Shown: positions 1 to 40,553 of the stretch, one piece after another
Layout of the letters: each line of letters begins with the position of its first letter
Numbering within the stretch: the stretch's first letter is position 1
Origin: Hellea sp.
Lineage (GTDB): Bacteria > Pseudomonadota > Alphaproteobacteria > Caulobacterales > Maricaulaceae
Reading direction: 5' to 3'
NCBI GenBank assembly: GCA_020628495.1
Contig: JAHDFA010000007.1
Location: 1,906 to 42,458, forward strand
Length of the DNA: 40,553 nt
Made by a program: the position numbers and the translations under genes
Notes under the pieces: generated by a model
Seen by the model: only the letters and a program-made list of their open reading frames with translations
Told to the model about the DNA's origin: nothing
The model's database searches: none

Positions 1-166
1 CAATGACCGAAACGCTCATGCCTAAGTCTTGAACGCTTTTGCTCTGCTTTGTCGCTGTAACGATGACCTCATCAGATGGCCCTTGCGCAAGGGCGCTCGT
101 TGAGATCAGCAAAGCGGACAGTCCGAGAGCAAACTGAGAAAAATTACGAAATTGGGTAGGCTTCAT
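1..166 (-). CDS. TonB-dependent receptor, N-terminal fragment (runs off window start)
   Basis: Reverse-strand translation MKPTQFRNFSQFALGLSALLISTSALAQGPSDEVIVTATKQSKSVQDLGMSVSVI: signal peptide followed by TonB-box/plug-like EVIVTATKQ. Confidence 0.8.
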   Translation of the reverse strand, partial: MKPTQFRNFSQFALGLSALLISTSALAQGPSDEVIVTATKQSKSVQDLGMSVSVI

Positions 167-320
167 TTGGGCTGTCCGTGCTATGAATCAGATTTGACGA
201 AACGCGGAGAGCTAAGGATTCAGTGGAATATCTCAACCAGAAATATGCTGTTCAAAGAGATTTGAAAACACATTCTGTGTGCGCGGAATTTGAGACGTGG
301 AATTGGAAGAATATTCCAAT

Positions 321-354
321 AAAAACCCCGCTTCGTTCATCACGAAACGGGGTT
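321..354 (-). terminator. Rho-independent terminator of the rpsF-rpsR-rplI operon
   Basis: On minus strand AACCCCGtTTCGTgatgaACGAAgCGGGGTT followed by a T tract, just after the rplI stop. Confidence 0.85.
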
Positions 355-377
355 CATAATCAGTTATCTGAACGAGA

Positions 378-1010
378 CTATTCGGCAGCAGGTGTTTCTT
401 CGGCCGGAGCTTCGTCCGCATCAGGTGCAACGAATTCATCTGGCGCGTCGCCTTCAAACATAGATACTGCATTGGCTGCGCGTTCAGCGTTGGCTTCCTC
501 TGTGTCAGCCTTTTCCTCGGCCAGAGCCGTCGCAATAACGTCTTCGCCTTTAGCCTGACGTTCGGCTTCGTCTTCGGAACGGGCCACATTGACTTCGATG
601 CCGACGATAACTTCAGGGTGAAGTTTGACTTTCACAGAATGCAGGCCAAGCGTTTTGATTGGATTTTCCAATACAATCATATTGCGCTTCACACCTTTAT
701 CTTCGAGGTGCTCTGCAATGTCGCGAACGGAAACGGAGCCGTAAAGATTACCGGTGTCGCCGGCCTTGCGGATTAGAACAACTTTCGTTCCATCCAGCTT
801 CTGACCGTCAGTCGCAGCTTTCTCGCGGTTTTCAGCATTGCGCTGCTCTAAATATTCACGCTCGGCTTCGAACCGGGCGAGATTGGCTTTCGTCGCACGA
901 AGGGCTTTTTCCTGCGGCAGCAGGAAGTTACGGCCAAAACCGGGTTTGACGTTTACAACGTCGCCCATATTGCCGAGCTTTTCGATACGTTCAAGAAGGA
1001 TCACTTCCAT
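378..1010 (-). CDS. rplI: 50S ribosomal protein L9 with acidic, Ala/Glu-rich C-terminal extension
   Basis: [32 protein letters not shown] is the L9 signature. Confidence 0.97.
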
Positions 1011-1025
1011 GGTCGTTCTCCTTCC

Positions 1026-1289
1026 TTATTTCACTTCGTAGGGCAGAAGGCCCAGAAAGCGTGCGCGTTTGATGGCTTTCGCCAGCTCACGCTGTTTCTT
1101 GTGAGAGACCGCAGTAATACGGGCCGGCGCGATTTTGCCTTTTTCAGACATGTAACGCTGGAGCATTTTCGGGTCTTTGTAATCGATCTTGATGCCATTA
1201 TCGCCGGAGAATGGGCAAACCTTGCGACGACGACGGAAGCCCGAACGTGATGGCAAGTTCTCGATTTTGATTTGATCTTTAGCAGCCAT
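1026..1289 (-). CDS. rpsR: 30S ribosomal protein S18
   Basis: [60 protein letters not shown]. Confidence 0.97.
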
Positions 1290-1291
1290 GA

Positions 1292-1642
1292 TTAGGTCCG
1301 ATCTCTACGTTTACGCTCTTCGCGCTTTTTTAGGATAGGGGAAGGATCTTCGTTAAACTCGTCAACGCGAATTGACATGTAACGCAGGATGTCTTCGTTG
1401 ATGCGGTGTGTCCGCTCGATCTCATGGATCACGTCAGGATTGGCGTTGACCTTCAGCAGAGAATAATGCGCCTTGCGGTTCTTATTCATGCGGTAAGCCA
1501 GATTGCGCAGACCCCAATATTCAGCACCTTCGACAGTGCCGCCCATATTTTCGATCTTGGAAGCCAGATTTTGGACGAATTCTTCGACTTGATTCGTAGA
1601 AATGTCCGGTCGTGAGATCACGACATGCTCGTAAAGAGACAT
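1292..1642 (-). CDS. rpsF: 30S ribosomal protein S6
   Basis: [15 protein letters not shown]...[29 protein letters not shown] typical S6. Confidence 0.97.
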
Positions 1643-1671
1643 TTAACAGTCCTTCAGACTATAGATAACGG

Positions 1672-1740
1672 CAGATGCGCTCGAGAAGGTGGAGCCGCAT
1701 CTGATGGATGGAGCACCCCGGAACAGCCCGGACTCCACCG
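1672..1740 (-). promoter_or_regulatory. Candidate structured 5' leader of rpsF (possible S6:S18 autoregulatory element)
   Basis: 8-bp inverted repeat CAGATGCG(1672-1679)/CGCATCTG(1696-1703); CTCCACC(1733-1739) can pair with GATGGAG(1707-1713) or with GGTGGAG(1688-1694). Confidence 0.5.
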
Positions 1741-1818
1741 TCATCCGGTGAAGCGCGCGACATATGCGAGCAAGGAGGCTTTGTCCAGCGCTAAACTGTG
1801 ATTATTGTGGCGTTGAGA

Positions 1819-3459
1819 CTAAGTGATATCGTTCCGAAGCCCGAGGCGGAAATCCATGATCCGATCTTCGATTTCTTCACCTGTTAAGTTTGCAAATTCA
1901 TCCGTCACATCACCTTGTGCGGAAGGGGCGTCTGTATGAGGCGCATTATGCTGCACGGGCTGAATGTCAGGCGTTGCGGCAGGTTCATTCGACATGCGGC
2001 GGGCTTGTGCGACCGACAGAGCAGTCGCGACATCACGATAGCGTCTGTCGAAATCAGTAACGTCCTGTTTAGTTTGCAAAATTTCTGAATTCGCTTGCTC
2101 AAGCTGATAGGCTTGCGCTTCAATCTGAGCCTCTAAACGTTCTCTCTCCAAATCCTGCGCCGTTCTTATTTTACGCAGCTCTTGAACGTCACGGGCAGCA
2201 TTGCGCACGATATCGTCTTTGATTTCCAATTGTTTGGATAGATGGTCGACTTGCTGTTGCAGGGCCGTCATTTCGTCTTCGCGGCTGATGATTGTAAATT
2301 CAGACTGGGATTTAAAGGTTCGGATGTCCTCATGCAGGCTTACCATTTCGGCTTTCATCGCATTATTCTGCGTTTGAGCCGTCGCCAGACTTTTACGTAA
2401 TTCATCAGCTTCTTTTTCCGCAGTCTCAGCCTGATGACGATAGTCGGCACAGTCCTGAGCAAGGCTGTCAGCGATTTTTTTGGCTTCGATATAAGCGGTT
2501 TGCTTAACGTCCATTTCGCCGACGACATCCGCAACGCGCTCGCGCAAAACAGTATTTTCGTTCCGTTCTACATCCAAAGAGGTCTGTAGACGCTCTGCAT
2601 TTAGCGCATTGCGGTCCGAGTTTTCGCGCGCCGTGTTCAAGGCACGCTCATACTCTTGTAAAGATTTTTGAGCGGAGGAGAGTTTCCCCAGCGTTGTTTC
2701 ATAGATACGCGTTTTTTCGGCCAGCCTGTGTTCGCGGTCTTCCAGATCGGCGCGCAACACATTCATTTTCTGGATATTGGCATCAATCTCCCGCTCAATC
2801 GTACGATTGCGCGCTTTCAGCCTGCGGTTTTCAGGCTCCAAGCGGTTGAGCATTGAAAAATCGATTTCCGCGCGCTCTACGAAACCTGTAAGGTTTTCGA
2901 TACGCTGCTGCGCACGGCGATATAGTTCTTCTCCGCTTTGGATATCTGCGGATATTCTTGCAACGTCCAATCGCATGGCACCGATATCGGCACGATCAGG
3001 ACGGTTGGTGGCGGGGGGCGGCGCGATAAAAGTCTCTGTTGCATCGACTTCGGTATTTCTTGACTGCTTTTCGGCGCGCGCCCCGTTTTCAAAATGGATG
3101 GAGGGTGCCATCGCGCTGACTGTCTTTTTTGGCTCGGCTTCCGATGACAAAGCCTCGGGCGCGGAGGGCGTAACATCGACAAATTCTGAGTCAGTCGGCA
3201 TTTCTACCTTCAAATCAGAAGATAAAGTTTCGAGACGTGCATCGCTGATGGCATTGGCTTTGAAATCCAGTCCCAAAGAAGTTGTTGGCTTGAGGTCTGC
3301 GGAGGAGTCTAATGAGCCGGATTTTAAAATGTCTTCATTTTGATGGCTAACCAAACGTTCCAACTCGTCCCATTTCGCCTGATTTTTTAAGACTTCGGAC
3401 TTAGCATTTGGGCTTTCTGCTGACTCCGATGTTTTCTTTATTTTGCGAAAAAATGCCAT
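1819..3459 (-). CDS. Large coiled-coil protein of unknown function
   Basis: 546-aa ORF; long heptad-like charged region roughly residues 170-480, low-complexity N-terminus. Confidence 0.75.
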   Translation of the reverse strand: MAFFRKIKKTSESAESPNAKSEVLKNQAKWDELERLVSHQNEDILKSGSLDSSADLKPTTSLGLDFKANAISDARLETLSSDLKVEMPTDSEFVDVTPSAPEALSSEAEPKKTVSAMAPSIHFENGARAEKQSRNTEVDATETFIAPPPATNRPDRADIGAMRLDVARISADIQSGEELYRRAQQRIENLTGFVERAEIDFSMLNRLEPENRRLKARNRTIEREIDANIQKMNVLRADLEDREHRLAEKTRIYETTLGKLSSAQKSLQEYERALNTARENSDRNALNAERLQTSLDVERNENTVLRERVADVVGEMDVKQTAYIEAKKIADSLAQDCADYRHQAETAEKEADELRKSLATAQTQNNAMKAEMVSLHEDIRTFKSQSEFTIISREDEMTALQQQVDHLSKQLEIKDDIVRNAARDVQELRKIRTAQDLERERLEAQIEAQAYQLEQANSEILQTKQDVTDFDRRYRDVATALSVAQARRMSNEPAATPDIQPVQHNAPHTDAPSAQGDVTDEFANLTGEEIEDRIMDFRLGLRNDIT

Positions 3460-3515
3460 CTAGCCAGCCCTCGAATCGAATATTCGCCCCACAGTTTTTT
3501 GCTAGTTATCCATAG

Positions 3516-3530
3516 TTAACGTCGACTTAA
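3516..3530. promoter_or_regulatory. Putative CtrA box (TTAA-N7-TTAA)
   Basis: TTAAcgtcgacTTAA in the divergent intergenic region between the coiled-coil gene and fabD. Confidence 0.45.
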
Positions 3531-3656
3531 AATGGCTGATAATGCCCACATTTTTGTTAACGCCTTGAATAATGTGGTCGGGAAACGGTCAAAAGCGGAT
3601 TGACCCGAGATTATGATAGCCTAGCTTGTCACGCTCAGAGATGGAGAGGCTTTTAC

Positions 3657-4604
3657 ATGGCGTTCGCATTCATATTTCCCGGACAAGGCAGCCAATATGT
3701 CGGCATGGGCAAATCCTTGGCCGATGCCTTCCCATCTGCGAGGCAGGTTTTTGAGGAGGTCAATTCAGCGCTTGAGCAGGACTTGTCAGGTTTAATGTGG
3801 AGCGGCCCAGAGGAGGATTTAACCCTCACGGCCAATACGCAACCCGCTTTGATGGCTTGTTCACTAGCCGCCATGCAGGCTTTGGACGCGGAATTTGGGG
3901 TTAAGGTCACGGACGCGGCCTATGTGGCAGGGCATAGTCTCGGCGAATATTCGGCTTTGGCTGCCGCAAAGACCCTGACGATTACAGATACAGCCAAGTT
4001 GTTACGTATACGGGGAGAGGCGATGCAGGCCTCAGTTCCGGTTGGAGTGGGCGCAATGGCGGCCTTGCTGGGCGCCAGTGTGGAGGATGCAGAGGCGGCC
4101 TGCGCGGAAGGTGCAAAAATTGGGATTGTTCAAATCGCGAATGACAATGCCACTGGCCAAATTGTTTTATCAGGAGAGAAGGATGCCGTTGAAGCGGCAG
4201 CACAAGCGGCGCGGGATGCCGGCGTAAAAAAAGCGATGATGCTGAATGTATCTGCTCCATTCCATTGCGATTTGATGCAACCTGCTGCGGATGCCATGCG
4301 CGATGCTTTGGGCGATCATGCGATGCTGCCCCCACTGGTGCCGGTTGTGAATAATATTCAGGCCCGTCCCGTCACGGATCCGGATGATCTACGCGAGGAT
4401 CTTGTGAAACAAGTTACTGGCCGCGTCCGCTGGCGTGAAAGTGTCGAATGGATGGCTGGTGAAGGCGGCGTTGAAACCATGGTTGAACCCGGCTGCGGCA
4501 AAGTCCTGACGGTCATGCTGCGCCGCATTGTCAAAGGTTTAGACGGAAATCAACTCGATAGTCCCGAAGCACTGGAAGCCTTCGCGACGAAAATTAAGGG
4601 ATAG
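3657..4604 (+). CDS. fabD: Malonyl CoA-acyl carrier protein transacylase
   Basis: MAFAFIFPGQGSQYVGMGK...GHSLGEYSALAAA; start chosen at residue 20 of the track ORF. Confidence 0.95.
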   Translation: MAFAFIFPGQGSQYVGMGKSLADAFPSARQVFEEVNSALEQDLSGLMWSGPEEDLTLTANTQPALMACSLAAMQALDAEFGVKVTDAAYVAGHSLGEYSALAAAKTLTITDTAKLLRIRGEAMQASVPVGVGAMAALLGASVEDAEAACAEGAKIGIVQIANDNATGQIVLSGEKDAVEAAAQAARDAGVKKAMMLNVSAPFHCDLMQPAADAMRDALGDHAMLPPLVPVVNNIQARPVTDPDDLREDLVKQVTGRVRWRESVEWMAGEGGVETMVEPGCGKVLTVMLRRIVKGLDGNQLDSPEALEAFATKIKG

Positions 4605-4608
4605 TCAA

Positions 4609-5349
4609 ATGTTTGATTTAACAGGAAAACGCGCCCTCGTTACAGGTGCCACTGGTGGTTTGGGCGGTGAGATTGCACGTCTTCTTCATAAACAGGGCGC
4701 AGATGTTGCGCTATCGGGTACGCGTGCTGAAAAGCTGGAAAGTTTGGCGTCAGAGCTGGGCGACCGCGTCGCAATCACGCCGTGTAATCTGTCTGATGGC
4801 GAAGCGGTTGATGCTCTGCCGGGGCAGGCGGCGGAAGCGTTGGGAGGGTCTGTTGATATTCTGATTGCAAATGCCGGAATAACAAAAGACGGTCTGTTGA
4901 TGCGAATGAAGCAAGAAGATTTTGACAACGTTATAAAAATCAATCTTGAAAGCTATTTTCGTTTAGCCAAGGCCTGTTTGCGGCCAATGATGAAAGCCCG
5001 TTCCGGCCGAATTATCGGCATTACGTCGATTGTTGGCGTTACCGGAAATCCTGGGCAAACTAATTATGCGGCGTCTAAGGCCGGTATGATTGGGTTTTCC
5101 AAATCCCTCGCTCAGGAAGTCGCATCGCGCGGTATCACCGTCAATTGCATCGCGCCCGGCTTCATTCGTTCACCAATGACAGATGCATTGAATGATGCGC
5201 AAAAAGAGGCGACTTTGGCCCGAATCCCTGCGGCAAAATTGGGCGAAGGTAGCGATATCGCCGCCGGAGCGCTTTATCTGGCGTCGGATGAAGGGGCCTA
5301 TGTTACTGGGCAAACCTTACATATTAATGGTGGTATGGCTATGATCTAG
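4609..5349 (+). CDS. fabG: 3-oxoacyl-ACP reductase
   Basis: SDR fold TGATGGLGGEIA, NAGITKDGL, YAASKAG. Confidence 0.95.
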   Translation: MFDLTGKRALVTGATGGLGGEIARLLHKQGADVALSGTRAEKLESLASELGDRVAITPCNLSDGEAVDALPGQAAEALGGSVDILIANAGITKDGLLMRMKQEDFDNVIKINLESYFRLAKACLRPMMKARSGRIIGITSIVGVTGNPGQTNYAASKAGMIGFSKSLAQEVASRGITVNCIAPGFIRSPMTDALNDAQKEATLARIPAAKLGEGSDIAAGALYLASDEGAYVTGQTLHINGGMAMI

Positions 5350-5528
5350 AACGGCTTTTAGGTCGATAGACAAGGCTGCAAGAGAGCTAGGAAAGGCCTA
5401 GGCACGTCCAAATCCCTATGCTAGGTCGCCTTCGACAGGGTGGCAGGGGTTGTAATCGGGACAGATTGTCCCATCTCTCGCCCGTAACCGCCGGAAAATG
5501 ATCTCCGGCCAAGACTAAAGGAAGACAT

Positions 5529-5765
5529 ATGTCAGACGTACTCGAACGCGTGAAGAAGATGGTTGTGGAACATCTGGACGCTGAAGAAGCTAAAGTAACC
5601 ATGAACGCCCACTTCATTGACGATCTGGGTGCCGACTCGCTCGACACGGTAGAGCTTGTGATGGCTTTTGAAGAAGAATTCGACATCGAGATCCCTGATG
5701 ATGCGGCTGAACATATTCAGACTGTTGGCGATGCCGTTAAATTCATCTCCGAGAAAACCGGCTAG
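5529..5765 (+). CDS. acpP: Acyl carrier protein
   Basis: [30 protein letters not shown] with phosphopantetheine DSL motif. Confidence 0.97.
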
Positions 5766-5777
5766 GGCTTCCTTGCT

Positions 5778-7061
5778 GTGAGACGGGTCGTTGTCACAGG
5801 CTTAGGCCTTGTTTCACCCGTCGGCTGCGGTGTTGAAACCGCTTGGGGCAACATACTGGCCGGAAAATCCGGCGCGTCCCGTATCGAACATTTTGATGTC
5901 AGCGATCTTGCCTGCAAGGTCGCTGCTGTCATCCCCCGGGTTGATGGCCGCGCTGGCGGGTCACCGGATATGCCCGGCGCATTTGATCCCGATACAGTTA
6001 TGAGTAAGCGCGACCGGAAACGGATCGACGATTTTATTCTTTATGGCATCGCGGCAGCTGATGAAGCGATTGCGCATTCAGGCTGGAAAGCTAAAACGCC
6101 GGAAGAGGCTGAACGTGCGGGTGTTATCCTCGGCTCCGGTATTGGCGGCATTGAAACGACCTATGAAGCGTCAATCCTTTTGAGGGATAAGGGGCCACGC
6201 CGCCTATCCCCTTTTGTAATTCCGGCGATGTTGATCAACCTGCCATCTGGTCAGGTCTCTATCCGGCACGGTTTAAAAGGCCCCAACAGCGCGGTTGCAA
6301 CCGCTTGCGCGACCGGCGCGCATGCCATTGGTGATGCGGCGCGCATAATTGCCTGCGGCGACGCGGATATGATGGTCGCGGGTGGCTGCGAGGCTTCTAT
6401 CACGCGGCTGGGCATTGGCAGTTTCGTCGCCTGCCGTGCTATGACGACTGGATATAATGATATGCCCGAAGCGGCGTCTCGTCCTTATGATGAGGGACGT
6501 GACGGATTTTTGATGGGCGAGGGTGCAGGCGTCTTGGTTTTGGAAGACTATGAAACCGCAAAGAAGCGCGGTGCAAACATCCTTGCCGAACTAGTAGGTT
6601 ATGGTCTTTCAGGTGACGCACATCATATTACGAGCCCGGCTCCCGAGGGGGAAGGCGGTTATCGCGCCATGCGAATGGCGTTGAAGAAGTCCGGTCTGGA
6701 GCCATCGGATATTGGCTATGTGAATGCGCACGGCACATCGACACCCATGGGGGATGAACTGGAAGTGCGCGCGGTTGAGCGTTTGCTTGGCGAACAGGCT
6801 TCAAAGGCAAAAATGTCTTCAACCAAATCCGCGACAGGTCATCTCCTAGGAGCGGCTGGTGCAGCTGAAGCCATATTCTCCATTCTCGCGCTTCGGGATA
6901 AAATGGCCCCACCAACTTTGAATTTGGACAACCCAAATGTCGAGACGATACTCGACCTCGTGCCGCTGGAAGCTAAGCCATTTGAGGGCAAAGCCGTCAT
7001 GTCAAATTCCTTTGGGTTTGGCGGAACAAATGCGGCGCTTATTTTCATAGAAGCGGAATAG
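5778..7061 (+). CDS. fabF: Beta-ketoacyl-ACP synthase II
   Basis: RRVVVTGLGLVSPVG, ATACATGAHAIGDA, NAHGTSTPMGD; GTG start. Confidence 0.96.
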   Translation: MRRVVVTGLGLVSPVGCGVETAWGNILAGKSGASRIEHFDVSDLACKVAAVIPRVDGRAGGSPDMPGAFDPDTVMSKRDRKRIDDFILYGIAAADEAIAHSGWKAKTPEEAERAGVILGSGIGGIETTYEASILLRDKGPRRLSPFVIPAMLINLPSGQVSIRHGLKGPNSAVATACATGAHAIGDAARIIACGDADMMVAGGCEASITRLGIGSFVACRAMTTGYNDMPEAASRPYDEGRDGFLMGEGAGVLVLEDYETAKKRGANILAELVGYGLSGDAHHITSPAPEGEGGYRAMRMALKKSGLEPSDIGYVNAHGTSTPMGDELEVRAVERLLGEQASKAKMSSTKSATGHLLGAAGAAEAIFSILALRDKMAPPTLNLDNPNVETILDLVPLEAKPFEGKAVMSNSFGFGGTNAALIFIEAE

Positions 7062-7068
7062 ACGGGCC

Positions 7069-8109
7069 GTGGCCCGAAAGAAGAAAGAGTCCCAAAAACC
7101 CGCTCTGGCCAAGCGCGACAAACGCCTGCTTAGCGTCATCGCATTTTTCGCCATTATAACAATTTTCGTAGGTCTTGCCGTGGCAGGATATGCGGCAATT
7201 AATTATAAATATGAACGGGCGCAAGATGGTCCTTCCGATCAAGTTGCCTTTACGGTTCCTCGCGGTGCGGGCTTGAGCTATATAGCGCAACGTCTTGAAT
7301 CAGAAGGATTTGTTCAAAACGCTTTTTTGTTTAAAGCTGTAACAAAATTGCGGGGTAATGAAGCAAATTTCAAGGCCGGTGAATTTTATCTTTCCAAAAA
7401 TATGTCTATGGCGGCGGTATATGACGGGCTCGCAAATGGGAAAGCCATTTTATATCCGTTTACTGCGGCTGAAGGTCTGACGTCAGCTATGATTGTCCGG
7501 TCTTTGGACGGCGTTCCGACCCTCAAAGATGACAATCCGTCGGTCCCGGCTGAGGGAAGTTTACTGCCGGAAACATATCTTACGCCGCGCGGTATGACGC
7601 AGTCTCAGCTTTTGCAGAAAATGGCCTTAGCTCAAAAGCAATTACTGGATGACGCGTGGGAAAAACGGGATCTGACCATCCCGGTTAAAACGAAGGAGGA
7701 GGCAATCATATTGGCTTCCGTTGTCGAGAAGGAAACGGGCATTGGGATGGAACGCGGCATGGTGGCAGGCGTTTTTACAAATCGATTGCGTCAGGGGATG
7801 AAGCTGCAGTCTGATCCGACAATCATTTACGGTATTACGCAGGGAGAACCTCTGGGGCGTCGTATTCGGCGCTCAGAGATTGATCGTCTTACGGATTGGA
7901 ATACGTACCAAATTCCGGCCTTGCCGAAGACCCCAATTTGCAATCCGGGTAAGGACGCCATTCTGGCGGTTCTAAATCCTGCAGAGACGGATGCACTCTT
8001 CTTTGTCGCGGACGGTACGGGCGGACATGCGTTTGCCAAAACCCTGCAAGAGCATGAGCGCAATGTCGCGAAATGGCGAAAGATACAGCGAGAGAGAGGG
8101 CTAAGATAA
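7069..8109 (+). CDS. mltG: Endolytic murein transglycosylase (YceG-like)
   Basis: N-terminal TM segment; ILASVVEKETG, VFTNRLRQGMKLQSDPTIIYG, FFVADGTGGHAFAKTLQEHERNVAKWR; GTG start. Confidence 0.93.
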   Translation: MARKKKESQKPALAKRDKRLLSVIAFFAIITIFVGLAVAGYAAINYKYERAQDGPSDQVAFTVPRGAGLSYIAQRLESEGFVQNAFLFKAVTKLRGNEANFKAGEFYLSKNMSMAAVYDGLANGKAILYPFTAAEGLTSAMIVRSLDGVPTLKDDNPSVPAEGSLLPETYLTPRGMTQSQLLQKMALAQKQLLDDAWEKRDLTIPVKTKEEAIILASVVEKETGIGMERGMVAGVFTNRLRQGMKLQSDPTIIYGITQGEPLGRRIRRSEIDRLTDWNTYQIPALPKTPICNPGKDAILAVLNPAETDALFFVADGTGGHAFAKTLQEHERNVAKWRKIQRERGLR

Positions 8110-8113
8110 GGGT

Positions 8114-8767
8114 ATGGGGATGAGCGCTTTGGACGAATTGAAACGCGATCGGCGCGGTCTCATGGTTGTGTTGTCCTCGCCGAGCGGTGCAGGCAAAACC
8201 ACGCTGACACGAAAACTATTGGCTGATAATCCTGATATGGCGATGAGTGTTTCTGCAACGACCCGTCCGCCTCGTCCCGGTGAAGAGGAGGGGAAAGATT
8301 ACTTCTTCGTCAATAAGAGCCGATTTGCCGAGTTGGAAGCCGCCGGAGAATTTCTTGAGCACGCAAAAGTCTTCGATAATTACTACGCTACGCCACGTGG
8401 CCCTGTCGAAGAGGCATTGTCACGCGGGCAGGATGTCGTTTTCGATATTGACTGGCAGGGCGCGCAGCAACTCACGCAGGCGGCTGCCGATGATATTGTT
8501 AAAATCTTTATCCTGCCACCAAATATGCGGGAGCTTGAGCAACGCCTGCGCACACGCGCACAAGACAGTGACAGCGTGATTGCAAAGCGTATGAGCAAAT
8601 CAGAGGCCGAGATTAGCCACTGGGCGGAATATGATTATGTCATTGTAAATGAAGAGGTTTCGACGGCTCTGGAAGAACTTAAAATGATTGTGGGTTCGGA
8701 ACGCATGCGCCGCCGCCGCCAGATGTGGCTCGGCGGATTTGTTAAATCTTTGGTGAATGGCGGGTAA
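8114..8767 (+). CDS. gmk: Guanylate kinase
   Basis: VLSSPSGAGKTTLTRKLL, TTRPPRPGEEEGKDYFFV. Confidence 0.95.
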   Translation: MGMSALDELKRDRRGLMVVLSSPSGAGKTTLTRKLLADNPDMAMSVSATTRPPRPGEEEGKDYFFVNKSRFAELEAAGEFLEHAKVFDNYYATPRGPVEEALSRGQDVVFDIDWQGAQQLTQAAADDIVKIFILPPNMRELEQRLRTRAQDSDSVIAKRMSKSEAEISHWAEYDYVIVNEEVSTALEELKMIVGSERMRRRRQMWLGGFVKSLVNGG

Positions 8768-8813
8768 AGACCTTTCTAATCAGAATTTTACTTTGTTCTG
8801 ATAGCTCGTCAGG

Positions 8814-9596
8814 ATGATTGAGATTGGATTTTCGATAATTCTAGGATTTGCCATAGCCTCAACATTATGTGGTTTGATTGCGGATGGTTCGCGCAACGAC
8901 CGAATTTTGATGCGGGGCTTGGTATATATCATCGTTCTCACCTGCCTGATTGGCTATGCTCAGGGAGAGGCAACAAGCGTATTAAGGCATACTCAAAATC
9001 TACTCTTTCTGAGCCTTTCTGAGCATTTCCTTTGGTTTGGAGCAGGAGCGTCAATTGCTCTTATCTCACAACTGATTGCAGAAGGCCATGCCTATAATCT
9101 TTGGATTAAATTTCATCCGCAATCCGCCCCAACTCCGGAAGCGCGCTTCGGGCAACGGGCCTTGCCTGCAGGACCGACTGCGCCTGTCTCAGCCACTTTG
9201 GTCGGCACCTCCACGGAATATCTGAACGCTGAATTAGATTTGCGTACGGAAACGCTTATCCGGCTTTGTTTTTGCACCTTTGATGACTTGGGTGCTTTGA
9301 CTTTGTCACGTCTGGAGTCTGCTTTACGTTTGGGGGCGGGACGACGCCAAAAGGCTTTTCATAAAATTGCCGCAGGAATCTCCCGACGCCCTAAACTAAA
9401 ACCGACGCTGCATCGCTATAGCCGCAGTATAAATGGCTCTTCTCGTCTGTCTCAGAAACTCTTGGGAGATTTATGTAGATTGGCGCGTGATACCCGCAAT
9501 CGGGACACTGAAACGATTAACAGGCTGCACCAAACGGGCCGCGCCTTGGGGCTGCACGAAGACGAGATAGGGCGTATCGTCAACGGTTTGCGTTAA
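8814..9596 (+). CDS. Uncharacterised protein with N-terminal TM segments
   Basis: 260-aa ORF, hydrophobic N-terminus, helical Arg-rich C-terminal half; overlaps the 3' end of rsmA convergently. Confidence 0.65.
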   Translation: MIEIGFSIILGFAIASTLCGLIADGSRNDRILMRGLVYIIVLTCLIGYAQGEATSVLRHTQNLLFLSLSEHFLWFGAGASIALISQLIAEGHAYNLWIKFHPQSAPTPEARFGQRALPAGPTAPVSATLVGTSTEYLNAELDLRTETLIRLCFCTFDDLGALTLSRLESALRLGAGRRQKAFHKIAAGISRRPKLKPTLHRYSRSINGSSRLSQKLLGDLCRLARDTRNRDTETINRLHQTGRALGLHEDEIGRIVNGLR

Positions 9597-10422
9597 TCGC
9601 TCGCGCCATGTCTTGAAAGGCAGAGACGGGCAAAGTCTCAGGTCGGGCTTTCGGATTGATGCCGCAGCTTCCCAGCCATTCATCCAAATCTAATTCGGAT
9701 TGCTCAGCCAGTTTCCGCAAGCTGCGGCGTAGCATTTTGCGCCGTTGTCCAAACGCTTCCTGCGTGAGTCGACCCAATGTTTTTAAGTCTTCAAAAGGTG
9801 TCTCCATCGGGTCTAAAACAACAACAGCGCTATCAACCCGGGGCGGCGGGGTGAACGCCCGCGCGGGGACTTCAAATGCCATACGGCAATAAGCAACTGA
9901 CTGACAGAGGACAGCCAAACGCCCATAATGCGCGTCACCGGGCTGTGCGACAACGCGCTGTGCGACTTCCAATTGAAACATCAAGACCAGTTGCGTCCAG
10001 AATATTGGCGATGCCGTGACCCAGTTGATCAACATTTTGGTGCCCACATTATAGGGTAGATTGGCCACGATTTTTCGTGGTGCGGACAAATTCGCGGCGA
10101 TGTCATATTTCAGCGCATCGCCTTGCGCAATTTCCAGTCTGCCGTCTGACATGTCGCCAATTTCTGCCAAAGCAGGAATGAAGCGTTCATCCATTTCGAT
10201 TGCGATGACTTTTTCAGCGCCGCGCAAGAGCAAAGCCCGCGTCAGTCCGCCAGGCCCGGGACCAATTTCCGCGACATTGTGACCTTCCAGCGGTTCCGCC
10301 AAACGGGCAATCTTGTCCGTTAAATTCATATCCAATAGAAAATGCTGACCCAGTTTCTTGTTCGCCCCAAGCCCATGGGTTTTGACTGTCTCTGACAGGC
10401 TAGGTAGAGCTTTAATTGACAT
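9580..10422 (-). CDS. rsmA: 16S rRNA (adenine1518/1519-N6) dimethyltransferase
   Basis: KKLGQHFLLD, EIGPGPGGLTRALL, NLPYNVGTKML; start chosen at internal ATG overlapping the pdxA stop. Confidence 0.94.
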   Translation of the reverse strand: MSIKALPSLSETVKTHGLGANKKLGQHFLLDMNLTDKIARLAEPLEGHNVAEIGPGPGGLTRALLLRGAEKVIAIEMDERFIPALAEIGDMSDGRLEIAQGDALKYDIAANLSAPRKIVANLPYNVGTKMLINWVTASPIFWTQLVLMFQLEVAQRVVAQPGDAHYGRLAVLCQSVAYCRMAFEVPARAFTPPPRVDSAVVVLDPMETPFEDLKTLGRLTQEAFGQRRKMLRRSLRKLAEQSELDLDEWLGSCGINPKARPETLPVSAFQDMARAINANR

Positions 10423-11398
10423 AGCGATTATTCGCGATATCACGCGCTTTTTTTACGGCTGCAATCAAGCTGTCCGGGCGAGCGACTCCCTGTCCGGCAA
10501 TGCCAAAGGCAGTTCCATGATCCGGACTGGTTCGGACAAAGGGCAAGCCCAGAGTGATATTAACCCCGCCGTGAAAATCCAGTGTTTTGACCGGAATGAG
10601 GCCTTGGTCGTGATACATGGCCAGAACCGCGTCGTAGCCTTGCCGCGCCTCCGCATGAAACAAAGTGTCCGCAGGTTGCGCATTGGTAACGTCAAAACCT
10701 TCACCGCGCAAAATCTCTGCCGCCGGATTGATAATTTCGATTTCCTCACGTCCCAAAGCGCCGTCCTCTCCCGCATGTGGGTTCAGTCCTGTTAGTGCCA
10801 GGCGAGGAGTCTGCACGCCGAAGTCCGCTTTCAACGCACCAAGCATAACGCGGGCCGTGCGTAAAATTGTATCTGTAGAAAGTTGGGTCGCCGCGGATTT
10901 CAAAGACACGTGCACAGTCGCGAGGCCAACGCGCAAATCCTGTGCCGCCAGCATCATGACCGGGCCCGGTGTATAGGGAGCGTCATGCCCCTGACCCAAA
11001 TGGCCCAAAAATTCCGTATGCCCGGGAAACCGGAATCCGGCTTCATAAAGAACATGTTTCGCGATCGGGTTTGTGACAACGCCATCAGCCGACCCCGATA
11101 AACAGAGTGATACTGCGGCTTCGATACTGGCGATAACGGAGGCCGCATTCTCTGCGCTGGGCTGGCCAGCAATCCCGACGGAGCCGTTAATTGCCAAAAT
11201 TGGCAAGGTTTCGTTGAAAACTTCTGGCGCGTCAGCGATGTCTTTTATGACGTGATGCGGCACATCTGCAAAAATGGCTGGCGGTGCAATCACAGCGAAT
11301 GCGCATTCAGGAAAGCCCTTGAGCGCTTGCCAAGCTTTGACCGTAATTTCCGGGCCGATGCCCGCCGGGTCGCCCATGCTGAGTGCGAATGGGCGCAT
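10412..11398 (-). CDS. pdxA: 4-hydroxythreonine-4-phosphate dehydrogenase
   Basis: SMGDPAGIGPEI, GHTEFLG, GLNPHAGEDG, YHDQGLIPVK. Confidence 0.95.
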   Translation of the reverse strand: MRPFALSMGDPAGIGPEITVKAWQALKGFPECAFAVIAPPAIFADVPHHVIKDIADAPEVFNETLPILAINGSVGIAGQPSAENAASVIASIEAAVSLCLSGSADGVVTNPIAKHVLYEAGFRFPGHTEFLGHLGQGHDAPYTPGPVMMLAAQDLRVGLATVHVSLKSAATQLSTDTILRTARVMLGALKADFGVQTPRLALTGLNPHAGEDGALGREEIEIINPAAEILRGEGFDVTNAQPADTLFHAEARQGYDAVLAMYHDQGLIPVKTLDFHGGVNITLGLPFVRTSPDHGTAFGIAGQGVARPDSLIAAVKKARDIANNRYVN

Positions 11399-11409
11399 AA
11401 TATTTGCGC

Positions 11410-12654
11410 CTAACGCACCACGAGCGTCGCCTGACGGCGCAAGTCACGCAATGCGCGTTTTGATGCTTGCGCCAGTTGCTGGTCCAAAAGGCGATCTTCA
11501 ATTTCGTTCCGGGTTGGAATGTCTGTTCCCGTTGTTTCGCGCTTACATACCATGATTGAGGTGGCCCCGTCAGGACGGGTAAACGGGTCGGACAGTCCGC
11601 CCACATCCGTGTTTTCCAATGCTGCGACAATCTCATCGGTCAAGGTAGAGGACTTCAATTCGCCCATATCCGCCGCGACGACATCTTTATAGGCCTCAAC
11701 ATCATCATTCAATGTGTCGCAACTTGTCAGCTCTCCACGCAGGGAAATTAGTTTGGCTTTGGCCGCTTCCGTATCGCCCTCAACGGTGACTTGCTTGAGT
11801 TTGTAAAGCGTATCGGATTCTGAGATTTTCTTATCGACCAGCGCGACAACATAGACACCGCCCGGTACTTGGATTGGATTCGAAACACTTCCCGGTACCA
11901 TTTCCTTAATTACAGCGTCGATTTCGGGACGTAACTCACCCTCACGCACAAAGCCAACATCACCGCCGCGCGCGGCAGAAGCTGCAGAAGAAAATTGTTG
12001 CGCCAAAAGAGGGAAGGGCGCGCCGCTTTTAACCTGTGCAATCATGGCATTTGCGCCTTCCATAGCGCCTTCCATCCCGCCAATATCGGGTGTTGCCTCG
12101 ATATAAATTTCCGCGACATGGTAGTTGGGCTTGGACGCATTTGCCGAGATTTGATTGAGCGTCTCGTCAATTTGCGCATCAGATATACGAATGCGTGACC
12201 CATAAAGACCATTAACAATACGCTGCCAGGCGACTTCAGAGCGGACCTGATCGCGCAGGGTTTCGATCGACACACCAGCTGCGGCCAAATCAGAGACCAG
12301 CTTGTTCGGATCCGCGCCATTTCGAGACAAGAGTTGCCCAACCCTTTGATTTACTTCTTCATCAGAAATCGTAACTTCGTAGGTTTCCGCTTCTTGGAGC
12401 TGCAAATGCTCATCAACCAGATTGCGCAGCGCTTGGCGTTGCAGGCGCTGAATACTGGCCTCATCCGTTTCTGCACCGGTCGTCGCGATCATGAATAAAA
12501 CGCGCTGGCGTAAGTCATGAATCGTCACAATGTCGGAATTCACGACGGCGGCAATCCCATGCGGCGCGGATTGCGCGTAAACGGGCGCAGATGCCGTCAG
12601 CAGAGCGGTTGCAAAAGTAATTGTTTTCAAAAGGCGCATAGGGGTCGTCTTCAT
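11410..12654 (-). CDS. surA: SurA-like periplasmic peptidyl-prolyl isomerase/chaperone
   Basis: Signal peptide, GIAAVVNSDIVTIHDLRQRV, parvulin-like domain; position in pdxA/rsmA cluster. Confidence 0.85.
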   Translation of the reverse strand: MKTTPMRLLKTITFATALLTASAPVYAQSAPHGIAAVVNSDIVTIHDLRQRVLFMIATTGAETDEASIQRLQRQALRNLVDEHLQLQEAETYEVTISDEEVNQRVGQLLSRNGADPNKLVSDLAAAGVSIETLRDQVRSEVAWQRIVNGLYGSRIRISDAQIDETLNQISANASKPNYHVAEIYIEATPDIGGMEGAMEGANAMIAQVKSGAPFPLLAQQFSSAASAARGGDVGFVREGELRPEIDAVIKEMVPGSVSNPIQVPGGVYVVALVDKKISESDTLYKLKQVTVEGDTEAAKAKLISLRGELTSCDTLNDDVEAYKDVVAADMGELKSSTLTDEIVAALENTDVGGLSDPFTRPDGATSIMVCKRETTGTDIPTRNEIEDRLLDQQLAQASKRALRDLRRQATLVVR

Positions 12655-12742
12655 TTCAGTTCTTGGCCGTTATAGCCAAAGGATTCATTGTCGCAAGTTT
12701 AGGACGCTGTGACCTGTTTGGACATTAAACTACGGTCAGGAT

Positions 12743-13831
12743 TCAGCCGTCTTCAATTCGAGCCAAATGTGTGATGCTGAGTAATAAAACCAAAACGGGA
12801 ACGGTCCAAGCTGCCAGAATGACGGGCAATATCGCAACTTCTCCAAAAGCCGTGACCACACTATCAGCAAAAAAGACCGAAAATCCCAAAACGGCACCCA
12901 TAATCAACAGGCGAAGCGTGCCGCCGCTACGCACTAAATGCATGGACACTCCGGCCGCGATAAAGGTCATCGCCACCAGCAAAAAGGGTAGCGCCAAAAG
13001 TTTATGAAATTGCAGGCGGAGTTTTCGAGCAGAAAAACCAGCTTTTTCATTGGCCTTGATTTCCTTGCGAATGGACCAGAAGGGTGGATCGACTTGTTGG
13101 CCTGACTGTTCTCTCAAATCTTCAATTGCAATATTGGTTGGCAAGGTCAGAGTGTCCGTGCGCCGGGGTGTTTCGCCCGGGGCGTTTTCAATAACGCCGT
13201 TCAAAGTCCAATATCCGGGCGTGAGTAATCGTGCCGTTTCCGCGTCAAACCGACGCTCGAACACTGCGGTTCCATCGGCGGCAATCCCCATTTCGTAAAA
13301 TATGGCGTCGTCCAAACGCTTATCCAACAAATCTAAGGCTTTTGCCTGTATTACGCGTTGCGCGTTGTCAGACCCTTCACGTAGCCAGATTTCCTTTGTC
13401 TTTAACCCTCCGGTGACTTCGGCAGCGCGGGCATCATATTCTCCCATCATCTGGGAGGCGAGCGGGTTCACAATGGTTGACCAGATGAGGCCGATAAGCG
13501 CGGCGACCATAATAGCAGGACGCAAGAACCGCCATGCGGAAAGCCCCGCCGCGCGCATAACGGTCAGTTCCGAACGCTTATTCATGCCTGCCAGCGCCCC
13601 CATCACGCCGAACAGAACAACAAAAGGTATGGTTTGTTCAATCAGATTGGGGATTTTTAGTCCTGTTAGAGCTAAAAGTTGTAAGGGCGATAAATCTCCA
13701 TCCGCGCCAATATTACGGCTCGCCTCGACATAATCGACCAAGGCGATAATCGCCGTAACGATGAGGAATGCGAGTAAAATACCGCGCAGAGTCCGGCCTG
13801 CTATGTAACGTGAAAGCGTGGCGCGGCTCAT
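12743..13831 (-). CDS. lptG: LPS export ABC transporter permease LptG
   Basis: LSRYIAGRTLRGILLAFLIVTAIIALVDYVE; YjgP/YjgQ-like; ATGA overlap with lptF. Confidence 0.9.
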   Translation of the reverse strand: MSRATLSRYIAGRTLRGILLAFLIVTAIIALVDYVEASRNIGADGDLSPLQLLALTGLKIPNLIEQTIPFVVLFGVMGALAGMNKRSELTVMRAAGLSAWRFLRPAIMVAALIGLIWSTIVNPLASQMMGEYDARAAEVTGGLKTKEIWLREGSDNAQRVIQAKALDLLDKRLDDAIFYEMGIAADGTAVFERRFDAETARLLTPGYWTLNGVIENAPGETPRRTDTLTLPTNIAIEDLREQSGQQVDPPFWSIRKEIKANEKAGFSARKLRLQFHKLLALPFLLVAMTFIAAGVSMHLVRSGGTLRLLIMGAVLGFSVFFADSVVTAFGEVAILPVILAAWTVPVLVLLLSITHLARIEDG

Positions 13832-15018
13832 GCGGTTTGACTCCCGGCGTTAGAATCAACTGGTGCAGGTTGAAGCTTAGCGGCCAGATAGGATTTCAGC
13901 CTGCGCTTCCTGCCGTAACGCATACGTTTGCGGGTTCCGAGATAGGCAAGGCACACAAGAATGACGAGCAAAGGTATGATATATTGAACCGGGTTCAAAG
14001 CGGGGTCACCTTCAGCAGAGGAGGCCACAGCAAATCCGATAAGACGCAAAAGAAAACCCGTGACCGCACAAATAGCGATTTTCCGACTGTTCCCCAATTT
14101 GGAGTGCTGACCACGCAAAATGAAGGCGAGCGCGACCAGAACCAGCGCGACATTCCAGAGCGGCGCGGCGAGCCGTGCATGTCCTTCCGCCGCCATTTCA
14201 CGACGGGATTTCGGTGTCACATAATCGCGCGGGTCGGGCCGCAATAGTTCGTGCAAAAACTTATCCGATGATTTCAACCGCAGCACATTGTCCAATGCGA
14301 CCACGTCGGACAAATCCAGTTGGTATGTTTCGAAATTGATGACGTCCAATCCGCCATCGACCAAAGGGGTTTGCACCGATCCGTCAAACAGGACGAGTGA
14401 TGTTGAGTTTTCGGACCGCTGTAGACGTCCCGTCTTGGCTATGTGGGTTGATTTTGAGTCCGTGTCCCGTCCATCGTGTATCAAAACATCCACCAGTCCG
14501 CCATCCGGGAGGATTTCGCGCGCATAGACAGTTAAATCCGGCGCAGGTGTGACGAAACGCCCAGCCTGTACCATCTGGCTGGCGATATCGGTCTTTACAG
14601 TCAGGATTTCTGCCCGCATCTGCCGAAATGAAACGGGCTGCAAAAGCAGATTAATGAATAAATGCAAGATGAGTGCATAAACACCGAGGCGCAGAACGGG
14701 GGTTCCCATAGCCCATGGTGAGACTCCATTTGCCTTGGCGACAACGAGCTCTGAGTCATTCGTCATACGATTTAGTGCGTAGATTGTGGCCATAAAAACG
14801 GCCAACGGCATGATAATTCCAATCAATTGAGGCAGCGCCAAAAATGTAATGTAGAAAAAAGTTCCCGCGCTCTGACGATTCTCAACAATCAAGTCCAGCG
14901 TTTGCAAGGACTGAGTCAGCAGGGCGAGCATTGCCAAAGCCGATAAGGACAGGACAGCGGGAAAAAAGGCTTGGGAAAAAATGTAGCGCTGAAGGAGTTT
15001 CATCTGAGTGTGCGCCAA
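13828..15018 (-). CDS. lptF: LPS export ABC transporter permease LptF
   Basis: LLQRYIFSQAFFPAVLSLSALAMLALLTQSL, YjgP/YjgQ-like. Confidence 0.9.
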   Translation of the reverse strand: MAHTQMKLLQRYIFSQAFFPAVLSLSALAMLALLTQSLQTLDLIVENRQSAGTFFYITFLALPQLIGIIMPLAVFMATIYALNRMTNDSELVVAKANGVSPWAMGTPVLRLGVYALILHLFINLLLQPVSFRQMRAEILTVKTDIASQMVQAGRFVTPAPDLTVYAREILPDGGLVDVLIHDGRDTDSKSTHIAKTGRLQRSENSTSLVLFDGSVQTPLVDGGLDVINFETYQLDLSDVVALDNVLRLKSSDKFLHELLRPDPRDYVTPKSRREMAAEGHARLAAPLWNVALVLVALAFILRGQHSKLGNSRKIAICAVTGFLLRLIGFAVASSAEGDPALNPVQYIIPLLVILVCLAYLGTRKRMRYGRKRRLKSYLAAKLQPAPVDSNAGSQTA

Positions 15019-15121
15019 ATATACCTTTTGTAGCGCTTATTTGCGCCTAGTGTCGATTGCCCCCTTCTAATGCGATGCCCCTTCCTTTACCAGTGATTCA
15101 AACCAAGCTTGAGGCGATTTC

Positions 15122-16567
15122 ATGAAAGTCACATTTTCTGCTCCTTCTGCGGCCAAAAATGGCGCAGCGCTCATCATTTCCAACAGTGGAGACAACCACG
15201 CATATGACAGCGATGTTGTGAAAGCTGCCGCAAAAGCAGCAAAGTTTCACGGGAAGGCCGGAGACAGCTTTGACACCTATGTCGAATCGGGTGTCCGGCT
15301 TTATGTCAGAGGGCGAGGTGATGCGGATATTTTCGATTATGAACTGGCCGCAGCGAAAACAGCCAAAGCTCTGCGTGGCAGCGGTGTCAAAACGCTGACA
15401 ATCCATCTCGATGGCACAGATGCTACGGCCGACGATGCAGCCCGCGCGGCGCTTGGAGCGCGCCTTGCCGCTTATATCTGGGATAAGCATAAGTCCAAAG
15501 CGACGAAGTCCAAAAAAGACCCGCTATCCTCCATTGTCGTTGTGAGTGATGACCCTGACGCGGCAAAAGCGGCCTATGAAAACTATTACGGACCGGCCGG
15601 TGACGGCGTTCTTTTGGCGCGGGATTTGGTCAATGCTCCGCCCAATGAAATTTATCCAAAGGCTTATGCTGACAGAATCGAAGGCCTGCGCGAGCTCGGT
15701 TTGGAAGTCGAAGTTCTGGGCGAGCCGGAGCTGAACAAGCTGGGTATGCATGCGCTTCTGGGTGTTGGCTTGGGATCGGAACGTGAAAGCCAATTAGTGG
15801 TCATGCGCTGGAATGGTGGCGAAGAAGGCGTTGCACCGGCCTGTCTGGTCGGCAAAGGCGTGACCTTTGACACGGGCGGCATCAGTCTAAAACCCGGTAA
15901 TAATATGTGGGACATGAAAGGTGATATGGGCGGATCCGCCGCTGTTGTAGGCACAATGTGCGCCGTGGCTACGCGAAAGGCCAAAGCTAATGTTGTCGGT
16001 ATTGTTGGCCTCGTTGAAAATATGCCTGACGGAAAAGCGCAATTGCCGGGCGATATTGTCGTGTCCATGTCAGGGCAAACAATCGAAGTGCAAAATACCG
16101 ATGCGGAGGGTCGTTTAGTCCTCGCCGATGCGCTGCATTATGCCGTGACGAAATATAAGCCCGCCGCCATGATTGACCTTGCGACTCTCACCGGCGCAAT
16201 CATTGTCGGATTAGGTCATGAATATTGCGGCCTGTTCACCCCGGATGATGATTTGGCCAAACAGATCTACGCGGCAGGCGAAACGTCGACAGATAAGGCT
16301 TGGCGCCTGCCGCTGCATGACGCCTATGACAAGCTGCTGAACTCTCCCAATGCCGATATGAAGAACATTGGCGGGCGAGCCGCCGGGTCTATTACTGCCG
16401 CTCAATTCTTAAAGCGTTTTGTCGGCAAAGATACGCCTTGGGCGCATTTGGACATTGCCGGGACCGGAATGGTCAATGGATCAAAAGACCCACGCAATCC
16501 GACCTTCGGAACAGGATTTGGTGTCCGTCTGCTCAATCGCTGGATTGCCGATAATCACGAGGGCTAA
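15122..16567 (+). CDS. pepA: Leucyl aminopeptidase (M17)
   Basis: NTDAEGRLVLADAL, VGKGVTFDTGGISLKP signatures. Confidence 0.96.
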   Translation: MKVTFSAPSAAKNGAALIISNSGDNHAYDSDVVKAAAKAAKFHGKAGDSFDTYVESGVRLYVRGRGDADIFDYELAAAKTAKALRGSGVKTLTIHLDGTDATADDAARAALGARLAAYIWDKHKSKATKSKKDPLSSIVVVSDDPDAAKAAYENYYGPAGDGVLLARDLVNAPPNEIYPKAYADRIEGLRELGLEVEVLGEPELNKLGMHALLGVGLGSERESQLVVMRWNGGEEGVAPACLVGKGVTFDTGGISLKPGNNMWDMKGDMGGSAAVVGTMCAVATRKAKANVVGIVGLVENMPDGKAQLPGDIVVSMSGQTIEVQNTDAEGRLVLADALHYAVTKYKPAAMIDLATLTGAIIVGLGHEYCGLFTPDDDLAKQIYAAGETSTDKAWRLPLHDAYDKLLNSPNADMKNIGGRAAGSITAAQFLKRFVGKDTPWAHLDIAGTGMVNGSKDPRNPTFGTGFGVRLLNRWIADNHEG

Positions 16568-16569
16568 GC

Positions 16570-17022
16570 GTGGCCGCCGCCGAATATTGGTTCTACCACT
16601 TGGAGGCATCGACGCTGGAAGGCGTATTGCCGGGCTTGCTCGAAAAGACTCTTGAAAAAGGATGGCGGGCTTTGGTGAAACTTCCCGAAGACAAGTTGCC
16701 TGAAATGGACAGCTTTCTCTGGACGTTTCGCGATGATGCTTTTTTGCCGCATGGCCGCGATGACGAACCGCAATCCGATCTGCAGCCCATTTTACTTAGC
16801 GCCTCAACGGAGAGCGCCAAAGACTTTGATGCTGTTTTCCTGCTGGACGGGGCATCAATCTCAAATATGGAGGGTGTCAGCCGCGCCATGGTGATGATAA
16901 ATGGCCGCAGCCAAGACGATGTGCAGCGCGAACGCGCGCGATGGAAAACGCTGAAAGATGCCGGTGCAAAGCTCGCCTACTATCAGCAAGACGAACGCGG
17001 TCGCTGGGAGAAAAAGGCCTAG
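16570..17022 (+). CDS. holC: DNA polymerase III subunit chi
   Basis: AEYWFYHLEASTLEGVLPGLLEKTLEKGWRALVK...PEMDSFLWTFRDDAFLPHG; downstream of pepA; GTG start. Confidence 0.9.
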   Translation: MAAAEYWFYHLEASTLEGVLPGLLEKTLEKGWRALVKLPEDKLPEMDSFLWTFRDDAFLPHGRDDEPQSDLQPILLSASTESAKDFDAVFLLDGASISNMEGVSRAMVMINGRSQDDVQRERARWKTLKDAGAKLAYYQQDERGRWEKKA

Positions 17023-17023
17023 C

Positions 17024-18295
17024 GTGTCTCTTCCCACTCATTTTCCTGAAAATTATGCCGAAGACCCGACCGTCCGGCACATTTTGGAACAGCTGGATTC
17101 GGATGATCGCTCGCCCATTCTCGTGACGGGAGAGGCGGGGACAGGGAAATCAACGCTCGTCAATTTTATCAAAATGTCTGGCATTCCGAATACGGTCGTG
17201 CTGGCGCCAACAGGTGTCGCGGCATTGAATGTTGGCGGTCAAACAATCCATTCCTTCTTTCGTTTTCCGTTCAAAATTATTGATGAAGCGGCCTTGGTCG
17301 ATCAGAAGACCAACCGTCTGTGGAAGAAAGTCGACCTCGTTATTATTGATGAAGTGTCCATGCTCCGCGCGGATATATTGGACGGCATCGATTTGGTCCT
17401 GCGCAAGGCGCAAGACAGCCGCGAGCCTTTTGGCGGCGTGCGGCTTTTACTCGTCGGAGACTTCTTTCAATTGCCGCCCGTCATCCCGCGACATGAACAT
17501 CAGATTTTGGCGCAGCGCGGGTACTCCGGACCCTATGCCTATAATTCCAATGTCTTGGAAAATTATCCGCCTGTTCATTTCGAACTCAACAAAGTCTATC
17601 GCCAACGTGATGCGCAGTTCGTGAAAATTCTGTCTGACTTGCGGGTCGCGCGAAATGTCGAAGAGGCGGTGATGGGCATTAATGAGGCTTGTGTTGGCCC
17701 GCATCGGGAGGGACATACGCCGGTCCTGCTAACCGCAACCAATGCAATTGCGAACCGATATAATCTGTCTGGATTGGCCAATCTGACGTCTCCTGCCGTT
17801 GAATATGAATGTGAAACAAAAGGCAAATTCGCGGCCAATCGCGCGCCTGCGCCTGAAACGCTGACACTCAAAAAGGGCGCGCGGGTGATGGCCGTACGCA
17901 ATGATTCCATGAAACGCTGGGTTAATGGGTCGCTGGGAACTATTGTCGATTTATCGCCGGAGGAAGTGTTTGTTCGCTTTGACGGCAATCCCGCAGTCCG
18001 AAAAATCGAGCCGGAAAAATGGGATATGATAAATTACAAATGGAATGAGGCCGAGCTGAAAATGGTAGAATCCACAACGGCGAGTTTTGAACAAATGCCG
18101 CTCATTCTTGCATGGGCTGTTACCATTCACAAAGCGCAAGGCCTTACGCTGGATGATGTCCGCATTGATTTGGGGCGCGGCGCCTTTGCCATGGGGCAGG
18201 CCTATGTGGCACTCTCCCGGGCGCGGACGCTTGCGGGATTATCACTGACGTCGGCGCTTCGGGTGGAAGACGTCAATATCGGTATGAAATCATGA
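17024..18295 (+). CDS. PIF1/RecD-like ATP-dependent DNA helicase
   Basis: Walker A GEAGTGKSTL, Walker B LVIIDEVSML, C-terminal WAVTIHKAQGLTLDDVRIDLGRGAFAMGQAYVALSRART; GTG start inferred just after the holC stop. Confidence 0.88.
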   Translation: MSLPTHFPENYAEDPTVRHILEQLDSDDRSPILVTGEAGTGKSTLVNFIKMSGIPNTVVLAPTGVAALNVGGQTIHSFFRFPFKIIDEAALVDQKTNRLWKKVDLVIIDEVSMLRADILDGIDLVLRKAQDSREPFGGVRLLLVGDFFQLPPVIPRHEHQILAQRGYSGPYAYNSNVLENYPPVHFELNKVYRQRDAQFVKILSDLRVARNVEEAVMGINEACVGPHREGHTPVLLTATNAIANRYNLSGLANLTSPAVEYECETKGKFAANRAPAPETLTLKKGARVMAVRNDSMKRWVNGSLGTIVDLSPEEVFVRFDGNPAVRKIEPEKWDMINYKWNEAELKMVESTTASFEQMPLILAWAVTIHKAQGLTLDDVRIDLGRGAFAMGQAYVALSRARTLAGLSLTSALRVEDVNIGMKS

Positions 18296-18388
18296 ATATT
18301 TAAGACTGCGCGAATTCACCGCATTGTAAATAACTATCTTTTGGTCAATATGTACTTGGGCGCCCTTGAAGAGTGGGGGTTGTAAGGG

Positions 18389-19135
18389 TTGGAGAAAAAG
18401 TCATTAAAAGCTAAGTCTCGGAGTTTTGACAGCTTCCTTCAGGTCATGAAGGTCATCAACGATGCTGAGACATTGGAAGAATTGCTCACCTGTGTGACGC
18501 AAATCATGCCAAATATTGTGGCAACTTATCACCATTTTGGAGCCGTGGGTGCATTTGACTACAAAGATAGCTGCGAATTTCACACCTATAATGTACCGCA
18601 AAATATAGTTGATTATCTAGATAAACATCGAAAGCTAGAGAGTAATCCAGGCGTGGTCGCGGTTCTATCTAAGGGGCGTGCCATGTGGTTGTCCGAGTTG
18701 ATCGACGACCCCTATATTGTGAAAAAAGGCCATGTTGAGTTGACGAAAGCGACAATGAACATGACGGGCGATGCGCTCTGTCTGCCGCTATATGGCCCAA
18801 ACAGCCGGTCCGGGTATATGTTTATCGCTTTTGGAATGTCCAAGGTTGATTGTGATGCCTTTGTCGCGTTTAATGTTCAGGGTCTCGCGCAACATTTTCA
18901 TGTCAGATATTGTCTGATGATGGAGAGACTCCACAAACAGGTCAGGCTCACACCCAGAGAAGGCGAGGTTTTGGAACTCATAACATTTGGGAAGTCAAAT
19001 TCCGAAATCGCAACAATCCTCGGGATTTCAGCCAGCACGGTCAGCGGATATGTTCAACGAATTTTCCTCAAACTGGATGTTTCAGATCGCGTGAGTGCGG
19101 CCATGCGGGCGCAAACGATAAAGGTCAAAATTTAA
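18389..19135 (+). CDS. LuxR-type transcriptional regulator (solo; autoinducer-binding-like N-terminus)
   Basis: C-terminal HTH LTPREGEVLELITFGKSNSEIATILGISASTVSGYVQRIFLKL; TTG start. Confidence 0.85.
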   Translation: MEKKSLKAKSRSFDSFLQVMKVINDAETLEELLTCVTQIMPNIVATYHHFGAVGAFDYKDSCEFHTYNVPQNIVDYLDKHRKLESNPGVVAVLSKGRAMWLSELIDDPYIVKKGHVELTKATMNMTGDALCLPLYGPNSRSGYMFIAFGMSKVDCDAFVAFNVQGLAQHFHVRYCLMMERLHKQVRLTPREGEVLELITFGKSNSEIATILGISASTVSGYVQRIFLKLDVSDRVSAAMRAQTIKVKI

Positions 19136-19232
19136 CGTATTTTGGCTCGGCCTAGGCTACAAAAAATGAAAATCTGAAAAAATTTAAAAAGATTTCCAAG
19201 GATTGCCGCTTGGGATACGTCTTACCCCATAG

Positions 19233-19796
19233 ATGAAAGAAAATGTCGAGAGCGAGGAGCTGGCATCACGCGCAGCGACCGGGGATGCGGAGGCATTCCG
19301 CGCGCTCTTGCGCCTGCATTATGATCGCGTGTTTCGCGTCGTTTACAGCGTCGTGAAGAACCAGAGCGATGCTGAAGACATAACGCAGGACATCTGGGCG
19401 GCTATGCCCGGGAAACTGAGACACTGGAGGGGCGAAGCCAAGCTGACGAGCTGGCTTCACCGGATCGCCGTCAATGCGGCGAAGGACGCGTTGCGAAAAT
19501 CCGCGACGCGCACACGCACCACCGCCAGCTATGTGGAGGTCGAAGACCTTCGGCGCGGGGAGGCGGAAGACGCGGAAAGACGGCTTAGCTGGCTCCAAAC
19601 CGCGCTGGACACTTTGTCGGTGGACTTGCGGGCGACAGCGGCGCTGACCTTGGGGGAACAAATGAATTTTGCCGAGGCGGCCGAGGCTCTGGGCGTAGCC
19701 GAGGGAACTGTCGCGTGGCGCATGAGTGAGATAAGGCGGCGGCTCAAAACGCTCGCCGCAAGAGATAACGGATTAGATCAGGAGGCGCTGGCATGA
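19233..19796 (+). CDS. ECF-type RNA polymerase sigma factor
   Basis: Region 2 YDRVFRVVYSVVKNQSDAEDITQDIW, region 4 MNFAEAAEALGVAEGTVAWRMSEIRRRLK. Confidence 0.9.
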   Translation: MKENVESEELASRAATGDAEAFRALLRLHYDRVFRVVYSVVKNQSDAEDITQDIWAAMPGKLRHWRGEAKLTSWLHRIAVNAAKDALRKSATRTRTTASYVEVEDLRRGEAEDAERRLSWLQTALDTLSVDLRATAALTLGEQMNFAEAAEALGVAEGTVAWRMSEIRRRLKTLAARDNGLDQEALA

Positions 19797-22642
19797 GTAA
19801 AGACACAGATAAGCTGGCCGCACAGATGCGTAATCTAAAGCCATCTAAGACATCTCGCGCGGCGGGGATGGAGGCTGCCATGGCGGCTTTCGACGCCGAA
19901 TTTGCGACTGAAACCTCCGCGGATTCCGCGGATTTGGAAAAAAATGCGACCCCAACCCAAGGATTGACGGATGCGCCGCGTCCTACTGGCACACCCACCA
20001 AAATGGTGCGTGTGAAAACCAAAAGGGTAGAGACGATGAGCAAGTTCACCAGTATTTTCCAAAAGCCTCAGGCCATGATGATGGCCGGGACCTGTAGCGC
20101 GGCATTAATTGCGGCTCTGATTGTTGTGCCGAATATGGATGATTTCGGGATTGAAGCTCCGCTGGAAGTGGTAGCACCTGTCGAGGTGGACCAAACTGCG
20201 GAAGCCCCTGTCGTTATTGAGACGCCCCCCGCGATTGAAGACGTTACGGCAGATATGGATACAGCCCCGGAGCCGCTCCAAGCGCCTGCGGATGATAAAA
20301 CAGCGGCGACCAATGCTAACGTCAATGATGGAAACGCTGTGCCGAAAGGTCAGCCAGAATCTCCAGCCGTTCCTGACGCTGACGAAATTGTCGTGACGGG
20401 AACCATACTGAAACGAAACGAGTTCAGTTCGGCTCCACCGCTTGAGGTCGTCGAAGGGGATGTCTCTCGCGACTTAGGTTTAGTAGACTCGGCGGACCTT
20501 CTCGGTTCTTCTCCTGAAGCCGCCGCACCAGCACCTGCGCCGATTGCTCAAGGCGATATAACGTCCGTGGATAGTTTGCTGAGTGACATAAAGCGCAATG
20601 CGGCCAATGTGGAAGCCGGAAACAAACAAAGAGAGCAACAATTCCGTCAAAGAGCGGCTCAGCAATTGGCATCAACGCCTCCGCCTGCGCCTCAAATCGA
20701 ACGTGAAATGCCACCCGGAAATCCAATGCCTCAAGTGCAATTTGCACCTGGTTTCACGGCGTCTAATGTCGGCCAGTCACAGATTGCCCTTTCGGCGAAT
20801 AAAGTGCCGTCTGCGCCACCGCTTGCAACTCTTGGCGGCCTGACTCTCGAAGAAGTTCCTGCTGAGTATACGGTCGAGACCAAGGAAATTGTCACGAAAG
20901 AGGCAACGATTGAGTTTATCACGACACCGCCTGAATATGAAACGGTCACAGAATCTGTTGTGACACAAGAGGCATCCACTGAACTTGTGACTATTCCTCC
21001 CTCCTTCAATCCAGATGGCACCGTGAAAACCCCGGCAAGAACGGTCGAACGCACTGTTCCTGCCGTGACGAAAATGGAGACGCGCCGTGTTATTAAAACG
21101 CCTGCCTCAACGGTTGAGCGCCACGTCCCCGCCGGCACGAAGCGGAAAGTCAAAGTGCGAACGCAAATCAGCCCGCAGAAATTCTATCTCCGCGATGAAG
21201 ACGGAAAGATTGTGCGGGAATTTGACAGCCGCGATGCCTTTGAAAAATACAAGCTGAACACCACGACCGCTGTGTCGGAGGCTCCGGTCTCTACATTCTC
21301 CGTGGATGTAGATACGGCCAGCTATTCCTTCCTGCGCGCCTCTATCAATCGCGGGCAATTGCCGCCGCGTGAGTCGATCCGTCTCGAGGAAATGATCAAT
21401 TATTTTCCTTATGATTACGAAGCACCAAAATCTGCGGACGAGCCGTTCAAGGCGAATGTGACCGTTACGCAGAACCCGTGGAATGCGGATACAAAGCTGA
21501 TGCATATTGGCATTAAAGGTTATGTTCCGAAACAAACGGAGAAGCCGCGCAGCAATTTGGTTTTCCTGATTGATACCTCAGGTTCAATGAACCAGCCCAA
21601 TAAATTGCCGCTATTGATCAATAGCTTCAAACTCCTGCTCAATACGTTGGATGAAGACGATACGGTCTCCATTGTCGCCTATGCGAGTGCAAGCGGAACT
21701 GTGCTGGAACCCACTCCTGTCAGCAAGAAATCTGACATTCTTGATGCCTTGAACAATCTCAGGGCAGGTGGTTCCACCGCAGGGGCCGCAGGGCTCGAAC
21801 TCGCTTATCAAAAGGCCCAAGAGAGCTTTTATGATGAGGGCGTAAATCGTGTCATACTTGCGACAGATGGCGACTTTAATGTCGGTTTTTCCTCACCGGA
21901 TGATATGAAGGATTTCATCAAAGATAAGCGAGAAACGGGTATTTTCCTCTCTGTGCTCGGCTTCGGGATGGGGAATTACAATGACCATCTCATGCAATCT
22001 CTGGCGCAGAACGGGAACGGCGTCGCCGCCTATATCGATACGCTGTCAGAGGCGAATAAGGTGCTGGCCAATGAGGCTGGCAGCGCATTGTTCACGATCG
22101 CCAAAGACGTCAAAATCCAAGTCGAGTTTAACCCGGCCACCATCGCGGAGTACCGCCTTATCGGCTATGAAACGCGCGCGCTAAAACGTCAGGACTTTAA
22201 TAATGACAAAGTCGATGCGGGTGAAATCGGGGCAGGGCACAGCGTCACCGCCATCTATGAGATGACGCCCGTCGGCTCGCCCGCGATTACGATTGATAAG
22301 CTGCGTTATGCGTCGGCGGAAGACACGCCCAAAAATAATGGGTCAGACGAATATGCCTTTGTCAAAATCCGTCACAAATTACCGGATGCGGATAAATCGA
22401 CTCTGCAAACTTTCCCGATTGGAAAGCGCCAAGAACGCCGATTGAGCCGTGCCAGTGATGACATGCGCTTTGCAACAGCGGTTTCTATTGTCGGGCAAAA
22501 ACTCCGGGGCGATATGCAAGTTGACGATTACAGCTACGCCGACGCTATAAAACTCGCGCAGGGCGCAAAGGGCGAAGATGAAAACGGCTACCGCGCCGAA
22601 TTTATCCGAATGGTAAAACTGATCGAGGCGATGGAAGAGTAG
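19793..22642 (+). CDS. VWA-domain protein (YfbK-like) with N-terminal cytoplasmic/TM region and TonB-plug-like insert
   Basis: MIDAS DTSGSMNQPNK; VWA-associated N-terminal VDVDTASYSFLRASINRGQLPPRESIRLEEMINYFPYDY; ATGA overlap with sigma factor. Confidence 0.9.
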   Translation: MSKDTDKLAAQMRNLKPSKTSRAAGMEAAMAAFDAEFATETSADSADLEKNATPTQGLTDAPRPTGTPTKMVRVKTKRVETMSKFTSIFQKPQAMMMAGTCSAALIAALIVVPNMDDFGIEAPLEVVAPVEVDQTAEAPVVIETPPAIEDVTADMDTAPEPLQAPADDKTAATNANVNDGNAVPKGQPESPAVPDADEIVVTGTILKRNEFSSAPPLEVVEGDVSRDLGLVDSADLLGSSPEAAAPAPAPIAQGDITSVDSLLSDIKRNAANVEAGNKQREQQFRQRAAQQLASTPPPAPQIEREMPPGNPMPQVQFAPGFTASNVGQSQIALSANKVPSAPPLATLGGLTLEEVPAEYTVETKEIVTKEATIEFITTPPEYETVTESVVTQEASTELVTIPPSFNPDGTVKTPARTVERTVPAVTKMETRRVIKTPASTVERHVPAGTKRKVKVRTQISPQKFYLRDEDGKIVREFDSRDAFEKYKLNTTTAVSEAPVSTFSVDVDTASYSFLRASINRGQLPPRESIRLEEMINYFPYDYEAPKSADEPFKANVTVTQNPWNADTKLMHIGIKGYVPKQTEKPRSNLVFLIDTSGSMNQPNKLPLLINSFKLLLNTLDEDDTVSIVAYASASGTVLEPTPVSKKSDILDALNNLRAGGSTAGAAGLELAYQKAQESFYDEGVNRVILATDGDFNVGFSSPDDMKDFIKDKRETGIFLSVLGFGMGNYNDHLMQSLAQNGNGVAAYIDTLSEANKVLANEAGSALFTIAKDVKIQVEFNPATIAEYRLIGYETRALKRQDFNNDKVDAGEIGAGHSVTAIYEMTPVGSPAITIDKLRYASAEDTPKNNGSDEYAFVKIRHKLPDADKSTLQTFPIGKRQERRLSRASDDMRFATAVSIVGQKLRGDMQVDDYSYADAIKLAQGAKGEDENGYRAEFIRMVKLIEAMEE

Positions 22643-22656
22643 TTTCGTCGCTTAAC

Positions 22657-22695
22657 AAAAAAAGCCCCGCAAGTCTTCGCTTGCGGGGCTTTTTC
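22657..22695. terminator. Bidirectional Rho-independent terminator between VWA gene and fadB-like gene
   Basis: AGCCCCGCAAG-tcttcg-CTTGCGGGGCT, 11-bp perfect stem flanked by A7 and T5. Confidence 0.92.
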
Positions 22696-22716
22696 GGTCT
22701 TAATTTCAGGCTGACT

Positions 22717-25089
22717 TTACGCCGCTTTTTTCATGCCTTGCGCATTCAAAATTTTGCTGATGGTGTCGGCTTTCAGATCGTCAACGCTGGCAGCGAGGCC
22801 CATGGCGTTGGCGATTTTGACGACTTCGACTTCCAACATGCGGTTCAATGTGCCGCGCGTATAAATGCGTTTCGAGCTTGGCGTGCTGTCGGCGTAGAAA
22901 GTCTTCCCCTGTTTCGCCATATCGCGAACCATTTGCGGGGGGCTGAAACGCGCGCCGTGACGTTGGGCGAGCATGTCAGCCGTCGCGACATAAGCGTCGA
23001 GGCCAATCGTATCGACATAGGAGAGGGGTCCGCCTGTATAGGGCGGGAAGCCCAATCCGAAGATGGCGCCAAGATCCGCGCTTTGCGGATCCGGCACGAC
23101 GCCTTCAGCAAATGTGCGCACGGATGGCGCGACGAGGGCATAAAGCAAGCGTTGGGAGACTTCTTCCGCAGACGGCTGAACCTCTGTGAGTGGATAGTGA
23201 TCCGTCATACCTTTCCAAAGGTCGAGGCGTTTGCCGTCTTCATCATAATTATAGAAACCGGCGCCGAGGCGTCGTCCGCCGCGATCCCATTTCGTGACCA
23301 TATTTGTAATGAACTCTTCCGCGCCGGTCGGCACATATTTGTCGCCCATTTCTTCCATGGTCGATGTCATAATATCATAGCCAAGTTTGAGCGTTGTATC
23401 ATCGGACACAGCCAGCGGACCGATGGGGAGTCCAAGGTTCGCCGCACAGTTTTCAATCAGCGCCATGGAGACACCCTCTGTTACCATCAAAGCGGCCTCA
23501 TTGATGTATGGCGGGAAGACTTGATTGGTAAAGAAACCGCGCACATCTTTGACGATGATCGGCGTTTTGCGGATTTTCTTATTGTAATCCAGCGCGGTTG
23601 CCAGAGCGAGATCGCCCGTGCCGTCATGTGGGATAATTTCCAAGAGCGGCATTTTGTCGACAGGCGAGAAGAAATGCATGCCGATATAGTTTTCCGGACG
23701 ATCAGAATGCTTGGCCAAACCACCAATCGGTAGCGTTGATGTATTCGTCGCAAAGACGATATCTTTGCCAATCACAGCCTCTGTTTTTTTGATAACATCG
23801 GCTTTGACATCAGGGCGTTCAAAGACAGCTTCGATGACGAGGTCGACGTCTTTCAAGAGGTCGTAATTATCTGTCGGCGTGATGCGTGCGAGGAAAGCGT
23901 CGGCTTTCTCTTTGGTCATGCGTCCGCGAGAGACTTTTTTGTCGAGGATTTTTTGCGAGTAAGTGATGGCCTTTTGCGCTTCTTCCATGTTGCGGTCGAG
24001 GGAGATGACCTCCATCCCGGCCTTCGCTGTGACGTGGGCGATACCTGCGCCCATCAGGCCGCAGCCCAAAACGCCGACTTTTTTGATGTCTTGCGCGGGA
24101 ATACTCTCAGGACGGCCTGCGCCCTTGTCTGCAGCGTTCTTGTTCAGGAACAAAGTGCGGATCATATTCTTGGACGTCGCACCCATGAGCAGCTTCGTGA
24201 TATATTTGCTTTCGATGCGAAGGGCCGTATCCATCGGGACGATAGAGCCTTCATAGAGACAAGACAGTATAGCTTCGACAGCCGGATAATTGCCCTTTGT
24301 CTGCTGCAGAGCCATCGCGCCGGATGCCATAAAGAACTGCACAGATTTCGGGTTCATGGCACCGCCGCCGCCTGGAATTTTGAAGCCTTTGACATCCCAA
24401 GGCGCAACGACGCCTTTTTCGATATTGTCTTTCACCCAGGCTTTTGCCGCTGCGAGTGTTCCGCCAACTTCGACGACTTCGTGGACGAGGCCTTGCGCTT
24501 TGGCTTTTTTCGGATCGAGCGGTTTGCCCTGCGTGCACATCATGGCTGCGGGCTGTAGGCCCATCAGGCGCATTGTGCGTTGCGTTCCGCCGGCGCCAGG
24601 CAGGAGGCCGACGAGGACTTCCGGCAGGCCGAGTTTGATTTTTGGATTGTCAGCGACGAAACGCTGATGTGTCGCGAGACAGATTTCCAGACCACCGCCA
24701 AGCGCTAGACCTTCAATTGCGGCTGCTGCGGGTTTGGCTTTCTTGCCTTCGCGCTGAATTTGGCGTGTGGTGTAGCCGCCATTTTCCATTTTGCGTAATG
24801 CCAGGGTCAGCTTCATGCTTTCTTCAAATGCTTCCATCGTCAGCGTTTTGCCTGCAGCATTATTCTCGCTCATCATGTTCAGATCAGCGCCTGCCAAGAA
24901 GGCATTTTCTTTGCCGGATGTGACGACAAGGCCTTTCATGTCGTCATTGGAATTGAAATCGTCGATAAATTTATCGAACTCATTGATGAAATCCGGTGTC
25001 CAGACATTCATGGTCTGGTTCGGGACGTCGATTGTCATGGTCACAATGCCGTCTGCATCTGTGTCCAGTTTAAAGTTATTGTAGCTCAT
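22717..25089 (-). CDS. Fused enoyl-CoA hydratase/3-hydroxyacyl-CoA dehydrogenase (FadB/FadJ-like)
   Basis: EGLALGGGLEICLATHQRF crotonase part, GVLGCGLMGAGIAHVTAKAGMEV HAD part. Confidence 0.95.
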   Translation of the reverse strand: MSYNNFKLDTDADGIVTMTIDVPNQTMNVWTPDFINEFDKFIDDFNSNDDMKGLVVTSGKENAFLAGADLNMMSENNAAGKTLTMEAFEESMKLTLALRKMENGGYTTRQIQREGKKAKPAAAAIEGLALGGGLEICLATHQRFVADNPKIKLGLPEVLVGLLPGAGGTQRTMRLMGLQPAAMMCTQGKPLDPKKAKAQGLVHEVVEVGGTLAAAKAWVKDNIEKGVVAPWDVKGFKIPGGGGAMNPKSVQFFMASGAMALQQTKGNYPAVEAILSCLYEGSIVPMDTALRIESKYITKLLMGATSKNMIRTLFLNKNAADKGAGRPESIPAQDIKKVGVLGCGLMGAGIAHVTAKAGMEVISLDRNMEEAQKAITYSQKILDKKVSRGRMTKEKADAFLARITPTDNYDLLKDVDLVIEAVFERPDVKADVIKKTEAVIGKDIVFATNTSTLPIGGLAKHSDRPENYIGMHFFSPVDKMPLLEIIPHDGTGDLALATALDYNKKIRKTPIIVKDVRGFFTNQVFPPYINEAALMVTEGVSMALIENCAANLGLPIGPLAVSDDTTLKLGYDIMTSTMEEMGDKYVPTGAEEFITNMVTKWDRGGRRLGAGFYNYDEDGKRLDLWKGMTDHYPLTEVQPSAEEVSQRLLYALVAPSVRTFAEGVVPDPQSADLGAIFGLGFPPYTGGPLSYVDTIGLDAYVATADMLAQRHGARFSPPQMVRDMAKQGKTFYADSTPSSKRIYTRGTLNRMLEVEVVKIANAMGLAASVDDLKADTISKILNAQGMKKAA

Positions 25090-25113
25090 GTTCTTATTTC
25101 CCGTCTGGTCGTC

Positions 25114-26322
25114 TTAGACGCGTTCAATGATTGTAGCTGTGCCCATGCCGCCGCCAATGCAGAGCGTGACGAGGGATGTTTCTTTATCAGAGCGTTCCAA
25201 CTCATCCACCATCGTGCCGAGTATCATGGCGCCTGTGGCCCCGAGCGGGTGACCCATCGCAATTGCTCCGCCATTGACATTGATATTACTGTGATCGATT
25301 TCGAGCGCCTGCATGAAGCGTAGAACGACAGCTGCGAAGGCTTCGTTCAGCTCGTAAATATCGATGTCGCTGACATTCATGCCTGCGCGCTTCAAAGCTT
25401 TCTGCGCCGCAAATTCCGGACCCGTCAGCATGATAGTCGGCTCTGAGCCGATAGACGCCATAGAGCGGATGCGTGCGCGTGGCTTGAGGCCCAAACGTTC
25501 GCCTGTCTCTTTATTGCCGATCAGGATGGCGGCTGCGCCGTCCACGATACCGGAAGAGTTGCCGGCATGATGACGATGTTCGATCTTCTCTACGCCTGGA
25601 TATTTCTGGTTCGCGACATTGTCGAAGCCGAAATTCTCGCCCATCATCTTAAAGGACGGGTTCAGCGCGCCGAGCGACTGCATATTTGTGTCGGGACGAA
25701 TGGTTTCGTCTTTTTCCAAAATCGTCAGGCCGAGGATATCTTTGACCGGGACAATAGATTTGTCGAAACGGCCTTCTTTCCAGGCTTTGTCTGCACGCTT
25801 GTGAGATTCAACAGCGTAAGCGTCGAGGTCATCACGTGAGAAGCCATATTTCGTGGCGATAAGGTCAGCCGAGACGCCTTGCGGGACAAAGTAGTTTGCA
25901 ATCGCCACAGCCGGGTCGGTCGCCATTGCACCGCCGTCGCTGCCCATTGGCACGCGGGACATATGCTCGACTCCGCCGCCAATGGCGAGGTCACATTCGC
26001 CGGCCATGACTTTGGCCGCTGCGATGTTGGACGCTTCAAGGCCGGAGCCGCAGAAACGGTTGACCTGAATGCCGGATGTCGTTTGCGCATATCCAGCCTG
26101 AAGGATAGCAGACCGCGTGATAACGGCGCCTTGCTCACCAACCGGGGACACACAGCCAAAGACAATGTCTTCGATTTCAGCTGAGTCGATGTTGTTACGG
26201 TCGCGAACGGCTTCGAGGACCTGCGCGCCCAAGCTAACGGGCGTGACTTCGTGCAGGCTTCCATCGGATTTGCCTTTGCCGCGCGGCGTGCGCACCGCGT
26301 CATATATATAGGCTTCGGTCAT
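25114..26322 (-). CDS. Acetyl-CoA C-acyltransferase (thiolase, FadA-like)
   Basis: [45 protein letters not shown]; start at [16 protein letters not shown]. Confidence 0.94.
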
Positions 26323-26415
26323 AGTCTTTCCTCTCGCAATATTATGTTTTGAATACGAATTGTTCGGGCAAGGGGAGGCAGACCCAAACAGACTCGCGTT
26401 TTGACTTAGGGTGCA

Positions 26416-26433
26416 GTTAACGTTCACGTTAAC
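26416..26433. promoter_or_regulatory. Perfect palindromic operator-like site GTTAACGT-TC-ACGTTAAC
   Basis: 8-bp perfect inverted repeat 94 bp upstream of the thiolase ATG, followed by a further half-site GTAACG. Confidence 0.55.
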
Positions 26434-26570
26434 GTAACGCAAGGGTCGAAGGATGAATTATGTGTGTTCGTATGTGATGGGGGTGGGACGGTTTTTACCC
26501 GGCAAGTGATACTAACAGCTGTTTTTGGGTGAGCTTGGACAGCCTTTGCCATCACTGATAGGCATAGCCC

Positions 26571-27368
26571 ATGTTTAAATCGACCTTACTATCTCTTTCA
26601 ATTCTCGCCGCTGCTGCGACCTCCGTTCACGCATGGGGGCCGAATGGTCACCGCGTTACGGGGAAGATTGCGCAGGATCATCTCACGCCCGAAGCGCAAG
26701 CCGAAATCACCGCTCTGTTAGGCGTAGAGAGTTTGGCTGAAGCTTCGACCTGGCCGGACTTCATGCGCTCCAACCCCAGTGAATATTGGCGCAAAGGGGC
26801 GTCGCCTTGGCATTATATCACCGTTCCGCCGGGCACGACTTATTCAGCTGCGCCGCCGGAAGGCGATGCATTGTCTGCACTGGCCATGTTTTCAAAGCAG
26901 ATTACGGATGAGACATTGCCCGTGACGCAGCGACAGTTGGCCTTACGCTTCACTATTCATTTGATTGGCGATCTTCATCAACCGCTACATGTTGGCAAAG
27001 GTGATGACCGCGGGGGCAATTGGGTTGATGTCCGATTTAAAGACAAGGACACAAACCTTCACGCACTGTGGGATGAGGACCTGATTGAGGATGAAAAACT
27101 CTCCTATACGGAGAAAGCCCGCTGGCTAAACCGCCGGATAACCCCGGACCAAAAAGCCATTTGGTCAAATAACAATCCACAGACATGGGTGCGCGAAAGT
27201 CTAACTATGCGGGACAAAATCTATGAAGGTTTGGGGCCCTATGACCGTGATACATTGCCAAATCTCAGCTATGATTATGTCTATAAACACCGCGCCGATG
27301 TTGATTTGCGTCTGCAACAAGGCGGCGTGCGCATAGCCGCCTATCTAAATAAGATTTTTGCGGAATAG
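26571..27368 (+). CDS. Secreted S1/P1 family nuclease
   Basis: Signal peptide then HAWGPNGHRVTGKIAQDHL; HLIGDLHQPLHVGKGDDRGGNWVDVRF zinc-ligand motifs. Confidence 0.93.
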   Translation: MFKSTLLSLSILAAAATSVHAWGPNGHRVTGKIAQDHLTPEAQAEITALLGVESLAEASTWPDFMRSNPSEYWRKGASPWHYITVPPGTTYSAAPPEGDALSALAMFSKQITDETLPVTQRQLALRFTIHLIGDLHQPLHVGKGDDRGGNWVDVRFKDKDTNLHALWDEDLIEDEKLSYTEKARWLNRRITPDQKAIWSNNNPQTWVRESLTMRDKIYEGLGPYDRDTLPNLSYDYVYKHRADVDLRLQQGGVRIAAYLNKIFAE

Positions 27369-27551
27369 TGGGATTGGCATGACCCATCTTGTTTCAGCTC
27401 GTCGGCATGAGTGAGATTTAGAGTAATTTCTTGTTTTTTTGCCGCATAAAAAACGCTGGAGGCGAAATACATGTTCTTTCCATACTCCATCCCCATTTCG
27501 GGAAAATGTGTTCCTCAATAAAAACAGCGTCTTGTCAGAAATTTCAGGAGA

Positions 27552-27919
27552 ATAATCCTCGTTTCCAAAAGCTGTGCTATATTGCAGATGTTCTTTCAGA
27601 CATAGGACAGGTAGACGTCACCTACTGGTCTGGAAGACGGTGGGTCTGAGCATCCGGCGGTGACACGTTGGACTGAGCCGGGACTTTAGGAGTGAGAGCC
27701 GATGCGTGGGGCCAGAGATGCCTCAACTCGTAGGACAGACGGGCCGCTTCTTCAAAAACCGCTGCCGCAGAGTTTGTTTGCCGTCTTACAATCGGTGGAC
27801 ATCGTCTTCGCGTAAAACATTTCTTCCTCTTTCCCATGGTATTTCCATCGGGAAGACAACTCTGCGGGCAAGTCCTGCTTTATAATTGAACTCGGCTGAC
27901 CTCTCGATAGGCGGCAGCA
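27552..27919 (-). repeat. Copy 1 of a ~365-bp diverged dispersed element (candidate structured ncRNA or small mobile repeat)
   Basis: Reverse complement aligns by eye with 38274-38640; shared blocks include GTCAGCCGAG, TATAAAGCAGGAC, GCCCGCAGAGTTGTCTTCCCGATGG, CCGATTGTAAGAC, GGTTTTTGAAGAA, GGATGCTCAGACCCA, GTCTGAAAGAACAT. Weaker similarity continues to about 27471. Confidence 0.85.
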
Positions 27920-28229
27920 AAATAACCCTGCCCAAATCTGTAACAATGAAAACTGAACAGTTATGTATTCGATGCCGCACTGCGCTGCAGCTTGCCTTTT
28001 TCTCTAAGATAATTTTCTGAGAGAACTATCAAAAAATTGCCCGAATAGTGTTGAAAGTACTGACGTTTTGAAGGGCGACATTCCTAGATCCTAAATTTTG
28101 AATATCAGAAAGCCCCAAATACCACCCATATGAGGGGGGATGATAGTGGGCTATACAGACAGCTCAAATCACAGCACACAAGACTAACCCACAATCAATA
28201 TATACATTTGATTGTGAGTGGGGGTCGAT

Positions 28230-28604
28230 ATGAACCAAGTGAAAGTGAATTTACCGTCTGAGTTAAAGCCAGACGAGCTAACTGTTAGCGGCCTGCGGGA
28301 TCTCTATAACGATACGATATCGGATTTGAGAGAGTGCGCGAATATCAAGCCCGGTTATCGTCATGAAGAGCATGCGGTAGATCAGAGAGAAGAGGCGCTT
28401 CTTGACTTTGAGATGACTTTGTTAAAACTGGCATCCCGCATCAAAATCAGTTCTAAATCGGACATGCTGGGCCTCATGGACATTTGGGAGAAAGCGTCAG
28501 GCGTTAATACGGGCGGAGATGCCGAATCTGATCAAGCTCTCTCCAATCGTATCGCGATGAATATATTTCGCCATATGGTTGATGAGAAGTTTGCTATAGA
28601 ATAG
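28230..28604 (+). CDS. Small uncharacterised protein
   Basis: 124-aa ORF from internal ATG (MNQVKVNLPSELKPDELTVSGLRDLYND...); 3' end overlaps the LuxR gene tail-to-tail. Confidence 0.55.
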   Translation: MNQVKVNLPSELKPDELTVSGLRDLYNDTISDLRECANIKPGYRHEEHAVDQREEALLDFEMTLLKLASRIKISSKSDMLGLMDIWEKASGVNTGGDAESDQALSNRIAMNIFRHMVDEKFAIE

Positions 28605-29322
28605 AGCTTCTTGCACGAAGCGCCACGGTAACACGATCTGTCGCTTCAAATTTTAAAAAGAGCTTTTTCACATAGCCGGAGACAGTGTTGGTTGAGATAC
28701 CCAAGGCTGTTCCAATTTCGGGATTCGTTTTGCCAAATGTAATCAATTCCAAAACCTCACTCTCTCTTTTTGTCAATTTTACCTGATTGCGTAGAGACTC
28801 GACCAGCTTGCAGTAATGTATATGTATGGCCTGCAAAATGGCCTGAAATTGCCACAGAAATATGTCGTCGTAAAAGTCCTTTGGCTGTTTAAAGCCCACA
28901 AACATATATCCCCTCCTGTCGAAGGGCCCAAACAAAGGCGCCAGCATCCCATCGCCGACATAGTCTAAGACTAATTTTATGCGGCTTTGATTGTAGTCCC
29001 CAGTAAGTTCACTCGATCCGGATAAATCGGATAACCAAAATGGGCGGGCTTTTTCGAATACAAAACTCATTACAGGGTCGGATTTTTGGCCGCGTGTATC
29101 GAGGTAATCAAGGACCTGATCGTCGAGCCCAATTGCCCAATATCTGTTAAGTTGATTATAGTTCCGCGTGCCAATGGCTGGAATGTGGTGATAACTACCG
29201 TATTGAAAAACAATTAGTTCCTGACATCTTTCAACCAGTGACCTAAGATTATTAGCAGTCAAAATTCCATCCGTTGCCTTCAAGAAATCGTCATGGCTTA
29301 TACTTGGGTTCAGCCCAATCAA
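28594..29322 (-). CDS. LuxR-type transcriptional regulator (solo)
   Basis: C-terminal HTH LTKRESEVLELITFGKTNPEIGTALGISTNTVSGYVKKLFLKF; similar architecture to 18389-19135; TTG start. Confidence 0.85.
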   Translation of the reverse strand: MIGLNPSISHDDFLKATDGILTANNLRSLVERCQELIVFQYGSYHHIPAIGTRNYNQLNRYWAIGLDDQVLDYLDTRGQKSDPVMSFVFEKARPFWLSDLSGSSELTGDYNQSRIKLVLDYVGDGMLAPLFGPFDRRGYMFVGFKQPKDFYDDIFLWQFQAILQAIHIHYCKLVESLRNQVKLTKRESEVLELITFGKTNPEIGTALGISTNTVSGYVKKLFLKFEATDRVTVALRARSSIL

Positions 29323-29358
29323 TTTATTTATTCCTTAATGTTGAATTTTAGCGTTATC

Positions 29359-29381
29359 TATTGAAACGCCTTGTTTCAATA
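29359..29381. promoter_or_regulatory. Perfect palindrome TATTGAAAC-gcctt-GTTTCAATA upstream of LuxR-type gene
   Basis: 9-bp perfect inverted repeat with 5-nt spacer, 37 bp upstream of the LuxR start. Confidence 0.5.
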
Positions 29382-29582
29382 ATTGTTGCAAAAAATAAGG
29401 TTGATATTTCAATGATATAGTTGTGAGGCTTTGATGTATTTGGAATGGGCGGCGATACAAATCATGTGATTTATACACATCAAGTTTTGTGCCGGCCGTT
29501 GCGAATGCGGAATAAATTCCTATAACAGTTTCAAATCCGATTGGGCCTATTGCGGATATTTTTATCTTAACGGAGTTCCGTC

Positions 29583-30704
29583 ATGGCCCAGCCTCATATC
29601 CTGTCATTCAAGCCACAATCGCGAGAAATAGCTTTACGCGAAAAAGGGCGTGGCACGCGGTGGAATGCGACGGGACGATATGAGCCGGAGTCGCGTGAAC
29701 AGACGGATGAGGATTGGGACGCCTTGCCGGAAGACGATCGCGTTGCGCGAAAAACCATTGTCTTCAATGAACACCCCAAGACCATAATAAATAAGATCAA
29801 TTCACCCTATGTCGCCATGCAACGCTCCATTAATCCTTACCGCGGGTGTGAACATGGCTGTTCTTATTGCTTTGCACGCCCATCACATGCCTATCACGGC
29901 CTGTCGCCGGGATTGGATTTCGAAACCAAGCTGTTCGCAAAACCTGACGCCGCAAATTTACTAACGGCTGAACTTTCAAAACCGCGCTACAAAGTCATCC
30001 CAATTCAAATCGGTACGAATACGGATGCGTATCAACCGATTGAGCGCGAGCGCCGTATCATGCGCGGACTTATTCAGGTGTTGCACGATTTCAATCATCC
30101 GGTCTCTATATTGACCAAGAATGCGCTTGTTTTGCGTGATTTAGACTTGCTCACGCCTATGGCCGCAAAAGGTGTGACCCGGGTCATGGTCTCAGTTACA
30201 ACGCAGGATAGACGCCTTGCCCGCGCTATGGAGCCGCGAACGTCCACACCCGATAAGCGTTTTAATGCTATCCGACAGTTAGCCGAAGCGGGTATCCCCA
30301 CAGGCATTATGCTGGGGCCGATGATACCCGGCCTCAATGACAGTGAATTGGAAAGCATTATGGCACGCGCCGCAGAATTGGGCGCAACATTCAGCGCCTT
30401 TACAATACTCCGTCTTCCGCAAGAGGTCGCGCCGATATTTAAGGCTTGGCTGGAGGAGTTTTCGCCTAATCGCGCTCGACGTATTTTGCATCATATCCGC
30501 ATTATGAATAATGGCCGCGATTATGATCCCAGCTGGGTCCGCGTTGCCGCGCCGCGCACACCCTTTGCAAAGCTCATCACGCAGCGTTATCGCATGGCGC
30601 AAAGAAAATATGGAATAATACCGCGTGAGGACCGTCAACCGCTTCGCCGCGATCTTTTCCGCGTGCCGGCAAGCATTAGCGGGCAGGGCGATTTGTTTGG
30701 GTGA
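29583..30704 (+). CDS. PA0069-like radical SAM protein
   Basis: NPYRGCEHGCSYCFARPSHAYHGLSPGLDFETKLFAK (CxxxCxxC cluster motif). Confidence 0.92.
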   Translation: MAQPHILSFKPQSREIALREKGRGTRWNATGRYEPESREQTDEDWDALPEDDRVARKTIVFNEHPKTIINKINSPYVAMQRSINPYRGCEHGCSYCFARPSHAYHGLSPGLDFETKLFAKPDAANLLTAELSKPRYKVIPIQIGTNTDAYQPIERERRIMRGLIQVLHDFNHPVSILTKNALVLRDLDLLTPMAAKGVTRVMVSVTTQDRRLARAMEPRTSTPDKRFNAIRQLAEAGIPTGIMLGPMIPGLNDSELESIMARAAELGATFSAFTILRLPQEVAPIFKAWLEEFSPNRARRILHHIRIMNNGRDYDPSWVRVAAPRTPFAKLITQRYRMAQRKYGIIPREDRQPLRRDLFRVPASISGQGDLFG

Positions 30705-30910
30705 TACACTTCATCGACTGACACGAAAGGTTCACTTGCGGTTTGGCGCATTTGCGCCCATATGACTTTCATCGAGAACAGGCCTGATGACCCGGCCAGC
30801 TTTGTCGTGACATGATGTTACGCCACACTGAGTACGCATTGCATACCTTTTTCGACACTCCCGCGGCTTCACGTTGAAGTCCGCATAAAGACGACGTGAA
30901 AGGAATACAC

Positions 30911-31132
30911 ATGTCAGACGAAATGAAACCGGGTACGGTTAAATTTTTCAATACAACTAAAGGCTTCGGCTTTGTTCAACCCGATGATGGTGAAGGCGAC
31001 GTTTTTGTCCACATCACAGCGCTTCAGCGCTCCGGCATTCAAGGCCTCAACGAAGGTGACAAAGTCATGTTCGATACAGCCGTGAACCAACGCACAGGCA
31101 AGACTGCTGTTGAGAACATTACAATGGCATAA
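30911..31132 (+). CDS. Cold-shock domain protein
   Basis: [35 protein letters not shown] (RNP1/RNP2 motifs). Confidence 0.95.
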
Positions 31133-31169
31133 GTCATTCTCAAGGCTTCGGCTTTGAAGACTGAATAGA

Positions 31170-31205
31170 GGGTCTGCACGGAAATCCCGTGCGGGCCCTT
31201 TTTCT
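31170..31205 (+). terminator. Rho-independent terminator downstream of the cold-shock gene
   Basis: GGGtCtGCACGG-aaatc-CCGTGCgGgCCC followed by TTTTTCTTT. Confidence 0.88.
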
Positions 31206-31240
31206 TTGCGCTAGTGTCGTTGAAAATTAGGGGAAATTAT

Positions 31241-31657
31241 ATGACATCGACAAGTTTTTTGGCGCCGGTTCTGGCTCTTATTATCTGGACGCTTTTGATT
31301 TGGTTGCTTATGTATGCCCGACGTATTCCGGCCATGCAGGCCGCGAAAATGGACCCCGAGACTGCCAAGTCGCCGGATGGAAAATGGAAAGAGGAGCTTC
31401 CACTCTCTGTCCAAGCTTCTGCCCATAATTATAATCACCTTTTGGAGCAGCCGACGATTTTTTACGCGTTGATGTTTTACGTCACGCTGACCGCACAAAT
31501 CTCGATGCCGATTTACTATGCGGCTTGGGCCTATGTCGTGCTGCGCGTTCTGCACAGTTTCATTCAGGTCAGTGCGGGGAAAGTCATGTTGCGTTTCGGC
31601 ATGTTCTCGCTGTCTACACTCGTGCTGATCGGCATGGTCACTCTCACGATTTTATAG
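31241..31657 (+). CDS. MAPEG-family membrane protein
   Basis: AHNYNHLLEQPTIFYALMFYVTL...YAAWAYVVLRVLHSFIQ; multiple TM segments. Confidence 0.85.
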   Translation: MTSTSFLAPVLALIIWTLLIWLLMYARRIPAMQAAKMDPETAKSPDGKWKEELPLSVQASAHNYNHLLEQPTIFYALMFYVTLTAQISMPIYYAAWAYVVLRVLHSFIQVSAGKVMLRFGMFSLSTLVLIGMVTLTIL

Positions 31658-31665
31658 GTCAAATA

Positions 31666-31959
31666 ATGTCCATACTTTTATTCGTCACAGCAGAATTCCA
31701 CGACAAATCGGAATATGACCGATATGTCGAGCTTTCGACACCGATTTTTATCCGTGAAGGCGTGAATGTAATCGGGAATGATGAAGACGCAAAATTCTTC
31801 GATTTGCCCGGTGATAAAGCCGTTCTGTTAGAGTTTCGAGACAAAGATCATATGAAGGATTTCTTCGCCCTTCCGGATTATCAAATAGCCGCGAAACACC
31901 GTGATGCAGGCGCGACGATGCGCATGGTTCGGTTCAGGCGGATGCCTGCTTTGTCATAG
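31666..31959 (+). CDS. Small DUF1330-like protein
   Basis: MSILLFVTAEFHDKSEYDRYVELSTPIF...VLLEFRDKDHMKDFFALPDYQIAAKHRDAGATMRMV ferredoxin-like-fold pattern. Confidence 0.7.
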   Translation: MSILLFVTAEFHDKSEYDRYVELSTPIFIREGVNVIGNDEDAKFFDLPGDKAVLLEFRDKDHMKDFFALPDYQIAAKHRDAGATMRMVRFRRMPALS

Positions 31960-32578
31960 CGTCCCAGACGGCCGAGAGCGCAATAAAGTCTGCGCTTTCA
32001 TCCGGGTCACGGTCATGATTCAAATCCGCCGGACTGTTACGTGTTATGATGATGCCGATGGGCTTACGAGTTTTTGCGTCCAGCACAGGGCCTCCACTCA
32101 TGCCCGTGACCACGGGCTCATCTGGCTCAAAGATATGAGCAATCCATTGTCCGGGGTTGCGTTCAAAATAAACGCGGCCCATGCGGGTTTCCAAATAGCG
32201 TGACCCTGCAGGGTAGCCCATAAGAATGACATCTTGGCCAATGACAGGATATTCGGGACGTGTTTTGGGCAGGGTGCAGCCAACTAAGGCCGCATCCAAG
32301 CCGTCCGGCCACTTCGTAAAAGGCCGATTTGAGACGAAATTGGGTAAGTGATCCTTCGCTTCTGTCAGGCAATGCCCTGCGCTAATCCATCCATCCCAAT
32401 GCGCAAACCAGCTGGTGTAACATTGAAAGTGACGTTCATTATGAAAATAGCGCCGTACATCGATTCTGTCGGCACTGGATAACCGAGCAGAAGCTTTTAC
32501 GGATGAAGGACTGGGGTTTGGATTGCGAACAGGTACTCTGTCGGCTTTGGGCCTGCGGAAAAATCTGAAGATTGACAT
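31934..32578 (-). CDS. Trypsin-like serine protease
   Basis: Catalytic motifs ISAGHC, LDAALVGC, GMSGGPV; start at MSIFRFFRRPKAD. Confidence 0.8.
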   Translation of the reverse strand: MSIFRFFRRPKADRVPVRNPNPSPSSVKASARLSSADRIDVRRYFHNERHFQCYTSWFAHWDGWISAGHCLTEAKDHLPNFVSNRPFTKWPDGLDAALVGCTLPKTRPEYPVIGQDVILMGYPAGSRYLETRMGRVYFERNPGQWIAHIFEPDEPVVTGMSGGPVLDAKTRKPIGIIITRNSPADLNHDRDPDESADFIALSAVWDAMTKQASA

Positions 32579-32637
32579 GTCTGTAACATGACCCCGAAGA
32601 CGCTTGGCATGCAAATGATTTCGGCTATAGGTAACAT

Positions 32638-33132
32638 ATGAGATATTCTAGCCTGCTTCTAATCGCGTTTATGACAGTGGCCTGCACTTCTGCCTCCTAC
32701 ATTCCGGAGGCACTCGCCGCTGAACATCCCGAAGCCCGTCCTTTTGATCCTGACCCTGAATTAATCGCTCAGACGTCCGTTGATGACGTCTTGGCCAGTG
32801 TGGCCGCGTCAGGAAAGAATGCTATTATCGTTATGGGCGCGAACTGGTGTCATGACAGTCGTGCGCTGGCCGGCTGGTTTGAAACGCCCAGATTTCAAAC
32901 ACTACTGGCCAATAATTACGAAGTTCGCTTTATCGACGTCGGCCAGAAGAACCGGAATATAGATGTTGCGCAGCGTTTCGGATTGAATGAGATCGTCGGT
33001 ACTCCAACCATTCTTGTTACGGATACTTATGGAAGTGTCTTAAATTTGGATACCGCTCCTACATGGCGAAATGCGGCCAGCCGATCTGAAGACGAGATTT
33101 TTGAGTATTTTCAAGCATTCGCCCCTAAATAG
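32638..33132 (+). CDS. Thioredoxin-fold protein with CxxS motif, lipoprotein-like signal
   Basis: IALMTVACTSA-like N-terminus (LLIAFMTVACTSAS); IVMGANWCHDSRALAGWFETP; GTPTILVTDTYG cis-Pro region. Confidence 0.8.
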   Translation: MRYSSLLLIAFMTVACTSASYIPEALAAEHPEARPFDPDPELIAQTSVDDVLASVAASGKNAIIVMGANWCHDSRALAGWFETPRFQTLLANNYEVRFIDVGQKNRNIDVAQRFGLNEIVGTPTILVTDTYGSVLNLDTAPTWRNAASRSEDEIFEYFQAFAPK

Positions 33133-33141
33133 GAGACGCAT

Positions 33142-33843
33142 ATGTTTATGGGTCACTATGCGCCTGCCGTTTTTGATACGCAGCGCGGTAAAGGCACGGT
33201 CCTCGTTCCCGTTTGGATGGCATTTTTAGCCGTTCAGTTTATGGATATTGTTTTCGCTGTTCTGGTCATGTTTGGGATAGAGGGCGAAACCCGCATTATT
33301 GGCGGTGAACCCTATTTCACGATTCCATATTCTCATAGTCTCATCACCTCACTGGGTTGGGCTGCAATTGGTGGTCTGATTTTCAAGCTGTTGAGACCCA
33401 AGAGCGGTATGAAAGGTTTTTGGGTCGTGTTTGGCCTCGTTTTCTCCCACTGGATTTTTGACCTTATCGTCCATCGTCCGGATTTGCCGCTTTGGCCCGG
33501 TAGTCAGACCGAGCTGGGTTTGAGCATTTGGAACTGGCCTTACCTCGCATTTGCGCTTGAAATGGGTCTCCTTTTAGCCGCTTTCATTTTTTGGGTGCGC
33601 GTAACAACAGGACCACGATCGAGCCTCATCGGGCTATCGATTCTATTCTTATTCATGGGGATGCTTCAATTTACCTTTGTCACTGCGCCGGGAGTCCAGG
33701 TTCAAAACGGTACTTTCGATCCGGCAGCGGGACCCCACGGCGTGGCGCTTGGTGTGCTAATGTTGTTTACATACGTTCTATTGGCTAGCGCCATTTGGTG
33801 GGTCGAGCGTAGACGAACGCCATCGCTTAGTCCTCAAACTTAG
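33142..33843 (+). CDS. Multi-pass membrane protein, possibly YdjM-like membrane metal-dependent hydrolase
   Basis: Several TM helices with IPYSHSLITS and SHWIFDLIVHRPDLP histidine motifs. Confidence 0.65.
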   Translation: MFMGHYAPAVFDTQRGKGTVLVPVWMAFLAVQFMDIVFAVLVMFGIEGETRIIGGEPYFTIPYSHSLITSLGWAAIGGLIFKLLRPKSGMKGFWVVFGLVFSHWIFDLIVHRPDLPLWPGSQTELGLSIWNWPYLAFALEMGLLLAAFIFWVRVTTGPRSSLIGLSILFLFMGMLQFTFVTAPGVQVQNGTFDPAAGPHGVALGVLMLFTYVLLASAIWWVERRRTPSLSPQT

Positions 33844-35161
33844 GCTTACGCGGCAGACTCTCCGCTATGTTTTTCAGTTTGGCTTGACGGAGGCGAAGCC
33901 CGCGCCCTGTGGTGACTGCGTCCGACCCGAATTTTGCGCGGGCAATGTCGCTGGCGCGTTCTGCTGCGCCGCGCTTAGCGGATTTCACATCTAGCATATC
34001 GGCAATATCACCAACGGGAGCGGACAAGCCCGAAATGCCTGCACCAATCAGGCGGTAGCTTTTCCGTCCGTCGACCTCCGCTTCTAAGAGAGGTTCCAGT
34101 TCTGAGAATATTTTGTCCGCGAGCTGTGCGGGTTGCTGTAAGGTTCGTCGCCGGGTGATGGATTTAAACTGCGCGGTTTTAAGTTTAAGCGTGACAGTCC
34201 GCCCCGCCAGATTTTTCGCTTTGGAGCGGTCTGCGGTTTTGAGACAAACTTGCCAGAGCTTATCCTTGAGCTGCTCAAGATTGGATATATCAGTATTGAA
34301 CGTCGTCTCCGCAGATACAGATTTTCGGTCACTAACGGGATTAACGCGGCGATGGTCTTCGCCCCGTGCGAGCCTTGCCAGCCGAAGCCCGTGATCGCCA
34401 AAACGTTGCGCCATCTCTTTATCTGAGCGTTTCCTGACATCAGCAATCGTGCGCAAACCCGCTTTTTCCAGTTTCGCGGCAAAGGCCGGGCCGATACCAT
34501 AAATGAACCCAACCGATTGTTTGGACAGAAAAGCCTGCGCATCGTCCCGACCCAAGACGGCGAACCCATTGGGTTTGTCGAGATCCGATGCCGTCTTTGC
34601 CAGAAACTTATTGTAAGAAAGTCCGATGGATACGGTCACGCCGACCTCTCGCAAAATATCATTCTGTAATTTGATCAAACTTTGCGCCGGACTACGGCCG
34701 TGAAGGCGCTCTGTCCCTGTTAAATCCAGAAAAGCCTCATCTATAGAAAGAGGCTCCACCAATGGCGTCAAGGCGCGCATCATTTCGCGAATACGTCCAC
34801 CCTCATAGGCATATTTCTCCATGCTGCCTTTCACGACGACAATGTCAGGGCAAAGTTTCATGACTTGGAACATGGGCATGGCTGAGCGAACGCCAAAAAT
34901 GCGGGCGTGATAACAGGCCGCAGAGACCACGCCGCGTCGTCCGCCGCCGACGACAACGGGTTTGTCACGAATGGCCGGATTATCCCGTTTTTCAACAGAA
35001 CAATAAAAAGCGTCACAATCCACATGAGCGATAGAAAGTGTGTTGAGTTCTTTATGCGATACTGCACGCCGAGAACCGCAGGCCGCACAAACCTCGGCCA
35101 CAAAAGAATTCGTGCCGCAATCCCGACAAAGTTTTGAGATTTCTGTGCTGCGGGAACTCAT
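33827..35161 (-). CDS. dinB: DNA polymerase IV with N-terminal zinc-ribbon-like segment
   Basis: IAHVDCDAFYCSVEKRDNPAIRDKPVVVGGG...PLSIDEAFLDLTG; N-terminal CRDCG...CAACG. Confidence 0.94.
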   Translation of the reverse strand: MSSRSTEISKLCRDCGTNSFVAEVCAACGSRRAVSHKELNTLSIAHVDCDAFYCSVEKRDNPAIRDKPVVVGGGRRGVVSAACYHARIFGVRSAMPMFQVMKLCPDIVVVKGSMEKYAYEGGRIREMMRALTPLVEPLSIDEAFLDLTGTERLHGRSPAQSLIKLQNDILREVGVTVSIGLSYNKFLAKTASDLDKPNGFAVLGRDDAQAFLSKQSVGFIYGIGPAFAAKLEKAGLRTIADVRKRSDKEMAQRFGDHGLRLARLARGEDHRRVNPVSDRKSVSAETTFNTDISNLEQLKDKLWQVCLKTADRSKAKNLAGRTVTLKLKTAQFKSITRRRTLQQPAQLADKIFSELEPLLEAEVDGRKSYRLIGAGISGLSAPVGDIADMLDVKSAKRGAAERASDIARAKFGSDAVTTGRGLRLRQAKLKNIAESLPRKPKFED

Positions 35162-35188
35162 TTTTATCTCTTATATAAGATTTAATAT

Positions 35189-35203
35189 GTTCATGCAATG
35201 TTC
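35189..35203. promoter_or_regulatory. Alphaproteobacterial LexA (SOS) box GTTC-N7-GTTC upstream of dinB
   Basis: GTTCatgcaatGTTC exact match, 28 bp upstream of the dinB start. Confidence 0.75.
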
Positions 35204-35380
35204 TACTTGCTGATACTTATGTAAAAGCGCTGTGGAACGCTATCATGGTTAACCACAAGTAACCGACCAACACACCAAGATTTAAGGATATTCTGTCAGT
35301 GTCAGGTCAACAGAACAAGAACAAGCGCTGCGGGCTAGACAGTGCTGTCAGTTTGGTGAATTGGGATTATGTTGAAGAAA

Positions 35381-35752
35381 ATGTCAAAAAAAGTTCTCAT
35401 CGTCGAAGATAACGAGCTGAACATGAAACTGTTCGCCGACCTGTTGGAAGCACACGGTTATGAGACGAAGCAGACCCGCGAAGGGTTGAAAGCCATTTCT
35501 CTGGCCCGCAGTTTCAAACCTGACCTCATCTTGATGGACATTCAATTGCCCGAAGTCTCTGGCTTGGAAGTCACAAAATGGATTAAAGATGATAAGGCCT
35601 TGGCAGATATTCCGGTTATCGCTGTGACGGCCTTTGCCATGAAGGGCGATGAGAAGCGCATTCGCGATGGCGGGTGCGAGGATTACATCGCTAAACCGAT
35701 TACAGTGTCTTCCTTCCTCGCCAAAGTGCGGAAATTCGCTGAAGCAGCCTGA
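35381..35752 (+). CDS. divK: Single-domain response regulator DivK
   Basis: [30 protein letters not shown]...[24 protein letters not shown]; directly upstream of pleD. Confidence 0.93.
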
Positions 35753-35769
35753 ACCCAGAGGAGACCGCT

Positions 35770-37131
35770 ATGTCCGCGCGTATCCTCATTGTTGACGATC
35801 TCGCCCCAAATGTGCACCTGCTGCAAGTCAAATTGCAGGCAGAATATTATGACGTTCTGACAGCCCGTTCAGGATATGAAGCTCTGGAAATTGCGCAGTC
35901 TGAGCGACTGGACCTCGTTTTAATGGACGCCATGATGCCGGGTATGGATGGGTTTGAGGCCTGCCGACGTATCAAAAATAATCCGGCAACTTGGCATGTG
36001 CCTGTTATTATGGTGACCGCTTTAGAAGAGACGAAGGACCGAATTCGTGGACTGGAAGCCGGAGCGGATGATTTCGTGACCAAGCCGATTGATGATTTCA
36101 ACATGATGGCGCGGGTGCGCTCACTACTTCGCCTGAAAATGGTGACAGACCAATTGCTTAGTCATACGGGGCATACATTGTCCAATTCCCGCAGTCTGCT
36201 GGAAAGTATTGAGAAGCAGAGAGGGAGAATTCTGCTGGTCGAAGATCACGATCTCCATGCCGCAAAAGTCGCCCAACCCTTGCGCGAACGCCATCAGGTC
36301 ATTGTTGAAAAAGATCCGCTGAAGGCCCTTAGTCTGGCGAAATCCGGTATTGATACGGTCATTGTCAGTCTCGTCAGTGAGACTTTTGATGGTTTACGGG
36401 TTTGTGCGTCCTTGAAATTCAATGAGGAAAGTCGCGACATTCCGATTCTTGTCATTGGCGATCCGGAAGACGAGACTCGTTTTGTGCGAGCTTATGATAT
36501 CGGTATTAATGATACAATTATGCGTCCGGTTGAAATTCAGGAATTGAAAGCCCGGGTCCAGACATTGCTCAGACGGAAGTTCTATGCCGATTCCTTGCGG
36601 GAGAATTTCAACGAAAATCTGGAAATGGTCGTGGCTGACCCACTGACGGGATTGGGTAATAGACGCTATTTTGACCGCACAATCGAACCGCTATTTGATG
36701 AATTGGAAATGAAGTCGACGCCGTTTTCCATTATGGTATTTGATATCGACCATTTCAAACGGGTGAATGATATTTTAGGTCACGATATGGGTGATCAAAT
36801 TCTGAAAGAGATTGCGGCGCGGCTTGTGACCAATATGCGCGCTGTGGATGTTGTGGCCCGTTACGGTGGCGAAGAATTCATGATTGCCATGCCCGAAACA
36901 AATGCTGAGGAGGCCCTTATCGCAGCGGACCGGGTGCGGTCTTTGATTGCCGGAACACCCATCTTTGTGGACGGCGAAGCCTTGCAAGTTACAATCAGCG
37001 TCGGCGTTGCCGAGGTCGAACCGGGTGAGAGCCTGCGAGATGTATTCAAACGCGCAGATGGTGCGCTCTACAAGGCCAAACAGGCGGGGCGGAACAAGGC
37101 TCTATCCGCGCAAATCCGCAAAGCCGCGTAG
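35770..37131 (+). CDS. pleD: PleD-like diguanylate cyclase response regulator (REC-REC-GGDEF)
   Basis: Two REC domains, DPLTGLGNRRYFD, RYGGEEFMIAMPET. Confidence 0.95.
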   Translation: MSARILIVDDLAPNVHLLQVKLQAEYYDVLTARSGYEALEIAQSERLDLVLMDAMMPGMDGFEACRRIKNNPATWHVPVIMVTALEETKDRIRGLEAGADDFVTKPIDDFNMMARVRSLLRLKMVTDQLLSHTGHTLSNSRSLLESIEKQRGRILLVEDHDLHAAKVAQPLRERHQVIVEKDPLKALSLAKSGIDTVIVSLVSETFDGLRVCASLKFNEESRDIPILVIGDPEDETRFVRAYDIGINDTIMRPVEIQELKARVQTLLRRKFYADSLRENFNENLEMVVADPLTGLGNRRYFDRTIEPLFDELEMKSTPFSIMVFDIDHFKRVNDILGHDMGDQILKEIAARLVTNMRAVDVVARYGGEEFMIAMPETNAEEALIAADRVRSLIAGTPIFVDGEALQVTISVGVAEVEPGESLRDVFKRADGALYKAKQAGRNKALSAQIRKAA

Positions 37132-37143
37132 GATCAACTCCAT

Positions 37144-37196
37144 AAAAAAAGCCGCCATTTGCAATTCATTTTCGAAATGCACATGGCGGCTTCTTT
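37144..37196. terminator. Bidirectional terminator between pleD and rpmG
   Basis: GCCGCCAT...CATTT-tcg-AAATG...ATGGCGGC flanked by A and T tracts. Confidence 0.85.
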
Positions 37197-37218
37197 ATAT
37201 TTGATATAAAAGCAAATT

Positions 37219-37386
37219 TTACTTGATTTTGCCTTCTTTGAAATCGACGTGCTTACGTGCGACGGGATCATATTTTTTCTTGACCATTTTTTCGGTCATT
37301 GTCCGCGAATTTTTCTTCGTGACATAGAAATAGCCAGTCCCGGCAGTCGAGTTCAGGCGGATTTTAATTGTGGTAGGCTTCGCCAT
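37219..37386 (-). CDS. rpmG: 50S ribosomal protein L33
   Basis: Not in ORF track (55 aa): [55 protein letters not shown]. Confidence 0.96.
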
Positions 37387-37474
37387 GACGGGGAGTCCTC
37401 ATATTTCGAGTAATTCAGTTGCGCGCGGATAGGCGCTTGAAGGGCGGCTGTCAACCGATTGCGGGCATTGAACC

Positions 37475-38227
37475 CTACGGGAATTGCAGCATTTTAAATT
37501 CACCGCGAATGGCGCGGGAATAGAAAATCCGCTCCGGTGGTCGGTCCGCTTTCAGATAGCGCTCCAGCACTTGCAGCATCATATCCGTGGCGCGCTGCGT
37601 CTCCAGTTTTTCAATCTCGTGAAATGTGAACCATCCGACATTCAAAAGCTCTGAACTGTCAGAAATCTGGGGCGGTTTTATATTCCCAAGATGTTTGACA
37701 AAAAACCACGCATCAAAGCGTTTATGACGGTGCGGCGGGGTCACAGCGCGGCCAAAGACTTCAACGCCGGACAAATCAGGCAGCAGGCCTTTTTCGCGAA
37801 ACGCGTCATAACTGGCATGGGTCAAATTACGGTGAGAGACGGATTTTGCGCCCAGCATGAGACCCGTTTCTTCCCATGTCTCCCGCACGCTGGCGAGGGC
37901 AATTGCTCTGGCCCGGCGAGGATTATAAGCCGCTTCCAATATGCGTTCTGTTCGTGCGGACAGATCGCCCGCATATTTGGCATAAGAGTCAGCGCGGTCG
38001 ACCCGCCCGCCCGGAAAGACATAGACGCTGGGCATGAAATCATGGCGTTTGGATCGCTGTCCCATAAGGATTTTTAGGTTTTTACCCGCCCCACAGGTCA
38101 ACACCAATGTCGAGGCGAGGCGTGGTCGCGGGGCCCGGTCCAACTCTTTGCGTTTGGCTCGCTCGCCATCGGTAATTTTCATCTTACCGACGAGGACCGG
38201 ACCGGAATCTTTGATGGGGTCTGACAT
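37475..38227 (-). CDS. NUDIX hydrolase
   Basis: VYVFPGGRVDRAD...ALASVRETWEETGLMLG Nudix-box-like. Confidence 0.88.
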   Translation of the reverse strand: MSDPIKDSGPVLVGKMKITDGERAKRKELDRAPRPRLASTLVLTCGAGKNLKILMGQRSKRHDFMPSVYVFPGGRVDRADSYAKYAGDLSARTERILEAAYNPRRARAIALASVRETWEETGLMLGAKSVSHRNLTHASYDAFREKGLLPDLSGVEVFGRAVTPPHRHKRFDAWFFVKHLGNIKPPQISDSSELLNVGWFTFHEIEKLETQRATDMMLQVLERYLKADRPPERIFYSRAIRGEFKMLQFP

Positions 38228-38273
38228 GGGAGGGTGATGAAGGGTCAGGGATTTGAAGACAAGCGAAAGCTGC

Positions 38274-38640
38274 TGCTGCCAATTGGAGGGTCAGCCGAGG
38301 TCAAATATAAAGCAGGACGTGCCCGCAGAGTTGTCTTCCCGATGGAATACCAGAAGGGGAAGTAGAGTTTTGTTTTACAGAAAGACGTACGTGCCGATTG
38401 TAAGACAGCACGCACAAACCCTGCGGCGATGGTTTTTGAAGAAACGGCCGGTGCAACCCTAGAGTTGGCCCACTTGGAACCACTAGTCGGCTCTCGTTTC
38501 CAAAGCCCCGGCACAGTCCGATGTCTCACCACCGGATGCTCAGACCCATCGTCCTCCAGACCAGTCGGTGAGCTCCTACCTGTCCCATGTCTGAAAGAAC
38601 ATATGCACTATAGCACGGGTCCCAAGCGACGAGGATTATG
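38274..38640 (+). repeat. Copy 2 of the ~365-bp diverged dispersed element
   Basis: Aligns by eye with reverse complement of 27552-27919; conserved hairpin CTTCCC...GGGAAG (38335-38362) and long-range pairing CCGCAGAGTT(38323-38332)/AACCCTGCGG(38417-38426). Confidence 0.85.
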
Positions 38641-38746
38641 TTTTTTCGAGATGGGGACGGAGTTTGAAAAACCTGCGGTAAGCTTGGGAAAAGCGGAAAA
38701 TAATATGTGGATACGCAGATTTTGAAACGGGGATGGCGCAACGTCC

Positions 38747-38860
38747 GCATTTGACGTGGGACGTCAAATGCAGTGCAGCGCCGAACTGCTTTGCAGTTCG
38801 GTTCCTCGTCAGTGGGTCTCCCGGCCCCATCGTCTTCGTCATCCTCTCCTTGGGGAGAGG
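38747..38860. repeat. Cluster of three perfect hairpins
   Basis: GCATTTGACGT-ggg-ACGTCAAATGC (38747-38771); CCGAACTGC-ttt-GCAGTTCGG (38781-38801); CCTCTCC-ttgg-GGAGAGG (38843-38860). Confidence 0.75.
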
Positions 38861-38943
38861 TGTTGAATATAAATCACTGGATCGACTTATTGTTTTCAAA
38901 ATGAACGAGGGAGAGAGCCAGAAACTAACAGAGCCGAATGCGC

Positions 38944-40553
38944 TTATCTTCGCCTGCGCCTATGCTTTGCGCCCCGTGACTTATGGCTTCCACCGCCGCC
39001 GCGGTGGTTTCGTTTGGGCGGTTTGCCCTTTTCGGGTTTGCTGACCATCTCAAAAACGAGACCGCCCGTAACGGGCGTGGCTTCTTCGAGCTTGGCTTTG
39101 ATGGGGCGTCCGAATCGGTAAGTGTCGCCGCTTTCCGCGCCGACCAAGGCCCGGTTTTTTTCGTCATAGGCGAAATATTCATGGCCGAGATTGCGGGCAG
39201 GGATGAGGCCATCCGCGCCCGTTTCGTCCAGGGTGATGAACAAGCCGAATTTCGTCACGCCCGTAATCCGCGCATTGAAGGTGGCACCCACCCGATCCGA
39301 TAAATAGGCGGCGATATAGCGGTCTTTGGCATCGCGTTCGGCGACCATGGCTTTGCGTTCCGTGGCAGAGATATGTTCGGCGATTTCCTGCAAGCGGGAC
39401 GTACTTTCCTTATCCATCCCGTCTTCGCCTAGATTGAATTTATCGATTAAAGCGCGGTGAACGACGAGGTCGGCATAACGCCGAATGGGTGAGGTGAAAT
39501 GGGTATAGTCGGTCAGGTTCAATCCGAAATGACCGCCCTCGCTGGCGCTGTAAATGGCTTGCGATTGGCTACGCAAAACCGCCATGCCAACGGTTTCGGT
39601 CAAGTCTTTGGCGTCAGCTTGCGCCAGCAGCTTATTCAGGCGCGCCGTTGTTGTCCGCTCGCCCATGCTGAATTTCAGATCTAAGGCAGGAAGGAATTCG
39701 GCGAGACCTTTTAGCTTTTCACCTGACGGCACATCATGGAAGCGCATGATGGCGGGTGTCTTAGTCTCGCCCAAACTCTCTGCCGCGCAGACATTGGCTT
39801 GAACCATGAATTCTTCGATCAGCTTATGTGCGTCAAAACGGTCGCGCAGCGTGATGCCGCTGACTTTGCCGTCTTCGTCAATATGGACGCGGCGTTCGGG
39901 CAACTCGATGGCCAGCGGGGCGCGGGCATCGCGGCCCTTTTTCAGCACGGCATAGGCGGCGTAAATATCCTGAATAATGTCCAGCACGGGTTCTGCCGCT
40001 TCGCCAGCGCGGCCTTCGGCTGCGTCTTGGGCCTGTTGATAGGTCAGGCGGGCATGGCTGCGCATCATGCCGCGCTTAAAGCTGTGGCGCAGTTTCACGC
40101 CTGTTTTATCAAACACCATGCGCACGGCCATACAGGCCCGGTCTTCATGTGGGCGGAGGGAGCAGAGGTCGGAAGACAGCTCATGCGGGAGCATCGGCAC
40201 GACGACATCGGGCAAGTAAACCGAATTGCCGCGCTCGCGGGCTTCCAGGTCCAGTGTGGAACCCGGCGTGACAAAACCTGCGACATCGGCAATTGCGACC
40301 CAAACAACCCATCCGCCTTTATTATTTTCATTTTTGTCGGGGTGGGCGAAGACGGCGTCGTCGAAATCTTTCGCATCGACGGGGTCAATCGTGATGAGGG
40401 GCAGGTCGCGAATATCTTCACGTGCGCCTTCGATTTTTGGCAATTTCAGAGATTTAGCTTCCTCAATGACTTTATCAGGGAAGGTCACGCGAATGTCGTT
40501 TTCATGCAGGCTGATCAGGCTAGCCGATTTCCCGCCTTTGGCCGAGCCGATAA
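38944..40553 (-). CDS. rnr: Ribonuclease R (5' end beyond window)
   Basis: ITIDPVDAKDFDDAVFA, NSVYLPDVVVPMLPHELSSDLCSLRP, YTHFTSPIRRYADLVVHR; S1 domain; frame stays open to window end (IGSAKGGKSASLISLHENDIRVTFPDKV). Confidence 0.95.
   Translation of the reverse strand, partial: IGSAKGGKSASLISLHENDIRVTFPDKVIEEAKSLKLPKIEGAREDIRDLPLITIDPVDAKDFDDAVFAHPDKNENNKGGWVVWVAIADVAGFVTPGSTLDLEARERGNSVYLPDVVVPMLPHELSSDLCSLRPHEDRACMAVRMVFDKTGVKLRHSFKRGMMRSHARLTYQQAQDAAEGRAGEAAEPVLDIIQDIYAAYAVLKKGRDARAPLAIELPERRVHIDEDGKVSGITLRDRFDAHKLIEEFMVQANVCAAESLGETKTPAIMRFHDVPSGEKLKGLAEFLPALDLKFSMGERTTTARLNKLLAQADAKDLTETVGMAVLRSQSQAIYSASEGGHFGLNLTDYTHFTSPIRRYADLVVHRALIDKFNLGEDGMDKESTSRLQEIAEHISATERKAMVAERDAKDRYIAAYLSDRVGATFNARITGVTKFGLFITLDETGADGLIPARNLGHEYFAYDEKNRALVGAESGDTYRFGRPIKAKLEEATPVTGGLVFEMVSKPEKGKPPKRNHRGGGGSHKSRGAKHRRRRR

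Follow-up and report, generated by a model that had tools for sequence, protein, structure and literature searches.

The window analysed here, a stretch of 40,553 nucleotides from a Hellea sp. contig, carries two copies of a structured element in opposite orientations, and we judge it fairly probable that the second of these, copy 2, belongs to a dispersed family of structured RNA genes whose transcripts would dimerise, whose associated protein would act in trans and whose spread would be semi-selfish. The sequence evidence for the predicted RNA, its strand and its promoter is strong. The RNA gene of copy 2 is placed at 38256-38600 on the minus strand by the structure-aware model R2 (match at 38604-38424, 192.7 bits), the promoter logo and conservation, with the inferred +1 set by the logo at 38600, the G of GTTCTTTC, and the 3′ end drawn near 38256 from conservation only. 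Copy 1 occupies 27590-27935 on the plus strand (R2 match at 27586-27767, 164.6 bits).

Strand, fold and promoter of the RNA

A preliminary description of this DNA had read the RNA of copy 2 from the plus strand and delimited it at 38274-38670. On the strand then chosen, A-C mismatches number 327 in the covarying pairs, as against a mere 54 G-U pairs, and the A-C cells become G-U wobbles once the opposite strand is taken. For that strand, the consensus fold reaches −59.3 kcal/mol with 53 pairs (41 sequences), compared with −14.8 kcal/mol and 27 pairs for the strand first read (43 sequences, including two more divergent ones). In the opposite-strand structure, 97.2% of 2163 base-pair cells pair, 32 of the 53 pairs have changed on both sides, two-sided changes amount to 363 cells versus 112 in shuffles, and the covariation score of 0.545 drops to at most 0.128 when the partner is slid by one to three columns. 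The corresponding values for other genera, where the alignment was fitted to the model, are 0.678 and at most 0.116. The opposite-strand model also gives copies from other genera far better scores than the first model did, L177/L198 for instance 67.6 bits as against 39.8. A weaker point is the single-sequence fold of copy 2, which on this strand is only mildly better than shuffles (z −1.78). The strand first read, real as its covariation is, was thus overturned as the RNA strand by its many A-C mismatches; pairing and fold favour the opposite one, on which copy 2 would be transcribed from 38600 to approximately 38256 and copy 1 from 27590 to approximately 27935. The extent originally given to copy 2 holds for the part that overlaps the RNA (approximately 38256-38600), whereas 38601-38670 is promoter region.

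Other parts of the preliminary description stood. An inverted second copy exists, aligning with copy 1 at approximately 81% identity and sharing its block order, and the hairpin CTTCCC..TGG/CCA..GGGAAG and the loop CCGATTGTAAGACA closed by GTGC/GCAC were found at 38335-38362 and 38390-38412, respectively. Both lie within the long-range helix that had also been proposed (38323-38426; 38421-38426 with 38323-38328, CCGCAG/CTGCGG), for which single positions display all four Watson-Crick pair types across 87 copies, well in excess of what chance would give. On the same minus strand, helix 1 (38552-38598; 38590-38598 with 38552-38560), in which 98.9% of cells are paired, surrounds a hairpin at 38563-38580 with the palindrome GAGCTC at its tip (38570-38575), picked out by the hexamer survey described below. 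A three-way junction at 38427-38551, supported by the consensus fold and by pairing and kept in other genera, is composed of helix 3 (38546-38551 with 38427-38432) and arms at 38505-38545 and 38440-38501. The 3′-terminal hairpin (38269-38295) differs among copies.

The promoter logo was obtained from 102 copies aligned with the invariant GTTC set as +1. It contains an extended −10 at the standard distance from +1 (T−12, A−11 at 88%, T−10, A−9, T−8 and T−7 at 90%), the TG of which is present at 68% (T−15) and 73% (G−14), and a conserved upstream block (C−33 at 95%, A−41 at 88%). In copy 2, the upstream block lies at 38625-38642 and the extended −10, TG-C-TATAGT (TGCTATAGT; positions −15 to −7), at 38607-38615, both on the minus strand; the counterpart in copy 1 is TG-C-TATATT (TGCTATATT) at 27575-27583 on the plus strand. 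The ATCC-type box of the upstream block recurs in other genera, and in copies of another genus both the −10 and the block near −33 are visible. Copy 2 had been thought to lack a −10 and hence to be possibly silent; the −10 is there, so nothing points to silence. A block of 8 variable bases close to the core, considered as a possible guide, proved to be the unconstrained spacer between the −10 and +1. The RNA is predicted to be transcribed independently, from a promoter of its own. As far as sequence comparison goes, the wobble-containing two-sided compensatory change on one strand and the transcription-start logo show that the RNA is under selection.

Distribution, insertion and spread

The suggestion that two copies in one window imply more in the genome was borne out by a copy count, which placed the element at 18 separate sites in the same genome, itself 66% complete. 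Many of these coincide with the ends of contigs, which is what a repeat that interrupts assembly would produce. Genomes carry approximately 20 to 40 copies each (43 in G076 and 27 in G004). Within the family Robiginitomaculaceae, to which the named carrier, Litorimonas cladophorae, belongs, the first model matches 22 of 137 genomes; wider searches of 200 genomes from the order and 387 from the class, with stricter filters and few candidates scored per genome, gave no match outside this family. Separately, one full copy (L063) is on a contig binned as Akkermansiaceae (JALZUH010000075.1), beside an alphaproteobacterial KpsF-like gene; this contig is probably misbinned. The copies, to judge by their resemblances, evolve in concert, with mosaic exchange of modules inside a genome: of 87 copies, 63 have their nearest relative in their own genome, where 9.6 would be expected, and identities measured module by module are only weakly correlated with one another (0.16-0.44).

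Copy 2 is located between rnr, an exoribonuclease gene, upstream (38944-40488, minus strand; Pfam PF00773 and PF00575) and a NUDIX gene downstream (37475-38227, minus strand; Pfam PF00293), which starts 29 nt past the 3′ end of the RNA. The rnr-NUDIX gap measures 12-63 bp in relatives without the element versus approximately 717 bp here, and in other relatives this position is occupied by different genes. By this comparison, copy 2 is inserted into a compact rnr/NUDIX gene pair. At the copy 1 site, the neighbouring gene differs in the relatives compared for an empty site. Neither terminal inverted repeats nor a target-site duplication were obvious, and the relatives gave no clean base-for-base empty site.

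Searches for the Y1 transposase and for the TnpB zinc ribbon were negative in all 18 genomes of the genus, with the positive controls found, and reverse transcriptase is absent from the copy-rich genomes G003, G004, G012, and G013, although present in some other carriers; none of these three known mobility enzymes is thus common to carriers. Accordingly, IS200/IS605, REP, OMEGA, and retro-type routes are unlikely as a general means of spread. No viral contigs (pattern scan) and no entries in phage or plasmid collections (similarity search) matched the element, and a phage or plasmid origin was rejected. The preliminary description had favoured an RNA gene family over a transposable element. 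Compensatory change, a common promoter and the lack of a known mobility enzyme shared by carriers support the first half of that statement; the exclusion of the second does not follow, as the copies are dispersed and, like copy 2 in its narrow gap, inserted, so that an RNA family and a possibly selfish element are not alternatives.

A palindromic loop and a small protein

Of 61 distinct 22-mers covering the tip of one hairpin, 51 contain a palindrome of six bases, with 8 different hexamers represented. The two copies in the window themselves differ (GACGTC in copy 1, GAGCTC in copy 2) and would not be expected to pair with each other through this loop, loops in other genomes of the family read ACGU, ACGCGU, CGAUCG or UGAUCA, and other genera keep different palindromes. 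We rejected an ordinary stem as the explanation, since a variety of palindromes recurs at a single position, although in some copies the stem takes in part of the palindrome. Pairing of two RNAs through the palindromic loop, as a homodimeric kissing loop, is moderately supported by this pattern; in some Litorimonas versions, two of the six palindrome bases are inside the consensus stem, for which reason dimerisation is kept as a prediction.

A minority of copies are followed, after a short gap and in the same direction, by a gene for a small protein of 88-162 aa with invariant M1 and R3 and a Q-x-K-L motif. The first 14 protein loci all adjoined the RNA. A profile search of the 137 genomes located the protein at 30 loci in 17 genomes, with the RNA directly upstream in 25 of them and partial at a contig end in one more; the remaining loci are mostly cut by contig ends. 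Co-occurrence of RNA and protein is pronounced (Fisher p ~1.3e-14, which is not a strict probability given the relatedness of the genomes), and dN/dS of 0.06-0.27 indicates purifying selection on the protein. In the Hellea genome, the protein is encoded at full length at one locus, on contig C24, and another match is partial; in four species the protein locus adjoins the same neighbouring open frame. The protein was not detected in the RNA-positive genomes G004, G010, G028, G072, G070, and G061. Searches of Pfam, PHROGs and NCBIfam and a PDB profile search yielded no convincing match to it, and its predicted structure is extended and mostly helical, at low confidence (pTM 0.27). Adjacency and co-occurrence lead us to infer that the small protein binds the RNA. 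A divergent version (MSRHNIPT..., with YEDLPPPNPEERERF), missed by the profile search, stands beside an RNA copy in genome G015 (L219).

Interpretation and comparison with known systems

In the reading that we prefer, each RNA copy would be transcribed independently and two RNA molecules would pair through the palindromic loop as a kissing-loop homodimer. One to a few protein-bearing copies would supply the small protein, which would bind RNAs from every copy in trans, giving a ribonucleoprotein. The family would spread and persist in a semi-selfish manner, with recombination or some enzyme copying it between sites. Least certain of all is the role that the particle might have, whether for the cell or for its own benefit. 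The most specific form of this reading, a self-multiplying dispersed ribonucleoprotein element in which dozens of coordinately transcribed, self-dimerising RNAs from scattered loci share in trans a small protein encoded by a few of the copies and which operates without a known transposase or reverse transcriptase, we put forward tentatively, at somewhat under an even chance.

Three other accounts deserve weighing, all of them unlikely. That the element is a non-autonomous DNA transposon or a recombination-spread repeat, with the RNA structure as a by-product, would fit its dispersal, its position in operon gaps and the occurrence in G003 of near-identical copies whose flanks are unrelated, but compensatory change with wobble on one strand (327 versus 54) and the start logo are not expected of a by-product, terminal inverted repeats are not obvious, and reverse transcriptase is absent from the four copy-rich genomes; we give this account little weight. 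Similarly low in probability is a cis-acting leader of the riboswitch or attenuator type, belonging to the downstream ORF and scattered onto other genes by duplication. The co-directional small ORF with its short gap and the proximity of the NUDIX start to copy 2 speak for it, yet the next gene downstream is co-directional in only 57 of 98 copies (one-sided p 0.065) with few recurrent neighbours, a nearly random orientation which argues that the element is not the leader of fixed genes, and a riboswitch is not expected to have homodimer-type palindromes. The third account starts from HEARO and the IsrB-IscB OMEGA systems, which are multicopy and in which the RNA directly precedes an ORF at some sites and stands alone at others. 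The same anatomy is seen here, and the RNA could by analogy be a guide scaffold preceding an effector ORF, the solo RNAs being non-autonomous. The ORF is, however, only 88-162 aa long, mostly helical in a low-confidence model and without library matches; there is no HNH/RuvC effector, no TnpB zinc ribbon or Y1 transposase in the 18 genomes of the genus, and no covariance-model match, HEARO included, in Rfam; and the sole variable block by the core is explained as the promoter spacer. An RNA-guided mobile element of this kind is therefore quite improbable. A sponge for a CsrA-type RNA-binding regulator, brought up by a GNGGAY motif that recurs upstream of the RNA, is barely credible, being largely refuted by the strand result: on the correct strand the motif region is promoter DNA rather than RNA, and ANGGA is not enriched.

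Returning to the RNA family, the window has no match above the gathering threshold in Rfam 15, and the RNA core, searched from eight loci of three genera, has none at E ≤ 0.5, with only chance snoRNA matches at E 2.8 and 5.2; no description of the family was found in the literature. We regard the family as new, because the defining tests singled out no library member or known system. In build, its nearest likenesses are HEARO and the ornate homo-oligomeric RNAs. In OLE, GOLLD, and ROOL, covarying palindromic kissing loops have been taken as evidence of homo-oligomers, the L9.3 loop of OLE switching from GGCC to GAUC or AGCU, and OLE has dedicated protein partners (PMC12286853). The RNA described here is likewise large, ornate and bacterial, with a loop that covaries as a palindrome, but it differs in its length of approximately 345 nt, its tens of dispersed copies per genome, its common promoter, the lack of an Rfam match, and a partner gene that lies directly downstream in few copies only and has no relative among the library families. 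Large structured RNAs whose function is unknown are, in bacteria, typically encoded by one gene each. Tens of promoter-bearing RNA copies, their concerted evolution and a palindromic loop held through many sequence changes are thus an unusual combination, and one may ask by what means these RNA genes spread when no mobility enzyme can be recognised. The retroviral dimer initiation site shares the six-base palindrome in an apical loop (here ACGCGU or CGAUCG, in 9-nt loops of other genomes), whereas the present RNA is chromosomal and bacterial and has no retroviral context. RIME and REP/BIME repeats are similarly dispersed, intergenic and mosaic, but do not have the RNA-level compensatory selection and promoter seen here, and the RAYT (Y1) transposase that characterises the REP/RAYT system was not found in the 18 genomes of the genus. 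One carrier, Litorimonas cladophorae KCTC 23968, is in culture, so that expression of the RNA, its dimerisation and its binding by the protein can be tested directly.

Several further observations concern the surroundings of the copies. The NUDIX-rnr junction is rearranged in various ways in L144, L146, L147, L148, and L149, as if element copies were recombination points. In G003, a unit of approximately 1.2 kb consisting of RNA, ORF, and flank is duplicated at 97% identity (L214/L215) and ends near a REP-like palindrome. A truncated part of the element followed by palindromes and then by a full copy, that is, a tandem partial element, occurs at L145 and L023. Upstream of the copy 2 promoter, 38747-38803 contains the palindromes GCATTTGACGT/ACGTCAAATGC and CGAACTGCTTTGCAGTTCG, and related REP-like palindromes near the copies L023, L051, L061, and L108 suggest a second dispersed repeat.
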